Below, one piece after another: positions 1 through 64,000 of a DNA stretch of 64,000 nt (position 1 is the stretch's first letter; each line of letters begins with the position of its first letter). The stretch is taken from assembly GCF_900199375.1 (NCBI RefSeq), contig NZ_LT900217.1:868001-932000 (forward strand), given 5' to 3'. Position numbers and translations under genes: made by a program. This DNA comes from Gordonibacter urolithinfaciens. Lineage in GTDB: Bacteria; Actinomycetota; Coriobacteriia; Coriobacteriales; Eggerthellaceae. The notes beneath the pieces are model-generated. The model was not told where the DNA came from. It saw only the letters and a list, made by a program, of their open reading frames with translations, and did no database searches.

Positions 1-206
1 TCGCGCAGCCGCGCGGCCGAATGCGTGAGGCGCATCCGGCGCTGGTAGTCGGCGGGGGTCATGCCCGTGAGCCGACGGAACAGCCGGTAGGAATGCCACG
101 GCGAGAACAACGACACGGCAGCGAGGTCCTCAAGGGTCACCTCGTCCTCCACGTGCTCCTCAAGGTAGTCCTGCATCCGCTGCACTGCCTGCACCTGCTC
201 GTTCAC
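1..206 (-). CDS. AraC-family transcriptional regulator, 3' end cut by window
   Basis: The visible 68 N-terminal residues begin at a GTG (204-206) preceded by GGAGAGG about 10 nt upstream, and read MNEQVQAVQRMQDYLEEHVE onward. They match the start of an AraC/XylS helix-turn-helix domain: a short helix, then LEDLAAVSLFSPWHSYRLF (recognition helix of HTH 1) and RRLTGMTPADYQRRMRL (linker and start of HTH 2). The DNA-binding domain lies at the very N-terminus, as in regulators with a C-terminal effector domain such as GyrI-like ones. That effector half is outside the window, so no ligand can be proposed. Confidence 0.85.
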   Translation of the reverse strand, partial: MNEQVQAVQRMQDYLEEHVEDEVTLEDLAAVSLFSPWHSYRLFRRLTGMTPADYQRRMRLTHSAARLR

Positions 207-302
207 GCCGCACGCCCCTCTCCGCCGTTCGCTTTCCACCACCCGACGCCTGCACCCGTCCACTCTACCGGACGCACGCGCGGGCGCTCGACCGTTTTTG
301 CC

Positions 303-422
303 CTATTCCCACCGGAAGAACCGAACCGCCACCGCCGTGCACGCCACGACCACCGCTGCCAGCACGGCCAGCGTGAGCAGCCAGCCTCCGAGGAAGGCAG
401 GCCATGATCCGCTCATCTGCAT
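303..422 (-). CDS. possible small single-pass membrane peptide (39 aa)
   Basis: A short reading frame starts 27 bp after the patatin stop, in the same direction. It begins MQMSGSWPAFLGGW, has one strongly hydrophobic segment (about residues 10-33) and ends with the positively charged RFFRWE. Arguments for it are its position directly after the phospholipase gene and its clean membrane-segment composition. Against it, no Shine-Dalgarno sequence precedes either ATG (422 or 416), and 39 codons can occur by chance in high-GC DNA. No function is assigned. Confidence 0.3.
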   Translation of the reverse strand: MQMSGSWPAFLGGWLLTLAVLAAVVVACTAVAVRFFRWE

Positions 423-449
423 GCCGAACGCGAGCGTGGCGCGTGCGCG

Positions 450-1325
450 CTACCGCCCGAGGAAGCGCTCCCAGGCGGGCAGCTCCGCCTGCGCCTGCGC
501 GCGGCCGCGCCGGAAGTTCGCCTGGAGCCTCGCCCGGTCGCGCTCGGTGTTGGCCACGCCCTGGTCGTTCGCGTAGAACACGTAGGCGCGGCCCTCCGCC
601 TCCAGACGTGCGAGGCGGTCGAGCTCGGCGTTGTAACGACGCGCCCAGGTGTCCAGAGCCGCGCGCATGGCGGGACGCCGCCAGAAGAACACGTCGTAGA
701 GGCGCTGGGGGCGCGTCCGGCGCCGGAAACCGCGAGGGCGCGTGCACACGACGAAGAAGCGCCGCAACCCGTCGGCTTCCGCGCGCGGAAGCATGATGCC
801 GGCGCCGTCGCCGATGCCGCCATCGTACAGCGCCCGTCCGCCTATCCAGGTGGGAGGCAGGATGACAGGGTAGCTCGTGGAGGCGCGCACGCGCTCCATG
901 AGCGCCCGCTCGTCGGGGAAGTCCCGGCGCGTGAAGTAAGCCGTGGCGCCGCTGTCGCGGTCGATGGCCTGCAGCGTGGCGCGCGCCGGGTTCGCCTGGA
1001 AGGCTGCGAAGTCGAACGGAAGCGCGTACCCGGGACGTGCGAGCGCATGGCCGTGCAGGGCCGCGCGCACGCCGTCCGCGCCCGCGAACGGCGCTATCCA
1101 CCAGCGCAGCGACAGGTCGTCGAGCGATGCGGTGAACGACGCCTCCGCCCGCCGCACGTCGCGCGACAGGTAGTCGATCGTGTTCGTCGCCCCCGCGGAG
1201 AGCCCGTACACGTCGTCGAAGAACAGCCCGTTCTCCAACATGACCGCAAGCGCCCCGGCCGAGTACGAGTTCCGCATCCCGCCGCCCTCGAAGATGAGGG
1301 CAACGTCGCGCACCGTGCTCTCCAT
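450..1325 (-). CDS. patatin-like phospholipase (YjjU/RssA type)
   Basis: This 291-residue protein is a predicted serine acyl hydrolase acting on lipid esters. The oxyanion-hole loop is EGGGMRNSY (residues 13-21), the nucleophile elbow GLSAG gives Ser43, and the DGG at 168-170 supplies the catalytic Asp of the Ser-Asp dyad. No signal peptide is seen. The C-terminal ~90 residues (RPRGFRRRT, then YNAELDRLARLEAEGRAYVF) match the extension of bacterial YjjU-type patatins. Start ATG 1325 was chosen for the GGGAGGG box 7 nt upstream. A membrane-anchored protein gene lies 47 bp upstream in the same direction. A second patatin at 4517-5425 has the same architecture and is an old paralogue. Confidence 0.9.
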   Translation of the reverse strand: MESTVRDVALIFEGGGMRNSYSAGALAVMLENGLFFDDVYGLSAGATNTIDYLSRDVRRAEASFTASLDDLSLRWWIAPFAGADGVRAALHGHALARPGYALPFDFAAFQANPARATLQAIDRDSGATAYFTRRDFPDERALMERVRASTSYPVILPPTWIGGRALYDGGIGDGAGIMLPRAEADGLRRFFVVCTRPRGFRRRTRPQRLYDVFFWRRPAMRAALDTWARRYNAELDRLARLEAEGRAYVFYANDQGVANTERDRARLQANFRRGRAQAQAELPAWERFLGR

Positions 1326-1372
1326 CGGGCCGCCCTCCCTTCTTCCCGTCGCCGGAACAGTGCCTGCGCGCC

Positions 1373-1735
1373 TCACAGCGCCGCGACCTCGCGGCGGAGC
1401 GCGGCGAGGTCGGGCGCCGGGCCCACGAGGCGGCGGTACAGGCGCTCCACCTGGCCGCGCAGCGCTATCTCGCGCGCCTCGCTCAGCACGAAGAACGACA
1501 CGCGCAGGTACAGCTCGAGTTCTTGGGCGCTTTCCAGCTGCGCGGGGTCGGCCGAGGGGCGGGCCTGCCGCTCGTCCACGAGGGCGGCCAGCATGCCCTT
1601 CGTCACGCGCCGCATGCGCGCAAGGCTCTCCTTTCGGTCGCGGTACGCCCGGTACTGCGGCAGGAACAGCGCCGTGCACACGGCCAGCACCTCTGCGCAC
1701 GCCGTGAACCACTCCGGCAGCGACCCGAGCTCCAT
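1373..1735 (-). CDS. hypothetical protein with one N-terminal membrane segment
   Basis: A 120-residue protein starting at ATG 1735, which follows an excellent AAGGAGGA box. Residues ~6-26 (PEWFTACAEVLAVCTALFLP) form one membrane helix, followed by a basic, arginine-rich helical cytoplasmic tail (YRAYRDRKESLARMRRVTKG). It resembles the small anchored helical proteins often annotated only as hypothetical. It is the first gene of a probable two-gene unit with the patatin (47 bp gap), so a role in membrane-lipid maintenance is possible but is inference from position only. Confidence 0.75.
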   Translation of the reverse strand: MELGSLPEWFTACAEVLAVCTALFLPQYRAYRDRKESLARMRRVTKGMLAALVDERQARPSADPAQLESAQELELYLRVSFFVLSEAREIALRGQVERLYRRLVGPAPDLAALRREVAAL

Positions 1736-1947
1736 GGCTCCTCCTTTTCGCAAGCTCTTTTTGAGCCACTATAGAAGCGCCTGCAAGATGGTACGCACTC
1801 ACGGACGCATTCGTCACACCCCCGTGGTCACCGCAAGCCCGCAGGAGCCCACGCCGCCCTGCGTGCACGGCACAGATTCAGTGCGCGTTCGCTTCGTGCC
1901 GATGATAAGATGAATTGCGAAAACCCACGCGACAGCGAAGGAGCGCC

Positions 1948-2325
1948 ATGCCCATGCCGAACTACGACGGCCGCGTGTTCGTATCACTCGAAAACACGGA
2001 GAACGGCGAAGTAGACGAACGGACGCGATTCGCCTATCACCAAAACGGCTTCAGCGTATAGGCCGATTATGCGGGCGGCGATATAGTGCGCGGCCACCTT
2101 GTGGGCACGACGGATGAAGATGGTCGCTTGCATTTCCTCTATCATCACCTGAATACCGCAGGAGAGCTGCGGGCAGGCGAATGCAACAGCATTCCGCAGA
2201 AGCTGCCCGACGGCCGCCTGCGGCTTCGCGAAACATGGCGTTGGCTCAATGGAGATTGCTCGGCTGGTACCTCGATCATCGAGGAGCAGGCGCCGGGCAA
2301 TAGCGGAGTCGAACACGACGGCTAG
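1948..2325 (+). pseudogene. small conserved protein (family often labelled n-acetylglutamate synthase), broken by one in-frame TAG
   Basis: Reading from ATG 1948 (AAGGAG box 5 nt upstream) gives MPMPNYDGRVFVSLENTENG, then a TAG at 2059-2061 (codon 38). The same frame then runs open for another 87 codons to a TAG at 2323-2325. Both halves match one widespread ~115-residue family: YDGRVFVSLENTENGEV before the stop, and ADYAGGDIVRGHLVG, LHFLYHHLNTAGEL and LRLRETWRWLNGD after it. In the family as I recall it the stop falls on a conserved Trp (V-W-A-E-Y), so one TGG to TAG change explains it. Nothing else in the frame has decayed, which suggests a recent mutation or a sequencing error. The stop overlaps the tatD stop in a shared CTAG. 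Confidence 0.75.
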
Positions 2326-3083
2326 AGACCGAGCAGGTCGCGGCTCGAGTGCGCAATGCGCTCCGCAAGGGTTTCGGGATCCTCGCGGCGCAGGCGGGCG
2401 ATCTCGTCGAGGGCGCCTTCCAGCCGGCGGGCGAACTCCCCCGCCGGCACGGCCGGGCCGGCCTCGGGCGGCTCGTCGGTTTCCAGCAGCAAGCGGTCTC
2501 GCGGGATGGCCTGCGCGTAGGCGCGGCCGCGCTTCGAGGCCAGCATGTGCGGGCCCACGGAGAAGAAGCAGCCGAGCTTCGCGGCACGCTGCAGCTCGTC
2601 GGACGTGCCGGAGAACCAGTGGAAGAGGCAGGCGCCGCCGTCGAGGACGCCGTGGCGCTCGAGGACGTCGAGCACGGTTCCCGCCGAGCGCACGGCGTGG
2701 ATCGAGAGCACCTTGCCGCCTTCCGCCGCGCAGGCTGCGGCGATACGGTCGAACGCCGCCACCTGCGCCCCGCGCGTCGCCACGTGCTTGGGGCTGAAGT
2801 CGAGTCCCACCTCGCCCACGTAGCGCGACGCGCCTGCGTTCGCGGCGGCGCGCTCGGCGGCCGCCTCGCCCGCCGGCCCTTCTTCCACCCACCAGGGATG
2901 CAGCCCCGCCCCCACGCGCACGTTGGGGCACGGCGCGAGCAGCCGCGCGGCCCGGTCGAAGCCCGCAGGCGTCACCGTCATCGAGAGCGCGACCGTCCCG
3001 CATGCCGCCAACCCGTCCGCAAGCGCGCGCGGATCGGCGTCGAAGTCCAGGTGGCAGTGCATATCGAACAGGCGATACCTCAT
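2322..3083 (-). CDS. tatD: TatD-family metal-dependent deoxyribonuclease
   Basis: A 253-residue TIM-barrel hydrolase. The metal-binding HxH is in FDMHCHLDF (His9, His11), the conserved Glu in YVGEVGLDFSPKH, further His ligands in LSIHAVRSAG and CLFHWFSG, and the closing Asp in LLLETDEPPEAG. TatD enzymes act as 3'-5' exo/endonucleases in DNA repair and turnover. The length is close to the family norm (~260). Its ATG (3083) overlaps the TGA of the upstream tcdA in an ATGA, so the two are translationally coupled. Confidence 0.92.
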   Translation of the reverse strand: MRYRLFDMHCHLDFDADPRALADGLAACGTVALSMTVTPAGFDRAARLLAPCPNVRVGAGLHPWWVEEGPAGEAAAERAAANAGASRYVGEVGLDFSPKHVATRGAQVAAFDRIAAACAAEGGKVLSIHAVRSAGTVLDVLERHGVLDGGACLFHWFSGTSDELQRAAKLGCFFSVGPHMLASKRGRAYAQAIPRDRLLLETDEPPEAGPAVPAGEFARRLEGALDEIARLRREDPETLAERIAHSSRDLLGL

Positions 3084-3820
3084 GCGCGCCCAATCCCAGC
3101 CAGCGTGCAGATCACCTCGCCGGCGATCATCTGGCCCATGATGGGCGGCACGTACGACGCCGTGCCGAGGTTCGACCGCTCGCGGCGCGCGGCGCCCTCG
3201 CGCACGGGCACGTCCACCGGCTGCTCGCACGAGTACAGCACGCGCAGGCTCCGGATGCCGCGCTTGCGCCCCTCCTTGCGCATGATGCGGCAGAGCGGGC
3301 AGTTCACCGTGTCGTACACGTCCGCCACGCGGAAGCACTCGGGGCGCAGCTTGTTCGCCGCGCCCATGCTGCTGATCAGGCGAAGCCCGCGCTCGTCGGC
3401 GTACTGCGCGATGGCGAGCTTCGCCGATATCGTGTCGATGGCGTCCACCACGTAGTCCACGCCGCCGGCATGCGCGGCGATGAACGCCGGCACGTTCTCG
3501 GCCAGCAGGAACTCGTCGATCGCCTCCACCTGCGCCGCAGGGTTGATGTCGGCCACCATCGCGCGCGCCACGTCCACCTTCTTGTGCCCGATGGTGCTGT
3601 GGAACGCGATGGCCTGCCGGTTGATGTTGCTGGCCTGCACCACGTCGTGGTCGACCACGACCAGCCGGCCCACGCCGCCGCGCGCAAGCGCTTCCACGCA
3701 GTTCGAGCCCACGCCGCCCACGCCGAGCACCATGACGGTGGAATCCGCGAGCCGCGCCAGACCGTCGCGCCCCATGATCAGTTCGAGTTTCGAGGTGGCG
3801 GTGTCGCCGGTTGCCGTCAT
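3080..3820 (-). CDS. tcdA: tRNA threonylcarbamoyladenosine dehydratase (ThiF/E1-like)
   Basis: A 246-residue E1-like adenylating protein. The Rossmann ATP-binding loop is LGVGGVGSNCVEAL (residues 32-45), followed by the acidic strand VVVDHDVVQASNINRQ typical of the ThiF/TcdA fold. C-terminal cysteines (VNCPLCRIM, CEQP) are in the expected region. TcdA cyclises t6A37 of tRNA to ct6A using ATP. Start ATG 3820 is preceded by AGAAAGGAAG; an in-frame ATG further upstream has no such site. It is coupled to tatD by an ATGA overlap. Confidence 0.9.
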   Translation of the reverse strand: MTATGDTATSKLELIMGRDGLARLADSTVMVLGVGGVGSNCVEALARGGVGRLVVVDHDVVQASNINRQAIAFHSTIGHKKVDVARAMVADINPAAQVEAIDEFLLAENVPAFIAAHAGGVDYVVDAIDTISAKLAIAQYADERGLRLISSMGAANKLRPECFRVADVYDTVNCPLCRIMRKEGRKRGIRSLRVLYSCEQPVDVPVREGAARRERSNLGTASYVPPIMGQMIAGEVICTLAGIGRA

Positions 3821-3891
3821 GCGCTTCCTTTCTGTCGGCGACCATGGTAGCACCGCAGGGTGGCCGACCGTCCGAAAAGCCGCCGAGAGCC

Positions 3892-3949
3892 CATCTTCGC
3901 CTCAAAAAAACGATTCAGCCACCGAGGCGCGAGTTTTATAGCGAAGATG
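3892..3949. repeat. 9-bp inverted repeat in the DUF6933-tcdA gap
   Basis: CATCTTCGC (3892-3900) and GCGAAGATG (3941-3949) are perfect inverted arms around 40 nt that include a run of seven A (3904-3910). On the minus strand this puts a U-run inside the loop region, between the end of the DUF6933-like gene and tcdA. It may act as a transcription terminator or attenuator, but the geometry is not that of a classical intrinsic terminator. Confidence 0.4.
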
Positions 3950-3959
3950 CCTCCGCGGA

Positions 3960-4487
3960 TTACGTCTGCGCGCCTATCCCCAAGCGCGCAAGGTCGGCGA
4001 CGAAGCGCTCGACGGGCAGGCCGAGGCCCTCGAAGCCGGCCGCCTTACAGGGCATTCGCTCGTTCGCCAGGCGGCACAGCTCCGCCGGAAACGGATCGGC
4101 CGCCGCGTCGAGCGCGAGCGGGAGCGCCAGCAGCTTGTCCACCAGCACGTTCATGAACGCGACGGAACGCCGGCCGTGCGTGCGCGTGACCTCGGCCGCG
4201 CCGGCGAGGAACCGGTACGCCCCGATCGCGTCCTCGTCGAACCCCGAGGCGGCAAGCGAGGCGCGCAACGCTGCGAGCGCGACGGCCTCCCAATCGCGCC
4301 AATCCCCCGGCTGCATGCACGCGAAGGCCGCGAACCGGTTGCACGCGTTCGCCAGCAGCAGCACGTCGGCCCCGCCGAGCGCCACACGGTGCGCCTCCCA
4401 GCAGAAGAGCGGCTCCTCCGGCTCGCCGTAAGGCGGCCGCGCAAGCCGCAGATGCCGCTGCAACGGTATGGTGATGCCCAGCTGCAC
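3960..4487 (-). CDS. DUF6933-like protein of unknown function
   Basis: A 175-residue protein starting at GTG 4487 behind an AGGAGG box. It begins MQLGITIPLQRHLRLARPPY, then has VALGGADVLLLANACNRFAAF, a form recalling the 'record and write into local memory' core of DUF6933 proteins, and later THGRRSVAFMNVLVDKL, also typical of that family. The biochemical role of the family is unknown. The gene lies 29 bp after the second patatin gene in the same direction and is probably co-transcribed with it. Family assignment is from recalled motif order and is moderate. Confidence 0.7.
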   Translation of the reverse strand: MQLGITIPLQRHLRLARPPYGEPEEPLFCWEAHRVALGGADVLLLANACNRFAAFACMQPGDWRDWEAVALAALRASLAASGFDEDAIGAYRFLAGAAEVTRTHGRRSVAFMNVLVDKLLALPLALDAAADPFPAELCRLANERMPCKAAGFEGLGLPVERFVADLARLGIGAQT

Positions 4488-4516
4488 CGCTCCGCCTCCT
4501 CCTTTCCCGCAGCGCC

Positions 4517-5425
4517 TCAGCCGCGCTGCAGCCACGCTTCCCAGGCGTCGGCCTCGCGTTGGGCCTGGGCGTAGCCTTGGTCGTAGGAGCGGGACAGCTT
4601 CGCGTGATCCGTCTCCCGGTTCGATACCGGCATCTCGTCGGGGTGGAACACGCAGGCGGCGCCCTCGCGCTCCAGGCGGTCTACCTCGTCGCAGAGGGCG
4701 TTGTAGGGCCGCCAGCGCTCGATGGTGCGCTCGGCCACCTGCGGATGGGCCCGGAAGGCGGTGCGGAACAGCGCCGCCGCGGCCGGCCGCGGCGGCTTCT
4801 TGCGATAGCCGCGCGGCTGCGAGCGGATGATAAAGAACCGTTCGAACCCGTCGCGGCGCGCCGCGTCCAGCAGGATGCCCCGGCTCTCGCCCAGGCCGCC
4901 GTCCATGAACGTGCGCCCATCGATTACCGTAGGCGGCATGAACAGGGGCATGGTGGAGCTGGCCCGTACCCGCAGCATCATGTCGCGAAGCGTGGGGCAG
5001 TCGGCCTTCGTCCAGGCCACCGTCTCGCCGGTGTCCCAGTCGAAGCCCTCGATGTGCACGTCGGCGTCGCTGGCTGCGAACGTGTCGAAGTCGAACGCCA
5101 TCACGGCGTCCGTTCCCGCCAGCTCCTCGGCAACGCCCTCGTACAGATACGGCGCGTTGAAGTAGCCATGCCCGCGCAGGAAGCTGCCAACACCGCCGAA
5201 GCGCGGGTCGCGCACGAGATCGACGAACGACGCCTTCGTGCGTGCGATGTCGCGCGACACGTAGTTCACCGCGTGGCTCGAGCCGGCGGAGATGCCGTAC
5301 ACGCGCCCGAAGTGCAGCTGGCGCTCCAGCAGCGTGACCATGGCGCCCGCCGTGTAGCTGGCGCGCATGCCGCCGCCCTCGATGACGAGCGCGACGTCGG
5401 ATATGTTGGCCGTCAGGGTGCCCAT
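4517..5425 (-). CDS. patatin-like phospholipase, second copy, probable leaderless mRNA
   Basis: This 302-residue paralogue of the 450-1325 gene has the oxyanion loop IEGGGMRASY (residues 15-24), the nucleophile elbow GISAG with Ser46, and MDGGLGES with Asp175. The C-terminal block RSQPRGYRKKPPR and the ending QREADAWEAWLQRG are shared with the first copy, so both belong to the YjjU-type group. No Shine-Dalgarno sequence precedes ATG 5425. Instead a perfect TATAAT lies 6 nt upstream, which would place +1 on the A of ATG. The two paralogues flank the tcdA-tatD pair; the reason is not evident. Confidence 0.9.
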   Translation of the reverse strand: MGTLTANISDVALVIEGGGMRASYTAGAMVTLLERQLHFGRVYGISAGSSHAVNYVSRDIARTKASFVDLVRDPRFGGVGSFLRGHGYFNAPYLYEGVAEELAGTDAVMAFDFDTFAASDADVHIEGFDWDTGETVAWTKADCPTLRDMMLRVRASSTMPLFMPPTVIDGRTFMDGGLGESRGILLDAARRDGFERFFIIRSQPRGYRKKPPRPAAAALFRTAFRAHPQVAERTIERWRPYNALCDEVDRLEREGAACVFHPDEMPVSNRETDHAKLSRSYDQGYAQAQREADAWEAWLQRG

Positions 5426-5431
5426 GGGAGT

Positions 5432-5437
5432 ATTATA
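5432..5437 (-). promoter_or_regulatory. TATAAT -10 box exactly 6 nt before the patatin ATG (leaderless promoter)
   Basis: On the minus strand the sequence is TATAAT-ACTCCC-ATG. With the usual 6-nt discriminator, transcription would begin at the start codon itself. No convincing TTGACA -35 is visible about 17 bp upstream, and no Shine-Dalgarno sequence exists. The same geometry is seen at 46628-46642. Confidence 0.6.
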
Positions 5438-5510
5438 GCCGTGCCGCGGGCTCTCCTGGGGGATGCGATACCGCGGCGTAGCCGAACGAGATGAGAGAGG
5501 AAACGCTACC

Positions 5511-5747
5511 ATGGAGAAGCCGATTCTGTATTACTGGGCCCCGTGCCCCACCTGCTCCGTCCTGACCCATTTCGCCGAAGAGCACGGCATAGAGCTCGAC
5601 AAGCGCGACGTGGAGCAGGAGGCCCCCTACCAGGAGCTCCTCGAGCTGGGCGGCAACGCCGACCTCATCCCCTACCTGTGGGACGGCGAGCGACTCGTCA
5701 ACGGCAACGACGAGTGCCTGGCGTACCTGCGCGAGAAGTACCTTTAG
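5511..5747 (+). CDS. glutaredoxin/ArsC-like small thioredoxin-fold protein
   Basis: A 78-residue single thioredoxin-fold domain starting MEKPILYYWAPCPTC. The redox-active CPTC is at residues 12-15 after the first beta strand. The rest (VEQEAPYQELLELGG, then ADLIPYLWDGERLV) has the cis-Pro strand (IPYLWDG) expected of glutaredoxin-like proteins. It probably catalyses thiol-disulfide exchange in the cytoplasm. ATG 5511 follows GAGAGGAAA. The gene is divergent from the patatin, sharing an ~85 bp promoter region. Confidence 0.85.
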   Translation: MEKPILYYWAPCPTCSVLTHFAEEHGIELDKRDVEQEAPYQELLELGGNADLIPYLWDGERLVNGNDECLAYLREKYL

Positions 5748-5767
5748 GCAGCGGGCGAACCCGAGCA

Positions 5768-5805
5768 GGGGCGCCCCCGCAGCGATCTCTCGCGCAGGGC
5801 GCCCT
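5768..5805. other. two 10-bp perfect palindromes in a convergent gap
   Basis: GGGGCGCCCC (5768-5777) and AGGGCGCCCT (5796-5805) are related palindromes in the 70 bp between convergent genes. They could form cruciform or terminator structures or serve as a repeated binding site. No U-run follows either one. Confidence 0.35.
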
Positions 5806-5817
5806 CGTTCCCGCCGC

Positions 5818-6897
5818 TCACCGGGTTACGGCAACCGCGGCGCTGCCCGAGCTTTGGGTCGCCGAGCTTTGGGTCGAACTGGAGGACGAGCCGCCCGAAT
5901 TCGGCTGCGTGGCGGAATCGTGCGAGCCGCTGCCGGACTGCCCGCTGCCGCCCGACCCGCTGCTGTCGCCCGTGCTGCCGCTGCCGGAGCCGTCCGACGA
6001 GCCCGACGAGCCCGAAGAGTCGCCCGAGGAACCCGACGAGCCCGAAGACCCCGAACCGCCCGATGCCCCTTGATCTCCGCCCGACGACGAGTTGTCGCCC
6101 GACGAGCCCGAGGACCCGTTCGGCGCCGTGTCCTTCGAAGGGTCGGTCGTGGAGGAATCGTTCGAGCCCGACGACGTTCCCTTGTCCGCCGGCTCATCCG
6201 AAGCATCCCCGCTTCCCGAGGAGTCCGACTTCTGGGCCTGCGATGACGAGGGGATGAGGGGCTGCGTCTTCGCGCCCACGCCCTGCCCGGTGGTGACGAG
6301 GTCGATGACGAGGGCGGACAGCGCGACGGCCACGATAGCGGACGCGATGGACACCGCCACCACACGTCGCTGCAGCTTCTTCCTGTGTTCGCGGCGCTCG
6401 CGCGCCCGCTGCACCGTGGGGTCGTCGCGCAGGCCGGCATCGTCGGCGCGCGGCGTGCGCGAGCGCCGCGCCGCCTCGCGCGACTCGATGGAGTCCTGCG
6501 GCGAGAGGCGCGCCGTCTTCTCCGACTGCGGGAGGGTTGCCGTCCTCCCCGCCGATCCGGCAGCATGCCGGGCGGCGGTCCACCCCGACGGGTCCGGCCC
6601 TTCCGCCCCCGCATCGTCCGAGGCGCCCTTTGCGGGAGGCACGTAGCCGGTCTCGCCCGGCTTCAGCTCGCGCAGCTTCTCGGCCGACGCGGTGAAGAAC
6701 TTCTTGTACAGCTGCGATGCCACCGCCGACACGACGGAGCCCACGCCCACGCCGATCACGGAGCCGTAGATGCCTATTTGCGAGGCCAGCAGCATGGAGG
6801 TGACGGCCGCCAGCGCACCGGCTACGACCTGCGCCACCGACAGGTCGTCGAACAGCCTGCCCCTCTTCGCCTTCCCGCCGCCCGCATCTCGCGCCAT
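5818..6897 (-). CDS. two-pass membrane protein with long Ser/Gly-rich extracellular tail
   Basis: A 359-residue protein starting at ATG 6897 (AGGAGG box). Residues ~20-65 hold a hydrophobic glycine-rich region (VVAGALAAVTSMLLASQIG and SVIGVGVGSVVSAVASQLY). A basic cytoplasmic segment (~200-220, RRSRTP then RERREHRKKLQRR) precedes a second membrane helix (VAVSIASAIVAVALSALVI, ~223-241). The last ~110 residues are almost entirely Ser, Gly, Asp and Thr (SGSSGSSGDSSGSSGSS and similar), low-complexity sequence of the kind used as a cell-wall spanning or glycosylated stalk. There is no LPXTG motif. Function is unknown. Confidence 0.8.
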   Translation of the reverse strand: MARDAGGGKAKRGRLFDDLSVAQVVAGALAAVTSMLLASQIGIYGSVIGVGVGSVVSAVASQLYKKFFTASAEKLRELKPGETGYVPPAKGASDDAGAEGPDPSGWTAARHAAGSAGRTATLPQSEKTARLSPQDSIESREAARRSRTPRADDAGLRDDPTVQRARERREHRKKLQRRVVAVSIASAIVAVALSALVIDLVTTGQGVGAKTQPLIPSSSQAQKSDSSGSGDASDEPADKGTSSGSNDSSTTDPSKDTAPNGSSGSSGDNSSSGGDQGASGGSGSSGSSGSSGDSSGSSGSSDGSGSGSTGDSSGSGGSGQSGSGSHDSATQPNSGGSSSSSTQSSATQSSGSAAVAVTR

Positions 6898-7129
6898 GCC
6901 GCAACCTCCTGTTCGCCTCGCGTCCGTTCCGGGGCCCTCACCCCATCCGAACATACCGCACGCCTGTGGAACCCTCGCGCACTCCATCCAATCGTTATCA
7001 GCACGCCACAGAACATGCACCGCTTTCGCTTGTCCTCAGCTGGCAAAGGCGCGCGACTGGTATCATGCGAAAGGCGGGAGGGGTACTGCTCGGCCCGCGT
7101 AGAATCGCAACCTAGGGAAAGGAAAGCAC

Positions 7130-7495
7130 ATGGAAGCAAGCTTGCTCGAATGGACGCTCGTGTCGGAATGCCCTATCCCCCAGGATGTGGCGAACGTGCT
7201 CGTGCAGGGCGAGCAGCCCATCGCCGCGTACAAGACGCTGCGGGATTCGGCCATCTTCACCACGAAGCGCTTGATCGTGCGCGACGCCCAGGGTATGACG
7301 GGCAAGAAGGTGGAAATCTACTCGCTGCCGTGGAAGTCCGTGGACATGTGGTCGTCGGAGACGGCCGGGCACCTCGACCTCAACACCGAGATGGAGTTCT
7401 GGACACGTGCGGGCCACATCAAGGTCAACCTGAAGAAGGGCCTCGATATCCATCGGCTCGACAACATCATTTCCCACTGCGTGCTGGGGCTGTAG
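7130..7495 (+). CDS. bacterial PH-domain protein
   Basis: A 121-residue protein consisting of one bacterial pleckstrin-homology-like fold. The typical order is visible: VLVQGEQPIAAYKTLRDSAI (strands 1-2), FTTKRLIVRDAQGMTGKKVE (the strand with the TTKRLI signature), YSLPWKSVDMWSSETAG, and a C-terminal helix HRLDNIISHCVLGL. It has no membrane segment. The role of such single-domain proteins is unknown; some respond to envelope stress. ATG 7130 follows AGGGAAAGGAAAG. Confidence 0.85.
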   Translation: MEASLLEWTLVSECPIPQDVANVLVQGEQPIAAYKTLRDSAIFTTKRLIVRDAQGMTGKKVEIYSLPWKSVDMWSSETAGHLDLNTEMEFWTRAGHIKVNLKKGLDIHRLDNIISHCVLGL

Positions 7496-7528
7496 GCGCC
7501 GCCCCAGCAAGCCGCCCCCCGACGGTGC

Positions 7529-10500
7529 CTAAAACGGGTCCACGTAGAGCCGCATGCCGTCGGGCAGGCGGACGAGGCCCGCCCGCTGGAGGACGTCGGC
7601 GAACGGCGTGTCCAGCACGGGCCGGCCGTTGAACGATTCCACCACCACCTTCTTGCGGGAGCCCTCCGCCCCGTCGCGCCGCACCGCACGCGCCGCGTGG
7701 GCGACGAGGGCGCGAGCGGCCTCTTCGAGCGCCACCTCGTCCGCGGTGAAGGCCAACACGGAGCGCAGGCCCGCCGCGGCGTAGAGCACCGGCACGCCGT
7801 CGCGCATGGCCACGAGGCTCCCCGGCCGGCGCGCGGGGCGCGCAACCGAGGGCATGCCGTCAGGCGAGGCAGAGGAAGCGGCGCCGGAAGGAGCCGTAGG
7901 CGCGGTAGCATCGCCGCTAGCAGGGGCTTCAGATGCAGGAGCATCGCCGCCCGAGAGGGGCGGCCACGGCAGGCCGGCTCCGAACAGGCACGCAGGGTCG
8001 TCGGCCGCCAGCACCACGCATCCTCCGGCACCGGAGCGGCCGTCCCGCGCATCCCCTTCGGCCGCATAGGTGCGCAGCAGGTCCACCGTCTCGCGGGCGG
8101 CGAACTGCGCCGGGCCGAGGCCCTTCACGAACATGCCGCGCAGAAGGTCGCCGGCGTCCTCCATCGACCGCAGCACCGGCATGAGGGCGCCCAGGCCGCC
8201 GGGTACGCCGGAGAGCAGGGCCACGTCGCGCGCGAGCACGCCGTAACGGTCGAGGATCGACTCCACCAGCGCCACGGCGCGCACGGTATCGTTCTCCGGC
8301 GACGGCGCGAGCAGCGACCAACGGCCCGAGAGCGCCGCGCCTGCGGAGCCGACACCCACCACGGAGGCGCGCTCCGCGGCCTCGGCCCGCAGCCCGCCGG
8401 CCGCAGCGCCGCGGTAGCGCGAGCGCCGGCTGCCTGCGCGGCGCTTCGGCGCGGGGCGCGGACGCGTGCCCGAGGCCGCCGCCTCGGCCGCGCGCACCGG
8501 CGCGAACGTGTCGTTCGTGGCGCGCCCGCTCCACACCAGCTCCTGCAGCGCCGCGGCGATGGACGCCTCGTCGACGCGCTCGGGCTCCATCCGGCGCCGC
8601 ACCGCATCGGCTATCTGGCGGAAGAACAGCCCGTAGCCGCTGGCGAGCGCCTCCACGACGGCCTCCTCCACCGACGGGCGCACGGCCGGCTCCACGTCCT
8701 CCGCTCCGGCCAACGCCGCATCGGCCTGCACGGGCGCGAGCGGCGAATCCGTGGGGTAGAAGGCCACGAGCGCAGGCGCCGCGGCAGCCTTCCCCGCCTT
8801 GCGCGCCCGCGGGCCCCCGTCCGCCGGCGGGGCGCCGTCCTCGCGGCGTCTCGCCGCCCACACCACCTCGCCTGCGGCGACGAGCTCGTCGAGCATCGAA
8901 GGCCGGTAGTCGCGCACCCGGCTGGGGAACACGTGGCCCTCCCAAGCCGCGGCCGGCAGGAACACGCCCTCGAACTGGGAGATGACCTGGGCTACCCCTT
9001 CCGTCCCCTCGAGCGTTCCCCCGCCCGTGCCCGCTCCCTGAAGATCCAGCACGTAGCGCGCATAGGCGCTCGCAGGCACCGCGCGCACGGCGGCGCGCGC
9101 CTTCGCGAGCGAGCGCGAGCGCAGGCGGCGGAACACCTCCGCCGACACCCAAGTGCGCTCGGCCCCCGTGATCGCAGCCACGGCCCCGACGCCCGCAGGC
9201 CCCGGCCCGTCCGCGCAGCCGAACCGGCCCTGCACGACCTTGCCGGCCGCGACTAGGCGGCGCAGGCTCTCGCGCGCCACCGAAGGCCCGATGCCGAGGC
9301 GTGCCGCCACCTCCGCCTCCCCGAAGGGACCGTGCGTGCGGGCGTAGCGCGCGACGAGGCCGTCCAGCGGTCCCGGGCCGTCGCCCGCGTCCGGCACCTC
9401 GAGGAACGCTGCGGGAACCCACGCGGGCGCCTCCGTCCCCAGCGCCTCGTGCAGGCGCCCCGCATCCTCCACGGCCGCCCAGCGCTCCACGCCGCCTATC
9501 ATGGCCGGGAAGGCGCGCTTCGCGTCGCGCAGCTCCTCCAGCAGGGTGCGGGCCTCGGCAGGGGTGGCAGAACGCGAAGGCGTGGGAGCGGCTGCCGCGC
9601 CTTCGCAGGTTTCAGCTGGCGAGGCGTTTGAGTCTTCGGCCGCGGCGTCCCATGGGCGCTCCCGCCCGGCGAGGCGGCCGGAAGCATCGGCATCGCACTC
9701 GTCTTCTTGCCCGGGTCCAGGCGATCCCCCCGGCGCCTCCAGCCGCGCGGCCACCTCTTCCGCCGTGAGCGGGCCCAGCACGCGCAGCAGGTCGGCCGCG
9801 CCCTCCGCGCCGCGGGCGCGCCGGTCGGGCGCCAGGCGCTGCAGCTGCGCCTCTACCTGGGCCACCACCTGCGGGTCCAGCAGCTCGCCCAGGTCGGCCG
9901 AGCCCAAGAGCTCGCCCAAGAGCGCCGGGTCCAGCGACAGCAGCGACGCCTGGCGCTCCGCGTGCGGCAGGTCGCCCTGGTACAGGTGCTCGCCCACGTA
10001 GCCGAACAGGAGCGGGCCGGCGAAGGGCGACGGGATGCTCGTCTGCGCCTCCACCATGCGCACGGTGCCCTCCGCAAGCCCCTCCATGAGCTCGTGGAGC
10101 GCATCCAGGTCGTACACATCCTGCAGGCACTCGCGCGCCGTCTCCAGCAGTATCGGGAAGTCGCGCTCGCCGCGTGCCGCCTCCAGCAACTGGCCCGCCT
10201 TGAGGCGCTGCTGCCACAAGGGGGCGCGCTTGCCCGGCTGCGTGGGCGACATGAGCAGGGCGCGCGCCGCGCACTCGCGGAACCGCGCGGCGAAGAGCGC
10301 CGTCTTGTCCACCCGGTCGCGTACGATGCGCACGAGCTCGTCGGGGTCGAACGCGAACAGCTCCGCCCCCGGCAGGCGCGTCTCGGTCATGGGCACGCGC
10401 AGCAGAATGCCGTCGTCGGCGGCCATGGCCTGCGGATCGAAGCCGAGCGTGCGCTCCACGCGATCCTGCACCGCCATGGCCCACGGCTCGTGCACCTGCC

Positions 10501-12931
10501 GGCCGTAGGGCGAATGCAGCATGACGCGCCAGTCGCCCGTCTCGTCCTCGCAGCGCTCCACCACGAGCGTCTTATCGTCCGGCACGACGCCGGTAGCCTC
10601 GCGCTGCGCGCACACGAGCGCGGCCAGGTTGTTCTGCGCGTCCTCGTCGAGGCCTGCAGCCGTCAGCCGCTCGCGCAGGGCGGGGTCGAGGCGCGAAGCC
10701 GCATCGGCGAGCAAGTCCGCGCCGGCTGCAGCCGCACCCGCCGCCCCTGCGAGCGCCTTGTCCGCCCCGGCGGCGGCTCCGTCCCCAAGTTCCCCGCCCC
10801 CGGCCCCCTCGTCCAGGCCGGCGGCCACGGCGCGCAAAAACGCCCCGCGCGCACGCCCGGTCTCGGCGGGGCGGCCCACGCCCTCGCCGTGCCAGAACGG
10901 CAAACGCGCAGAGCGGCCCGGCGCGGGTTCCACAATGACGCGGTCGCGCGTGATCTCGCTGATGCGCCACGAGCTGGTGCCCAGCGCGATGATGTCGCCC
11001 ACGCGCGACTCGTACACCATCTCCTCGTCCAGCTCGCCCACGCGGCGACGGCCCTCGTTGCCGTCGCCCTCGGGCAGCACCACCGAGAACATGCCGCGGT
11101 CGGGGATCGTGCCCGCCGCCGTCACGGCCAGCCGCTGGGCGGCGGGCCGCGGCGAGAGCTCCCCGCTCTCGCGGTCCCACACGATGCGCGGCGCGAACTC
11201 GGCCAGGTCGGCCGAGGCATAGCGCCCGGACAGCATGTCCAGCACCCCGTCGAACGCGCGACGCGGCAGCTCCGAGAACGGCGCCGCCCGGCGCACCGTG
11301 GCGTACCAGCCGTCGGCGGTGGCGCCGCCCATGGCCACGGCGGCCACCGTCTGCTGCGCCAGCACGTCCAGCGGGTTGCGCACGAGCGCGGTGGCCTCGA
11401 TGGCGCCGGCGCGCATGCCCTCGGCCACCACGGCCGCGTCGATGACCTCCGTGCGCGTGCGCGGATAGATGGAGCCTGTCGACCGGCCGCCCACCTGGTG
11501 GTTCGCGCGCCCGATGCGCTGCAAGCCGCTCGCCACCGACGTCGGGGCGGCCACCTGCAGCACGAGGTCGATCGACCCCATGTCAATGCCCAGCTCGAGC
11601 GAGGACGTGGCCACCACGCAGGGCAGCTCCCCGGCCTTCAGCTCGCGCTCCACCTGCAGGCGCTTCTCCTTCGACACCGAGCCGTGGTGGGCCTTCGCGA
11701 TGATCTCGGGCGCGCCCTGCGCGAGCTCGCTCGTGGACCCCAGGTCCGAGCGCAGGTGCGACGACGGCCCGCCGTCCGCCTGGCCGCCGGGCGCCATGAG
11801 GCCCTCGCGCTTCGCGTACAGCTCGTTCAGCCGCGCGGTGAGCTTCTCGCACAGCCCGCGCGAGTTCACGAACACGATGGTGGTGCGGTGCGCCAGCACC
11901 TCGTCAAGGATGGACGCCTCGATGAGCGGCCAAATGGACGACGTGCCCGCACGGCTGTCGGGCGTGGCTCCCCGGGGCTTGTCGCCGGCCATGAGCGAGC
12001 GCAGCGCCCGGTCGGACTTCCACGCCTCCTCGGCCGGCGCGCGGCGCGGCCCGCCGCCCCGGCCGGCGCGCAGCCCGCCGGCGTCGGCGCCGGGGAAGGC
12101 CGGGATGGCCGTCATGTCGCGCACGGGCACCACCACGCGCACGTCCAGGTCGGGCCGCCCCTCAGCAGCGATCACGCGCACGGGGTGCGGCCCGCCCAGG
12201 AAGCGCGCCACCTCCTCGCGTGGGCGAACCGTGGCCGAGAGCCCGATGCGCTGCGCCGGGCGTTCCAGCAGGTCGTCCAACCGCTCCAAGCTAAGCGCCA
12301 GGTGCGCGCCGCGCTTGTTGCCGGCGAGCGCGTGCACCTCGTCCACGATGACGGTCTCCACGCCGCGCAGCACCTCGCGCGCCTTGGACGTGAGCATGAG
12401 GTAAAGCGACTCGGGCGTGGTGATGAGGATGTCCGGCGGGTTGCGCTGGATGGCCCGGCGCTGGTCGGGCGTGGTGTCGCCGGTGCGCATGCCCGTGCGC
12501 ACGGCCGGCGCGGGGGCGCCTTCGTCGGCGAGCCGCCGCGCGATGCCCGCGAGCGGCGCCTGCAGGTTGCGCTCCACATCCGCCCCGAGCGCCTTGAGCG
12601 GCGACACGTACAGCACGCGCACGCCCCGCGGCGGCTTCGTGGCAGCGGGGCGCGCCTTCTCTCGCATGAGCGCGTCGAGCGCGAACAGGAACGCTGCCAG
12701 CGTCTTGCCCGACCCGGTGGGCGCGATGACGAGCGCGCTCTCGCCGCCCTCCACCGCCTCCCAAGCCTGCTCCTGCACGGGCGTGGGGCCAGCCGGAAAC
12801 GCGTCGAGGAACCACCCGCGCACGGCTTCGGAGAACCGCATGAGGGCGTCCGGAGACGGGCGGGCCCCATCGTCCGCACCCGCTGCAGCGGCGCCCGCGG
12901 CCTCGTCCTCGGCACGGTTCCCATCGTCCAT
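7529..12931 (-). CDS. lhr: Lhr-type very large DEAD/H-box helicase
   Basis: An 1800-residue superfamily 2 helicase of the Lhr (large helicase-related) group. Walker A is APTGSGKT (residues 70-77), motif II is DEVH (197-200), motif III is SAT (232-234), and the second RecA domain carries VATSSLELGIDMG and QRIGRANHQVGG (motifs V and VI). The Lhr winged-helix and C-terminal domains follow, with QREATGVVPDDKTLVVER and LRVPMTETRLPGAELFAF. It is longer than E. coli Lhr (~1540), partly because of Ala/Gly/Pro-rich linkers (around residues 1090-1160 and 1610-1660). Lhr enzymes translocate 3'-5' on single-stranded DNA and act in DNA repair. The start is preceded only by GGAAGGGGG at a long distance, so it could lie slightly downstream. 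Confidence 0.93.
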   Translation of the reverse strand: MDDGNRAEDEAAGAAAAGADDGARPSPDALMRFSEAVRGWFLDAFPAGPTPVQEQAWEAVEGGESALVIAPTGSGKTLAAFLFALDALMREKARPAATKPPRGVRVLYVSPLKALGADVERNLQAPLAGIARRLADEGAPAPAVRTGMRTGDTTPDQRRAIQRNPPDILITTPESLYLMLTSKAREVLRGVETVIVDEVHALAGNKRGAHLALSLERLDDLLERPAQRIGLSATVRPREEVARFLGGPHPVRVIAAEGRPDLDVRVVVPVRDMTAIPAFPGADAGGLRAGRGGGPRRAPAEEAWKSDRALRSLMAGDKPRGATPDSRAGTSSIWPLIEASILDEVLAHRTTIVFVNSRGLCEKLTARLNELYAKREGLMAPGGQADGGPSSHLRSDLGSTSELAQGAPEIIAKAHHGSVSKEKRLQVERELKAGELPCVVATSSLELGIDMGSIDLVLQVAAPTSVASGLQRIGRANHQVGGRSTGSIYPRTRTEVIDAAVVAEGMRAGAIEATALVRNPLDVLAQQTVAAVAMGGATADGWYATVRRAAPFSELPRRAFDGVLDMLSGRYASADLAEFAPRIVWDRESGELSPRPAAQRLAVTAAGTIPDRGMFSVVLPEGDGNEGRRRVGELDEEMVYESRVGDIIALGTSSWRISEITRDRVIVEPAPGRSARLPFWHGEGVGRPAETGRARGAFLRAVAAGLDEGAGGGELGDGAAAGADKALAGAAGAAAAGADLLADAASRLDPALRERLTAAGLDEDAQNNLAALVCAQREATGVVPDDKTLVVERCEDETGDWRVMLHSPYGRQVHEPWAMAVQDRVERTLGFDPQAMAADDGILLRVPMTETRLPGAELFAFDPDELVRIVRDRVDKTALFAARFRECAARALLMSPTQPGKRAPLWQQRLKAGQLLEAARGERDFPILLETARECLQDVYDLDALHELMEGLAEGTVRMVEAQTSIPSPFAGPLLFGYVGEHLYQGDLPHAERQASLLSLDPALLGELLGSADLGELLDPQVVAQVEAQLQRLAPDRRARGAEGAADLLRVLGPLTAEEVAARLEAPGGSPGPGQEDECDADASGRLAGRERPWDAAAEDSNASPAETCEGAAAAPTPSRSATPAEARTLLEELRDAKRAFPAMIGGVERWAAVEDAGRLHEALGTEAPAWVPAAFLEVPDAGDGPGPLDGLVARYARTHGPFGEAEVAARLGIGPSVARESLRRLVAAGKVVQGRFGCADGPGPAGVGAVAAITGAERTWVSAEVFRRLRSRSLAKARAAVRAVPASAYARYVLDLQGAGTGGGTLEGTEGVAQVISQFEGVFLPAAAWEGHVFPSRVRDYRPSMLDELVAAGEVVWAARRREDGAPPADGGPRARKAGKAAAAPALVAFYPTDSPLAPVQADAALAGAEDVEPAVRPSVEEAVVEALASGYGLFFRQIADAVRRRMEPERVDEASIAAALQELVWSGRATNDTFAPVRAAEAAASGTRPRPAPKRRAGSRRSRYRGAAAGGLRAEAAERASVVGVGSAGAALSGRWSLLAPSPENDTVRAVALVESILDRYGVLARDVALLSGVPGGLGALMPVLRSMEDAGDLLRGMFVKGLGPAQFAARETVDLLRTYAAEGDARDGRSGAGGCVVLAADDPACLFGAGLPWPPLSGGDAPASEAPASGDATAPTAPSGAASSASPDGMPSVARPARRPGSLVAMRDGVPVLYAAAGLRSVLAFTADEVALEEAARALVAHAARAVRRDGAEGSRKKVVVESFNGRPVLDTPFADVLQRAGLVRLPDGMRLYVDPF

Positions 12932-13069
12932 GGCAGCCCGTCGCCCCCTTCCGGCTATCGTCGTACGGTCCTGCCCATCTTACCGCATATGCACCGTGCG
13001 AGGCGCCCGGCCGCCCCGGCCGTTGCGAAACCTTAGGACGCGCCCAAACGCCTACTGCAGAAGCGAGGT

Positions 13070-13096
13070 GGGGGGGGCGGCATCCACCCCCCCCCC
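13070..13096. repeat. G8 and C10 homopolymer tracts forming a hairpin
   Basis: Eight G (13070-13077) and ten C (13087-13096) are separated by 9 nt and can pair as a hairpin. They lie in the ~250 bp gap between the Lhr start and the end of the MFS gene. They may help terminate the MFS transcript. Runs of this length are prone to slippage. No reading frame spans them convincingly. Confidence 0.55.
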
Positions 13097-13181
13097 GACG
13101 TGCGCCCGCGCAGCCATACCCGCATCTCGCAGCCAGGCCCGCAGCGCAGCCGCAGCCGACGCGTTCTCCGCAGAACACTCC

Positions 13182-14531
13182 CTACACAGCGATCTCGAAG
13201 CCCTCCGCGTCCAGCTCCGGCGCGCCCTCGGCCCGGCGGCGCTCAACCAGGCGCCGCGCGGCGGGGATGGACGCCAGCAGCGCGAGCCCCATGACCACGC
13301 TCGCCGCGATCACCATGATCCACACCGGCGCGAACGACAGGTACGCATCGAACATCACGCCCGACAACACCGCGCCCACGGCCGCGCCCAACAGCTCGAA
13401 CGCCGTCACGATGCCCGTGACCGTGCCCAGATCCTTCTTGCCGTACTCCTTCACCACCATGATGGGCGGCGCCACCGTGCCCATGCACGTGGCGAACCCG
13501 AAGAACAGGCAGGCAAGAATAGGGCCCCAGTCCGTTGCCGGGAACAGCAGCATGACGCCGGCCAAAACCGACGTGATCGTGCCCAGGATGGTGCCCATGC
13601 GCATGCCCCAGCGGTCGTAGATGGCGCCGAGCGCCACCTTCGCCACGATGACCACGGCCAGGTAGAACGACCACACCGAGCCCGCCCACAGGGTGGAGTG
13701 CCCGCCGGTCACCACCTCGGTGCCGCCCACGGTCACGCTCGTCATGTTGGCGATGGAGTTCGTGATGATGCACCCGTTCGTGATGCCCATGGCCACGAAC
13801 CCCACCACCAAAAGCCAGAACGCGGCGCTCTTGCGCAGCGGCTTCCATCCCACCGACACCGTGACGGGCGCATCGGGCGAGCGGTCGGCCTTGGCCTGCT
13901 CGGTCTGCCCGGCACCGTAGGGCTCGAGGCCCTTCTCGCTCGGGCGCGTGCGGAACGCCGCCACCGCCAGCGGCAGGGCCGCCACGAGGCACACCACGGC
14001 CAGCAGCAGGAACGCCGCGCGCCAGCCGGACGCCTCGATCATCGCGCTCGTGGCCGGCGAGAGTATCACGCCGCCGATGCCCGACCCCGAAAGCGCGATG
14101 GACACGGCCAGCCCGCGCTTCAGCGTGAACCAGTTCGAGATGATCACCGACACCAGAAGGCGCGTGCCGGCCACCACCACCATGCCCGCCACCACGCACA
14201 GCGCGTACAGCTGCCACACGGCGGTGATCTGCGACAATCCCACGAGCACCACCGAGCTCGTGAGCACCGTGACCGCCCCCAGCACCCGCGCGGAGCACTT
14301 GTCCGTGAGCTTGCCGATGACAAGCGACGCGAACACCGCCACCACGGTGGTGATGGACACGCCCGTGTTGAACTGCCCCACCGTGAGGCCCAGGTCCTCC
14401 ACGATGTGCGTCTGGAACAGCGGGATGCAGTTCACGAACACCGTGTAGCAGGTGGCCATGATCAGCAGGCCGCCGATGACGATCCACCACCCGTAGAAGA
14501 ACTTCCCCTGTTTACGCCCCTGATCGGCCAT
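13182..14531 (-). CDS. MFS transporter, oxalate/formate-antiporter (OFA)-like
   Basis: A 449-residue transporter with 12 predicted membrane helices. It opens with FFYGWWIVIGGLLIMATCY, the signature of the OFA subgroup, and has LVIGKLTDKCSARVLG (the conserved loop 2-3 MFS motif). A charged central loop (~190-220, EKGLEPYGAGQTEQAKADRS) separates the two six-helix halves. Substrates in this group are small carboxylates, but the one used here cannot be told from sequence. ATG 14531 has a GAGGAA box lying in the last codons of the upstream M20 peptidase gene, so the pair is probably co-transcribed and could combine uptake with peptide or acyl-amino-acid hydrolysis. Confidence 0.88.
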   Translation of the reverse strand: MADQGRKQGKFFYGWWIVIGGLLIMATCYTVFVNCIPLFQTHIVEDLGLTVGQFNTGVSITTVVAVFASLVIGKLTDKCSARVLGAVTVLTSSVVLVGLSQITAVWQLYALCVVAGMVVVAGTRLLVSVIISNWFTLKRGLAVSIALSGSGIGGVILSPATSAMIEASGWRAAFLLLAVVCLVAALPLAVAAFRTRPSEKGLEPYGAGQTEQAKADRSPDAPVTVSVGWKPLRKSAAFWLLVVGFVAMGITNGCIITNSIANMTSVTVGGTEVVTGGHSTLWAGSVWSFYLAVVIVAKVALGAIYDRWGMRMGTILGTITSVLAGVMLLFPATDWGPILACLFFGFATCMGTVAPPIMVVKEYGKKDLGTVTGIVTAFELLGAAVGAVLSGVMFDAYLSFAPVWIMVIAASVVMGLALLASIPAARRLVERRRAEGAPELDAEGFEIAV

Positions 14532-14537
14532 GGTTCC

Positions 14538-15989
14538 TCATTTCCCCAACTGGTCGAGATGCCGTATGAACTCCACGTAGAACCCCACCCCGCGCTTGAA
14601 GCTGTCCACGTCCAGGTTCTCGTCCTGGCCGTGGATGCGGGCTCGCTGGTCGCCCTTGAACAGGAAGCCTGCGAAGCGGTACGTGCGCGGGCAGACGCGC
14701 GCGAAGTGGCGCGCGTCGCTGCAGCTGGACTGCACGTAGGGCGCGATACCGGCCTCGGGGTACACGGCGTTTATCGCGCGGCGCAGGTAGTCGAAGGCGG
14801 CGTCGCCCTCGAACGGCGACACGGGCGACGGCTCGCTCACCTCGAAGGTCGAGAACTCCGTGCGGCCGTCGAAGCGCTCCTCGATGCGCGCGAGGGCCGC
14901 CGCCACGCCCTCGCCGGGGTCCACGCGCACGTTCACCGTGGCCTTGGCCTGCTTGGGGATGATGTTGTGCGCCGGCGCCCCCGCGAGCTGCGTGAGCGCG
15001 TAGGTGGTGCGCACCATGGCCGCCGTCTCGGGGTTGCCCTTCATGATGCGCACCACCAGGCGGCGGAAGAGCCAGAGGTTGCCGAACACGATGCGCAGCG
15101 CGAAGCTGCCGTGCGAGGCCAGCTCCCGCAGCATGGCCGCCACCGGGGCCGACAGCGCCGCGCGCGGCGGGTTCTTCTGCAGCGCGTCCAGCCCCGACAC
15201 GAGCTTCGCCGTGGCGTCCTGGAGCGTGGGCGTGGCCGCATGGCCGCCGTCGGCGTTCGTGGTTATGCTCGCGTTGAACACGCCCTTCTCGGACACGCCC
15301 ACCACGGCGAACGGGATGTCCACGCCGAGCGGCGGGTTGTCGATGACCGCGCCGCCCTCGTCCACCACCATGTACGGCACGCGCCCGATGCGCTGCAGGT
15401 GCTCCACCATGTGGGGCGCCGTGTCGCCGCCGTCCTCCTCGGTGTTCGACGAGAAGAAGTACACGTCGCGCGGGGGCGTGAACCCCTCGGCTATCAGGCG
15501 CTCGGCAGCCTCCATGAGGCCGGCCCACACGCACTTCGTGTCCACCGCGCCGCGCGCGTAGATGCGGCCGTCGTCGATGTCCGCCGCGAACGGCTCGTGC
15601 GTCCAGCCCACGGGGTCTGCGTCCACCACGTCGTGATGCGCCATGAGCACGATGGGCGCGAGCTCGCAGTTGGCGCCCTTCCACAGAAGCGAGATGCCGC
15701 GGCCGTCGATCAGCTCCAGCTCGCAGGCTTCGAACACGGCCGGGTACAGCCGGCGCAGCGCGGGCACGAACCCGTCGAAGGCCGTGCGGTCGGCATCGGG
15801 GTTGCGCAGGTCCCACACCGTGGGGATGCGCAGCAACGCGCGGAAGCGCTCGACCGCGGCGTCGTCGCCCGCCGCCGCGGACGGCGGCAGCGGATCGGGC
15901 ACGGGCGTTGGCTTGAGTCGGGCGGCGTTCGCCACGAGGACGACCGCCAAGACGGCGACCGCCGCCGCCAGAACGATGAGAACAACCAT
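14538..15989 (-). CDS. membrane-anchored M20-family metallopeptidase
   Basis: A 483-residue di-zinc hydrolase of the M20/CPS1-like group. The first ~22 residues form an uncleaved N-terminal anchor (VVLIVLAAAVAVLAVVLVA), so the enzyme probably faces outward. Metal and catalytic residues are visible: MAHHDVVDADP (His119, Asp120 region), ARGAVDTKCVW (bridging Asp150) and SSNTEEDGGD (Glu184, Glu185); the dimerisation domain includes NIIPKQAKATVNVRVDPGEG. It hydrolyses amide bonds of small peptides or N-acyl amino acids. ATG 15989 follows AAGGAGGGGG. Six base pairs separate its stop from the MFS gene start. Confidence 0.9.
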   Translation of the reverse strand: MVVLIVLAAAVAVLAVVLVANAARLKPTPVPDPLPPSAAAGDDAAVERFRALLRIPTVWDLRNPDADRTAFDGFVPALRRLYPAVFEACELELIDGRGISLLWKGANCELAPIVLMAHHDVVDADPVGWTHEPFAADIDDGRIYARGAVDTKCVWAGLMEAAERLIAEGFTPPRDVYFFSSNTEEDGGDTAPHMVEHLQRIGRVPYMVVDEGGAVIDNPPLGVDIPFAVVGVSEKGVFNASITTNADGGHAATPTLQDATAKLVSGLDALQKNPPRAALSAPVAAMLRELASHGSFALRIVFGNLWLFRRLVVRIMKGNPETAAMVRTTYALTQLAGAPAHNIIPKQAKATVNVRVDPGEGVAAALARIEERFDGRTEFSTFEVSEPSPVSPFEGDAAFDYLRRAINAVYPEAGIAPYVQSSCSDARHFARVCPRTYRFAGFLFKGDQRARIHGQDENLDVDSFKRGVGFYVEFIRHLDQLGK

Positions 15990-16033
15990 GGAACCCCCTC
16001 CTTGGACGCCCGGCTCGTGCAGGCGGCCGACAG

Positions 16034-16066
16034 CCCCGCCCCCTGCGGCAAGCGCAGGGGGCGGGG
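16034..16066. terminator. strong 14-bp GC hairpin, probable terminator-like structure
   Basis: CCCCGCCCCCTGCG (16034-16047) pairs perfectly with CGCAGGGGGCGGGG (16053-16066) around a 5-nt loop. It lies between the end of the HTH gene (16119) and the M20 start (15989). No U-run follows on either strand, so it may be a pause or RNA-stabilising structure rather than a classical intrinsic terminator. Confidence 0.5.
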
Positions 16067-16118
16067 GCGATGCCTTGTGCTGCCGGCCATTATACGCCCT
16101 GCGCAGACGGTTGCCCGG

Positions 16119-16910
16119 CTACTCCTTGTCTCTCAGTTCCCTTAGCCTTCGGAAAAACGTCGAGACGCTGATACCGAGCTGCGCTGCGGCCTCTTCGGCG
16201 CTCGCCTCGCGCGCCTCATACGAGGCTATCGTTTCGCGTAGCACCAGCTCATCGATCGGCTTGCGCTTACGACCATGATAGGCGCCTCGCTCGGCAGCAG
16301 CCTGCACGCCCGAAACACGAGCCTTTTCCCGGTAGCGGTAGGCCTTCTCGTACAGGGGCAAGAGCACTCCATGCAGCGCCGCCCGACCTTCAGCGGAGAC
16401 GTCCTCGCCATCCAAAACAAGTCCGTCACCTCGGCACAGCGCAACGAGCAGCACCCTGAGAGCCTGCTCGGAGCTCACCGCACGCCCGATCGATCCCGAT
16501 ACGTCGACGCAAGCCGCGCCGCCGTCTTCGCGAGCCTCTCGAACGTAAAGACCGTCTCCGATGTAGCGTGTATCCGTCCTGATAAGCCACTCGATTTTGT
16601 CAAGGTACTCCATATCCAATGCATCGAGAAGCCGCCAGAGATCTTCGCGATTCTCCGAAGGAGCCCGCTCGCTCACGAATGTCGGAGTCAGGTTTTCGCG
16701 AACATATTCTTCCTTGCGCAACGAGAGATCGAATCCCGGAACGCCCTGGAAATCCGGCGGTTGCAGCAAGTCGATAACCGCCCAATTGGGCACAAAGACG
16801 TATCGGAACGTCTCGTCCTCGCGCACCGTGCACGCTATCGTTCCCACGTCATAAACCAAGCCTCCCGGCCCGTCCAGACTTATCGTGCCCTTCGTCGTTT
16901 TTTCCTTCAT
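16119..16910 (-). CDS. unclassified protein with resolvase-like C-terminal HTH, partner of HipA-like kinase
   Basis: A 263-residue protein whose ATG overlaps the kinase stop by 4 bp (16907-16910). The N-terminal ~210 residues match nothing I recognise (NWAVIDLLQPPDFQGVPGFD and RYIGDGLYVREAREDGG are typical stretches). The C-terminus is a clear helix-turn-helix: GRKRKPIDELVLRETI, then SAEEAAAQLGISVSTFFRRL, the form found at the ends of serine resolvases/invertases. No resolvase catalytic domain is present. The likely role is a DNA-binding partner that represses the operon and may bind or neutralise the kinase; this is inferred from coupling and from the upstream palindromes. Confidence 0.8.
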   Translation of the reverse strand: MKEKTTKGTISLDGPGGLVYDVGTIACTVREDETFRYVFVPNWAVIDLLQPPDFQGVPGFDLSLRKEEYVRENLTPTFVSERAPSENREDLWRLLDALDMEYLDKIEWLIRTDTRYIGDGLYVREAREDGGAACVDVSGSIGRAVSSEQALRVLLVALCRGDGLVLDGEDVSAEGRAALHGVLLPLYEKAYRYREKARVSGVQAAAERGAYHGRKRKPIDELVLRETIASYEAREASAEEAAAQLGISVSTFFRRLRELRDKE

Positions 16911-17797
16911 ACCTTCCTCCCCGCAAGCGCCGCATAGGACGTTTCGAGAATGAGCTCAAGACGCGCTTCGATGATATGGTTGTAAAAGTCTCTTCGGCGA
17001 TCGCTTATACCCGGCACCGATGCTATCAGCCGATGGATCGAGCTGCGGTCAACCCGCCCCAAGACGCTCTGCAAAGCGCGATTGCACTCGTCGAATTCCA
17101 GACTCGCTATAACGTCGTAATACGAGCTTTTCCGACCTCGCAGTCGAATTTGGCTTGTGGGGAACCGGTACACCCGTTTGGCCGTCTCATCTTCCGAATC
17201 CATGATGTGCGCCATCTCGTCCTCGTCGACAAGGCTGGGAAAGAGGCACGACCCGTTGTCGAAAACGGGCGCGAGCGAATAAGCGCCGCCTTGCTTGATA
17301 AACCCCCAATTCGAGCCATGGCGGTCGAAGTTGCCAACCAAGGCATCGACGACGAACATCTCCCAAAACATGCTTATGGTTCCGGATACGTCGGTGAGCT
17401 TGGAGTTGTCGCGGAGCATCTGCATGATGTCGGCATATTCGTACTGGTACCGCTCCTTGTCCTGATCGAGCGTGCTCTCACCCACCTCGTTGAAGGGGAC
17501 GAACTGCTCCCCGATCCCAACGAAACTCTTGCAGGCAACCACCTCCTCACCCGCGAACGTACCGAGGAAAGTTTTCTGCACATCGAACCCGAGCAATTCG
17601 AAAATATGAGATCCAAGGTATTCCGAAACATGGTTGAACCGTGCGCCGAACGGCGTTCTTTTTCGGAACTTTATCATGTACTCGCTAAACGTTCCATCCC
17701 CATTGGGAACGCGGACAGACTCCTTGCGCTCTGACCCGCCGTAGTTTATTGCGCCACGTTCGAATTGGGAGAAGTCGATTATGTCCAGAGCGCTCAT
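16907..17797 (-). CDS. HipA-like Ser/Thr kinase (CtkA/HipT-like, short form)
   Basis: A 296-residue kinase. A candidate nucleotide-binding Lys43 lies in EYMIKFRKR, the catalytic loop is GNFDRHGSN with Asp158 and Asn163, and the metal-binding Asp180 lies in LAPVFDNGS, all as in the HipA C-terminal kinase domain. Full-length HipA is ~440 residues; the N-terminal subdomain is missing, as in HipT and CtkA. HipA-family toxins phosphorylate translation components such as aminoacyl-tRNA synthetases, but the target here is unknown. ATG 17797 (with GAGAG upstream) was preferred to an upstream TTG at 17803. It is the first gene of a two-gene unit with the HTH protein and sits downstream of AT-rich palindromes, a toxin-antitoxin-like arrangement. 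Confidence 0.85.
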   Translation of the reverse strand: MSALDIIDFSQFERGAINYGGSERKESVRVPNGDGTFSEYMIKFRKRTPFGARFNHVSEYLGSHIFELLGFDVQKTFLGTFAGEEVVACKSFVGIGEQFVPFNEVGESTLDQDKERYQYEYADIMQMLRDNSKLTDVSGTISMFWEMFVVDALVGNFDRHGSNWGFIKQGGAYSLAPVFDNGSCLFPSLVDEDEMAHIMDSEDETAKRVYRFPTSQIRLRGRKSSYYDVIASLEFDECNRALQSVLGRVDRSSIHRLIASVPGISDRRRDFYNHIIEARLELILETSYAALAGRKV

Positions 17798-17830
17798 AGG
17801 CAATCACTCTCATTAATGTTAGATTTACTA

Positions 17831-17893
17831 TTTGATAGTATACTATGAGGAAGAGAGACTATCAAAATTAATTTCTATTGTTAATGATAGTAA
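17831..17893. promoter_or_regulatory. AT-rich operator region with nested GATAGT repeats before the HipA-like operon
   Basis: The palindrome ATAGTATACTAT (17835-17846) lies inside a larger inverted repeat, TTTGATAGT (17831-17839) and ACTATCAAA (17858-17866). A third half-site, GATAGTA, is at 17886-17892. The stretch is much more AT-rich than its surroundings and ends ~35 bp before the kinase start. Repeated half-sites of this type suit autoregulation by the HTH partner. Confidence 0.6.
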
Positions 17894-17931
17894 TCGGCGG
17901 CGTGAAAGGCGCGCGACAACCTTCGACCTCC

Positions 17932-19581
17932 TTACGGCAGCGCCACCAGCAGGCCCAGAACCACCACGGCAATGCCGCTCAACAGGTTCACGGCGTCGTT
18001 CGTGACCCAGGCGTAACCGGACACCAGCGTGTAGCCTGCTGCCCCGCGCGCGGGCGCGGCCTCCACGAGCGCCCCGTCGGCGGCGAGGGCCGCGGCGCCG
18101 GCGCCGGACAGTGACCCGGCCTCGACGGCCGCGCCGGGGCCGCCGCCGTCGCCGGCCGGGCCGCCCGCGCCCGAGCCGCCCGGCACGCGGTACTTCGCCT
18201 GCAGCAGCACGCCCAGGTAGCTGTCCACCACCGAGCCCACGATGCCGCATGCGATGACGAACAGGAACGCTGTCGGCCCCGCAGGCACCGCGAAGCCGAA
18301 CGCATGGAACAGCAGCATGGCCAAGAACCCCGAGCTCACGGCGCCCACGGCCGTGGCCGCCAGCCCAAGGGGGCTCACGCCGCCCGAAAGGCCGCGCTGC
18401 ATAGGCTCGCGCGTGACTATGTTCACCGGCGGCTTGCGGCTGTACATGCCCACCTCGGACGCCCACGTGTCAGCCGTGCTCGCGGCCAGCGCACCGGCCG
18501 ACACGATGAGGAACCATGCCTCGCCGGTGGCCGCGTACGCCAGCGCGCACGCGAGAAACGGCACGCTGTTCGCCAGCACCTGGCGCAGCTTGCGCGGGCC
18601 GCCGCCCTTCTCGGCCGGATGCGCCCCGCGCACCCGCCGTATGAGCTTCGAAGCCACGTTCGAGCTGCCGAAGAACCACATGAGCAGAAGCCACAGCGGC
18701 CAGCCGCCGAACACGAAGGCGAGCACGCCCACGACCACGGCTCCCAGCGTCCCCGGCACGGTGAGCAGCCCGAGCCGCAACGCGGCCAGCGCCACAGCGC
18801 CGGACAGGAGCAAGCCCGCAAGCGCCGGCGTGAAGGGGCTCGCGGGCAGGAACAGCACCGCGTACAGCCCCGTCACGCCCAACGGCACGCTCAGGTTGTC
18901 GAGCCCCGCCGGCGACACAGCCTCCAGCGCCGTAGCGGCAACGGCCAGCCCCAACGCGGCGAGCACGGACGCCGCCGCAACGCCCGGCGTCAGGCCCGCG
19001 CCCGCCGCCGGGCCCGCCGCGAACCATGGCACCGCGCCCTCCCAGCCCGCCGCGGCAGCCGCCAACAGCACGCCTGCGCACGAGACGAAGCTCACCCCCA
19101 GCATGGCGGCGCTGCCCGCAAGCGACTTCCCGTCGCCCGCGCCCGGCAGCGGGCGGCTACCGAAGCGCCTGCCCAGCACGGCTGCAAGGCCGTCGCCGAA
19201 CGCCATGCAGAACACGCCGAGCGCGCCTGCGTACGGTGCGCCCAGGCCGAACGAGAACAGCGCGAGCAATGTGAGCGACACGGCGTAGTACACGGTTCCC
19301 GGCGTGTCCTCCCCCTCGCCGCGCGCCGTGAAGGCGAGCTTCTGCCTGCGCCAGGCCAGCGCGTTCACCACGATGAACGCGGCCGGCAGCGCAGCCGCCC
19401 ACCAGGGCGAGGTGAAGGACAGGGCCGCGACCACCCACCAGCCGCCCAGCGCTATGTGCACGAGCTTGCGCGTACCCTCCTCGCCCATCCCGCGCCGTGC
19501 GAGCAGGCTCGAAGCCGCCAGCACCGCCAAGACGTACACGAGGGACAGCCCCATCCCCACGGCGTTCTGCATGACCGTCAC
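17932..19581 (-). CDS. fused prenyl-alcohol kinase (VTE5/SEC59-like) and DUF92 (VTE6-like prenyl-phosphate kinase)
   Basis: A 549-residue polytopic membrane protein. The N-terminal ~190 residues match the CTP-dependent phytol/dolichol kinase family: GTRKLVHIALGGWWVV (36-51), FCMAFGDGLAAVLGRRFG and GKSLAGSAAML. Residues ~265-549 are DUF92, with KLRQVLANSVPFLACALAY, STADTWASEVGMYSRKPP, QRGLSGGVSPLG and GSVVDSYLGVLLQAKY. In plants and cyanobacteria these two activities phosphorylate phytol twice to phytyl diphosphate. A Gly/Ala-rich insert (~467-513) interrupts the last loop. It starts at a GTG overlapping the crtB stop (GTGA); an ATG 9 nt later is an alternative. The coupling suggests recycling or supply of a prenyl diphosphate for the crt enzymes. 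Confidence 0.82.
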   Translation of the reverse strand: MTVMQNAVGMGLSLVYVLAVLAASSLLARRGMGEEGTRKLVHIALGGWWVVAALSFTSPWWAAALPAAFIVVNALAWRRQKLAFTARGEGEDTPGTVYYAVSLTLLALFSFGLGAPYAGALGVFCMAFGDGLAAVLGRRFGSRPLPGAGDGKSLAGSAAMLGVSFVSCAGVLLAAAAAGWEGAVPWFAAGPAAGAGLTPGVAAASVLAALGLAVAATALEAVSPAGLDNLSVPLGVTGLYAVLFLPASPFTPALAGLLLSGAVALAALRLGLLTVPGTLGAVVVGVLAFVFGGWPLWLLLMWFFGSSNVASKLIRRVRGAHPAEKGGGPRKLRQVLANSVPFLACALAYAATGEAWFLIVSAGALAASTADTWASEVGMYSRKPPVNIVTREPMQRGLSGGVSPLGLAATAVGAVSSGFLAMLLFHAFGFAVPAGPTAFLFVIACGIVGSVVDSYLGVLLQAKYRVPGGSGAGGPAGDGGGPGAAVEAGSLSGAGAAALAADGALVEAAPARGAAGYTLVSGYAWVTNDAVNLLSGIAVVVLGLLVALP

Positions 19582-20483
19582 CTGCCTTCCGCGGCCAGCG
19601 CCGCCTTCTCGTCCCGCGCGAGCAGCGCCCGGGCCTCGTCCACGAGCGCGGCCGCGCGCTCCTTCGTCACCGCGCTTCGCCGCTCGAGGCAGCTATAGCC
19701 GTCGGCGCGCACCTGGTCCATGATGCCCCGGTACAGGAACAGCGACGAGAGCGCAGGCAGCCGGCTGTCCTCGTCCAGCCGCAGGATATCGCGTTGCAGG
19801 GGCAGGTACAGTTCCTCGGACCTCCGCGCCACGCGCTCCCATGCGCTGCGGAAGGCGGCATTCGCCCGGTGCGCCGCCAGATCGTCGCGCGTGAGGCCGG
19901 CCTCCTCCATTACGGCGGCAGGCAGGTAGACGCGGCCGGCGTCCCAATCCTCGCCCACGTCGCGCAGGATGTTCGTGAGCTGCATGGCCACGCCCAGCGC
20001 CACGGCATCCGCCCGCAGCGCGTCGTCGACGGGCCGCCCGGCGCGCAGCAGCGGCAGCAGCATGAGACCCACCGAACCCGCCACGTAGTAGCCGTAGTCC
20101 TCCAGCTCCCCCAGATCGGCGGGTTGGCGGAACGACAGGTCGCGCCGCTGCCCCTCCAGCATATCGAAGAAAGGGGCCGTGTCCTCGTCGAAGGCGCCGA
20201 ACACCACGCCCAGAGCCTGCCACAGCGGCCCGTGCGGCATGCCGCCGGCGTCGAACCGCTCCAGGTCGCGCTGCAGGCCGTCCAGCCGCTCCCGGCTGGC
20301 CTCCACATCCACGCAGTCGTCGGCTGCGCGGCAGAACGCGTACACGGCATACACGCCCTTGCGCTTGCGCGGGGGCAAAAGCGAGAACGCGCGGTAGAAG
20401 CTGTGCGAGTTTCGCCTGATCACATCTTCGCACCAGGCGAAGTCGTCCGCGTGCTCCTCGAACGGGTCGCGTGCGGCGTACAT
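19578..20483 (-). CDS. crtB: squalene/phytoene synthase family (CrtB/CrtM-like)
   Basis: A 301-residue trans-isoprenyl diphosphate head-to-head synthase. The first Asp-rich motif is AADDCVD (Asp55, Asp56, Asp59) and the second is NILRDVGED (171-179); YAVYAFCRAADD and RVYLP are also family hallmarks. The product could be phytoene, dehydrosqualene or squalene; the CrtI partner favours a carotenoid or diapocarotenoid. Its ATG overlaps the crtI stop (TGATG) and its stop overlaps the next start (GTGA), so the three genes are one translationally coupled operon. No prenyl diphosphate synthase gene lies in the window. Confidence 0.88.
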   Translation of the reverse strand: MYAARDPFEEHADDFAWCEDVIRRNSHSFYRAFSLLPPRKRKGVYAVYAFCRAADDCVDVEASRERLDGLQRDLERFDAGGMPHGPLWQALGVVFGAFDEDTAPFFDMLEGQRRDLSFRQPADLGELEDYGYYVAGSVGLMLLPLLRAGRPVDDALRADAVALGVAMQLTNILRDVGEDWDAGRVYLPAAVMEEAGLTRDDLAAHRANAAFRSAWERVARRSEELYLPLQRDILRLDEDSRLPALSSLFLYRGIMDQVRADGYSCLERRSAVTKERAAALVDEARALLARDEKAALAAEGR

Positions 20484-22126
20484 CACGCACCGCCTTCCGC
20501 ATCGCCGGGCACCGCGCGGGTCGCGGCGCCCGGCGCGCCTCCCGGCGCCACCGAGCCGCCTGCCGCGGCCTCGGCGGCGGCACCGCGCGCGGCCACCACG
20601 GCCACCTGGCCGGCCACCTCGCGCTCGGCCGAGGCGGCCTCGGCGTCGTCGCGCAGGAGCTCCTCGGCCGCCAGCCGCGCGCTCAAGAGCACGATGGGCA
20701 CGCCGGCCCCCGGATGCGTGCTGCTGCCGCAGAAGTACAGGTTGTCGCACGCCTCGGCCTTGTTGTGCGGCCGCCAGTAGTTGCTCTGCCGCAACGTGGG
20801 CCGCAGCCCGAACGTGGCGCCCCGGGCGGCGTTGAACCGCTCGGCGAAGTCGTTCGGCGTGAAGACGCGCTCGAACGCTATGTGGTCGCGCACGTCCTCG
20901 TACACCGTCTCCCGCTCCACCAGGTCGAGCACCTGCTCGCGGTACGCGGCCACCTCTTCCGCACCCCATGCGGGGCCGCCCTCCGCCAGCGGCGGCACCG
21001 GCACCAGCACATAGAGCGTCTGGCAGCCCTCGGGTGCGAGCGACGCATCGAGCGAGCACGGCGCGTAGCAGTAGAACGAGGGGTCGTCGGGGAAGCGCCC
21101 GTCGTCGAAGATGTCGGCGATGTTGCGCTCGAAGTCGGGCGCGAACCGGATGGAGTGCACCGCCTCCGCCGGGTAGCGCTTGTCCAGGCCCAGGTACAGG
21201 ATGAAGCACGAGCACGAGTACTCCATGCCCTCGAGCTTCTCGTCGGTGTAGCGCCCACGGGCCTCGTCGGCCAGCAGGTTCTCCATGGCGTAGGGGAAAT
21301 CGGCGTCGCACACCACGTAGTCCGCGCGCACCAGCTCGCCGCCTGCCACCACGCCGACGGCGCGGCCGCCCTCCACCGCGATGTGCTCCACGGGCGCCGA
21401 CGTGTGCAGCTCGCCGCCCATCTCCTCGAACAGGCGCGCCATACCCTCGGCCATGGCGTACATGCCGCCCGGCATGAACCACACGCCGTACAGGAGCTCG
21501 ATCAGCGGGATGATCATGTACAGCGAGGGCCCCTCGTACGGCGAGATGCCGATGTAGAGCGTCTGGAACGCCAGCGCCTTGCGCAGCCGATCGTCGGACA
21601 CGTAGCGCGACACCGACGAGTACGCGTCGCCCAGCGTGTGCAGGCGGAAGCCGGCGATCAGGCTCTTCGGGTTGTAGAAGTCGGTCGGCTTGCGGAACGG
21701 GCGCTGCAGGAAGTTGTCCTTGGCAATGCGGAAGCGCTTGTAAAGCAGCGCCAGGTACTCGAAGTAGCCCTGCGCGTCGGCCTCGCTCACGCCCTCGAGC
21801 GTGGCCGTCAGGTCGGACAGGTCGTTCGACAGCCGCACGCGCTCGCCTGGGCCGAAGGATATCTCCATGAGCGGCTCGACCTTCTGCAGGGGGATGTAGT
21901 CGTCAGGATCGCGGCCGGCAAGCTCGAACACCTCGCGATACAGCGCGGGCATCATCACGATGGTGGGACCCACGTCGAAGGTGAACCCGTCGCCGACGAT
22001 GCGGCTCATCTTGCCGCCTACCTGCGGCTCCTTCTCGTACAGCGCCACGTCGTACCCGGCATGCCGCAACCGGACGGCCGCCGCCAACCCGGCGGCGCCC
22101 GCCCCCACCACGATTACCCGTTTCAT
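20483..22126 (-). CDS. crtI: phytoene desaturase family FAD oxidoreductase (CrtI/CrtN-like)
   Basis: A 547-residue desaturase. The N-terminal dinucleotide-binding motif is VIVVGAGAAGLAAAVRL, followed by YEKEPQVGGKMS, and the C-terminal carotenoid-desaturase signature is LYFCGSSTHPGAGVPIVLLS. It introduces double bonds into C30 or C40 polyenes made by the following synthase. The last ~45 residues after ELLRDD are an Ala-rich tail beyond the usual family end. ATG 22126 follows AAGGAG and leads the three-gene operon. Desaturase steps and colour cannot be predicted. Confidence 0.9.
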   Translation of the reverse strand: MKRVIVVGAGAAGLAAAVRLRHAGYDVALYEKEPQVGGKMSRIVGDGFTFDVGPTIVMMPALYREVFELAGRDPDDYIPLQKVEPLMEISFGPGERVRLSNDLSDLTATLEGVSEADAQGYFEYLALLYKRFRIAKDNFLQRPFRKPTDFYNPKSLIAGFRLHTLGDAYSSVSRYVSDDRLRKALAFQTLYIGISPYEGPSLYMIIPLIELLYGVWFMPGGMYAMAEGMARLFEEMGGELHTSAPVEHIAVEGGRAVGVVAGGELVRADYVVCDADFPYAMENLLADEARGRYTDEKLEGMEYSCSCFILYLGLDKRYPAEAVHSIRFAPDFERNIADIFDDGRFPDDPSFYCYAPCSLDASLAPEGCQTLYVLVPVPPLAEGGPAWGAEEVAAYREQVLDLVERETVYEDVRDHIAFERVFTPNDFAERFNAARGATFGLRPTLRQSNYWRPHNKAEACDNLYFCGSSTHPGAGVPIVLLSARLAAEELLRDDAEAASAEREVAGQVAVVAARGAAAEAAAGGSVAPGGAPGAATRAVPGDAEGGA

Positions 22127-22312
22127 GCAACTCCTTAGCCGCAACCGATATGCTATCCGGTTATGGTATGGGTTGTCGCACGGGAGCAGTCCCCGGGCGC
22201 GCCATCGTAGGGCAAGCCGTTTCGGCTGCGTCAGGCGTCCGTTGACGGGCCGGACCATTCCAGCGGCCCGGCATCCGCCGACAGAGGTCCCCCCTCCCGC
22301 TTGATCGCCTCC

Positions 22313-22768
22313 TTAGCGGCCGCGGTGCTTCCGCTTGCGCTTGGCGGTGCGCAGCTCGAAGACGCGGCGGGCCTCGGCCTCGCGGCGCGTGCGGGCGTCG
22401 GCGCGGCGCTCTTCCTTACGCTCCTCGTAGGCGGCGGCGAGCGCCTGCTGGGCCTTCGTTCCCACGCCGTGGCGTGCGGCCTCCAGCGTCTTGCGCGCCT
22501 CGCGCTGGGCGCGCTTCGGATTGCGGCCGCCCGCAGCCACGGCCGACGCGGCCGACGCACCGGCCTCCTCCCCGCCGTCCGCGCACATCCTGAAGTCGAG
22601 CCGGCCCCATTGGCCGCACACGAAGGCGAGCACGTCCTCGTCGGCCGGCTCGGGGCCGAACACGAAGCGGCACGCGCCGTAGAGCGCGCCGTCGCGCCGC
22701 TCGCATATGCCTATCCAGAATTGGCCGTCGTGAAGTATCGTCAACGTCGATGAGATGCTGACCTGCAT
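22313..22768 (-). CDS. yjdF: YjdF-family protein (DUF2992)
   Basis: A 151-residue protein. The N-terminal domain (TILHDGQFWIGICERRDGAL, then YGACRFVFGPEPADEDVLAF) matches YjdF. The C-terminal ~75 residues are a strongly basic helix (RREAEARRVFELRTAKRKRK), also typical. The molecular function is unknown. In Firmicutes this gene follows the yjdF RNA, a riboswitch class that senses azaaromatic compounds, so the long structured leader found here is notable. ATG 22768 follows AAGGAGG. Confidence 0.87.
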   Translation of the reverse strand: MQVSISSTLTILHDGQFWIGICERRDGALYGACRFVFGPEPADEDVLAFVCGQWGRLDFRMCADGGEEAGASAASAVAAGGRNPKRAQREARKTLEAARHGVGTKAQQALAAAYEERKEERRADARTRREAEARRVFELRTAKRKRKHRGR

Positions 22769-22954
22769 GATTCCTCCTTATGTCGTTGTGAACGAACGAA
22801 GAAGGGACAACCAGGAGGCAGGTTACTGGCAGCAGGGAGACGCGCGCCGGGGCGCTTTGCCAACCGGCCGCGCGCTCCGGACGGCCGCGCGCCGCCCTGC
22901 CGCACCCCGACTACCCGACGGGGTCGTGTTTTTATCTTCGCACGCGCGAGTATA
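22769..22954 (-). promoter_or_regulatory. promoter and ~175-nt structured leader of yjdF, candidate riboswitch
   Basis: A TATACT -10 box (22949-22954, minus strand) predicts a start near 22942, leaving ~175 nt before the ATG. In the RNA sense ACCCCG/CGGGGT forms a first hairpin. GGCAGGG near the middle can pair with CCCTGCTGCC further on, enclosing one or two very GC-rich hairpins, and CCAG/CTGG closes another just before the Shine-Dalgarno AAGGAGG. This multi-helix layout resembles a regulatory RNA. Membership of the yjdF RNA class was not verified. Confidence 0.45.
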
Positions 22955-23122
22955 GCACGGCCCGCAACCTCCGTCCCGAACCTGCTCGGGCGCCGCCCAC
23001 CAACCGGCGGATCGCCCACGGCGCGGGCACGGTGCAGCCGATCCTCGCCGATCCGCCGCACCGCTCGACGCCCAACTGTGGCATCATGAGAGCCGACGAA
23101 CGAACCGAGGAGGACCGCACCC

Positions 23123-23359
23123 ATGCCGAACGACAACCCCGCCGAGCGCCCGCACCCCAAAGACCCGCTGCACGGCGTGACGCTGGAAGCCATGCTCACC
23201 CGCCTGGTGGACAAGTACGGCTGGGACGAGCTGGCCCGCCGCATCCGCATCAACTGCTTCGCGAAGGATCCCAGCATCAAGAGCTCGCTCAAGTTCCTCC
23301 GCAGAACCCCGTGGGCCCGCAAGAAGGTGGAGGACCTCTACAAGGGCACGACGTTCTAG
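23123..23359 (+). CDS. VF530-family small protein
   Basis: A 78-residue protein matching the VF530 (DUF2132) family over its whole length: [39 protein letters not shown] and [19 protein letters not shown]. The family has a compact helical fold and is commonly annotated as DNA-binding, with little functional data. It is transcribed divergently from yjdF. A bidirectional terminator hairpin follows 16 bp after the stop. Confidence 0.9.
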
Positions 23360-23374
23360 CCCCCCAGCACGCAA

Positions 23375-23409
23375 AAGCGCCTCCCCCGCAGCGGGCGGGA
23401 GAGGCGCTT
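23375..23409. terminator. bidirectional terminator hairpin between VF530 and uracil permease genes
   Basis: AAGCGCCTCCC and GGGAGAGGCGCTT pair around a short GC-rich loop. The hairpin lies between two convergent stops (23359 and 23446) and has A-runs upstream (23373-23376) that read as a U-run on the minus strand. Confidence 0.65.
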
Positions 23410-23445
23410 CGCGCAAGCGAGACGGCTGCAGCCCTGCCGGCTGCC

Positions 23446-24840
23446 CTACCCGTTCGCCGGGCGGATATCCTCCAGCGGCATGGGCACGTCCGGCATCTCC
23501 TCGGGCTCGCGCGGCGCGCCGACAGCCTCCTCGTGGCCCGGCAGAATCACGTTCATCAGGATACCCACGATCGACCCCACGGCCAGGCCCGACAGCGAGA
23601 TGGTGATGCCGCCCATCGGCAGCACGATAGCGCCCGCCGCGCTGTAGGCAATGCCCAGCGACAGCACCAGGATCAACGCCGTGATCAGCACGTTGCGGCT
23701 CTTCATGAAGTCCACGTGGTTCTCAACCAGGTTGCGGATGCCCACGGCCGATATCATGCCGTACAGCACGAGCGACACGCCGCCCACCACGCACGCCGGC
23801 ATGGCCGCCACGAGCGCCGCGAACTTCGGCGAGAACGAGAACACGATGGCGAAGAGGGCCGCAATGCGGATCACGCGCGGGTCGAACACCTTCGTCAGCG
23901 CCAAAACGCCGGTGTTCTCGCCGTACGTGGTGTTCGCCGGTGCGCCGAACAGCGATGCGATGATGGTGGCCAGGCCGTCGCCCAAGAGCGTGCGGTGCAG
24001 CCCCGGCTCGGCGATGTAGTTGCGGTTGCAGGTGGAGCTGATGGCCGACATGTCGCCGATGTGCTCGATCATCGTGGCGAACGCGAGCGGCATGATGGTG
24101 ATGATGGCCGTGATGGCGAGCCCCGCGTCGAACGTTTCACCGAACAGCGAGAACACCGTGTTGTCCCACGCCACCGGAAGCCCGACCCACGGGGCCGCCG
24201 CCACGGTGGAGAAGTCCACCTCGCCCGCAAACGCCGCCACGGCATACGACACGATCACGCCCAGCAGGATGGGGACGATCTTCACCATGCCCTTGCCCCA
24301 GATGTTGCACACCACGATGACCGCGATGGCCACCACGGCAATGAGCCAGTTCGACGAGGCGTTCGTGATGGCCGAGGAAGCCAGGATGAGCCCGATGCAG
24401 ATGACGATAGGCCCCGTGACCACCGGCGGGAAGAACCGCATGACCCGGTCGGGCCCGAACACGCGGAACAGCGCCGACAGCACCAGGTACAGAAGGCCCG
24501 CACACGCGACGCCCAGGCACGCGTAGGGCAAAAGGTTCGCCTCGCCGTTCGGCGCGATGGCCGCATAGCCGGCGATGAACGCGAACGAGGAACCTAGGAA
24601 CGCCGGCACCTTCCCCTTCGCCAGGAAATGGAACAGCAGCGTGCCCAAGCCCGCGAACAGGAGCGTCGCCGACACGGAAAGCCCCGTGAGCGCCGGCACG
24701 AGCACCGTGGCCCCGAACATGGCGAACATATGCTGCAGGCCGAACACGCCCATCTTCGGCACCCCGAGCGGGCGCGCGTCATACACCGCGTCCGGGCTGT
24801 CCTTGGCTCCCATGGTCGGTACCGGTCGATCCTTGCTCAT
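23446..24840 (-). CDS. uraA: uracil/xanthine permease (NCS2 family)
   Basis: A 464-residue NCS2 transporter with ~14 membrane spans. Diagnostic segments are QHMFAMFGATVLVPALTGL near the start, the substrate-binding helices PLAFATMIEHIGDMSAIS and GAPANTTYGENTGVLALTKV, and FFPPVVTGPIVICIGLILA. The Glu in TMIEHIGD and the Glu in TYGENTG correspond to the uracil-binding residues of UraA. It imports uracil with protons. ATG 24840 follows GAGAGGGG. A CATAAT -10 element at 24916-24921 implies a GC-rich leader of ~70 nt. No pyrimidine synthesis genes are adjacent. Confidence 0.9.
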   Translation of the reverse strand: MSKDRPVPTMGAKDSPDAVYDARPLGVPKMGVFGLQHMFAMFGATVLVPALTGLSVSATLLFAGLGTLLFHFLAKGKVPAFLGSSFAFIAGYAAIAPNGEANLLPYACLGVACAGLLYLVLSALFRVFGPDRVMRFFPPVVTGPIVICIGLILASSAITNASSNWLIAVVAIAVIVVCNIWGKGMVKIVPILLGVIVSYAVAAFAGEVDFSTVAAAPWVGLPVAWDNTVFSLFGETFDAGLAITAIITIMPLAFATMIEHIGDMSAISSTCNRNYIAEPGLHRTLLGDGLATIIASLFGAPANTTYGENTGVLALTKVFDPRVIRIAALFAIVFSFSPKFAALVAAMPACVVGGVSLVLYGMISAVGIRNLVENHVDFMKSRNVLITALILVLSLGIAYSAAGAIVLPMGGITISLSGLAVGSIVGILMNVILPGHEEAVGAPREPEEMPDVPMPLEDIRPANG

Positions 24841-25130
24841 CGGCAAAACCCCTCTCGTATCGCTCCCCTGCGCGCGGCGCCGCCTCCCGGCCGCGGGCGC
24901 GCGCAAACCTTCGATATTATGCTACAAGAAAGGCCCGTCGGATGCGGCAACGGGGGAAAGCGTCCTGCTTTCCCGTCGGAAGGCGCACGCGGCGCGCGGC
25001 GTCTGGCCGGCGGCACGACACGCGGAGTTTGGCCGGGCTGTGCGGCGCACGGCGCCCAGCCGGGCAGCAAGCCGCTCCTTTTCCGGCGTCGGGAACCGTC
25101 GCGCACGCCCGCCGTCGCGCCTGTCCCCTC
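24841..25130. other. intergenic region: uraA promoter and a hairpin
   Basis: The first ~80 bp hold the uraA leader and promoter. A perfect hairpin, GGGAAAGC/GCTTTCCC, lies around 24954-24975 and could terminate the HAAS-domain gene transcript. The remaining ~150 bp show no reading frame or repeat that I can support. Confidence 0.4.
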
Positions 25131-26123
25131 TCAGCGGCTCGCCTTCACCGTTTTCACGATGGAGTCGACGGCGTCGATGGCGAGCGCGAGCACGATGAAG
25201 CCGCAGAACGCGGTCTGCGCGTTCGACACCGCCCAGAGCACAGGCCCGTTCGGCGCAGCGCCCGACGCCTGCATCGCCTGGAGGATCGCCTGGCTGTCGA
25301 CCAGCTGGAAATTCGTCAGCCAGAAGACGGCGAGCGCCGCGACCACGAGGTCGCTCGCGAGCGTGACAACCAGCAGGCGCGGTGTGTAGCGGCCCTCCAC
25401 CAGCTTGAAGCTCTCGGCCCCGATGCACACGACCGTCCAGGCGATGATGACCCATGCCGACGAGCGGATGGCCTCGGTGTTGAAGGGGTCGAACGGCACG
25501 CCGTCTCCGCGATGGCTGAGCGCGTTCAGCACGTCGGGGAACAGCAGGAACACGATGGCGCCCACGATGGAAAACACGATCCCAGCCACCGCGTCGCCGC
25601 GCGCCGGGTTCTTCGACTCGCGCGGCACGGGCGGCAGATCGTCGAGCGAGCCCATCACCTCCACGTCGACGCCGCGACGCGAGAAGAAGGCGAACAGCAA
25701 GGTGACGAACGCGAAGGCGAAGACGAGCGCCGCGATCAGCGAGCCGACCGCTTCGAGCACGCTTCCGAGCACGCCGCCCTCCGCGCCCGTCGCCAGCGAC
25801 AGCGCGCCGGCCACGAGCATGCCGCCGGCCACGCAGGCCAGCACGATCTTCAGCACGTAGAGGTACTGCGCGTAGTACGGCTGGCCGATGAGGCACGCGT
25901 CCTCGTCGGCGGTGTACTTGCGCACCACCTCGCCGGGGGTTCCCAGCTCGGTGAGCACGACGCGCACGTCCTTCGCCGTGGGCGGCAGGTTCCCGCAGCG
26001 CTCGTCGAGCATGTCGGAGATGAGCGTGCGCAGCTCCTCGGCCACGTCGGCGCGCTGCTTGGCGGGCAGCCGGCGCGTGATGGCGTACAAGTAGCGCTCG
26101 ATCAGGTCGTTATCGTTCAACAT
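25131..26123 (-). CDS. HAAS-domain (DUF1700-like) membrane protein paired with PadR
   Basis: A 330-residue protein. The N-terminal ~70 residues are the soluble HAAS domain: IERYLYAITRRLPAKQRADV and LGTPGEVVRKYTADED. Then come about six membrane helices in pairs (VLKIVLACVAGGMLVAGALS, AALVFAFAFVTLLFAFF, AGIVFSIVGAIVFLLFPDV and others). HAAS proteins are nearly always encoded next to a PadR regulator and are thought to relay an envelope signal. The start lies inside the padR gene (14-bp overlap), so the two are coupled. Confidence 0.85.
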   Translation of the reverse strand: MLNDNDLIERYLYAITRRLPAKQRADVAEELRTLISDMLDERCGNLPPTAKDVRVVLTELGTPGEVVRKYTADEDACLIGQPYYAQYLYVLKIVLACVAGGMLVAGALSLATGAEGGVLGSVLEAVGSLIAALVFAFAFVTLLFAFFSRRGVDVEVMGSLDDLPPVPRESKNPARGDAVAGIVFSIVGAIVFLLFPDVLNALSHRGDGVPFDPFNTEAIRSSAWVIIAWTVVCIGAESFKLVEGRYTPRLLVVTLASDLVVAALAVFWLTNFQLVDSQAILQAMQASGAAPNGPVLWAVSNAQTAFCGFIVLALAIDAVDSIVKTVKASR

Positions 26124-26505
26124 GGTCCCGTTCCTCTCCTTCGGCCAGAGCGGCCGCGTCTCCCTCGCGCTCTCCGGCTTCCAACAGCTTGTCCACCCCG
26201 CCGCAGAGCGCGCGCCACTGGGCTTCGACCTCGCGCAGCACGCGCAGGCCTTCGTCAGTGGTTCGGTAGTACTTGCGCGGCTTCGAGCCGCCGTTGTCCC
26301 ATTCGCTTTGCAGCAGCCCCTGCGACTCGAGCCGCCGCATGAGCGGGTAAAGCGTGTTCGCCTCGATGGGAATGCCGTGGTCGGCCAGCGATTTCACCAG
26401 CGCATAGCCGTAGGCCGGCTCACGCAGCTGGCCAAGCACCAACATGACCAGCGTGCCGCGGCGCAGCTCCAGCACCATGCTCGACACCACGTCGTCGTGT
26501 CCCAT
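26110..26505 (-). CDS. PadR-family transcriptional regulator
   Basis: A 131-residue winged-helix regulator: LRRGTLVMLVLGQLREPAYG, YALVKSLADHGIPIEANTLY, PLMRRLESQGLLQSEW and RKYYRTTDEGLRVLREVE cover the PadR domain, followed by a C-terminal dimerisation helix. ATG 26505 follows GAGAGGAGGGGG. The promoter region just upstream has dyad sequences, suggesting that it represses its own padR-HAAS operon. Confidence 0.93.
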   Translation of the reverse strand: MGHDDVVSSMVLELRRGTLVMLVLGQLREPAYGYALVKSLADHGIPIEANTLYPLMRRLESQGLLQSEWDNGGSKPRKYYRTTDEGLRVLREVEAQWRALCGGVDKLLEAGEREGDAAALAEGEERDHVER

Positions 26506-26520
26506 GCCCCCTCCTCTCGC

Positions 26521-26577
26521 TTACTGTGTGTTGCACACTATAACATATATTGCACAGTAGTGTGTGGCGCACAGTAA
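26521..26577. promoter_or_regulatory. AT-rich dyad operator/promoter of the padR operon
   Basis: TTACTGTG (26521-26528) and CACAGTAA (26570-26577) are perfect inverted arms 57 bp apart end to end. Inside lie GTGT-TGC-ACAC (26528-26538) and a related TGTGTGGCGCACAG. TATAAC and ATATAT in the centre provide -10-like elements. The density of TGTG/CACA half-sites suggests two to three PadR dimers. Confidence 0.6.
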
Positions 26578-26616
26578 AAGGAACTGCAGCCGAGGGATTT
26601 CGGGCGCCCCGGGCGC

Positions 26617-26734
26617 CTGCGAGCAGCTTAGGGGCGCCCTGCACGCAACTTCGGAGCATCTGCGGACGCCCGCGGACGATTTGGGGCACCCTGCGGACAA
26701 CTTCAGGGCACCCTGCGGGCAGCTTAGGGGCGCC
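26617..26734. repeat. imperfect 22-bp tandem repeats, five to six units
   Basis: Units begin with CTGC and follow the pattern CTGCGGRCARCTTMRGGGCRCC. The first (26617-26638) and last (26713-26734) differ at only one of 22 positions; two inner units are 20-21 bp and one is truncated to ~11 bp. The array is noncoding as far as can be judged and lies between the PadR operator and the inverted-repeat element. Confidence 0.65.
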
Positions 26735-26753
26735 TGTCGCGTTTTATCGGCCC

Positions 26754-26934
26754 AACTGCCAAAAACGAGCCGGTTTGGCAATCACGATGGGTTTTCAGGC
26801 CCTTTGCGCGCAATCGCGAAGATGGCCCTCGCGATCACAGGTCATGGTTTCTCCAGATCGCAGCCCCGCATCGCTTCCCAGCCTGCCAATCGGCGCTCTC
26901 GGCCGATTGCCAAAACGGCTCGTTTTTGACAGTT
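26754..26934. mobile_element. 181-bp MITE-like element with 30-bp inverted repeats
   Basis: The left arm (26754-26783), beginning AACTGCCAAAAACGAGCCGG, and the right arm (26905-26934), ending GGCTCGTTTTTGACAGTT, match as inverted repeats at about 28 of 30 positions. Weaker matching (CGGCC) extends a few bases outward. The 121-bp interior has no credible gene but contains a smaller hairpin (TCGCGA arms). The architecture fits a non-autonomous mobile element or a large regulatory cruciform. No target-site duplication is obvious. Confidence 0.55.
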
Positions 26935-27023
26935 AAGGCCGTTTTGCCGTACAGACCGCATGCCCACGCCTTCGGCTATACTCGGAGGCGATGGAATTCG
27001 CGAACAAGCGACAGGAGGCAGCC

Positions 27024-27419
27024 ATGCCCCGCATGACGGACGAGGAGTTCGAGGCCGCGGTCGAAGAGGCCCTGGAGAGCATTCCCGAGCGGTTCCTCGA
27101 GGCGCTGGAGAACGTGGCGGTGGTGGTGGAGGACGAGCCCGACGACTACCATTTCGATATCCTTGACGAGCCCGAATGCCGGGGCGCGTCGATACGCGGC
27201 GACGAGCTACTGGGCCTGTACGACGGCGTGTCCCTCCCCGGCCGCGCCGACGGCTACGACGGCGACCTGCCCGACGTGATCACCGTGTTCAAGGGACCGC
27301 ATGAGCGCTGCTTCGGCTCGCGCGCGGAACTGGTGGCGGAGATCGGCAAGACGGTGGTGCACGAGATAGGCCACTACTTCGGCATCGACGACGCGCGCCT
27401 GCGCGAGATGGGCTATTAG
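27024..27419 (+). CDS. zincin-type metallopeptidase family protein
   Basis: A 131-residue protein with the zincin motif VVHEIGHYFGI (His113, Glu114, His117) near the C-terminus and the family's N-terminal pattern MTDEEFEAAVEEALESIPER. The middle segment (VVVEDEPDD, then LLGLYDGVSLPGR) matches the metallopeptidase group formerly called DUF1025. A catalytic zinc protease is implied, but no substrate is known. ATG 27024 was chosen for the AGGAGG box; an in-frame ATG at 26991 lies only 8 nt after a TATACT -10 (26977-26982) and is less likely. Confidence 0.88.
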   Translation: MPRMTDEEFEAAVEEALESIPERFLEALENVAVVVEDEPDDYHFDILDEPECRGASIRGDELLGLYDGVSLPGRADGYDGDLPDVITVFKGPHERCFGSRAELVAEIGKTVVHEIGHYFGIDDARLREMGY

Positions 27420-27471
27420 GCGTTTCCGGAAAAGAACGCGCGACCTGCATGGACGCGCGCGCCGTTTCACG

Positions 27472-27477
27472 TATAAT
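27472..27477 (+). promoter_or_regulatory. TATAAT -10 box of the guaA promoter
   Basis: A perfect TATAAT lies 37 bp before the guaA start codon and upstream of its GAGGAGG box. It predicts a ~30-nt leader and an independent promoter for guaA and the following small gene. Confidence 0.6.
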
Positions 27478-27514
27478 CTCCCCAGAACATCACCGAGAAC
27501 GAGGAGGATGCCGC

Positions 27515-28498
27515 ATGGATCCCAACAAGCGCCCCGAGGACATGGAGCGAATCACCACGCCTGAGCTGGCGAACGCGTTCATCGACGAGCAAGTGGAGGC
27601 CATCCGCGCCCAGATCGGCGACCAGAAGGCGCTGCTGGCGCTGTCCGGCGGCGTGGACTCGTCCGTGGTGGCGGCGCTCTTGATCAAGGCCATCGGCAAG
27701 CAGCTCATCTGCGTGCACGTGAACCACGGCCTCATGCGCAAGGGCGAGAGCGAGCAGGTGGTGGACGTGTTCCAGAACCAGCTCGACGCGAACCTCGTGT
27801 ACGTCGATGCCACGGACCGCTTCCTCGCGCTGCTCGACGGCGTGGCAGAGCCCGAGGCGAAGCGCAAGATCATCGGTGCCGAGTTCATCCGCGTGTTCGA
27901 GGAGGAGGCCCGCAAGGTGGGCGACGAGGTGAGCTTCCTCGCGCAGGGCACCATCTACCCCGACATCCTGGAGTCCGACGGCGTGAAGGCGCACCACAAC
28001 GTGGGCGGCCTGCCCGACGATCTGCAGTTCGAGCTGTGCGAGCCCGTGAAGCTGCTGTACAAGGACGAGGTGCGCGTCATCGGCCGCGAGCTGGGGCTCC
28101 CCGAGGGCATGGTCGAGCGCCAGCCGTTCCCGGGCCCGGGCCTGGGCGTGCGCTGCCTCGGCGCCATCACGCGCGACCGCTTGGAGGCGCTGCGCGAGGC
28201 CGACGCCATCCTGCGCGACGAGTTCGCCGCGGCCGGCCTCGAGGGCAAGGTGTGGCAGTACTTCGTGAGCGTCCCCGACTTCCGCGCCACCGGCGTCCGC
28301 GACGGCGTGCGCGCGTTCGAGTGGCCCGCCATCATCCGCGCGGTGAACACGGTGGATGCCATGACCGCCGAGGTCCCCGAGCTGGATTGGGCGCTGCTCA
28401 AGAAGATCACCGCGAGGATCCTCGCCGAAGTCCCCGGCATCTGCCGCGTGGTCTACGACCTCACGCCGAAGCCGATCGGGACGATTGAGTGGGAATAG
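27515..28498 (+). CDS. guaA: GMP synthase ATP-pyrophosphatase subunit without amidotransferase domain
   Basis: A 327-residue protein corresponding only to the C-terminal two thirds of standard GuaA. The PP-loop is LALSGGVDSSVV (41-52); AQGTIYPDILES, HHNVGGLP and ERQPFPGPGLGVRCLG follow, and the dimerisation end is RVVYDLTPKPIGTIEWE. The ATP-PPase adenylates XMP and aminates it to GMP. The usual ~190-residue N-terminal glutamine amidotransferase is absent and no separate glutaminase gene lies nearby, so the enzyme either uses ammonia or partners with a subunit encoded elsewhere, as in archaea. ATG 27515 has a GAGGAGG box. Confidence 0.9.
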   Translation: MDPNKRPEDMERITTPELANAFIDEQVEAIRAQIGDQKALLALSGGVDSSVVAALLIKAIGKQLICVHVNHGLMRKGESEQVVDVFQNQLDANLVYVDATDRFLALLDGVAEPEAKRKIIGAEFIRVFEEEARKVGDEVSFLAQGTIYPDILESDGVKAHHNVGGLPDDLQFELCEPVKLLYKDEVRVIGRELGLPEGMVERQPFPGPGLGVRCLGAITRDRLEALREADAILRDEFAAAGLEGKVWQYFVSVPDFRATGVRDGVRAFEWPAIIRAVNTVDAMTAEVPELDWALLKKITARILAEVPGICRVVYDLTPKPIGTIEWE

Positions 28499-28521
28499 AA
28501 GAATCGCTGAAAGGAGTTGTC

Positions 28522-28890
28522 ATGAACAAGGAGACGTTCGATTACGTGGCCGAGCGCGTGGACGCGCTCGAGGATTCCGAATTCAGCACGCAGGTGACGA
28601 AGGATGCTGCACAGGCATGGAGGGATGCGGTAGCAGCCGATTCGAGCGACGCTGCTATCGACACGGCAACGAACGACCTGCTCGACGTCCTCGAAGGGCG
28701 CCCGACGACGATCGACGGCGTGATAGCCTTCCTGCAAGGGCCGGCAATCGAGATGCTTGGCGAAGACGCGGCTGCAAGCGCGCTTGCAGCCCAACAGCAA
28801 CGCAAGGAGGCGGGTGCGAAGTACTGCGATTGCGAGGCATGCTCCGCAGCCACGGAGATCCTCGCGAAGTTCGACCGCATAGAGCTCTGA
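28522..28890 (+). CDS. small conserved protein with C-terminal CxCxxC motif
   Basis: A 122-residue helical protein beginning MNKETFDYVAERVDALEDSE and ending with GAKYCDCEACSAATEILAKF, where the three cysteines could bind a metal. Homologues in gut Firmicutes and Coriobacteriia are, from memory, often annotated 'heat shock/Hsp90' without real similarity to Hsp90. ATG 28522 has an AAAGGAG box and lies 23 bp after guaA, so co-transcription is likely. The function is unknown. Confidence 0.78.
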   Translation: MNKETFDYVAERVDALEDSEFSTQVTKDAAQAWRDAVAADSSDAAIDTATNDLLDVLEGRPTTIDGVIAFLQGPAIEMLGEDAAASALAAQQQRKEAGAKYCDCEACSAATEILAKFDRIEL

Positions 28891-28948
28891 TAGCGAGATA
28901 TCGGAGCCTCCCACCGAGTCCGATAAACGATCACGAGCCATCGATGCG

Positions 28949-28987
28949 AAAAACGGGGGCTGCGTACCTTGCGACGCGCAGCCCCCG
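28949..28987 (-). terminator. intrinsic terminator for the SemiSWEET transcript
   Basis: CGGGGGCTGCG (28954-28964) pairs with CGCAGCCCCCG (28977-28987). On the minus strand the stem is followed directly by TTTTT (28949-28953 read in reverse). It lies ~105 bp beyond the SemiSWEET stop and may also stop the guaA operon on the plus strand. Confidence 0.75.
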
Positions 28988-29090
28988 CTGTACAGGCTTG
29001 CTATACCCGCTTTCGAACTACGCAACTCCCGCTGTCGCTCGCCATCCGTGCGAGCAGCTTCCTGCGCACGGGAGAGCATCCGGAGCGGCA

Positions 29091-29420
29091 TTAGAAGACG
29101 GCGGTCAAGAACGCGGCGGCCGCGAGAAAGATTCCCGGCACGTTGGCCACCACGATCGGCCAGTCCCGCTCCTTCTTGAAGAGGCCGTAGATGGTCCAGA
29201 ACAGGCAGTTGAAGAACGCTGCCAGGGGCTGCACAGGATTGCCGGGGTGCCCGGCCAGGTTGTCCATGATCTGCGGAATGTAGGAGACGTACATACACAC
29301 CGACAGCACCGAGGCTATGCGCCCCACTATAGCGATGGGCCTCGCATGGCGCTTGTCGCCTCCCTGGTGCACCGATGCCTTCTGCACCATGCGTCTATGC
29401 GTACCGGCCTTCACGTTCAT
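29091..29420 (-). CDS. SemiSWEET-family transporter
   Basis: A 109-residue protein. After a basic N-terminus (KAGTHRRMVQKASVHQGGDK), one triple-helix unit is visible: VGRIASVLSVCMYVSYIPQI with the PQ motif, then NPVQPLAAFFNCLFWTIYGL, and WPIVVANVPGIFLAAAAFLT. SemiSWEETs dimerise to move sugars down their gradient. The N-terminal extension of ~30 residues is longer than usual. The start at 29420 follows GAGGGTG. Confidence 0.87.
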   Translation of the reverse strand: MNVKAGTHRRMVQKASVHQGGDKRHARPIAIVGRIASVLSVCMYVSYIPQIMDNLAGHPGNPVQPLAAFFNCLFWTIYGLFKKERDWPIVVANVPGIFLAAAAFLTAVF

Positions 29421-29712
29421 CGAGCACCCTCGTGTTCGCGGATGGGAATCTCTGCAACTCGATGATAGATCGAGGCATTCGAGGCCCCCGCGGGCGCGAT
29501 GAACCGTGACGCAAAGGCGAGCAGGGGGTAAGCGCGCCGTTTACCGCGCTAAAAGCCGCAGAGCCAGTCCGCTGCCCTTGCGGCATCTACCGAAACGCCA
29601 TCCGACAAGCCAACGTTGCGCTTTTGCCAGACCGCAAAGTGCGCGTTCACGCGCGACGCCGAAGGGAGCTACGGGTCGGCGACGGTCGACCTTGCCGCCC
29701 CTCGACATAGGT
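29421..29712. other. hairpin-rich intergenic region, no gene seen
   Basis: Several small inverted repeats occur: GGTAA/TTACC around 29528-29546, GCCGCA/TGCGGC around 29560-29585, and a bulged GCGC-TTTTGC/GCAAA-GTGCGC around 29618-29645. There is no supported reading frame, tRNA or recognisable element. It lies between the SemiSWEET start and the end of tag. Confidence 0.35.
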
Positions 29713-30309
29713 TCAGCTGATCCCCCCATCGGAAGACTTTCCTACCATCTCCCTCCGCACGAAGCAATCCGCCACGTGGTCGTTCACCATGCCGATGGAC
29801 TGCATATAGGCATACACGATGGTGGAGCCGACGAATTTGAAGCCGCGCTTCTTGAGGTCCTTGCTGATACGGTCGGACAGCGGCGTGGTGGCCGGCACAT
29901 CCGCTTGGGTCTTCCAATGGTTCACGATAGGCTCGCCGTCCACGTACCCCCAGATGAACGCGTCGAAGCTGCCGAACTCTCGAGCCACATCCAAGAACAG
30001 CCCCGCATTGGCCACGGCCGCCTCGATCTTGCGGCGGTTGCGAACGATCCCTGCGTTCGCCATGAGCTCCTCGACCTTCGCCTCGTCGTAGCGCGCCACT
30101 TTGGCGGGATCGAAGCCGTCGAAGGCCTCGCGGTACGCCTCCCGCTTCTTGAGGATCGTAAGCCACGACAGGCCCGCCTGCGCGCCCTCCAGAACCAGCA
30201 GCTCGAACAGCTCGCGGTCGTCATGGGTGGGTCTTCCCCACTCGTTGTCATGGTAGTCAACGTAGATCGGCGTGTCGCCCGCCCACGAGCACCTAGTCCG
30301 CTCCTCCAC
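29713..30309 (-). CDS. tag: DNA-3-methyladenine glycosylase I
   Basis: A 198-residue base-excision enzyme removing 3-methyladenine. The zinc-snap ligands are all present: Cys7 (RTRCSWAG), His20 (DYHDNEWG), His178 and Cys182 (NDHVADCF). The catalytic core LLVLEGAQAGLSWLTILKKR and VGSTIVYAYMQSIGMVNDH are standard. It starts at GTG 30309 with AGGAGG 4-10 nt upstream. That box covers the stop of the upstream aldose epimerase gene (8 bp gap), so the two are co-transcribed. Confidence 0.95.
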   Translation of the reverse strand: MEERTRCSWAGDTPIYVDYHDNEWGRPTHDDRELFELLVLEGAQAGLSWLTILKKREAYREAFDGFDPAKVARYDEAKVEELMANAGIVRNRRKIEAAVANAGLFLDVAREFGSFDAFIWGYVDGEPIVNHWKTQADVPATTPLSDRISKDLKKRGFKFVGSTIVYAYMQSIGMVNDHVADCFVRREMVGKSSDGGIS

Positions 30310-30317
30310 TGAGCCTC

Positions 30318-31202
30318 CTAGCGAAACGTCATCCGGTACGCAAGCGTCGCACGCTCGCCCGGCGCGAGCACGCGCACGCCGGGCTTCTCGGCGAGCTCGC
30401 GCGGGGAGAAAAGCGCGTCGGGCAGCGCCGACCACGGTTCCAGGCACAGGTAGCGGGCATCGGCCTGACCCGCCTTCGTCCATATGCCCAGGTAGGGGAA
30501 GTCCGGGAACTCCACCTCCACCTCATGCGGATTCGCGGCGCTGGCGAGCACGACCCTGCCGCCGGGCACGTTCTCCAGCACGACGGTGTCGATGCCCAGC
30601 TGCTCGGGGGTCTTCGTCAGGCGCCCGTCCTCGAGCGGCACCTCGATCTTCGGCAGTGCGAGGATACCCTCCTCGTCCATGTCGAACATCCCGAGCGCGT
30701 CGGCCCCCTCGAAACGCACGTAGTAGTCGGCCATGCGCTCGCCCGGCAGCAGGCGCGTCTCGTACGCCTCGTGGCCGCCCAGCTCGAACGGCATCGGAAC
30801 CTCGCCCGCGTTCTCCACGGTGTGCGTCTTCACGATGGTTGCACCCTCGAGCGAGAAATCCACGCGCAGGAGGAAGTCGAAGGGAAAGACCGCCCGCGTC
30901 CCCTCGTCGGAGGTTGTCTCGAAGCGCGCATGCGTGCCCGACACCTGCTCGGCCGCGAACGCGCGGTCGCGGCAGAATCCGTGCATGGGAGCGTCCACGC
31001 GCTCGCCGCCGTTCGCGTACCAGCCGTCGCGCAAGCGCCCGATCAGCGGGAACAGGAGCGGCGCCCGACGGCCCCATACCGCAGGGTCGCCCGACCACAT
31101 CCGCTCGATCCCCTCGCACACGACGCTCTGCAGCTCCGCGCCCTTGCTCGATATGCGCACCGCAAGCGCATCGTTCTCCAAGACCATAGCCGTCGCTTCC
31201 AT
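30318..31202 (-). CDS. aldose 1-epimerase family protein (LacX-like)
   Basis: A 294-residue beta-sandwich mutarotase-like protein. VRISSKGAELQSVVCEGIER, WGRRAPLLFPLIGRLRDGWY and DAPMHGFCRDRAF (His of the active site) match the family, as do FELGGHEAYETRL and PDFPYLGIWTKAG. It probably interconverts sugar anomers; the LacX-like branch has no defined substrate. ATG 31202 follows AAAGGCGG. Confidence 0.88.
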   Translation of the reverse strand: MEATAMVLENDALAVRISSKGAELQSVVCEGIERMWSGDPAVWGRRAPLLFPLIGRLRDGWYANGGERVDAPMHGFCRDRAFAAEQVSGTHARFETTSDEGTRAVFPFDFLLRVDFSLEGATIVKTHTVENAGEVPMPFELGGHEAYETRLLPGERMADYYVRFEGADALGMFDMDEEGILALPKIEVPLEDGRLTKTPEQLGIDTVVLENVPGGRVVLASAANPHEVEVEFPDFPYLGIWTKAGQADARYLCLEPWSALPDALFSPRELAEKPGVRVLAPGERATLAYRMTFR

Positions 31203-31351
31203 CGCAGGCCGCCTTTCGCTTCGATTGCGTGTCCAGAACATGCTAGCGCATACGCATGCATCCTGCAGATCCGTCGGCACATTGAAGTCTGCGGATCCTG
31301 CAACCGCCCCTGGTATCCACCTCTTCACCGAAGTCCCTATTTCTGCTCATT

Positions 31352-31382
31352 TTGCAACCTACCCGTTATCTGACGGTATAAT
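31352..31382 (+). promoter_or_regulatory. promoter upstream of the SulP gene
   Basis: TTGCAA (31352-31357) and a perfect TATAAT (31377-31382) form a -35/-10 pair with 19-bp spacing. The predicted start is near 31389, ~120 nt before the sulP ATG. The ~175 bp between this promoter and the epimerase gene hold an imperfect inverted repeat (TGCAGATCCG, 31264-31273; CGGATCCTGCA, 31292-31302) and nothing else recognised. Confidence 0.6.
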
Positions 31383-31429
31383 GGACGCGAAAAGACCGAA
31401 CACCGCACCCAACCGCATAGAATTCGCTC

Positions 31430-31469
31430 GCGCTCCGTCCGGGCCTCCAACCTGGACGGAGCGCTTTTT
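31430..31469 (+). terminator. intrinsic terminator inside the sulP leader
   Basis: GCGCTCCGTCC (31430-31440) pairs perfectly with GGACGGAGCGC (31454-31464), 11 bp, followed at once by TTTTT (31465-31469). It lies between the promoter (-10 at 31377) and the SulP ATG (31509), so initiated transcripts would stop at ~80 nt unless read through. This looks like an attenuator or the 3' end of a small RNA. Confidence 0.75.
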
Positions 31470-31508
31470 CGCGCGCGCCGGACGGACCGACACCAAGAAG
31501 AGCAGGGC

Positions 31509-33209
31509 ATGCAACGCGACAAGATCAAACCGATACTTTTCAGCATCATCAAGCACTCCAGCAAAGAAGAGCTCAAGCGGCAGCTGCCCAAGGACGTTCT
31601 CTCGGGCGTCATGGTGGCCGTGGTGGCGCTGCCCCTCTCCATCGCGCTCGCCATCGCCTCGGGCGTGAACCCCGAACAGGGGCTCTACACGGCCATCGTC
31701 GCCGGGTTCCTCATCGCCTTCCTCGGCGGCAGCCGCGTGCAGATCTCGGGGCCCACGGCGGCGTTCGCCACCATCGTGGCGGGCATCGTGGCAACCGATG
31801 GCATCGACGGCCTGGCCGCGGCCACCGTCATCGCCGGCGTGCTGCTCGTGCTGATGGGCTTCTTCAAGCTGGGATCCCTCATCCGCTTCGTCCCCTACAC
31901 CATCACCACGGGCTTCACGGCGGGCATCGCCGTGACCCTTGTCATCGGGCAGGTCAAGGACTTCGCCGGCCTGGCATTCCCCACCGGCACCCCCACCGTC
32001 GAGACCATGGACAAGCTGCAAGCCGTCGCCCAGAATATCGGCACGGCGAACTGGCAGGCCCTCGCCGTGGGCGCGGTGTGCCTTGCCATCCTCTTCCTCT
32101 GGCCCAAGGTGAGCGAGAGGATCCCCGGATCCCTGGTGGCGCTCATCGTGGGAATCGGCATGGTAAGCTGCCTTGGGATGCAGGCGAGCACCATCGGCGA
32201 CCTGTACACCATCGGCAGCAGCCTGCCCACGCTCCACGTTCCCCAGCTAAGCGTGGAGCTGCTAAGCGACCAGCTGCCGAACGGCATCACCATCGCCATC
32301 CTGGCGGCCATCGAGTCGCTCCTGTCCTGCGTCGTGGCCGACAGCATGATCAGCTCGCACCACCGCAGCAACATGGAGCTGGTGGCGCAGGGCGTGGGCA
32401 ACATCGGCTCGGCGCTTTTCGGCGGCATCCCGGCCACCGGCGCCATCGCGCGCACCGCGGCAAACGTCAAGAACGGCGGGCGCACGCCCGTTGCCGGCAT
32501 GACCCACGCGCTGGTGCTGCTCGTGGTCCTGGTGTTCTTCATGCCCTACGCCGCCCTCATCCCCATGCCCACCATCGCGGCCATCCTGCTGCACGTGGCC
32601 TACAACATGTCCGGCTGGCGCAACTTCGTGCACCTATGCAAAACGGCCTCGCGCGGCGCCGTTGCCACGCTGCTGCTCACCTTCGGGCTGACCATCGTGT
32701 TCGACCTGGTGGTGGCCATAGGCGTGGGCATGCTGATCACGGTCGTCCTGTTCATGAAGACGGTGAGCGAGGAGACCGAGGTGCGCGGCTGGAAATATTA
32801 CTGCGACGAGGACTCCGAGGTCACGCACCTGCGCGAGCTGCCCGCAAGCGTGCGCGTGTACGAGATCAACGGCCCCATGTTCTTCGGCATGTCGGACCGC
32901 ATCTCCGACATCTCGGTGAAGGAGTTCACGAAGTACCTGATCATTCGCATGCGCGGCGTGCCTTCGCTCGACTCGACGGGCATGAACGCGCTCGAGAACC
33001 TCTACGAGTACTGTCGCGAGAACGGCGTCAGCCTCATCTTCTCGCACGCGAACGAGCAGCCGATGAAGACCATGCGCCGCGCAGGCTTCGTGGGCCTTGT
33101 GGGCGAGGATCACTTCCGCAGCAACATCGACGACGCCATAGCGTACGCGCGCCAGCTGCTCGACGAGGAAGGGAGGGCAAAAGGAAAAGCCAGGGCCTCG
33201 CTGCCGTAG
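31509..33209 (+). CDS. SulP-family anion transporter with C-terminal STAS domain
   Basis: A 566-residue transporter. The SulP core (12-14 helices) begins KDVLSGVMVAVVALPLSIAL and includes LYTAIVAGFLIAFLGGSRVQ, ISGPTAAFATIVAG and GNIGSALFGGIPATGAIART. A cytoplasmic STAS domain (~430-545, VYEINGPMFFGMSDRI and PSLDSTGMNALENLYEY) closes the protein. Family members carry sulfate, bicarbonate or dicarboxylates; the substrate is not decidable here. The upstream leader terminator suggests regulated expression. Confidence 0.92.
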   Translation: MQRDKIKPILFSIIKHSSKEELKRQLPKDVLSGVMVAVVALPLSIALAIASGVNPEQGLYTAIVAGFLIAFLGGSRVQISGPTAAFATIVAGIVATDGIDGLAAATVIAGVLLVLMGFFKLGSLIRFVPYTITTGFTAGIAVTLVIGQVKDFAGLAFPTGTPTVETMDKLQAVAQNIGTANWQALAVGAVCLAILFLWPKVSERIPGSLVALIVGIGMVSCLGMQASTIGDLYTIGSSLPTLHVPQLSVELLSDQLPNGITIAILAAIESLLSCVVADSMISSHHRSNMELVAQGVGNIGSALFGGIPATGAIARTAANVKNGGRTPVAGMTHALVLLVVLVFFMPYAALIPMPTIAAILLHVAYNMSGWRNFVHLCKTASRGAVATLLLTFGLTIVFDLVVAIGVGMLITVVLFMKTVSEETEVRGWKYYCDEDSEVTHLRELPASVRVYEINGPMFFGMSDRISDISVKEFTKYLIIRMRGVPSLDSTGMNALENLYEYCRENGVSLIFSHANEQPMKTMRRAGFVGLVGEDHFRSNIDDAIAYARQLLDEEGRAKGKARASLP

Positions 33210-33463
33210 CTTCTCCCCTAACGCGCATCCAGATTTCGGCAATTCCAGATGACGAGGCGGGCCGCCATCAAGAGGAGCGGACTCGCTGGCAAGATCGCCA
33301 ACGGGCAGCATCAAGGCGAACGAAATCCTCATCGAAACCTTCGAGGGGACGATGCGCGTGCTACCATGTATTCATAATCTAGCCAATCATGATAACGTGA
33401 TCGATCTCAAACGCGGAAGCGCGTGCCTCCGCACCTGAACGCGCGCGTAGAGGGGACAATGCT

Positions 33464-35716
33464 ATGAAGCAGAACGCGAACGCATCGGTCTGGCTGCCGA
33501 GGGCAATCGCCGTTATCCTAGCCGCTCTGATGACGCTGTTCTTCGCGATCACCATAAACAACACGATGACCCTCGGCGCCGAAACGGACCGGACAAAGAA
33601 CGGCCCCTACCCCGTGTCCGTGGCAGCAGGGCGCGTGGAAACGCTGCTCGTGCAGTGCCGGACCCTTGCAGACCGGCCGCTGTTCACGCGCACGGACAGC
33701 GCCATCAACGACATCGAGCGCTCCTACGCCGTAGCTGACGCCGATTTGCGCGAGAAGCTGTCCTTTATGGCAACGGCACACGAGTCCGACCCCGAAGCCG
33801 CCCGCAAGCTTGAGCAGGGCTATGAATCGCTCGACGTCGCGCAACGGGAATACGTCGCCTTGTGCCGCAACGCCGATGTAACTGACGAGGAGATCGAGGC
33901 CTATGTGGACGGGATCATCGACCCCGCCGTCGAAGAGCTTCTGCGCATAGACGCCGGCATCTTGGACGAGTCGACCGAGTCGGTGGAGCAGCTCTATAGC
34001 ATCGTGAAAGAAAGGGGGCGGCAGACGGTAGGCTGGGCGGTGGTGCTCATGGCAGGAGTAACCGTGTCGCTGGCGGTGTACCTCACGCTCATGTACCGCA
34101 ACCGCATGCGGGAAGGCCGCCTCAAGGCCGACCTGCAGGAGGCGCTCGCCCTCGCGCAGTCCGCCAGCGCGGCGAAATCGCAGTTCCTCTCCAACATGTC
34201 CCACGACATCCGCACCCCTATGAACGCCATCGTCGGACTCACCGCCATCGCCAAAACCCACCTGCACGAACCTGACCGCATAGCCGCCTGCCTCGACCGC
34301 ATCCAGTCCTCCTCACAGCACCTTCTGAGCCTGATAAACGACGTGCTCGATATGGGCAAGATCGAAAGCGGCAAGATCGTGCTGAACGAGGACCGCTTCA
34401 GCTTTCCCGAATTCGTCAACGGCGTTATCGCCATCGTCCAGCCCCAGGCCCGCGCGAAGAACCTGTCGCTCGACATCACCGTGGGCACCATCCAGCAGGA
34501 AACCGTGATCGGCGACTCCATGAGGATGAACCAGGCGCTCATCAACCTTGTCAGCAACGCCTTGAAATACACGCCCGACGGCGGATCGGTGCGCCTTTCC
34601 CTAAGCGAGGGGCCGTCCCGCCGCCCCGGCTGTCGTGACTACCGCTTCGTGGTGCAGGACACGGGCCTGGGCATGTCACCGGAGTTCATCGAGCGCCTGT
34701 TCGACCCCTTCGAGCGGGAGGAAAGCGACATGACGGAGCGGATCGAGGGCACCGGCCTGGGCATGGCCATCACGAAGAACGTCGTGGATATGATGGGCGG
34801 CTCCATCGAGGTGGAGAGCGCTTTGGGCAAGGGATCGACCTTCACCATGACGGTCCCCCTCGCCCCGATCGACGAGGAGGAGGACTTCTCGCTCGCAGGG
34901 CTGGAGTCTGCACGCGTCCTCCTGGTAGACGACGACCGGGATGTGGTCGAAGGAACGCTGCTCATCCTAGACGAGCTCGGCCTTTGCGGCGACGCAGCCT
35001 CTTCGGGCCTCGACGCCGTGCCGCTGGTTGCACGTGCCCATCGCGAGGGGAGGGACTACCGCTTCATCATCGTCGACTGGGTCATGCCGGGCATGGACGG
35101 CATCGAGACCATCCGGCGCATCCGCTCGGAAGTGGGAGACTCCACGCCCATCGTATTGCTGACAGCCTACGATTGGCACGAGATAGAAGATGACGCACGC
35201 GCCGCAGGCGTGTCGGCTTTTGTATCGAAACCCCTGTTCAAATCGCGCTTACATCGCGTTCTGAAGCATTTCTCCCACCCGGACGACCCGGCCGAGGACT
35301 CCTGCGAGCCAGCCGAGGCGCATGTTGAGGGACGCGTGCTGCTCGTAGAGGACAACCAGCTGAACCTCGAGATAGCCTCGGAGCTTATTCGGCGCATCGG
35401 CGCCGAAGTCCACCAGGCGAGCGACGGGCAGAAGGCCGTAGATGCCATGGCGAACGCTCCCGAAGGGTATTACGACCTCGTGTTCATGGACGTGCAGATG
35501 CCCGTCATGGGCGGCATCGAGGCAACCCGCGCCATACGCGAGCAGGAGCGCGAGGTCGGGCGAAAGCCCGTTCCCATCGTGGCCATGACGGCCAACGCCT
35601 TCAACGAGGACCGAGAGCGTGCCCTCGCAGCCGGCATGAACGGCTTCATGACCAAGCCCATCGACACGGCGAAGCTCAGGAGGATCCTCGAGGAATACCT
35701 GGCAAATCCCCTATAG
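33464..35716 (+). CDS. hybrid sensor histidine kinase with two receiver domains
   Basis: A 750-residue membrane kinase. Membrane helices at ~14-33 and ~188-210 flank a ~155-residue extracytoplasmic helical sensor. The HisKA phosphorylation site is His247 (SHDIRTPMNA). The HATPase has the N box NQALINLVSNALKY and G boxes DTGLGMS (399-405) and GTGLGMAI (429-436). Receiver 1 is at ~483-602 (phospho-acceptor Asp538 in VDWVMPGMDG) and receiver 2 at ~624-745 (Asp676 in MDVQMPVMGG). There is no HPt domain or output domain, and no partner gene is adjacent. The signal is unknown. ATG 33464 follows GAGGGG. The 250 bp upstream hold only promoter-like AT-rich sequence (around 33370-33395). Confidence 0.93.
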   Translation: MKQNANASVWLPRAIAVILAALMTLFFAITINNTMTLGAETDRTKNGPYPVSVAAGRVETLLVQCRTLADRPLFTRTDSAINDIERSYAVADADLREKLSFMATAHESDPEAARKLEQGYESLDVAQREYVALCRNADVTDEEIEAYVDGIIDPAVEELLRIDAGILDESTESVEQLYSIVKERGRQTVGWAVVLMAGVTVSLAVYLTLMYRNRMREGRLKADLQEALALAQSASAAKSQFLSNMSHDIRTPMNAIVGLTAIAKTHLHEPDRIAACLDRIQSSSQHLLSLINDVLDMGKIESGKIVLNEDRFSFPEFVNGVIAIVQPQARAKNLSLDITVGTIQQETVIGDSMRMNQALINLVSNALKYTPDGGSVRLSLSEGPSRRPGCRDYRFVVQDTGLGMSPEFIERLFDPFEREESDMTERIEGTGLGMAITKNVVDMMGGSIEVESALGKGSTFTMTVPLAPIDEEEDFSLAGLESARVLLVDDDRDVVEGTLLILDELGLCGDAASSGLDAVPLVARAHREGRDYRFIIVDWVMPGMDGIETIRRIRSEVGDSTPIVLLTAYDWHEIEDDARAAGVSAFVSKPLFKSRLHRVLKHFSHPDDPAEDSCEPAEAHVEGRVLLVEDNQLNLEIASELIRRIGAEVHQASDGQKAVDAMANAPEGYYDLVFMDVQMPVMGGIEATRAIREQEREVGRKPVPIVAMTANAFNEDRERALAAGMNGFMTKPIDTAKLRRILEEYLANPL

Positions 35717-35750
35717 GCAGACGCAGGGCGACGAGAAACGGGGTCAGGGA

Positions 35751-35759
35751 GGGGGGGGG
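35751..35759. repeat. G9 homopolymer tract
   Basis: Nine G in a row in the 92-bp gap between the convergent stops of the histidine kinase and fbp genes. It is a potential slippage site outside coding sequence, with no assigned role. Confidence 0.5.
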
Positions 35760-35808
35760 TGCGCGACGGCGCCAATACGCACGACGCCCCCTGCTGCGCG
35801 CCGCTCCC

Positions 35809-37764
35809 CTACATGGCGCCTTCTGCGATCTCGCCGGTGCGATACGCCTCCAGCAATCGTTCAAGCTCCGCGATCTGCCGTTTGAGCTCGGCTCCGTTGT
35901 CGGTGTCGGCCACGAGCGTGCGCTTGTCCGGCTGCTCCACCACGCTGCGCGACGAGTGGATGTCCAGCTCGTTCACCACGGCGGCGCGCGCCGACGAGAG
36001 CGGCTCATGGGCGGCCAGCACGAAGCCGTACGAGTTCGAGATGAGCGTGTAGCCGGCGATGCCCGTGGTGGGCTGGTAGGCTTTCGAGAAGCCGCCGTCG
36101 ATGGTGAGCACCTTGCCCCCGCACTTCACCGGATCCTCGCCGTCCTTCACCTTCACGGGAATATGGCCGCACACGATGCGCGAGGTCTCGGGGTCCATCC
36201 CGAAGTCCTCGAAGACGCCGGCCATCACGCGCTCGTCGTCAAGGTAGGTGTAGAACGGGTTCTTGACCTCCTTGCGCGCCTCCTTCTCGGCTATGAGATA
36301 CAGCTCGAACGTGGCCATCTTGCTCTTCGCGAACAGGGGCGACCCCTCGCCCAGCCACATATACCACAGCAGGTCGCGGCCGCGCTTGCGCATCTCGGGG
36401 TCGGGGTCGTAGAACGCCGCGCGCACGTAGCGCTCCATGACGTCGTAGAGCGCGCGCCCCTTGTACTTCCGGCCGAACACGTCCGTCTCCCTAAGCGAGC
36501 CGTCGGCGTTCAGCGGCACGCAGGCGTGGAACAGCAGGCTGCCGTTGTACACCTTGTAGAGGCTGCCGGCCTCCAGGAAGAAACGCATGTGGCGCTGCAG
36601 CTTCTCGCAGCCCGTGAACGCCTGCTCCAAGCGCTGCATGACCTCTTCCTCCTCGGGCGTGAGGCGGTAGGGGTCGTCCGGGTTCACCGTGGGGAACACC
36701 GTGTCGGTGAGCGCGTACTCCACGCCGTCCAGCATGACCGTGCCACGCTCGTGGTCGATCTTGTCCAAGAGCTTGCGGTCTGCAAGGCCGAATCCGGGAT
36801 TCTCGTCGATGAGCTGCGCCTCCACCTTGAACTGGATGATGGCCATGGCCTTCTGGATCTTCACGTTCATCTCCAGCTCCTGCGGCGGCAGGTCCGGGTT
36901 GCCCTTGAGGCCGAACGCGACGCACGGGTCGTCGGCGTAGGCGCTCGTCGCGAACGCCGCGAGCGGCAGGATGTTGATGCCGTAGGCGTCCTCCAGTATG
37001 GACAGGTTGCCGTAGCGCGCGCAGTTGCGCACCACGTGCGCGATGCAGCCGCGCTGGCCGAGCGCGGCGCCCATCCACACGATGTCGTGGTTGCCCCATT
37101 GGATGTCGAGCGAGTGGTAGCCCATGAGCGTGTCCATGATGACGTCGGGGTACGGCCCGCGATCGTAGATGTCGCCGATGATGTGCAGATGGTCGATGGC
37201 CAGACGCTGGATGAGCAGGCACAGCGCCTCGATGAGCGCGCCCACGCGGTCGGTGCGGATGACGGCGTCGATGATGGCCGCGTAGTAGGCCTTCTTGTCG
37301 GCGCCCTGGCTGTTCTCGGTCATCAGCTCCTCGATGATGTACGCGAAATCGCGCGGCAGCGCCTTGCGCACGCGGGAGCGCGTGTACTTCTGCGCGGCGC
37401 GCTTGCACACGGCCACGAGGCGCGGCAGCACGGTCTCGTACCATGCCTGCGGGTCGTCCACTTGGGACAGCACCAGCTCCATCTTCTCGCGCGGGTAGTA
37501 GATGAGCGTGGCCAGCGAGCGCTTCTCGGCCGCGCTCAGCGTGTCGCCGAACACGTCGTCGATCTTGAGCCTGATGGAGCCCGAGCCGTTGCGCAGGATA
37601 TGCGAGAACGCCTCGTACTCGCCGTGAATGTCCGAGGCGAAGAACTCGGTGCCCTTCGGCAGGTTCAAGATGGCGCTCAGGTTGATGATCTCCGCCGAAG
37701 CCTTGGCGGCGGTGGGGAACGACCGCGAGAGAAGTTCCAGGTACCGCTTTTCCATCGCATCCAT
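35809..37764 (-). CDS. fbp: fructose-1,6-bisphosphatase class III
   Basis: A 651-residue enzyme of the Firmicutes-type class III family, unrelated to classes I and II and usually ~640-670 residues. It has the calcineurin-like phosphatase motifs FASDIHGEYEAF, IGDIYDRGPYPD and WGNHDIVWMG, and the family-specific ICGHIPVKVKDGEDPVKCGG and TIDGGFSKAYQ near the C-terminus. It hydrolyses fructose-1,6-bisphosphate in gluconeogenesis. ATG 37764 has an AGGAGG box. No gene lies between it and the truncated ArsC-like gene at 37970. Confidence 0.95.
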   Translation of the reverse strand: MDAMEKRYLELLSRSFPTAAKASAEIINLSAILNLPKGTEFFASDIHGEYEAFSHILRNGSGSIRLKIDDVFGDTLSAAEKRSLATLIYYPREKMELVLSQVDDPQAWYETVLPRLVAVCKRAAQKYTRSRVRKALPRDFAYIIEELMTENSQGADKKAYYAAIIDAVIRTDRVGALIEALCLLIQRLAIDHLHIIGDIYDRGPYPDVIMDTLMGYHSLDIQWGNHDIVWMGAALGQRGCIAHVVRNCARYGNLSILEDAYGINILPLAAFATSAYADDPCVAFGLKGNPDLPPQELEMNVKIQKAMAIIQFKVEAQLIDENPGFGLADRKLLDKIDHERGTVMLDGVEYALTDTVFPTVNPDDPYRLTPEEEEVMQRLEQAFTGCEKLQRHMRFFLEAGSLYKVYNGSLLFHACVPLNADGSLRETDVFGRKYKGRALYDVMERYVRAAFYDPDPEMRKRGRDLLWYMWLGEGSPLFAKSKMATFELYLIAEKEARKEVKNPFYTYLDDERVMAGVFEDFGMDPETSRIVCGHIPVKVKDGEDPVKCGGKVLTIDGGFSKAYQPTTGIAGYTLISNSYGFVLAAHEPLSSARAAVVNELDIHSSRSVVEQPDKRTLVADTDNGAELKRQIAELERLLEAYRTGEIAEGAM

Positions 37765-37969
37765 GTAGGGCCTCCTTGTGGGTGTTGCCGCGCTTGCACG
37801 GCCCTATGGTACCCGCATCAGGCCCACACCGGGCGAAGCGACACCGAAACGGCGCGATTATTCGACGGAAGCGCTGAAGTCCGACTCCCGGACGGCACCC
37901 GGACAACGTAACGAAGATCACGCGAGCGACGCGCACGGCGTGTCGCCGCCGTGCTACTGCTCCGGCGGG

Positions 37970-38303
37970 CTACTCCCACCCTTTCCACACGTCGGGCGCG
38001 TAGCCCACCGTGGCCTGCTTGCCGTTGCGCACGATGGGCTCGGCCAGCACGTGCTGGTTCTCCAGCAGCTTGTCGAACTTCTGGTCGGGCGCGAGGTACG
38101 CGAGCAGCGCCACCGTGTCCTGGTCCTTCGCCTTGGGGTCGACGAGCGCGTCGATGCCGCCCACCGCGCGGCGCACCGACTCCAGCTCGCCCTTGCTCAT
38201 CCCCTTCTCCGCCAGGTCGATGAACTGGAGCTTCACCCGCCGATCCTTGAAGTAGCGCTGCGCCTTCTTCGTGTCGAAGCTCTTCTTGGTGCCGAACACC
38301 TGG
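37970..38303 (-). pseudogene. ArsC/Spx-like gene cut off from its start codon by an insertion
   Basis: The remnant reads QVFGTKKSFDTKKAQRYF onward to YAPDVWKGWE, a thioredoxin-fold ArsC/Spx-like protein in which the usual CxxC cysteines are absent (TKKSFDT). The missing start, ATGAACAT, is at 41569-41576 on the same strand, beyond the 3.25 kb insertion. Joining 41576-41569 to 38303-37970 restores an uninterrupted 113-residue protein beginning MNIQVFGTKK. The original Shine-Dalgarno (GGGAAGG) also lies on the far side. A TTG at 38326 inside the insertion could start an 8-residue replacement N-terminus, but no ribosome site is evident, so expression is probably lost. Confidence 0.85.
38290..38303. 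repeat. left copy of 14-bp direct repeat flanking the insertion
   Basis: TGCCGAACACCTGG at the junction of the ArsC-like gene and the insertion, identical to 41555-41568. In the restored gene only one copy is needed, so it is either a duplicated target or a recombination core. Confidence 0.85.
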
Positions 38304-38326
38304 GTTAATTGAATTTTGTAAAGCAA

Positions 38327-38587
38327 TGAATTGTGTAGATGAACAGGTATTTTGCGTTTAGTTATTCGACTTCGTGGAAAGAGGCAGTTTCGTTTTTGCG
38401 TTTACTATTTCCAAAGTCGTTTTTTTTGCTTTCGATTGTGAAGACTCTTTCGAATATAGACATACCTGTTTAGACCCCCTGTTATAAAATCGTAAGACTT
38501 AATGCAACGATTATTCCGCAGGACGGCGCAGATGTTCCTATTCGGTTGTCCCCCCGCTCGGGCGGCTTGGCAGTTGCTTTCCTTGTC
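38327..38587. other. AT-rich left segment of the insertion, no gene
   Basis: This stretch has T-runs (T8 near 38420) and an inverted pair, GAACAGGTAT (38341-38350) and ATACCTGTTT (38462-38471). No reading frame is supported. The composition differs sharply from host DNA and suggests a foreign origin. Confidence 0.5.
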
Positions 38588-39907
38588 CTATCGGGCCAGT
38601 ATGTCCTTGATCAGATAAGGCCTCATGACCACTTCGTCGGGTTCGAGGAGCGCGTAGCTGAGACCGTCCACCAGCTCACCCAGCCCTGCCTTCCTGGCAT
38701 TGGAGATGGGAGACGTGTAGTTGAGCCGTGGCCTCAGGTACGAGTTGAGGTGCGAGCCCAGCACGGCCATGTCCGTCTTCTCGAACTTCCTGAGCGAGGT
38801 CCCCTTCGGGATGATACGCCTCAGCTCGGCATGGTTTCGCTCGCAGAAGCCTTTCTGATCGGAGCGTTGCGGATCGCAGTAGTAGACGCTGCAGCGCTTC
38901 ACGCCGTTCTTCCCGTATTCGATCTTCTGATGGTCTTTGAACTCGCTCCCGCGATCCGTGAGGATGACCTCGAAGAGCTCGGCGAACGAGTCCCCCAGCA
39001 GCGATTGAATCTGGTCGATCGCCAGTTTCACATGGATCTGGTCTTTGCGCTCCAGGTACATCAGCACCTGGAACTCCAGCAAGGGGAACGTGAGCGTCAA
39101 TATCGCCGGCACCTCTCCCTGCCTCCCCTCGACGCAGTCCATCTGCACCGCCTTGGCGCGCTTCTCCTCCGGCAGGGCGAGGAAGTCCTCGTACAGATGT
39201 CCTTCCATGCTGGGCGCTTCTTCCTTCGGCCCGTCCTTCTTCTTGCGGGGCTTGTAGCGGTTGCGTTTAGGAAGGTGGAAGTTGATGACGTCCACGATCC
39301 CGGCCTCGACGTAGTTGCGATAGGTGCGGGGGGTTATCGAAAGCTCCTGGGCATGGGAGGCCCAGACGTGCTCGGGGCTCTGTCCCTGGTGGACCAGGGG
39401 GGTCACAATGAAGTTGATGCGCTCCAGCTCCTCCTCAGTGCAGTCGATTCCCGCCCGCGATTCGGACCTCCGCTTCTTGGCAAGCTCGTTTGCCATGTAA
39501 GGATCGTAGAACATGTAGGGGTGATCGCACCCGTGCCCGTAGCGGTTGGCGCATTCGTTGCAGCAGTACGGCGGCTTTTCCAGCATCGGGCACGGGTCCG
39601 CCAGGAAGTCGGAGCACAGCTCGTTGCATTTGCCACCCTGGCAGTTCCTGCAGAACATCATGCAGCCGTTATCGCATAGCCCGGCCTTTTTGCACAGGCG
39701 GGCGCGAAGGCAGATGTTCCTGGCCTGCGCCACGAGGTACCTCGAGGACTCCGGAACGCGGTTCCGCTTGATTTCCCTGATCACGCTGGAGGGGGAAGCG
39801 CCGATCTCCCTCGCGATCTTCGACATCGAGTCCTTTCTCGCAATCCCCCGTTCGATATGCAGCCTGTCGTCGATGCCGATCTGAGCGTTTCTTCCTGTGT
39901 CGGGCAT
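38588..39907 (-). CDS. IS30-family transposase
   Basis: A 439-residue transposase. The N-terminal HTH is SMSKIAREIGASPSSVIREI; a cysteine-rich zinc-binding segment follows (KKAGLCDNGCMMFCRNCQGG, KPPYCCNECANRYGHGCDHP), as in the long IS30 subgroup. The DDE core shows Asp in KAVQMDCVEGRQG, Asp in EVILTDRGSEF, and Glu in QKGFCERNHAELRRIIPKG. All catalytic residues are present and the frame is intact, so it may be active. It probably starts at ATG 39907. Confidence 0.93.
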   Translation of the reverse strand: MPDTGRNAQIGIDDRLHIERGIARKDSMSKIAREIGASPSSVIREIKRNRVPESSRYLVAQARNICLRARLCKKAGLCDNGCMMFCRNCQGGKCNELCSDFLADPCPMLEKPPYCCNECANRYGHGCDHPYMFYDPYMANELAKKRRSESRAGIDCTEEELERINFIVTPLVHQGQSPEHVWASHAQELSITPRTYRNYVEAGIVDVINFHLPKRNRYKPRKKKDGPKEEAPSMEGHLYEDFLALPEEKRAKAVQMDCVEGRQGEVPAILTLTFPLLEFQVLMYLERKDQIHVKLAIDQIQSLLGDSFAELFEVILTDRGSEFKDHQKIEYGKNGVKRCSVYYCDPQRSDQKGFCERNHAELRRIIPKGTSLRKFEKTDMAVLGSHLNSYLRPRLNYTSPISNARKAGLGELVDGLSYALLEPDEVVMRPYLIKDILAR

Positions 39908-40004
39908 GCTCGATCACCCCCTTCCGAGCCCGAGCGGTTACGCAGATGCTACACTACGGATGAACTGCGGGCAACGGGAGTAGCGAGGAAGGGGGCATGC
40001 GGCG

Positions 40005-41429
40005 ATGGCGGACAGCCTGGAGGATCCGGAGGCCCTTGTCATGCGCTTCCGCAAGGACAGCGGCTTGACGAGCGCCGTATCGTACGCCTACGCCAACAAC
40101 GCGCTGAGGTTCGTGCGCGACCTCGAGGCGAAGGGGATCGGGCTGGACGACGTCACGCCGGATTTGCTCGAGTCCTTTCTCAAGAGGCTGGCGAGGAGTA
40201 GCGGGCAGCACTCCTGCGAGAACGTCCGCTCGGCGGTCAGATCCTTCTTCAGGTGGTTAGAGTCCGAGGGAATCCTCGCCGATGCCGCGGGAAGGGTCGG
40301 GCGGCGCGGCGGCCACGGGCCGAACACCCGCCGCTCGATGAAGTCCGCCAAAGGAGATGCGCCGCGAGGCGAGCGAAGGGGCCGCTTCGGGTCAATCGAC
40401 CTCCAGATCATGGAGTCCTTCGAGATGGAGCGCAGGTCGCAAGGCTACAATCCGAGGCCCTACCTTAACGCCGTGAGGATCTTCTCCCGGTACCTGCAAG
40501 ATACGGGCGTCTCCTTCGACAAGGTGAGCCCCGCTACCCTTAAACGCTTCATGGCATGGGCGGAAGAGGCTTATTCGGCGAACTCCATATCCACCATAGC
40601 GGGAGGGGTCAAATGCTTCTATCGCTGGCTTGAGGCCAAAGGGTACTGCGACGATGCCGCCCGCAATCTGACCGCGCCTGCAGCCAAGAGGAACTCGACC
40701 CCTCGCGCCCCGCTCGGCGTCGACGACGCGCGGCGGGTCATCGACGCCGCGGGGGACCAGCCGGGCGAGGAGGTCTCGCTTAGAGACTCCATGGTCGTCA
40801 AGCTCATGCTGCTCGGGACCTTGCGCCAATGCGAGCTGTACCGAGCCGACGTGGGAGACGTGTCCTACGTCCGCGACTTCGCATTGATCAGGCTTCGAGG
40901 TTCGGCCAGCCGGCCCGGAACCGTCGCCTACCTGCCCCCTACGGCGGCCTCGGCGGTCGCCCGCTACACGGCTTTCAGGAAAGCGGGCCCGGAAGACCCT
41001 CTCGTGGCCGCATGCTCGAACTCGCATCGCGGCACCAGGCTCACCGACGTGTCGATATCGGTGATAATCAACGGCGCCTTCAGGCGAGCGGGGATAGAGG
41101 GGAGGCCCTCGGAGTACAACCTCTCGCAGACGGCGATCGACATCGCCATGGCCGAGGGCTACGGCAGGGCCGCCACGCTGCAGCTGGCGAGGCCGGGGAG
41201 CTTCTTCTCCCTCCTTCGTCTCGAACAGGGGCACTCCAAGGCCTCCGAGCCTATCCAGGACCAGATAGAGCGGATGCTCGCCGTGCTGGACGGCGGGAGG
41301 AGCGTCCTCGCGAGCGCCGGCGAGATCCGGGCCATGCTGGACGGCGTCCCCGACGAGGGAGAGGTCGTCGTCTCGATAGGCGACGGCGGCGGGCTCTCGA
41401 TCGAGCGTGTCAGGCCCGCCGGCTCCTGA
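40005..41429 (+). CDS. tyrosine-recombinase-like protein with duplicated core-binding domain and degenerate active site
   Basis: A 474-residue protein. Two SAM-like core-binding domains occur in tandem: residues ~5-90 (ALRFVRDLEAKGI, then VRSAVRSFFRWLESEGI) and ~128-212 (AVRIFSRYLQDTGVSFDKVS, then VKCFYRWLEAKGY). The C-terminal catalytic-like domain keeps the first Arg region (LLGTLRQCELYRADVGDV), but the HxLRH block is replaced by EYNLSQTAIDIAMAEGYGRA, the second Arg/His box is not recognisable (LARPGSFFSL), and no obvious Tyr nucleophile follows. It is probably a DNA-binding or accessory protein rather than an active integrase. ATG 40005 follows GAGGAAGGGGG. Confidence 0.75.
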   Translation: MADSLEDPEALVMRFRKDSGLTSAVSYAYANNALRFVRDLEAKGIGLDDVTPDLLESFLKRLARSSGQHSCENVRSAVRSFFRWLESEGILADAAGRVGRRGGHGPNTRRSMKSAKGDAPRGERRGRFGSIDLQIMESFEMERRSQGYNPRPYLNAVRIFSRYLQDTGVSFDKVSPATLKRFMAWAEEAYSANSISTIAGGVKCFYRWLEAKGYCDDAARNLTAPAAKRNSTPRAPLGVDDARRVIDAAGDQPGEEVSLRDSMVVKLMLLGTLRQCELYRADVGDVSYVRDFALIRLRGSASRPGTVAYLPPTAASAVARYTAFRKAGPEDPLVAACSNSHRGTRLTDVSISVIINGAFRRAGIEGRPSEYNLSQTAIDIAMAEGYGRAATLQLARPGSFFSLLRLEQGHSKASEPIQDQIERMLAVLDGGRSVLASAGEIRAMLDGVPDEGEVVVSIGDGGGLSIERVRPAGS

Positions 41430-41554
41430 CCCAGGCCCTCGTCTTTCGACCGCGGCATGGCTCGCCTTGCGGTCGCTTTCCCGCCTTGCCGTTCGCGATG
41501 CCCTACGTTGAAAGACTTATTGCAACGGCTTTGCAATTCTGATTTCAATTGAGC

Positions 41555-41568
41555 TGCCGAACACCTGG
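41555..41568. repeat. right copy of 14-bp direct repeat flanking the insertion
   Basis: TGCCGAACACCTGG, identical to 38290-38303. Immediately to its right, on the minus strand, lie the displaced first codons (ATGAACAT, 41569-41576) and the ribosome site of the ArsC-like gene. Confidence 0.85.
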
Positions 41569-41576
41569 ATGTTCAT

Positions 41577-41661
41577 CGCCTTCGCCTTCCCGCTCGACCG
41601 CGCTTATACTGTTTCTCGAAACACTCCACCTAAGATTTTAAGTCACGAAGGGAAGCCGCGC
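41577..41661. promoter_or_regulatory. divergent promoter region: GNAT gene and orphaned ArsC-like promoter
   Basis: TATACT (41605-41610) on the plus strand can serve the GNAT gene. On the minus strand TATAAG lies in the same place and GGGAAGGCGAAGGCG precedes the displaced ATGAACAT. The original arsC-like promoter therefore now reads into the insertion element, toward the 3' end of the recombinase-like gene. Confidence 0.5.
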
Positions 41662-42111
41662 ATGGAACTCGTCGAAATCCCCGAAGCCGACAAAGAGAGG
41701 CACCTCGACCTGCTGCTCATCGCCGACGAGTCGGCGGACATGATCGAGCGGTACCTGCACCGCGGCGATCTGCTGGCCCTCATCGAGGACGATGAGGCGC
41801 GGGCGCTCTGCGTGGTGACGCAGGAAGAGCCCGACGTGTTCGAGATCAAGAACATCGTCACCGTGCCCGAGCACCGGCGCAAGGGCTACGGGCGGCGGCT
41901 CATCGCGCTTGTCGCCGAGCGTTACCGGAACCGAGGGGGCTGGCTCCTCGTCGGCACGGGCGACGTGCCCGGCATCCTGCGCTTCTACGAGCGGTGCGGG
42001 TTCGAGCGCTCGCATGTCGTGGAGAACTTCTTCGTCGACAACTACGACCATCCCATGTACGAGGACGGCCACAAGCTCATGGACATGGTGTATTTGAGGA
42101 TGCGCCTCTAG
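41662..42111 (+). CDS. GNAT-family N-acetyltransferase
   Basis: A 149-residue acetyltransferase. The acetyl-CoA-binding motif A is VPEHRRKGYGRRLIALVAER, preceded by FEIKNIVTV and followed by motif B, PGILRFYERCGFERSHVVEN. The C-terminal DHPMYEDGHKLMDMVYLRM fits the family that acetylates small molecules or peptides; the substrate is unknown. ATG 41662 follows GAAGGGAAG. Its TAG shares CTAG with the stop of the convergent TIGR04076 gene. Confidence 0.88.
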   Translation: MELVEIPEADKERHLDLLLIADESADMIERYLHRGDLLALIEDDEARALCVVTQEEPDVFEIKNIVTVPEHRRKGYGRRLIALVAERYRNRGGWLLVGTGDVPGILRFYERCGFERSHVVENFFVDNYDHPMYEDGHKLMDMVYLRMRL

Positions 42112-42458
42112 CGCACCGGATCGTAGTTCAACTCGGCGGGAATGTCGGTGGCCTCGAGCTTCATGATGACGGGGCGCAGGCCGTCGTTGCAGCTGACGAT
42201 GGCGCATCCGGGCACGCGCATCCAGTCGTCGAAGTAGAACGTGAAGTCGCCGCCGCCATGGGCAAGCGCGAACACGTACTGGTAGACGGCCTTCCACGCC
42301 TCGTCGCAGAAGTCCTTGGGCTTGGCGTAGTCGGCGAGGAAGACCTGCCCGGCCTTCATCATGGGGCACGGCGCGAGCCCCTCGGCGCCGTACTCGGCAG
42401 CCAGCTCCTCGTCGAACGTGGCCTTCAAAACGGTGATCCTCACCTTGGTCATGGACAT
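42108..42458 (-). CDS. TIGR04076 family protein
   Basis: A 116-residue protein matching TIGR04076: KVRITVLKATFDEELAAEYG, PCPMMKAGQVFLADYAKPKD, FCDEAWKAVYQYVFALAHGG and PGCAIVSCNDGLRPVIMKLE. These small cysteine-containing proteins have no established function. ATG 42458 follows AAAGGA. It is divergent from an HxlR regulator and is the likely regulatory target. Confidence 0.85.
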   Translation of the reverse strand: MSMTKVRITVLKATFDEELAAEYGAEGLAPCPMMKAGQVFLADYAKPKDFCDEAWKAVYQYVFALAHGGGDFTFYFDDWMRVPGCAIVSCNDGLRPVIMKLEATDIPAELNYDPVR

Positions 42459-42573
42459 GGCGCATCCTTTCGCGAACATCGTCCTTTCTTTGCCGCCTCT
42501 CGTTATACTGTATGGGACGACCGCAAAGGAAGTACGGTCTTTTAGAACAGGTACTATCCCGAAAGGAAGCGCT

Positions 42574-42918
42574 ATGAGCATGGAGCCCTACGAGGGAAGC
42601 CTCTCGTCGCTCGCCGACACGCCGTTCGGCTACACGCTGTCGATGATCGGCGGGAAGTGGCGGCTCGTAATCATGTACTGGCTCGTGGAATGCGAGACCA
42701 TGCGCTTCAACGAGCTCAAGCGCAAGATCGGCCGCATCACCGACAAGACGCTCAGCAGCCAGCTCAAGGCCATGGAAGCCGACGGGCTTGTCGTGCGCAC
42801 CGAGTACCCCCAGATCCCGCCGAAGGTGGAATACCGCCTCTCCGAGAAGGGCAAGTCGCTCTACCCCCTGATGGAGGCCATGTGCGAATGGGGACGCGAG
42901 CACGGCACTTTCTATTAG
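42574..42918 (+). CDS. HxlR-family transcriptional regulator
   Basis: A 114-residue winged-helix protein with the HxlR hallmarks GYTLSMIGGKWRLVIMYWLV, RFNELKRKIGRITDKTLSSQ, LKAMEADGLVVRTEYPQIPP and KVEYRLSEKGKSLYPLMEAM. HxlR/HypR regulators often sense redox or electrophile stress through an N-terminal Cys; here the N-terminal half has only one Cys, in VECETM. It shares a 115-bp divergent promoter region with the TIGR04076 gene. ATG 42574 follows AAAGGAAG. Confidence 0.93.
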   Translation: MSMEPYEGSLSSLADTPFGYTLSMIGGKWRLVIMYWLVECETMRFNELKRKIGRITDKTLSSQLKAMEADGLVVRTEYPQIPPKVEYRLSEKGKSLYPLMEAMCEWGREHGTFY

Positions 42919-42984
42919 GGTGGCTACTGCGGTCGCTCCGCTTGCTCGGCATGACAACATGTCGATCTTGCCTTAGCGCCGATA

Positions 42985-43156
42985 CGGGCTTCTAGTCACA
43001 GTTTTGGCCGCTCTGAAGCCTTTTCGTGCGCGCAGAGTTCGGTTTCGACGGCCGGACGGCTGTCCTCTGCGTGTTTGCGCAGGTCGCGAATTGCGCCGAA
43101 GCACCTGCTAACCGCCGAAAAGCTTCAGAGCGGCCAAAACTGTGACCAGAAGCCCG
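42985..43156. mobile_element. 172-bp MITE-like element with ~41-bp inverted repeats
   Basis: The left arm (42985-43026), starting CGGGCTTCTAGTCACAGTTT, and the right arm (43116-43156), ending GCGGCCAAAACTGTGACCAGAAGCCCG in part, are inverted repeats with one mismatch and one single-base gap over ~41 bp. The ~89-bp interior has a smaller CGCAGAG/CTCTGCG hairpin and no gene. The arms share no sequence with the element at 26754-26934, although size and layout agree. It sits between the HxlR stop and the tex promoter. Confidence 0.65.
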
Positions 43157-43244
43157 CGATTCTGCGAAGGACCCCAACACGGGGTGCCAGACAGCGCAGC
43201 CAAGCTCGTCCAATCCCACGCAGAGGTAGCGGGGAGAGTCGCGC

Positions 43245-43250
43245 TATAAT
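43245..43250 (+). promoter_or_regulatory. TATAAT -10 box of tex
   Basis: A perfect TATAAT 45 bp before the tex ATG, with CAGGAG as ribosome binding site further downstream. No clear -35 is seen. The 90 bp between the inverted-repeat element and this box show nothing else. Confidence 0.6.
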
Positions 43251-43295
43251 GCAAGGCCGACGAATCAGCCGCTCGAGACCTCAGGAGTTCGCTCC

Positions 43296-45452
43296 ATGCC
43301 CACCATCCAAACCACGCTCGCGTGCGAGCTCAACCTGACCGCGGCGCAGGTCGCGGCCGTTATCGCCCTGGTCGACGAGGGCAACACCATCCCATTCATC
43401 GCCCGCTACCGCAAGGAGGCCACGGGCGGCATGGACGACGCCCAACTGCGCGCGTTCGACGAGCGCCTAGCCTATCTGCGCAACCTCGAGGCCCGCAAGG
43501 ACGAGGTGCTGCGCGCCATCGACGAGCAGGGCAAGCTCACACCCGAACTGCGCGCGAAGATCGAGAACGCCGCGGTCATGCAGCGCGTGGAGGACCTGTA
43601 CAAGCCATACAAGAAGAAACGCGCCACCCGGGCGTCGAAGGCGCGCGATGCGGGGCTGGAGCCCCTTGCGCTGCTCATCCTGGCGCAGGGCCGCTCCGAC
43701 AAAACGCCGCTCGACCTCGCGGCCGGGCTCGTGAACGCCGAGGCCGGCTTCCCCACGCCCGAGGCGGCGCTGCAGGGCGCCCAGGACATCGTGGCCGAGG
43801 TCATCGCCGACGACGCCGAGCACATCGAGGCCCTGCGCAGCTTCACCAAGCGCACCGGCGCGCTGGCCGTGGAAGCGGTCGACCCGCAAGAGAAGACCGT
43901 CTACGAGGCGTACTACGACTTCTCGGAGCCGCTCTCGCGCATCCCCAACCACCGCGTGCTCGCCGTGAACCGCGGCGAGAAGGAGGGCAAGCTGCGCGCG
44001 AAGGTGCGCGTGGACGCAGACGCCGCCATCGAACAACTCGAGCGCCGCGTGGTCAGGAACCCGGCAAGCCCCTTCGCCCCCGTGCTGCGCGAGGCCGCGG
44101 CCGACGGCTACAAGCGCCTCATGGCCCCCGCGCTCGACCGCGAGATGCGCAGCCTCCTCACCGAGCGCGCGCAGACCGACGCCATCAAGGTGTTCGCCAA
44201 GAACACCGAGAGCCTGCTTTCGCAGCGCCCCGTGCGCGGCGCGCGCGTCATCGCCATCGACCCGGGCTACCGCACCGGCTGCAAGGTGGCGGTGCTCGAC
44301 GAGTACGGCAAGCTGCTCGACTTCACCACCGTCTACCCCACCCCGCCGCGCAGCGAGGTGCGCAAGACGCAGGACAAGCTGGCCGGGTTCGTGAAGCGCC
44401 ACCGCGCCAACACCATCGTCATCGGCAACGGCACGGGCAGCAGCGAGACGGAGGAGGTGGTGGCCGACCTCATCGCCAAGTCGGACGCGCCCCTGCGCTA
44501 CACCATCGTGAACGAGGCCGGCGCGTCGGTGTACTCGGCCTCCCAGCTGGCCAGCGAGGAGTACCCCGACCTCGACGTCACCACGCGCGGCGCCATGAGC
44601 CTGGGCCGCCGCCTTCAGGACCCGCTCGCCGAGCTGGTGAAGATACCGCCGCAGTCCATCGGCGTGGGTCAGTACCAGCACGACCTCAACCAGGCGGAAC
44701 TCGGCCGCGCACTCGCGGGCGTGGTGGAGCGCGTCGTGAACCGCGTGGGCGTCGACCTCAACACGGCCAGCGCGAGCCTGCTGGGCTACGTGTCGGGCGT
44801 GAGCGCCGCCGTGGCGAAGAACATCGTGGCCTACCGCGAGGAGCACGGGCGCATCTCCGACCGGCGGGAGCTCAAGAAAGTACCGAAGCTCGGCGCCAAG
44901 GCCTACCAGAACTGCGCCGGCTTCCTGCGCGTGACCGGCGGCGCGAACCCGCTCGATGCCACGAGCGTCCATCCCGAGAGCTATCCCGTGGCGCGCGAGC
45001 TGCTGAAGCGCGCGAAGGTGAGGCCGGAAGCGCTCGCGCGCGGCGGCGTCCCCGACATCGCAGGTCGCCTCGGCGACCTGCCCGCCCTCGCGGCCGAGCT
45101 GGGAGTGGGCCTGCCCACCCTGCGCGACATCGTGGCCGAGCTGGAGAAGCCGGGGCGCGACCCCCGCGACGGCGCGCCGGAGGTGGTGTTCAGCAAGGGC
45201 ATCCGCTCCTTCGACGACCTCGTGCCCGGCATGGAGCTCACCGGCACCGTGCGCAACGTGGTGGACTTCGGCGCGTTCGTGGACGTGGGCGTCAAGCAGG
45301 ACGGGCTCGTGCACGTCTCCAAGCTGGCCGACCGCTTCGTCAAGCACCCGAGCGAGGTCGTGGCCGTGGGCGACACTGTCACCGTCTGGGTCACCGCCAT
45401 CGACAAGGACCGCGGCAAGATCTCGCTCTCCATGGTGAAGGGAAAGGCGTAA
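43296..45452 (+). CDS. tex: Tex-family transcription accessory RNA-binding protein
   Basis: A 718-residue protein of normal Tex length. In order: N-terminal helical domain (IALVDEGNTIPFIARYRKEA, GGMDDAQLRAFDERLAYL), YqgF-like nuclease fold (ARVIAIDPGYRTGCKVAVLD), HhH motifs (GVDLNTASASLLGYVSGVS) and a C-terminal S1 domain (GTVRNVVDFGAFVDVGVKQD, GLVHVSKLADRFVKHPSEVV). Tex binds RNA and associates with transcription; it is conserved in most bacteria. ATG 43296 follows CAGGAG. Confidence 0.96.
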   Translation: MPTIQTTLACELNLTAAQVAAVIALVDEGNTIPFIARYRKEATGGMDDAQLRAFDERLAYLRNLEARKDEVLRAIDEQGKLTPELRAKIENAAVMQRVEDLYKPYKKKRATRASKARDAGLEPLALLILAQGRSDKTPLDLAAGLVNAEAGFPTPEAALQGAQDIVAEVIADDAEHIEALRSFTKRTGALAVEAVDPQEKTVYEAYYDFSEPLSRIPNHRVLAVNRGEKEGKLRAKVRVDADAAIEQLERRVVRNPASPFAPVLREAAADGYKRLMAPALDREMRSLLTERAQTDAIKVFAKNTESLLSQRPVRGARVIAIDPGYRTGCKVAVLDEYGKLLDFTTVYPTPPRSEVRKTQDKLAGFVKRHRANTIVIGNGTGSSETEEVVADLIAKSDAPLRYTIVNEAGASVYSASQLASEEYPDLDVTTRGAMSLGRRLQDPLAELVKIPPQSIGVGQYQHDLNQAELGRALAGVVERVVNRVGVDLNTASASLLGYVSGVSAAVAKNIVAYREEHGRISDRRELKKVPKLGAKAYQNCAGFLRVTGGANPLDATSVHPESYPVARELLKRAKVRPEALARGGVPDIAGRLGDLPALAAELGVGLPTLRDIVAELEKPGRDPRDGAPEVVFSKGIRSFDDLVPGMELTGTVRNVVDFGAFVDVGVKQDGLVHVSKLADRFVKHPSEVVAVGDTVTVWVTAIDKDRGKISLSMVKGKA

Positions 45453-45477
45453 GGGGGCGGTAGCCGCCCGTCCCCCG

Positions 45478-46476
45478 TCATAGGTAGTCATAGGGCATGC
45501 GGCGGGCGAAGGCGTAGAACAGGAGCAGTGCCATGGCAACGAGCGGCGGGAGCGCTACGGCGGCAGCCAGCGTCAGCACCCGCGCCACGTAGAAGGCGAG
45601 CCGCTGCCAGCCTGCGCGGGGGCGCGTCTCGCACGTCATGCGCACGAAGCCGCCTCCGAGCGTGCGGCCCTGCCGAAGCCACGGGACAACGCCCTCGAAC
45701 ACGACGAACACCGCAATTGCGGCCGCTCGCTCCCACCAGCCGCCGTCGGTCCACGAGGAGTCCCCCGCCGCATGCAGCACGACGCTCGCGGCGGCGAGCA
45801 GGACGACAAGGACGGCCCCCATGACGGTCAGGTCGATCCAGTACGCGACAGCGCGACGCACGAAGCCGGGCCGGTCAGTCACGCGTCCCTCCCGGGCCGA
45901 CTCGCTCGGCGGCAGCAGGCGCCCGGCGAGCACGGTGCCGGACCACCCGAAAGCAGCGCCCATCGTGTTGCAGAACAGGTCCAGCACGTCGAACATCCGG
46001 TACGCATAGGGATACAGGCCGAACAAGCCGGTGAGCTGCGCCGTCTCAATCAGCAGAGAGGCGCCGAAGCCCAAGGCGAGCGTCGGTGCGAACCGCCAGC
46101 GCAGCAGGCGCCCTGCGATGAAGCCGAGCGGGACGAAGAACGCCACGTTCGCCACCATGTCCGGCAAGGCGCGGACGCCGTCTTTCGCGAGGTCGTCCAA
46201 GAAGCCGAGCGGATTGAACCGCGGCTCGATGCCGTAGGTGATGCCGGGGCCGGAAGCGCCGTCGGGCAGCGGATAGAGCGTGAAGCACCCGAGTCCCAGC
46301 ACGTAGAGCACGGCGAGGTAGGCCGATACCGCCGAAGCCGCGCGCAATCGCCCGTCCCGATGGTACAGGTAGGCGAGGATGGGCAGCGTGAGCACCATCG
46401 ATGCGAGCGGCCAAAGCGCCACCGCCGCCGCGAAGCTCTCGCTGAATCGTCCGAGGAACTGCGCAAGGTATCCCAT
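45478..46476 (-). CDS. VanZ-RDD domain fusion membrane protein
   Basis: A 332-residue protein. Residues ~25-190 form a VanZ-like domain (YVLGLGCFTLYPLP, NPLGFLDDLAKDG, NVAFFVPLGFIAGRLLRWRF, LIETAQLTGLFGLYPYAYRM, FDVLDLFCNTMGAAFGW). Residues ~205-325 form an RDD domain (FVRRAVAYWIDLTVMGAVLV, WLRQGRTLGGGFVRM). VanZ homologues can raise tolerance to glycopeptides or lipoglycopeptides; RDD proteins are of uncertain, sometimes transport-related, function. The first ATG follows an AAAGGAGGAGG box. Confidence 0.85.
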   Translation of the reverse strand: MGYLAQFLGRFSESFAAAVALWPLASMVLTLPILAYLYHRDGRLRAASAVSAYLAVLYVLGLGCFTLYPLPDGASGPGITYGIEPRFNPLGFLDDLAKDGVRALPDMVANVAFFVPLGFIAGRLLRWRFAPTLALGFGASLLIETAQLTGLFGLYPYAYRMFDVLDLFCNTMGAAFGWSGTVLAGRLLPPSESAREGRVTDRPGFVRRAVAYWIDLTVMGAVLVVLLAAASVVLHAAGDSSWTDGGWWERAAAIAVFVVFEGVVPWLRQGRTLGGGFVRMTCETRPRAGWQRLAFYVARVLTLAAAVALPPLVAMALLLFYAFARRMPYDYL

Positions 46477-46627
46477 CTCCTCCTCCTTTCCCCGTTGTCC
46501 CGCGCGCGGGTTCCAGTATGGTGCAGCCTCCTTGCGTCGGCCTTGCCTGTCGCTTACGGCGCGCTTACTTCTTTGTAAGGCGCAGGTGGAGAAGAGCAGG
46601 CATCTCGCGACGAAACGGGCCGAGCGC

Positions 46628-46633
46628 TACAAT
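46628..46633 (+). promoter_or_regulatory. TACAAT -10 box exactly 6 nt before the UvrA2 ATG (leaderless promoter)
   Basis: The sequence is TACAAT-AGCGGA-ATG (46628-46642). As at 5423-5437, +1 would be the A of ATG. No Shine-Dalgarno sequence is in reach and no strong -35 is visible. A small GCGCTTAC/GTAAGGCGC hairpin lies ~50 bp upstream. Confidence 0.55.
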
Positions 46634-46639
46634 AGCGGA

Positions 46640-49162
46640 ATGGATACTTCTCGAAACATCCAACCGCCCGCTCCGTATGCGCCCGACCACATCCAGGTGC
46701 GCGGCGCCCGCGTGCACAACCTGAAGAACCTCGACGTGGACATCCCGCTGAACCAGCTCGTGGGCATCGCGGGCGTGTCGGGCTCGGGAAAGTCGTCGCT
46801 CGCGCTCGGGGTGCTGTACGCGGAGGGCTCGCGGCGCTACCTCGAGGCTCTCTCCACCTACACGCGCCGCCGTCTCACGCAGGCAGGGCGCGCCGACGTG
46901 GACGAGGTGCTGCACGTGCCCGCCGCCCTCGCGCTGCACCAGCGACCCGCCGTGCCCGGGGTGCGCAGCACGTTCGGCACCTCCACCGAGCTCTTGAACA
47001 GCCTCCGACTCCTGTTCTCGCGCGTGGGCAGCCATGTGTGTCCCAACGGCCACCGCGTGCCGCCCACGCTGAACGTGGCTGCCGAGCGCCCCATCACGTG
47101 CCCCGTCTGCGGCGTGGAGTTCTTCGGCCCGAGCGCCGAGGCTCTGGCCTTCAACGGCGACGGCGCCTGTCCCGAATGCGACGGCACCGGCATCGTGCGC
47201 ACCGTGGACGAAAGCTCCCTTGTGCCCGACGAGTCGCTCACCATCGACGAGGGCGCGGTGGCGTCGTGGGGCACGCTCATGTGGGACCTCATGAAGCAGG
47301 TTGCGCGCGAGATGGGCGTGCGCACCGACGTGCCGTTCAACCAGCTCACGCCCAAGGAGCGCGACATCGTGTTCCACGGCCCCGCCGAGAAGAAGCACAT
47401 CCTGTATAAGGCGAAGAAGTCCGACACCTTCGCCGAGCTCGACTTCACCTACTACAACGCCGTCTACACCGTGGAGAACGCGCTGGCGAAGGTGAAGGAC
47501 GAGAAGGGCCTGGCGCGCGTGGCGCGGTTCCTCAAGCAGGGCACCTGCCCCGTGTGCCACGGCACGCGCCTGTCTGCCGACGCGCTGAAGCCGCAGGTGG
47601 CGGGCGTCAACCTGGCCGAGGCCACCGAGAAGACGCTCGACGGCCTCACCGGTTGGGTGGACGCCGTGCCGGGCGGGCTCGCCCCCGAGATGCGCCCGAT
47701 GGCGCGAAACATCTGCGAGTCGTTCCAGCACACGGCGCGCCGTCTCGTGGACCTGGGGCTGGGGTACCTCTCGCTCGACCGCGCGGGCTCGACGCTCTCC
47801 ACCGGCGAGCGGCAGCGCGTGCAGCTGGCCCGCGCCGTGCGCAACCGCACCACCGGCGTGCTCTACGTGCTGGACGAGCCGTCCATCGGCCTGCACCCCC
47901 TGAACGTCGACGGCCTGGTGGAGGTCATGCGCGACCTTCTGGCCGACGGCAACTCGGTGGCCATGGTGGACCACGACGCGCGCATCCTGCGCGCGGCCGA
48001 CCATATCGTGGAGATAGGCCCTGGAGCGGGCGCCGCGGGCGGGCGCGTGATCGCGCAGGGCTCCGTGGCCGAGATCGAGGCCGACCCCGCCTCGCTCATC
48101 GGGCCGTTCCTGTCGGGTGCGCGCACCGTCTGCGTGCGCGACCGGGCAGATGCGGACAACGTGTTCGCCCTCGGCCGCATCCATCTGGAGACGGACGCGC
48201 TCCACACGGTCAAGCCGCTTGCCGTGGACGTTCCCCGCGGCCGGCTCACCGCCGTCACCGGCGTGTCGGGCTCGGGCAAGACCACGCTCGTGCTGGAGAG
48301 CCTCGTGCCTGCGCTGAAGGCGTGGGCCGCCGGCGAGAGGCCGCCCGCCCACGTGCGCGCCCTCGAGGCTGCGGGCATCGAGCGGGCGAACCTCATCGAC
48401 GCCTCCCCCATCGGCATCAACGTGCGCTCGACCGTGGCCACCTACGCGGGCGTGCACGACGAACTGCGCCGCGCCTTCGCCCGCACGCCGGACGCGAAGG
48501 CGGCGGGGCTCAAGGCGGGCGACTTCTCGTACAACACGGGAAAGCTGCGCTGCCCCGTATGCGACGGCACGGGCTCCATCAGCCTAGACGTGCAGTTCCT
48601 GCCCGACGTGGACATCACCTGCCCCGCCTGCCGCGGCTCGCGCTACGCCCCCGATGCCGATCGCATCCGCCGCCCGCACGCCGACGACCCGGTGGACCTC
48701 GTGTCACTGCCCGACCTCATGGCCATGAGCGCGAGCGAGGCGCTGGCCGCCACCTCCGACCTCAGAAAGGTGGCCGCTAAGCTGCAAACCCTCTGCGACC
48801 TGGGGCTGGGGTACCTCACCCTCGGCGAGGCCACGCCGGCGCTTTCCGGCGGCGAGGCGCAGCGCCTGAAGCTGGCCAGCGAGATGAAGCGCACGCAGGA
48901 CGATGCCGTGTTCGTGTTCGACGAGCCCACCATCGGCTTGCACCCGCTCGACGTGGCGCAGCTGCTCGAGGTGTTCGACCGCCTGGTGGTGCAAGGCGCC
49001 ACCGTGGTGGTGATCGAGCACGACCTGGACGTCATCGCAAACGCCGACTACGTGATCGACCTCGGTCCCGGCGGCGGCGCGTCCGGCGGCCGCGTCGTCG
49101 CCGCCGGCAGGCCCGAGCAGGTGGCCGCCAACCCGGACAGCGTCACGGGAAGGTACCTGTAG
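46640..49162 (+). CDS. UvrA2-type ABC ATPase (class II UvrA paralogue)
   Basis: An 840-residue UvrA-like ATPase, ~100 residues shorter than UvrA because the UvrB-binding domain is missing ([20 protein letters not shown] runs straight into [20 protein letters not shown]). Walker A motifs are [10 protein letters not shown] (~45-54) and [10 protein letters not shown] (~541-550); ABC signatures are [15 protein letters not shown] and [15 protein letters not shown]; zinc-finger pairs include [21 protein letters not shown] and [10 protein letters not shown]. UvrA2 proteins are linked to DNA-damage tolerance and to self-resistance against DNA-binding drugs. The absence of a ribosome site and the -10 spacing suggest leaderless translation. 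Confidence 0.92.
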
Positions 49163-49222
49163 AGGCGTGGTAGAATCTAAAAGTGCGACCTTCGAACAGC
49201 CTCGAAGACAGGGAAGGCCTCC

Positions 49223-50125
49223 ATGACAGAACAGGACTTAAGCGATCTCGATTACGCCACCGGCTATGAGAAGATGTACGGCGTCACCGGCGAGCGCGAA
49301 GATTATCTGCGCCTTCTTCAATATCAACTTCATCGCTTCGACAATCACCCCGCAGCTCCGAACAGCGACAAAGCCCTTATCGAGCGTCTTGGGGACCAGA
49401 GAACGATCCTCGCCGAGCACGGTTTCGACCCCACGAAGGAAGACCATATCTTCGAGACCGTCAAGGTTGACTTCGTACATACCACCGCGCGCATCGAGGG
49501 CAACACGCTCTCGCTTAAAGAGACCGGATTGGTGCTCGAGGAAGACGCCGTCATTCCCGGAAAACCCTTGAGCGAGCACCTGGAGGTCGTCGACATCGCC
49601 CGTGCGTTCGACCTCATGGTCGAGTTCGTGCGCAACGGCACACCGGTTTCAGAGAAAGCCGTCCTCGCCATCCACGAAGCCGCGTCGGCGCATTTGGACG
49701 ACTGCGAGCCGGGGGAGTACCGCTGGGACCAGCGCTATATCTCATCCTCCCCTATCATCCCACCGCCTCCCGCACGCGTTCCCCAGCTTATGAAAGGCCT
49801 GATCGCCTGGGCGGCGAAGGCCGAGGGCCCCGCGATCGAGACGGCGGCGCTCTTCCACCTCGTCTTCGAGGACATCCATCCCTTCCAGGACGGCAACGGT
49901 CGCACGGGACGCGTGCTGCTCAATTTCATGCTGATGAGCGCCGGCTACCCCGCCGTGAGCCTCAAAGCGGACGAAGCGGGCATCGCCGCGTACTACCGGG
50001 CCATCGAGTCGTTCACGCGCGACATCGAGGGTCGCAACGGCTCAGCGATGGTCGACCTCGTCGCCCATCGGCTGGAAGACTCCGTCGGCCAGCGCATGCT
50101 GCAACTGGAGCAGGCGAGAAGCTAA
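49223..50125 (+). CDS. Fic-family protein with intrinsic inhibitory motif
   Basis: A 300-residue Fic enzyme. The catalytic motif is HPFQDGNGRTGR (His219 to Arg230) and the inhibitory alpha-inh motif TARIEG (Thr88 to Gly93) lies N-terminal to it, making this a class II self-inhibited Fic. Fic proteins AMPylate or otherwise nucleotidylate targets; the target here is unknown. The C-terminal helix (LVAHRLEDSVGQRMLQLEQA) is short, with no wHTH domain. ATG 49223 follows AGGGAAGG, with TAGAAT (49171-49176) as likely -10. Its stop overlaps the stop of the convergent YolD gene. Confidence 0.92.
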   Translation: MTEQDLSDLDYATGYEKMYGVTGEREDYLRLLQYQLHRFDNHPAAPNSDKALIERLGDQRTILAEHGFDPTKEDHIFETVKVDFVHTTARIEGNTLSLKETGLVLEEDAVIPGKPLSEHLEVVDIARAFDLMVEFVRNGTPVSEKAVLAIHEAASAHLDDCEPGEYRWDQRYISSSPIIPPPPARVPQLMKGLIAWAAKAEGPAIETAALFHLVFEDIHPFQDGNGRTGRVLLNFMLMSAGYPAVSLKADEAGIAAYYRAIESFTRDIEGRNGSAMVDLVAHRLEDSVGQRMLQLEQARS

Positions 50126-50481
50126 CGCCCCTCCCCTCCGAGTTCCGCAGACGGATCTCGCTCCTCGGCGACGATCTCCCAGATATCTTCGAAGGCGATG
50201 CGGGTGCGGACGATGGTGACGGTGCGCGCCGCGAGGTCGATGTCGCTCACCAGGCCGTGCGTCGTGACGTACGCCTCGCCGTCGTAGTGGACGACGCTCG
50301 CCATCGTGCGGCGCTCCATCCGGGCGAGGCGCTGCGACAGCTCGAGCGCCTGCTCGTCGGTCAGCTCGCGCTTCGGCTCCACCACGCGCTCGCGTTCGCG
50401 GATGAGATCGTAGTAGCCTTTGAGCGCGGCGAAGGGCATGAACTGCTGGGCGCGGTCGGCGCGCGGTCGGCGCTCAGGCAT
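50122..50481 (-). CDS. YolD-like family protein
   Basis: A 119-residue protein: RADRAQQFMPFAALKGYYDL, then EQALELSQRLARMERRTMAS and VSDIDLAARTVTIVRTRIAF, as in YolD. YolD proteins are regularly encoded with Y-family polymerases and are proposed UmuD analogues. It starts 8 bp inside the end of the polymerase gene, so it is the second gene of an SOS-type operon. Confidence 0.88.
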   Translation of the reverse strand: MPERRPRADRAQQFMPFAALKGYYDLIRERERVVEPKRELTDEQALELSQRLARMERRTMASVVHYDGEAYVTTHGLVSDIDLAARTVTIVRTRIAFEDIWEIVAEERDPSAELGGEGR

Positions 50482-51811
50482 GGTGGCCCCCGATCTGCTC
50501 GTTGCGCTCGCGCGCCGTGGCCTTCTCCTTCAAGCTGGTCCCGCGCAGAAGCGCGTTCTTCCCGAAGCGCCCCTTCACGGCCAGCACGGCCTGCTGCAGC
50601 CGGAGCTCCTCGGCCTCCGCCTCCGCATCCGAGAACAGATCCATCGTGGCGAATTCCTCGGGGAGCACCCCGCCGACGCCCACGTTGATGCGGCGGATGG
50701 GCGCGTCTTTGCGCGTGGTCTCGTCGAACAGGTCGAGGAAGCGCGGCATGAGCTTCGAGTAGAGGTTCGTGCGATCCGCCTGCCTGCGCGTGGAGCCGGT
50801 GTGAGGGAAACCGCGGCGGCCGCTTGCGGGGCGCCTGCCGTGGCCGCCGTCGAAGAAAGCGCCGTCCGCTTCGCCCGCAGGCTCGCCTGGACCTTTCGCG
50901 TACCCCACGTACAGCGATATCGATCCGGCTACGAGGCGCTTCTCCACGAGGTCGAGCACGAGCTGGTCCACCATCTCCTTGAGCACGTCGCGCGCTTCCT
51001 CGAACGAGTAGTCGCAGGGCAGCACCTGGCCGTTCCCCAGGGAATGACCGCTCGGCTCGTAGGCGTGGATGTCGGCGATGGTGCACGGTTCAACGCCATG
51101 GGCATGGTCGATGAGGTACTCGGCGTTCACCCCGAACTCGCGGTAGAGCGTGGCCTCGCTCATCTCGCACACGCCGTGCAGATCGTACACGGCGTACTTC
51201 GCCAGCCTCTTCGCGATGCCGGGGCCGATGTTCCAGATATCGGTGATGGGCCGGTGGGTCTGGATCGAGCGCTCGAACTCGGCCTGATCGAGGTAACCGA
51301 TATGGTCCTCGGCGTGCTTCGCCGTGATGTCGAGCGCTACCTTGGCGAGGAACAGGTTCGGACCGATGCCCGCGGTGGCGCAGACGCCCGTGTCGGCCAG
51401 CACCGCGTCCATGAGCATGACGGCGAACTCCTTGGCGCCCATCCGGTACAGCGCGAGGTACGGCGTCGCGTCGATGAAGCACTCGTCGATGGAGTACGCG
51501 TGGACGTCCTCGGGCGACACGTAGCGCAGGTAGATCGAGTAGATGTCGGCCGACACCTCCATGTAGCGCTGCATGCGCGGGCGCGCCATGACATAGTCCA
51601 CGCCCTCGGGAATCTCGAACACGCGGCAGCGGCTCGACAGGCCGAGCGCCTTCATCGACGGCGTGATGGCCAGGCAGATGGTCTTCTCCGTGCGGTCGGG
51701 ATCGGCCACGACGAGGTTCGCCTTCAGCGGGTCGAGCCCGCGATCGACGCACTCGACGCTGGCGTAGAAGCTCTTCAAGTCGATGCACACGTACGTGCGC
51801 TCCTTCGCCAC
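50474..51811 (-). CDS. Y-family (UmuC-like) translesion DNA polymerase
   Basis: A 445-residue polymerase. The metal-binding residues are Asp11 in YVCIDLKSFYASVE and Asp109-Glu110 in AYSIDECFID. The HhH region (DIWNIGPGIAKRLAKYAVYD) and the little-finger domain follow; a Gly/Arg-rich insert (~335-375, FDGGHGRRPASGRRG) interrupts the latter. Error-prone bypass synthesis is expected. It starts at GTG 51811 after GGAGGAGGG. A LexA-like box over the promoter supports SOS control, and YolD is coupled downstream. Confidence 0.92.
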   Translation of the reverse strand: MAKERTYVCIDLKSFYASVECVDRGLDPLKANLVVADPDRTEKTICLAITPSMKALGLSSRCRVFEIPEGVDYVMARPRMQRYMEVSADIYSIYLRYVSPEDVHAYSIDECFIDATPYLALYRMGAKEFAVMLMDAVLADTGVCATAGIGPNLFLAKVALDITAKHAEDHIGYLDQAEFERSIQTHRPITDIWNIGPGIAKRLAKYAVYDLHGVCEMSEATLYREFGVNAEYLIDHAHGVEPCTIADIHAYEPSGHSLGNGQVLPCDYSFEEARDVLKEMVDQLVLDLVEKRLVAGSISLYVGYAKGPGEPAGEADGAFFDGGHGRRPASGRRGFPHTGSTRRQADRTNLYSKLMPRFLDLFDETTRKDAPIRRINVGVGGVLPEEFATMDLFSDAEAEAEELRLQQAVLAVKGRFGKNALLRGTSLKEKATARERNEQIGGHHA

Positions 51812-51840
51812 CGCCGCCCTCCTCCGAACTCTCGTTTGAT

Positions 51841-51863
51841 GAAACGTTTGTTCGTGAAGTATA
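51841..51863 (-). promoter_or_regulatory. promoter with overlapping LexA (SOS) box before the polymerase-YolD operon
   Basis: On the minus strand TATACT (51858-51863) is followed by CGAACAAACGTTTC (51841-51854). The latter matches the Gram-positive LexA consensus GAAC-N4-GTTC with one mismatch and covers the predicted transcription start, a standard repressing position. ATG/GTG lies ~30 bp downstream. Confidence 0.7.
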
Positions 51864-51911
51864 CCACAGCCCGCAAGCGGAGAGCGCAGCCCGGCGGCAC
51901 TCATTCAACCG

Positions 51912-53237
51912 CTACCGGCGCTCAGGTGCGATCGGGCGCTTGGCCGGCCCTTCCAGCACCGACCCGTCGGCAGCGAAGCGCGAGCCGTGGCAAGGACAGT
52001 CCCACGAGCCCTCCACGTCGTTGCGCTCCAAGCAGCAGCCCAAATGCGAGCAGCGCCGCCCCGGCTTCACCAGGTTCGCTGCCGACACGCCCGCGTTCGA
52101 GAACAGGCTGGGCGTGAGCATGGATCGCTGCGGCGAGAACAGGGCCTCCACCGGGCTCCGACCGCGCAGCACGAGGTCGGCGATGGCGCGCGCGGCCACG
52201 AGCGCGCCCGTCATGCCCCATTTGCTGAACCCCGTGGCCACGTACTGGCTCGGTCGGCTGCGCCGATGCACGCCGATATAGGGCACGTGGTCCAGGCTCA
52301 TGCAATCCTGCGTCGCCCACGCGTAGCGCTCCTGCGCGCCCGGGTACGCCTCGGCGGCGAACGCCCGTATCTTGGCATAGCCCTCCGTGGGCTTCGGCCC
52401 CTGCCCCGTGCGGTGCCCGCCTCCTCCCACCAGCAGGTACTCGCCGTACGTGCGGAACGAGAAACCGCCCGCGTCGCCTATGAACATGCCGTCAACAAGC
52501 GGGGCGCCTTCCAGCGCCACCGCGTAGGAGCGCTCCTGATGCTCCTTCATGAAATACAATCCCGGCACGTTGACCAGCGGATAGTGCGTCGCAAACACGA
52601 TATGGTCGGCGGTTATGGAGCCGCGGTCCGTGCGCGCCGTGTTCCCGCTCACGTCCGTCACGAACGCGTGCTCGTACACGTCGACGGACGGCATGAGCCC
52701 GAGCAGCCCGAACAACAGCTTCAGCGGGTTGAACTGCGCCTGACGCTCCATGCCCAGAGCGCCCCGGTTCGCAACCGGCACCGGCGCGCTGGGCAGCACG
52801 TGGTGCGGGATGCCCAGCTGCTCGTAGGCGGCAAGCTCGCGCTCGATGCCCGCCGTGGAGCCCGTGGCGTACACGTAGGCCGTCTTCTCCTCGAAGTCGC
52901 AGGGAGCATCATCGGCCAGCTGGCGCAGCCCCGCCACCGCCGCCTGGTTCGCTTCGAAGTAGAGGCGCGCGGCATCGGCGCCCCTCTTCTTGATCAGCCG
53001 GTCGTACACGAGATCGTGCTGGGCTGTTACCTTCGCAGTCGTGTTCGCCGTCACGCCGGCGCCCACCTGGCCGCCCTCCACCAGCGCACAGCGGCATCCC
53101 GCCTCCGACAGCAAATACGCGCAGAGCACGCCCGCCATGCCGCCGCCTATCACCAGCACGTCGGCGGAACGGTCGCCTTCGAGCGCCTTCGCGTAGCCCT
53201 GCGGCCGCACGGCGCTCGCTTCCCAGAGAGAGGTCAT
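51912..53237 (-). CDS. FAD-dependent oxidoreductase (DAO type) with C-terminal Rieske domain
   Basis: A 441-residue protein. The FAD-binding motif is VLVIGGGMAGVLCAYLL (28-44), followed by GVTANTTAKVTAQHDLVY typical of the gamma-glutamylputrescine oxidase/DAO group. A Rieske 2Fe-2S domain ends the protein: CSHLGC with Cys396 and His398, and CPCHGSRF with Cys414 and His417. Such fusions are widespread; the substrate is probably an amine or amino acid, unproven. ATG 53237 follows AAAGGG. Confidence 0.92.
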   Translation of the reverse strand: MTSLWEASAVRPQGYAKALEGDRSADVLVIGGGMAGVLCAYLLSEAGCRCALVEGGQVGAGVTANTTAKVTAQHDLVYDRLIKKRGADAARLYFEANQAAVAGLRQLADDAPCDFEEKTAYVYATGSTAGIERELAAYEQLGIPHHVLPSAPVPVANRGALGMERQAQFNPLKLLFGLLGLMPSVDVYEHAFVTDVSGNTARTDRGSITADHIVFATHYPLVNVPGLYFMKEHQERSYAVALEGAPLVDGMFIGDAGGFSFRTYGEYLLVGGGGHRTGQGPKPTEGYAKIRAFAAEAYPGAQERYAWATQDCMSLDHVPYIGVHRRSRPSQYVATGFSKWGMTGALVAARAIADLVLRGRSPVEALFSPQRSMLTPSLFSNAGVSAANLVKPGRRCSHLGCCLERNDVEGSWDCPCHGSRFAADGSVLEGPAKRPIAPERR

Positions 53238-53385
53238 GCCGAGCCCTTTCGTCTTCAAGAGGAACGATCAGGCATCAGGGTACCCCCGCCCGCCACTAGG
53301 AAAGCGGCCCGCCAGAGCGCGTTTGCCGCGCTTTGCCGAACGGTTTCGCACACGTGAGCGGAAACGCCATTCGCGCACCTTGGCC

Positions 53386-54324
53386 TCACCCGCGTCGCAG
53401 CGCCTCCCCAACACGCGTCATCTTGGGATCGGCGAGCCGCGGGCGCTCGCGGCAATACCATGCGTAAGCGCTCCGCATGCCCTCGGCGAGCGCCACGCTC
53501 GGCTGCGCCAGGCCGAACCGCGTGGCCTTTCCCGTGTCCAGCAGGTAGGTCTGATCCCGGAAGGGGAAGAACTCGCGCGCCTCCATGGCGCCGCGATAGT
53601 CGACCGGCACGATGCGCGGCTCGACGCCGGCCGCCGCCGCGGCGGCTCGGACGAGGTCGCCCCATCCCACCGGCTCGGGGTGCGCGCAGTTGAAGGCCTC
53701 GGCTTCCCACGGCTCGGCCTCGAGGACGCTCACGACGAGGCGCACGAAGTCGTCGATGTGGAGGAACTGCGTGAGCGCGCCGCCGACGGGCACGGGGACG
53801 GGATGGCCACATTCGAGGCGGTCGAACAGATAGGCCTCGCGGTAGAGGTTATTGCCGGGGCCGTAGAAGTAGGCGGGTCGCAGGATCGTGAGGGAGCAGC
53901 CGCGCTGCGGACGCTCTGCTACGAGCAGCCGCTCGGCCTCGAGCTTCCCCAGCCCGTAGGCGCCCCAAACCTCGTTCTCGCCCGTCGGCGCGTCCTCGGC
54001 ACGTGCCGCATCGGAGGGCGCGTACACCGCCCCCGAGCTCACGAGCACGTAGCGCGCCCCGTCGAGCCGAAGCGTGTCGAGCACGGGAGCCACATCGGCG
54101 GCAGTGTAAGCGGACACGTCCACCACCGCGTCGAAACGCTCGCCTGCAAGCTCGCGCAGGCTGGCCGGGTCGCGCCGGTCGGCTCGGTAGTGCCTGGCGA
54201 GGCCGCCGTACGCCACCGGCAGGCGGCCGCGCGTGAGGATGGACACGTCCCAGCCGCGCGCGATCAGCCCCTCGGCCACGGCCCGTCCCACGAACTGCGT
54301 TCCCCCGAGCACGAGCACGCGCAT
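53386..54324 (-). CDS. NAD-dependent epimerase/dehydratase family protein
   Basis: A 312-residue extended SDR. The nucleotide-binding motif is VLVLGGTQFVGRAVAEGL and the active-site region has YVLVSSGAVYAP, then VWGAYGLGKLEAERLL with the YxxxK pair (Tyr and Lys). RPAYFYGPGNNLYREAYLFD and FLHIDDFVRLVV are also standard. The substrate is likely a nucleotide sugar, not determinable here. ATG 54324 follows GGAAGGGGAG. It is divergent from a small basic protein gene. Confidence 0.9.
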   Translation of the reverse strand: MRVLVLGGTQFVGRAVAEGLIARGWDVSILTRGRLPVAYGGLARHYRADRRDPASLRELAGERFDAVVDVSAYTAADVAPVLDTLRLDGARYVLVSSGAVYAPSDAARAEDAPTGENEVWGAYGLGKLEAERLLVAERPQRGCSLTILRPAYFYGPGNNLYREAYLFDRLECGHPVPVPVGGALTQFLHIDDFVRLVVSVLEAEPWEAEAFNCAHPEPVGWGDLVRAAAAAAGVEPRIVPVDYRGAMEAREFFPFRDQTYLLDTGKATRFGLAQPSVALAEGMRSAYAWYCRERPRLADPKMTRVGEALRRG

Positions 54325-54397
54325 GGCGCTCCCCTTCCATCAGGCGTCGATGCGCCCCATGGTACACTATCCGGCGTCGAAGAGGGAAAGGCGACCG

Positions 54398-54559
54398 ATG
54401 GCGAAGAACCCCGGCAGGGACGCATGGGCGAACGGCGGCAAGGGAAAAGTTGCAGGCCAGCCACGCGGCCAACAACTGCGCGCAACTAAGGGCCTGGGGC
54501 CCAACAAAGCCTCCGGCCACAAGGGCGGCATCTCCCGCCAAGGATCGAAGCGCGGCTGA
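54398..54559 (+). CDS. small basic Gly-rich protein (53 aa)
   Basis: A 53-residue protein (MAKNPGRDAWANGGKGKVAG onward, ending GGISRQGSKRG) rich in Gly, Lys and Arg. ATG 54398 follows AGAGGGAAAGG, a good ribosome site, and TACACT upstream could be a -10 box. Such small basic proteins may bind nucleic acid or ribosomes, but no family is recognised. Divergent from the epimerase and followed by hairpins. Confidence 0.65.
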   Translation: MAKNPGRDAWANGGKGKVAGQPRGQQLRATKGLGPNKASGHKGGISRQGSKRG

Positions 54560-54567
54560 ACGAAAAT

Positions 54568-54597
54568 GTCCCGAATGGGACCGCCCCCTATTGGGGC
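54568..54597. terminator. two hairpins between convergent genes
   Basis: GTCCC-GAAT-GGGAC (54568-54581) and GCCCC-(CTATT)-GGGGC (54583-54597) stand side by side in the 40-bp gap between the small basic protein and the ABC transporter. A bidirectional terminator is likely, although U-runs are short. Confidence 0.55.
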
Positions 54598-54599
54598 AT

Positions 54600-56387
54600 T
54601 CACTCCAGATACGCCCCCGTCTGCCTGCTCCACAGGTTCGCGTAGGCCCCGCCGGCCTCGATGAGCTCGGCGTGCGGGCCGTCCTCCACCACGCGGCCGC
54701 CGTCGAGCACCACGATGCGGTCGAGGCTGGCCACCGTCGACAGCCGGTGCGCCACCACGATGGCCGTGCGCCCGCGCATGAGCGTGGCCAGCGCGTCCTG
54801 CACCAGCTGCTCGCTCTCGGAGTCGAGCGCGCTCGTGGCTTCGTCCAGCACGAGCACCGGGCAGTCGGCCAGAAGCGCTCGCGCGATGGCGATGCGCTGG
54901 CGCTGGCCGCCCGACAGCTTCACGCCGCGCTCGCCCGTGACGGTGTCGAAGCCCTGTGGCAGCCGCTCGATGAACTCGAGCGCGTTCGCCTGGCGCGCCG
55001 CCTCGCGGATCTGCTCCATCGTGGCGTCGGGCCTCCCGTAGGCGATGTTCTCCGCGATGGAGCGGTGGAACAGCAGCGCCTCCTGCGGCACGTAGGCGAT
55101 CTGGCGGCGCAGCGATTGCTGGGCGGCCTCGGAGATGTCCTGCCCGTCCACGAGGATGCGCCCCTCCTGGATGTCGGACAAACGCAGCAAAAGCTTCGTG
55201 AGCGTGGTCTTCCCCGCCCCGCTCGCACCCACGAGGCCCACGCGCTGGCCGGCGGGGATGTGCAGGTCGAGGTCGTCAAACACCCGCGTGCGCGCCTCGC
55301 CGTCGGTGTACCAGAAGCCGATGTCCTCGAAGTCGATGGCGCCCTCGCGCACCTCGAGCTCGGGCGCGCCCGGCTTGTCGGCCACCAGTCGCGGCTCGTC
55401 GAGGATCACGGTCATGCCGCTCGCGTCGCCGAACGCGCGGTTGAAGCGCTGCAGGCCGTTGTTGATGAAGTTGAACTGGTTCGTCACCGTGTAGGTGTAC
55501 GTGAACATCACCACGAGCGTGCCCGGCGTGATGCCGTACCACGCGTTCCCGCCCGCGATGAACACGGCCACCACGCTCATGATGGCGATGGTGATGCACG
55601 CCGTCACGATGCCGCGCGTGAGCGACGCCCACATGCGCTTCGAGTCGCGCGCCACCACCTCGCGGTTCGCCTGGTCGAACAGCCCGCGCTCGTAGTCCTC
55701 GCGCCCGTAGGTCTTCACCGCCAGGATGTTGGCAACCGAGTCGGACAGCTCGCCCGACAGCTGGTTCTGCGCGCTGGCCGCCTGCTCGTTCAGGTGCAGG
55801 ATGCGCTTGTACATGTAGTAGGACACGCCCGCGTACACCGCGAGCAGCGCCATGAGGATGGCCACGTACACCGGCACGCGCGGCGCGAGGATGGCGCACG
55901 TGAACACCACCGAGCAGATGACCGGCAGAAACGGGAAGGTGATGGTTTCCAGCAGCAGCTGGTAGGCGCTCATGAACTTGGTCGTCTGGCTCACCAGCGT
56001 GCCGCCGAAGCGATTGGAATGAAACGACATCGACTGGTTGGACAGCGCGTCGAACGACATGGTGGCCAGGTCGTAGGAGGCGGCGATCTGCAGCCGGTAC
56101 ATGGCGTAGTCCTGCACCTTGCTGGCCGCCTGGCCGGCCACGTTGATGAGGATGAGCGCGACGATGTAGGGGCCGAACACCGCGAACACCTCGGACGTGC
56201 CCACCGAGCCCGCGCTCACGCGGTCCACCACGAGACTCATGACGTAGGGGTTGCCGTACGACAGCAGCGCCACGAACAGAAGCGTCGCGGTCATGAGCGT
56301 GGCGAACAGCCCGAGGTGCTTTCGGGTGACCAGCCAGAAGTAGTGCAGCGTGCGTCGCGTCGTCGACGGAGCAGCGGATCGTGCCAT
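54600..56387 (-). CDS. ABC exporter half-transporter (membrane plus ATPase domain)
   Basis: A 595-residue protein with six membrane helices (residues ~20-330, LFATLMTATLLFVALLSYG first) and a C-terminal ATPase. Walker A is GASGAGKTTL, the signature LSGGQRQRIAIARALLA, Walker B CPVLVLDEATSALDSE, and H-loop VVAHRLSTV. It should work as a homodimeric exporter of lipids, peptides or drugs. ATG 56387 follows GAGAAGGAG. It lies 72 bp after two YhgE/Pip genes in the same direction. Confidence 0.92.
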   Translation of the reverse strand: MARSAAPSTTRRTLHYFWLVTRKHLGLFATLMTATLLFVALLSYGNPYVMSLVVDRVSAGSVGTSEVFAVFGPYIVALILINVAGQAASKVQDYAMYRLQIAASYDLATMSFDALSNQSMSFHSNRFGGTLVSQTTKFMSAYQLLLETITFPFLPVICSVVFTCAILAPRVPVYVAILMALLAVYAGVSYYMYKRILHLNEQAASAQNQLSGELSDSVANILAVKTYGREDYERGLFDQANREVVARDSKRMWASLTRGIVTACITIAIMSVVAVFIAGGNAWYGITPGTLVVMFTYTYTVTNQFNFINNGLQRFNRAFGDASGMTVILDEPRLVADKPGAPELEVREGAIDFEDIGFWYTDGEARTRVFDDLDLHIPAGQRVGLVGASGAGKTTLTKLLLRLSDIQEGRILVDGQDISEAAQQSLRRQIAYVPQEALLFHRSIAENIAYGRPDATMEQIREAARQANALEFIERLPQGFDTVTGERGVKLSGGQRQRIAIARALLADCPVLVLDEATSALDSESEQLVQDALATLMRGRTAIVVAHRLSTVASLDRIVVLDGGRVVEDGPHAELIEAGGAYANLWSRQTGAYLE

Positions 56388-56459
56388 AGGATTCTCCTTC
56401 TCGTATTTCAAGAAGATTATCGCACACCCGTGCAACCCCGGCCGCGCGGCCAGCGCGCC

Positions 56460-58646
56460 CTACCCCACCAGCTTCGAGGACTCCACCTGCTCCACGTACC
56501 AGCTCATGAACTTCGCCAGCGGCTTGCGCAGCACGAGGCCTATGACGGCCGCCGGTACCAGGAACAGCGCGAGCAGGCCCATCTCCCACCAGAAGTCGCC
56601 CCCGTAGGTGCCGAACATGGCCGCACGCATGGCGTTCACCACGTGGGTGGCCGGCAGCCAGGGACTCAGCCCCTGGATGAACGGCGGCAGCAGCTGCAGC
56701 GGGAACGACCCGCCGCACCCTGTCACCTGTATGATGAGCAGCAGCACCGCCACGGCCTTGCCCAGGTTCGCGAACGCAGCCACGAGCGCGTATATCAGGA
56801 ACGTGAACACGAGCCCGGCGAGCCAGAAGCACAGCATGAACAGCAGCGGGTGCGTCACCTGCACCTGCAAGAACAGCAGGTTCCCCAGGCCCATGACCGT
56901 GGTCTGCGACAGCGACAGGAAGGCCATCACGCCGAAGCGCCCGAAGAACAGCTGGCGCGGCTGCGGATCGGCCAGCTGCGCGCGCACCCGGCCGGGAACG
57001 GTAGGCTTCACTACCACCAGTATCAGCAACGACCCGATGAACAGTGCGAGCGTAGTATATAAAGGCGCCATAGCCGAACCGAAGTTGTCCACGGGGAACA
57101 CGGCCACGCGGTCGATGCCCACAGGCGCCGCAAGCGCCTTCGACAGCACCTGCGTGTCGGAGCCCAGCACCTCGCGCAGCAGGTCGGCATCCCCGGCAAC
57201 GAGCGCCTGGTCGATGCCGTCGGCCAGCTCGCGCAGCGTAGCGGAGGCGCCGTGCAGCTCGCCCACGGTCGCATCTATCTTCTCCGCCGCCCCGCCCAGC
57301 ACCGCCGCAGCGGAATCGGCCGAATCCGACAGCCCGGATCCCGCGGCGCGCAGCCCGTCCAAGCCTGATCCCACGCTCGCGACCAGCGAGGACGCCTCGT
57401 CGGCCAGCTTCTGGAGCCCCGGTTTCAGGCTAGTGTCGAACTCGTCCCGCATCGTAGCCGCACCCTGCTGCGCCTCGTCGGCCAACCGCTTGATCTCCGC
57501 GCGCTCCGCCTGCACGTCGGCGCTGCCCGCCTCCAGCTTGTCGGCGGCGCTTCTCATGGTGTCGCGCATGTTCTCCAAAAGGCCGATGGTGGCGTTCATG
57601 CGCGCGATGACGCTCTCGAGCGCCTGCAGGTACTCGTCGGGCACCTGGTCGCGCAGCGCCTCCAGCTGCGCGACGATGCTCCGGCATGCCGCAACCTGCC
57701 CGTCCAGGGCATCGGCCTGCCCGCGCAGCGCGGCCACGCTGTCCTGCGAGCCGGTGGCGGCGGCATCGAACAGCGCATCCGCGGATGCCGACACGGCGGC
57801 GAAGCCCTGCCCGCCGTCCGCGAGCGCCTGGGACAATCCATCCGCCGCCTGCCGCAGCGCATCCACCAGGCTTGCGGCCGAGGCCGCACCCTGCGACGCC
57901 GTGCTCCCCAGGCCGTCCGCCTGGTGCTGCGCAGCCTCCACCAGCTGGGCGGACTCGCCCACGAGCGACTGGGCGGCCCCCGCCAGCGACGAGTACAGCG
58001 TGAGCACCGACGCCATACGGTCCACCTGGTCGCCCATGGAGCGCACATGCGCTGACAGATCGGCGATGCGGCCGCCCGCGTCGGACTCGTCGGCGTAATG
58101 GGAAAGCGACTCGGCAATGCTCAACGCCACCTCGGAGAGCGTCTCGGCAAACACCTCGTTCACCTGGTATGACACCGAGTCCGCACCCCTGTCGGTGATC
58201 TTGGGGGCAATGGCGCTCTTCTTCTCGTTCGCGTAGTACACGATCTTGGCGTGCTGTACGTCATCGGAGTAGAACGTCAGCATGTCGCGGCTGAAATCGT
58301 GCGGGATGACCACGGCCGCGTAGTACCGCCCCGACCTCGCGCCATCCACCGCATCCTCCTCGGTGGTGAACGTCCAGTCGATCTCGTCGTTGGCGCGCAA
58401 GGCGGACACCACCTGCTCGCCGATGTTCACGCGCAGGGGCACGAGGTCGCTCTCGTACCCGTCGTCCACGTTCGCCACGGCCACGGTGAGGTTGCCCGTG
58501 TTATCGAAGACGTTCCAGCACGCGATGATGTTGTACCAGGCGAAGATGGACGGCATCACCACGAGCCCGACGGTGATGATGATGTTCATGGCGTTCGAGA
58601 ACAGGCGCCTCATGTCGCCGCGGAACAGGTGCCAGACGTTGCTCAT
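56460..58646 (-). CDS. YhgE/Pip-domain membrane protein (ABC-2 type), second of pair
   Basis: A 728-residue protein. An N-terminal helix (SNAMNIIITVGLVVMPSIFA) precedes the Pip extracellular domain (YNIIACWNVFDNTGNLTVAV, PHDFSRDMLTFYSDDVQHAK, VYYANEKKSAIAPKITDRGA). The central ~330 residues are coiled-coil Ala/Asp/Ser helices. The last ~210 residues form five to six membrane helices of ABC-2 type. Relatives include phage infection protein and secretion-accessory factors. ATG 58646 overlaps the upstream stop (ATGA). Confidence 0.88.
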   Translation of the reverse strand: MSNVWHLFRGDMRRLFSNAMNIIITVGLVVMPSIFAWYNIIACWNVFDNTGNLTVAVANVDDGYESDLVPLRVNIGEQVVSALRANDEIDWTFTTEEDAVDGARSGRYYAAVVIPHDFSRDMLTFYSDDVQHAKIVYYANEKKSAIAPKITDRGADSVSYQVNEVFAETLSEVALSIAESLSHYADESDAGGRIADLSAHVRSMGDQVDRMASVLTLYSSLAGAAQSLVGESAQLVEAAQHQADGLGSTASQGAASAASLVDALRQAADGLSQALADGGQGFAAVSASADALFDAAATGSQDSVAALRGQADALDGQVAACRSIVAQLEALRDQVPDEYLQALESVIARMNATIGLLENMRDTMRSAADKLEAGSADVQAERAEIKRLADEAQQGAATMRDEFDTSLKPGLQKLADEASSLVASVGSGLDGLRAAGSGLSDSADSAAAVLGGAAEKIDATVGELHGASATLRELADGIDQALVAGDADLLREVLGSDTQVLSKALAAPVGIDRVAVFPVDNFGSAMAPLYTTLALFIGSLLILVVVKPTVPGRVRAQLADPQPRQLFFGRFGVMAFLSLSQTTVMGLGNLLFLQVQVTHPLLFMLCFWLAGLVFTFLIYALVAAFANLGKAVAVLLLIIQVTGCGGSFPLQLLPPFIQGLSPWLPATHVVNAMRAAMFGTYGGDFWWEMGLLALFLVPAAVIGLVLRKPLAKFMSWYVEQVESSKLVG

Positions 58647-61234
58647 CGCACGGCACCCCCTTCCGCACCGTCGTCGCCGTCCGCGGCCGAGCGCTCCATC
58701 TCGTTGCGCGAGGCGCCCAGCTCCAGCAGCCCTTCGTCGGTCATGTCGTCGAGCCTCATCTGGCGCTCGAAGCTGTCGCGCAGGCTCTCGACCACCACCA
58801 GGAATACGAACACGGCCACAAGCCACGCGAGCCACGCCGTGAGCAGCCACACCTTCTCGGCGGGCGTGAGCGCGAACACCACCGCCAGCGCCACCGGCAC
58901 CGCAAGGCCCAGGGCCACGGAGCCGCGGATAAGCCGCGGGTACCAGCGTGTGAAGCGCTCGTAGCGTACGCGCAGCTCCTCGCGGTACTCATCCCTGCCC
59001 GACAGCGCGCGGAACAGCTGCGAGAAACGGTACGGGCGCGCGGGGATCTCCACGTCCTCGCCGTTGAAGATGCCGCCCTGCCGCACCTGGCCGGCCACCA
59101 TGCGGTTGACGTTCGCCATCAGGGGCCGCAGCAGGATGCCGAAGGCCATGAACAGCACGAAGAAGAACGCCAGCATGCCGATGGCGTCGCCGTAGTGCGA
59201 GCCGTAGAAGCCGCAGATAGCCTCGCGCATGGCGGAGATGCCGTACGTGAAGGGGAAGAACGGGTACACGGCCTGGAAGAAACCCGAGGTCATCTCGATG
59301 GGGTACAGCCCTGTAGCCCCGGGGATCTGCGCGAACACGAGCACGATGCAGATGCCCTTGCCAATATGCTGCAGTGTCACCGAGAGCGCATAGATGATGC
59401 TGAGGTACGAAAGCGACGCCACCGCCGCCGCGAAGAACAGCGCCGGCGCACTGACAGCCTGCACCCCGATGACCAGCACTCCCGCACAGCAGATCACCGC
59501 CTGCAGCACGGCCATCACGGCGAGCAGCGCAAAGCGCCCTAGATAGCGCTGCGTGACGGTAAGATTGCGGATGCCCTCGCCGTCCACCTCCTGCTTCATG
59601 ATCACCAACAGCATGAACGCGCCGATCCAAAACGTCAGGTTCATGAACAGCGGCGCCATGGCCGAACCGTAGGCGTTCAGCGGGTAGAGCTCCTCTGTCT
59701 TAAGCTCGGTGGGCGATCCCATGAAGTCGGCGATCTTCGACGCGTCGAGCCCGTCCTCTCCCACCAGCTTCGCCAGCACGCCGGACTCGCCCAGCGACAG
59801 CACGTCCGTGCGCACGGTGTCCAACCCCTCCTCCAGGCTGGCCAGGATGCCGTCGGTCTGCCCGAGCGCGTCCTTCGCGGTGCAGAGCGTGGATACCAGC
59901 TGGTCCAACACGAGCGAGGTCTGGTCCACCAGCAAACGCTGGTTCGAGACAGCGGTTGCCAGCGACGACGACGCCGCGCCCAGCTGCGCCAGGCTCCCGT
60001 TCACGGCGGGGATCGTGGTGCCGAACAGGTTGTCCGAATAGGCCTGGGCGCCCGCGACGGCCTGCTGGACGGCGGCGTTCAGGTCGTTGCCCGCTTGGGC
60101 CGTGGCCTGCGAGATGTTTTCGGTGTCTGCGCTGATGCGGGTGAGGTCATCGAGCGTGGCCTGGGCGTCTGCAGCCTGCTGCTCCAGCTGCGCGGCAGCC
60201 TCGGCAAGCGGCTGCTTGCCCGGGTTGTCCTCGGGAAGCCCGTCGGCGACGCTCTTCAGATACGCCGCCAGCGCCTTGTCCTCGTCCACCACGGCCTGGG
60301 CCTGCGCGAGCGTCGCCCGCACGCTTCCCTGCGCCTCACCGATCGTGCCCGCGATGTCCCCCACCGCCTGGTTCGCCTTCGACGAGGCCTGCGACACCGA
60401 TGACAGGCCCGTGCCCACCGCCGGCATGGCCGCGGCGGAGAAGCTCGCCAGCCCGTCCTGCATCTGCGTCGTCAGGCCGGACACGGTCTGCAGCGCGTCG
60501 GACGCCGTCCCCAGGTCGGCGCGCACGCGGCAGAGCGCGTCCTTCGCGCCGCCCACCTTGGCCTGCGCCTCGTCGGTGGCCGACTCGATGCCCGCAAGCG
60601 AATCGCGCGCCTCGCCTACCGTCTGCACGGCCTGGGCGATCTTTTCCACCGCCTGCGAGCGGGACGCGTCCAGCTTCTCGCGCGACTCGCCAAGCGCCTG
60701 GTCGATGGCATCGGCGGCCACGTCGCTCACGGTGGAAACGAACGTGGAGTTGATGGTCTCGTCGAGCGTGCTGGCGCCGGTGTCGGTGATCTTCGGTGCC
60801 ACCGGGCCCGCCTTCTCGTTCACGAAATATTCCAGCTTGGGCTGCGTGAAATCGCCGGTGGTGAGCGAGAGCAGCTGGGAGGTGAAGTCCGCGGGTATCA
60901 CGAACGCGGCATAGCTCTTCCCCGCGTCAAGCTCCGCCATGGCGTCGTCGCGGTCGACGAACACCCAGTCGAGCTGCGTGTTCCCGTGCAGCTCGTCCAC
61001 TATCATGTCGCCCACGCGCAGCTCGCCGGTCAGCTCGCTCGAGCCGCCCTCGTCCTCGTTCACCACGCACACGCGCAGCGCGCCCGTATTGTCGTAGGGG
61101 TTCCAGAAGCCCACGACGTTGTACCAGGTGTACACCGACGGCAGCACGAGCAGCGCCAGCACCACCACGAGCGCCGGAGGCGTTTTGAGCAAGCGCAGCA
61201 CATCGCGCTTGAGCACCCGCAAAACGTTTCCCAT
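58643..61234 (-). CDS. YhgE/Pip-domain membrane protein, first of pair
   Basis: An 863-residue paralogue of the next gene. Pip domain: YNVVGFWNPYDNTGALRVCV, PADFTSQLLSLTTGDFTQPK, YFVNEKAGPVAPKITDTGAS; coiled-coil centre (~180-530); ABC-2 membrane block (~560-740); then a further C-terminal extension with two more helices (VALGLAVPVALAVVFAL, WLLTAWLAWLVAVFVFLVV) and a charged tail. ATG 61234 is preceded by GGAGAAAGG at a long spacing (~14 nt), so the start is not fully certain. It is the first gene of a likely three-gene operon with an ABC exporter. Confidence 0.87.
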   Translation of the reverse strand: MGNVLRVLKRDVLRLLKTPPALVVVLALLVLPSVYTWYNVVGFWNPYDNTGALRVCVVNEDEGGSSELTGELRVGDMIVDELHGNTQLDWVFVDRDDAMAELDAGKSYAAFVIPADFTSQLLSLTTGDFTQPKLEYFVNEKAGPVAPKITDTGASTLDETINSTFVSTVSDVAADAIDQALGESREKLDASRSQAVEKIAQAVQTVGEARDSLAGIESATDEAQAKVGGAKDALCRVRADLGTASDALQTVSGLTTQMQDGLASFSAAAMPAVGTGLSSVSQASSKANQAVGDIAGTIGEAQGSVRATLAQAQAVVDEDKALAAYLKSVADGLPEDNPGKQPLAEAAAQLEQQAADAQATLDDLTRISADTENISQATAQAGNDLNAAVQQAVAGAQAYSDNLFGTTIPAVNGSLAQLGAASSSLATAVSNQRLLVDQTSLVLDQLVSTLCTAKDALGQTDGILASLEEGLDTVRTDVLSLGESGVLAKLVGEDGLDASKIADFMGSPTELKTEELYPLNAYGSAMAPLFMNLTFWIGAFMLLVIMKQEVDGEGIRNLTVTQRYLGRFALLAVMAVLQAVICCAGVLVIGVQAVSAPALFFAAAVASLSYLSIIYALSVTLQHIGKGICIVLVFAQIPGATGLYPIEMTSGFFQAVYPFFPFTYGISAMREAICGFYGSHYGDAIGMLAFFFVLFMAFGILLRPLMANVNRMVAGQVRQGGIFNGEDVEIPARPYRFSQLFRALSGRDEYREELRVRYERFTRWYPRLIRGSVALGLAVPVALAVVFALTPAEKVWLLTAWLAWLVAVFVFLVVVESLRDSFERQMRLDDMTDEGLLELGASRNEMERSAADGDDGAEGGAVR

Positions 61235-61311
61235 AGCCGCTGCCGCGCCCTTTCTCCGCCTGATAAATACCGAACAATGATAACCCTCTCGGCACGTAAC
61301 GTCACGCAAGA

Positions 61312-61336
61312 TTGACGAACACGTTACATTCGTCAA
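61312..61336. promoter_or_regulatory. perfect inverted repeat upstream of the YhgE/ABC operon, TetR-like operator
   Basis: TTGACGAA (61312-61319) and TTCGTCAA (61329-61336) are perfect 8-bp arms around 9 nt. They overlap a second pair, CACGTAAC/CACGTTAC-related. The site lies ~80 bp before the yhgE start, where a promoter is expected. No regulator gene is adjacent in the window. The rest of the 302-bp gap shows no gene. Confidence 0.55.
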
Positions 61337-61480
61337 CCTCTCGGCTGCCGGCAGCCGAGGCGGGCGGAACGCGGCGTGCCGAACCGGACGGCCCGCACCG
61401 CGCGAAGCCGAAGCGCCGCGCGCATTCCATCTCGCCCGAACCCGACAGGACCCCGGCGTTCAATCCGCCTCCCGACGTAT

Positions 61481-61515
61481 GGCGGGCCCCGGGGCGTGAT
61501 GCCCCGGGGCCCGCC
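61481..61515. terminator. perfect 15-bp GC hairpin after the mechanosensitive channel gene
   Basis: GGCGGGCCCCGGGGC (61481-61495) and GCCCCGGGGCCCGCC (61501-61515) pair completely around 5 nt, ~20 bp beyond the channel stop. No U-run follows on the minus strand. Probably a 3' stabiliser or pause-type terminator. Confidence 0.55.
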
Positions 61516-61536
61516 GCTCCCCCGCAAACGCGGGCG

Positions 61537-64000
61537 CTACCGCGTCTCGTCGTCCTCGTCGTTGCCCAGCTCCTTGGCGGCGGCCTTCTGCTGCTTGTTG
61601 AACTGGTCGGCGCTGCGCTTCTCGTACTCGGTGGCCTTCTTGAACACGGTGGGCTGGTTGATCACCACCTGTGGGAACGGGATGCTGATGTCGTGCTTGT
61701 CGAAGATCAGCTTCATCTCGCGGTTCAGGTCGCGCTCCAGCTGCAGGCGGTCGCTCTCGGCGCACTGCACCACGATGCGGATGGTCACGCTGTTGTCGCC
61801 CAGCTCCACCACGCCCTTGTAGAACGGGCCGTCGATGATGGCCGGCAGCCGCTTGCGGATGTTCGGCAGCTCCTTGGACAGGATGTTCTCCACGCGCTCA
61901 AGCGACTCGCCGTACTCGATGCCCACATCGCACGAGGCGTAGGACGTCTCCTTCGTCATGTTGACCACGTTGCTGATGTCGCTGTTGCGGATCACCTTGA
62001 TGTTCTGCGAGCCGTCCTCCACCTTGGTGGTGCGCACGCCTATCTCCACCACGGTGCCGCGCCAGTCGCCCACCTTGATGATGTCGCCCACGCGGAACTC
62101 GCCCTCGAAGATGATGAACAGGCCGGAGAGGATATCGCTCACCAGCTCCTTCGCGCCGAAGCTGATGGCGATGGACAGGATGCCGGCCGAGGCCAAAAGC
62201 GTGGTGGTGTCCACGCCCACCAGCATGAGGCAGTAGTACACCATGCCGATGATGGTGGCGTACTTGATGAAGCTGCCCAGCAGGCGGCACACGGTCTCGC
62301 CGCGCGCGCCCAGCACAGTAGCCAGCAGGTTCAGCAGCTTCTGAACGAGCGTGACCACGGTCAGCGCCACGCACACGAACATGATGCACGCCGTGAGGGC
62401 GAACACGTTCACGCCGCGCTCCCAATTACCGCCCAGGATGTAAGAGAAGATCGAGCCCTGGCCGAAGATGCTCTCCTGGAACACCACAGCTGCGAACACG
62501 GCGATCACGAACACGCCCACGAGCCAGCGCACCACCGTAGCCGTCTTCTGCTCGGCCGTCTTCTCGCTCCACTTGAACGAGCGGGCAATCCAGCGGCTGG
62601 CTGCCGATTCGGTCTTGGCCGTGCGCCCGCTCGGCATCTTCACGTCGATCATGCGCGCGTCGGCCTCGACCGGCGCCTTGGCCACGGTCACGCTGCCCCT
62701 CGGTTCGAAGGCCAGCAGCAGAAATATCACCACGAGGCACACGAGGGCCACACCGCCCGTGGCCACGGTGAGCGGCACGCGCTCGGCCATGAGCTCGCCC
62801 TCGGTGCCGGCAACGTACAGGAAGTAGTTCTCCGCCTCGGCCGACGAGACGTAGTACGTCGTTCCCTCCACGGTGAGGTAATCGCAGTAGCCGTCCTTCA
62901 GCTGGCTCTCCGTCATGCCGTGCGCGAGCGCATCCTTGCCGACAAGTCGCTGGTCAGGGAAGTACGCGAACGTATGGTCATCCTTGCTCACGGCGAATGC
63001 GAACCCTTCGGAGCCCACCTTCACGCCGCCCAGCACGCTGTCGACGGTGACGGTCTCCAGCAGGTTCTCCAGGCGCGTCGCGCGAATGCCGATCTGCACG
63101 GCGCCGTCCACGGTGCCGGCCGCGTCGTGCAGCGGCACGCCGATGTACTGGCGCAGCTGCCCGGATATCTCGTCGGGCTGCGCTTCCTGCACCACCGAGT
63201 CCGCGCCCTGGAGCAGCTTGCGGAACTCGGAGGACTGGTCCTCGGGGTCCTCGCTCAGGGTAAAGTTCGCGTAGGAGGAGTTCGTTGCGGTCATCACGCC
63301 GTTCCCGTCGTACGTGAACACGTACTGGATCATGAGGACGTCCGCCAGCTTCTGCAGGTCGTCGCGGTTCTCGAGCGCCGGGTTCTGGTCCAGGATGTAG
63401 CCGGCCACGCGCGCCTTGCCCAGATAGCGCTCGTCATACTGGCTGATGAGTTCGTCCATGCGCGCTTGGGTACGCTGGGTGGTCTCCACCACCTCGGCGG
63501 CGCGCTCGTTGTTTGCCACGGATTGGGATGACAGGGCGAACAGCGTCTGCATGTAGAACGATACGCCCAGGATGGCCAGAAAGCCCACGAACGACAGCAC
63601 GGCGGCCTTGCGCCCTATTACCTTGTTGTAGCGCAGCGGCCCGACGTGACGGTAGTCCTCGGGACTGCGCCCCTCGCGCTCGTCCTCGCGCATGACGAAG
63701 ATGCCGTACATGATGACCACGGCCATGACCGCGAAGAATATGAAGAGGATCACGCCCACCGTGACGTTGCGGGTAGCGGCCATGTCGCTCTCGGGCACGG
63801 CGGCGATATAGTAGGTGTCGCCGATCTTGCTCACATGGCCGTACAGATTCTCGCCGGCAAGAACCATCCACGCGTACGCGCCGTCCTCGAGGTCGGCTAC
63901 GTCGATGCCGCCATCGATGGCGTCGGTGCCCACAAGAAGGTCGTTCGGATGGTACTCAACCAAGCAATCCTGCGCCGACACGGCGAACATGAAGCCATGC
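61537..64000 (-). CDS. MscS-family mechanosensitive channel with duplicated sensor segments, N-terminus outside window
   Basis: At least 820 residues, with the frame open to the window edge. Numbering from the ATG at 63990, a Cache-like segment (GFMFAVSAQDCLVEYHPNDL, then LVGTDAIDGG and LEDGAY) precedes a membrane helix at ~75-95. After a helix at ~128-145 a second copy follows (GFAFAVSKDDHTFAYFP, LVGKDALAHGM, LKDGYCDYL), then another helix (~385-402). The C-terminal ~320 residues are MscS: LLASAGILSIAISFGAKELV is the pore helix, followed by FRVGDIIKVGDWRGTVVEIG and VRTTKVEDGSQNIKVIRNSD. Acidic tail DEDDETR. It probably senses an extracellular ligand and tension together. Its true start is not visible. 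Confidence 0.88.
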   Translation of the reverse strand, partial: HGFMFAVSAQDCLVEYHPNDLLVGTDAIDGGIDVADLEDGAYAWMVLAGENLYGHVSKIGDTYYIAAVPESDMAATRNVTVGVILFIFFAVMAVVIMYGIFVMREDEREGRSPEDYRHVGPLRYNKVIGRKAAVLSFVGFLAILGVSFYMQTLFALSSQSVANNERAAEVVETTQRTQARMDELISQYDERYLGKARVAGYILDQNPALENRDDLQKLADVLMIQYVFTYDGNGVMTATNSSYANFTLSEDPEDQSSEFRKLLQGADSVVQEAQPDEISGQLRQYIGVPLHDAAGTVDGAVQIGIRATRLENLLETVTVDSVLGGVKVGSEGFAFAVSKDDHTFAYFPDQRLVGKDALAHGMTESQLKDGYCDYLTVEGTTYYVSSAEAENYFLYVAGTEGELMAERVPLTVATGGVALVCLVVIFLLLAFEPRGSVTVAKAPVEADARMIDVKMPSGRTAKTESAASRWIARSFKWSEKTAEQKTATVVRWLVGVFVIAVFAAVVFQESIFGQGSIFSYILGGNWERGVNVFALTACIMFVCVALTVVTLVQKLLNLLATVLGARGETVCRLLGSFIKYATIIGMVYYCLMLVGVDTTTLLASAGILSIAISFGAKELVSDILSGLFIIFEGEFRVGDIIKVGDWRGTVVEIGVRTTKVEDGSQNIKVIRNSDISNVVNMTKETSYASCDVGIEYGESLERVENILSKELPNIRKRLPAIIDGPFYKGVVELGDNSVTIRIVVQCAESDRLQLERDLNREMKLIFDKHDISIPFPQVVINQPTVFKKATEYEKRSADQFNKQQKAAAKELGNDEDDETR

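Follow-up and report, generated by a model that had tools for sequence, protein, structure and literature searches.

A probable IS30-related transposon with a 14-bp target duplication and an Xer-like gene splits an ArsC/Spx-like gene in Gordonibacter urolithinfaciens, in a group whose closest members mostly insert beside dif

The split gene and the 3251-bp unit

The window, a stretch of 64,000 nucleotides of Gordonibacter urolithinfaciens DNA (contig NZ_LT900217.1), holds an ArsC/Spx-like gene that is split by a 3.25-kb insertion, as the initial annotation had read from the identical 14-mers at the junctions and the 113-codon frame restored without the insert. The 3' part of the gene, delimited by orthologue comparison, lies at 37970..38303 and the 5' end, placed by flank joining and made up of ATGAACAT plus the duplicated 14 bp, at 41555..41576, both on the minus strand. 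The 14-mer, TGCCGAACACCTGG, has two copies in the window, both exact in a search allowing up to one mismatch, at 38290..38303 (beside the transposase-3' end) and 41555..41568, each annotated on the plus strand; two matches were obtained in 0 of 100 shuffles of the window. Deletion of one copy together with the 3251 bp between them (38304-41554) leaves an open, ArsC/Spx-like frame of 113 codons, and the rejoined product shares 108 of its 113 residues with an uninterrupted orthologue in G297, another genome of the genus, and 109 with the orthologue in G075 (stop codon excluded). In both genomes the empty site is readable with a single 14-mer, so that the check in relatives proposed at the outset has come out as expected. 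Matches to the split gene at E <= 0.001 occur in 29 of the 138 family genomes, the window's own included, and the ArsC/Spx label itself has little weight, since TIGR01617 reaches 35.2 bits where its cut-off is 75, and PF03960 reaches 19.9 where 24 is required.

The unit (38304..41554, strand unassigned) is bounded by the 14-bp direct repeats outside and imperfect inverted ends inside, and its gene content is limited to the two genes named in the initial annotation: one for an IS30-type transposase (NF033563) of 439 aa on the minus strand (38588..39907) and one for a tyrosine recombinase relative of 474 aa on the plus strand (40005..41429), divergently oriented and separated by 97 bp. The terminus downstream of the transposase (GTTAATTGAA..., 38304..38325, plus strand) and the other terminus (GCTCAATTGAAA..., 41533..41554, minus-strand reading), both with approximate inner limits, share a best match of 8/12. 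Two subterminal motifs were picked out by eye on the plus strand, AAGACTTAATGCAACG at 38494..38509, a possible transposase-binding site, and AAGACTTATTGCAACG at 41512..41527; positions 41508-41534 match the element in G292 at 93% over 27 bp. A search of the window's own genome finds a single copy of the complete unit, and the duplications beside related transposons are of different sequence.

The transposase matches NF033563 at 89.2 bits (cut-off 80) and, N-terminally, HTH_38 at 36.4 bits, and it carries a Cys-rich stretch at residues 66-127. Its DDE residues are D257, D318 and E356/E361, with D257 kept in 44/45, D318 in 45/45 and E356 in 44/45 aligned transposases, and every one of the 10 sequences in alignment A1 is matched by NF033563 at E <= 1e-5. 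The predicted model (pLDDT 74.9) has a retroviral-integrase-type core, and the best 50 of 554 fold matches are retroviral integrases and IS21 IstA with no TnsB among them. Phylogenetically, the window transposase is sister to the transposase of G292, which lies at dif (support 100/100), within a 10-row clade of which 8 rows are at dif (97/97); addition of the broken transposase of G297, giving a 21-row tree, shifts the group of own copy A into the dif group and lowers the support to 87/94.

Long target duplications and insertion beside dif

Duplications of 12-15 bp and of differing sequence stand beside inverted ends in 21 of 32 testable transposase rows, the window included, at a background of 4/992 with swapped flanks. 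Most are 13-14 bp long. Eleven of the 32 rows were negative in the automatic test; by eye, the duplication on G175 contig 21 has 3 mismatches and that of G099 matches at 12/14, and no matching duplication was found at the element ends in G276. Because so many rows carry duplications that differ in sequence, the 14-mer is a target duplication and not an attachment site. Members of the IS30 family ordinarily duplicate 2-3 bp, and the contrast drawn with that range in the initial annotation extends from the 14 bp of the window to the wider group. We regard the unit, with high confidence, as a DDE transposon that is related to IS30 and makes long duplications.

A survey of the 138 family genomes for transposase matches above 500 bits gave 15 places, and 11 of these best-scoring copies adjoin dif (0-1 mismatch) at 275-420 bp from the transposase. 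Of the other four, the G214 copy is accompanied by a weak dif-like site, correctly spaced, two (G304 and G305) are truncated where their contigs end, and the last is the window copy, which is off dif. These data show that most of the closest kin of the window transposon insert beside dif, a new observation for an IS30-related group. The transposase-3' end, and with it the terminus downstream of the transposase, faces dif in relatives, insertions are found on either side of it, and the distance from the duplication to the 22-bp dif core is usually about 17-21 bp (about 8 bp in G323). The genome of the window itself holds two copies that share one dif, one on each side; this dif is the sole exact match (G000 C1:37145-37165) and lies near the turn of GC skew to minus. 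Among weaker-scoring relatives, 0 of 17 loci have dif at up to 2 mismatches, with several of the loci clipped by contig ends.

In the window, a pattern search at up to 3 mismatches finds no dif site anywhere. With a weight matrix built from 75 dif sites, the facing flank scores as ordinary sequence and no site appears at the expected distance; an AT-rich stretch in the far flank scores -16.95 and thereby slightly exceeds the 99.99% point of the window (-17.2), but it lies at the wrong distance and far below the 23 to 54 of true dif sites. The window's own transposase-3' end is among the best matrix scores in the window, which we read as chance because this end can be aligned by eye with those of relatives. 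An off-dif insertion is the best reading of the window copy. We considered whether it had been diverted because the two resident copies saturate dif; in G276 and G175, however, insertions seem to be stacked at dif, so that occupancy need not block insertion.

The Xer-like protein and competing explanations

The recombinase relative, assigned from profile and residue evidence, lies closest to Xer proteins by profile and predicted fold. Its top NCBIfam match is XerC at 73.1 bits, well under the cut-off of 335, its three PDB profile matches are all Xer proteins (XerD, XerA and an archaeal Xer), and XerA leads a fold search with a weak model (pTM 0.42). The protein comprises two SAM-like N-terminal domains, as does that of G292, and a C-terminal extension whose tail is conserved. 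Catalytic Tyr, His and His/Trp are lost in all five family sequences including that of the window, Arg-II in four (again including the window's) and Arg-I in two, whereas both host Xer proteins keep the full R-K-H-R-H/W-Y set and an ordinary integrase keeps Tyr, His, His/Trp and Arg-II. Having lost the catalytic Tyr and both His, the Xer-like protein is not expected to catalyse integration of the unit in the usual way, and it probably serves as an accessory that binds DNA.

The four Xer-like genes other than that of the window are all located at dif. In G292, G276 and G297 the gene diverges from a transposase gene; in G286 it has a stop codon and stands without a transposase. Carriers do not form one clade, requiring 3 changes on the 21-row tree. 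Beyond these five, no record covers 80% of the recombinase query among 14 matching plasmid records or the one matching phage record; pattern-seeded scans gave no recombinase or transposase relatives in viral contigs and, with a single recombinase protein, no relatives in genome contigs; and in a sample of 346 genomes from the phylum, the only matches at E <= 1e-30 are the window's own protein and one of 149 bits, at the level of ordinary integrases.

We propose that the transposase alone would cut and join with a 14-bp stagger, probably by a copy-out/paste-in route as described for IS30, and that dif would be chosen through recognition either of bound XerC/XerD or of dif DNA itself. The Xer-like protein may act as a target reader, an end-binder or a regulator. 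The window copy itself landed in the ArsC/Spx-like gene with no recognisable dif alongside. The initial annotation, from which the location of close relatives at dif could not be seen, had left the choice between a new passenger-carrying IS subgroup and a site-specific integrating unit. The former is borne out by the long duplications across a wide group and by the divergent Xer-like gene in four of five units; the latter, in which the tyrosine recombinase would insert at a 14-bp core with the transposase as passenger, accounts for the same 14-mer at both junctions and the recombinase-like gene between them, but is confronted with a dead catalytic set in 5/5 sequences, with duplications that vary from copy to copy and are likewise present in relatives lacking the recombinase, and with imperfect terminal inverted repeats of the kind seen in DDE transposons. 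We reject it as highly improbable. Equally improbable is domestication, by which the dif-associated transposases would be chromosomal genes passed down together with a lexA-nrdR-dut-dif neighbourhood and not repeated insertions: this neighbourhood does recur in several genera, but duplications differ, both sides of dif are used, spacing varies, two other Gordonibacter genomes (G067, G103) have an empty dif region, and 79 of 80 further dif regions have no transposase match, in a sample that left out the sites described above and others such as copy-carrying G323 and G325. Different junctions and a dif that is mostly empty elsewhere lead us to reject this explanation too.

With a DDE transposon as the preferred reading, the role of the Xer-like protein can be weighed. 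A target selector binding dif or host Xer, which in the window would have changed specificity and taken the arsC-like site as its true target, would agree with the Xer-type fold and kinship, the conserved tail and paired SAM-like domains, and the location at dif of four of five units with the gene or a remnant. Insertion at dif is likewise seen in relatives that lack the gene, two of them in the window's own genome, so that the gene is dispensable for dif location and a targeting role can only be inferred; moreover, carriers are scattered on the tree, and a single off-dif case cannot show new specificity. We consider this version rather improbable. The wider proposal of a second dif-hunting transposon family besides IS1202, in which the transposase of some members would be guided by a dead Xer protein of their own, recognising dif or host XerCD on its behalf, is doubtful as a whole. 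A decoy lowering host Xer activity, or a regulator of the transposase promoter, with no part in targeting, is a tentative possibility that would suit the divergent arrangement across the short intergenic gap and the loss of catalytic residues.

Relation to known elements

Targeting of dif by insertion sequences is already known for IS1202-type elements; what is new is an IS30-related, long-duplication group at dif, on both sides, with a dead Xer protein in some members. It is important to note that a long direct repeat and a recombinase gene need not mean site-specific integration. With this system it can be tested directly by what means a transposase locates dif, and whether the fold of a recombinase can be put to new use in reading a target; if the dead Xer protein does read dif or host XerCD, a site-specific recombinase would have been turned into a target selector. 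Titles and abstract openings in the open literature revealed neither IS30-type elements at dif nor a transposon that encodes a dead Xer protein, and PMC12907356, in its accessible part, mentions IS30-family ISAba125 and ISAjo2 in Acinetobacter but neither of these.

With the IS30 family, typified by E. coli IS30, the window unit shares the NF033563 match, DDE core, N-terminal HTH and imperfect inverted ends. Circles and IR-IR junctions as transposition intermediates are a further trait of that family. IS30 is described, in the accessible text of PMC9333248, as producing 2-bp duplications and inserting at hot spots or beside its own inverted repeats, the latter resembling the stacked ends in G276 and G175; the window unit differs in its duplication (14 bp, 12-15 bp in the group) and in its second gene.

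The IS1202/ISAjo2 family, the 'dif site hunters' of PMC10132070, shares with our group insertion by dif or dif-like sites in fixed orientation and a similar transposase length. As far as the accessible text of that source goes, family duplications are 3-5 bp, 16-28 bp or none, dif adjacency belongs to the short-duplication group only, and the ISAjo2 type duplicates 5 bp at 5 bp from the XerC site, has TGT ends and encodes a TnsB-like transposase with no extra protein (PMC10132070). The 14 bp of the window fall outside these classes, and the window copy lacks such adjacency, though most best-scoring copies have it. The group further differs in its roughly 14-bp duplication, its greater usual distance from the core on either dif side, its ends (GTTRATTG and, mostly, GCTNAATT; in the window GTTAATTG and GCTCAATT, not 5'-TGT) and its occasional dead Xer protein, and probably also in its transposase, which is of IS30 type.

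The dif region also serves as a landing place for Xer-exploiting integrated elements, IMEX, in the accessible text of PMC5357621 and PMC9765430. In the transposon group described here, a DDE insertion flanked by a duplication lies next to a dif that remains intact. IMEX, by contrast, recombine into dif via host XerCD. Tn7-type transposons, finally, pair a transposase with a dedicated target protein, and the likeness is one of concept only, a transposase with a possible target-reading partner: the window unit has just two genes, and the partner is an Xer relative with a putative targeting role.

Insertion and target duplication

The 3251-bp unit (38304-41554) is bounded by an identical 14-mer (38290-38303 and 41555-41568) and splits an ArsC/Spx-like gene (37970-38303 and 41555-41576), as the initial annotation had described in all three respects. 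Joining the flanks does restore the 113-codon gene that it had claimed, and uninterrupted versions with a single 14-mer are present in two relatives, G297 of the same genus (108 of 113 residues identical to the restored product) and G075 (109 of 113). The unit occurs once in its own 3.29-Mb chromosome, elsewhere in which lies the remnant of a broken IS30-type transposase (L069, G000:C1:539190-540132).

Among 45 full-length transposase rows including that of the window, 32 had sufficient flank to be searched for 11- to 17-bp direct repeats immediately outside matching inverted ends. Such a repeat was found in 21, always of 12-15 bp (13 bp in 11 rows, 14 bp in six, 15 bp in three and 12 bp in one), versus 4 of 992 combinations when flanks were swapped between rows; the duplicated sequences vary between copies. 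Two of the 11 failing rows, own copy A (one of two elements at the genome's own dif, the Xer site of chromosome dimer resolution) and the copy on contig 1 of G175, have a weak end match yet show clear repeats at their junctions, and the other nine gave no duplication by this inverted-end/direct-repeat test. The window 14-mer is a target duplication, and the unit an insertion flanked by it on both sides.

The transposase (38588-39907, reverse strand) scores 89.2 bits against the IS30 model (cut-off 80), which is also matched by all 10 members of transposase alignment A1 (E <= 1e-5). Its DDE residues are retained almost throughout (D257 in 44, D318 in 45 and E356 in 44 of 45 rows), and its structural model (pLDDT 74.9) is similar to retroviral-integrase cores. 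Between the HTH and the DDE core, residues 66-127 hold 12 cysteine columns, with Cys in 25-45 of the 45 rows, possibly a metal-binding domain for target or end recognition.

Close relatives at dif

Most close kin of the window unit adjoin dif. A transposase profile search of 138 family genomes returned 15 places above 500 bits, and 11 of these have a dif (TGATAAnnnnnnTTATGTRAA, 0-1 mismatch allowed) at a distance of 275-420 bp from the transposase. These are the copies of G276, G175 (two), the own genome (two, with one common dif), G181, G099, G292, G139, G325 and G323. In G214 the position at which dif would be expected holds a degraded dif-like sequence (score -13.0, higher than the window's 99.99% point, -17.2, and lower than the 23 to 54 of true sites). 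The best-scoring copies of G304 and G305 run into contig ends; a different contig, probably from the G305 genome, carries a transposase fragment (L161) with dif ~300 bp downstream. The remaining place is the window copy, which is off dif, no such site being found across the window at up to 3 mismatches. Dif also adjoins the broken transposase of G297 and a remnant in G286. Among 17 weaker-scoring loci none had dif at up to 2 mismatches, several of these loci being clipped and some weaker matches having no locus; of 80 further dif regions, a sample that excluded known sites and others, including G323 and G325, 79 had no transposase match and one a remnant.

The junctions follow a common order, in which the end CAATYAAC or a near variant is followed by the ~14-bp duplication, usually ~17-21 bp (~8 bp in G323), and the dif core; those of G099, G175 contig 21, G276, G286 and G323 were partly read by eye. 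Own copy B and the G099 copy sit on the TTGATAA side and all other copies at dif on the TTATGTAAA side, the latter arm being, as we take it from the dif consensus, the XerD side. In G276 (L054 5190) and G175 (L055 2172-2323) what looks by eye like the dif-facing end of an older element lies 14 bp upstream of the present one, and insertions may stack at one target.

In the transposase tree the window copy is sister to that of G292 (100/100) within a ten-row clade (97/97) of which eight rows lie at dif and G214 at its weak site; with G297 added, the group of own copy A enters the clade and whole-clade support falls to 87/94.

The own dif, the sole exact match in its chromosome, lies at 37 kb. 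The switch of GC skew from positive to negative falls between 3.24 Mb and 0.17 Mb, which puts this dif near the terminus. IS30-type relatives of ~1725 and ~1827 bp occupy both sides of it (L060, C1:33500-41500), neither with an Xer-like gene and each with a separate 13-14-bp duplication. In many Eggerthellaceae regions examined (L246-L325) dif is downstream of lexA-nrdR-dut-(MerR)-DUF4190-like genes and can therefore often be located by neighbourhood. Two Gordonibacter genomes (L239 and L240) each contain, apart from the chromosomal dif, another exact dif-like site, TGATAACACATATTATGTAAA, which has the same reading frames next to it in both and perhaps marks an integrated element using Xer.

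The divergent Xer-type protein

The gene divergent to the transposase (40005-41429, forward strand) encodes an Xer-type protein. In the window it has two SAM-like N-terminal domains; its best NCBIfam model is XerC, far under that model's cut-off, its PDB profile matches comprise only XerD, XerA and archaeal Xer, and XerA tops the fold search (pLDDT 72.3, pTM 0.42). Clear members of the family number five in 395 genomes of the order (window, G292, G276, G286 and G297) and share a C-terminal extension. Matches ranking below these five score no more than 181 bits, the level of ordinary integrases, and include that of G214, which keeps the Tyr and both His. Judged by its residues the recombinase is catalytically dead: all five members lack the catalytic Tyr, His and His/Trp, four lack Arg-II and two lack Arg-I, unlike the two host Xer recombinases above the family cut-off in the own genome, both of which retain the complete set.

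The divergent arrangement recurs in the window, G292, G276 and G297. The G286 copy contains a stop codon and has no transposase match beside it, and the G297 transposase gene (L236 4373-5701) is disrupted by an inversion of ~150 bp within it, while the dead-Xer gene next to it is open, so that only in the window, G292 and G276 are both genes open. On the transposase tree the carriers do not group as a clade (three changes), consistent with either a single old gain followed by losses or multiple gains.

Some close kin thus carry an Xer-type partner lacking its catalytic residues. The DDE transposase would perform the joining, drawn to its target by Xer proteins at dif or by dif DNA, and the dead Xer protein may assist or regulate. 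Transposons without the dead Xer gene are also at dif, and the window copy, which has the gene, is off it.

Relation to known systems

An open-access literature search of titles and abstract openings found no report of this combination, an IS30-type element at dif and a dead Xer protein in a transposon. We file the unit as IS30-related, neither strict IS30 nor IS1202, because of its differences from both systems. Strict membership of IS30 fails on duplication length, which is 2 bp for the E. coli element (PMC9333248) and 14 bp in the window unit. IS1202-type elements also hunt dif (PMC10132070), but they differ from the unit in ends, duplication and spacing and, as described there, in their transposase.
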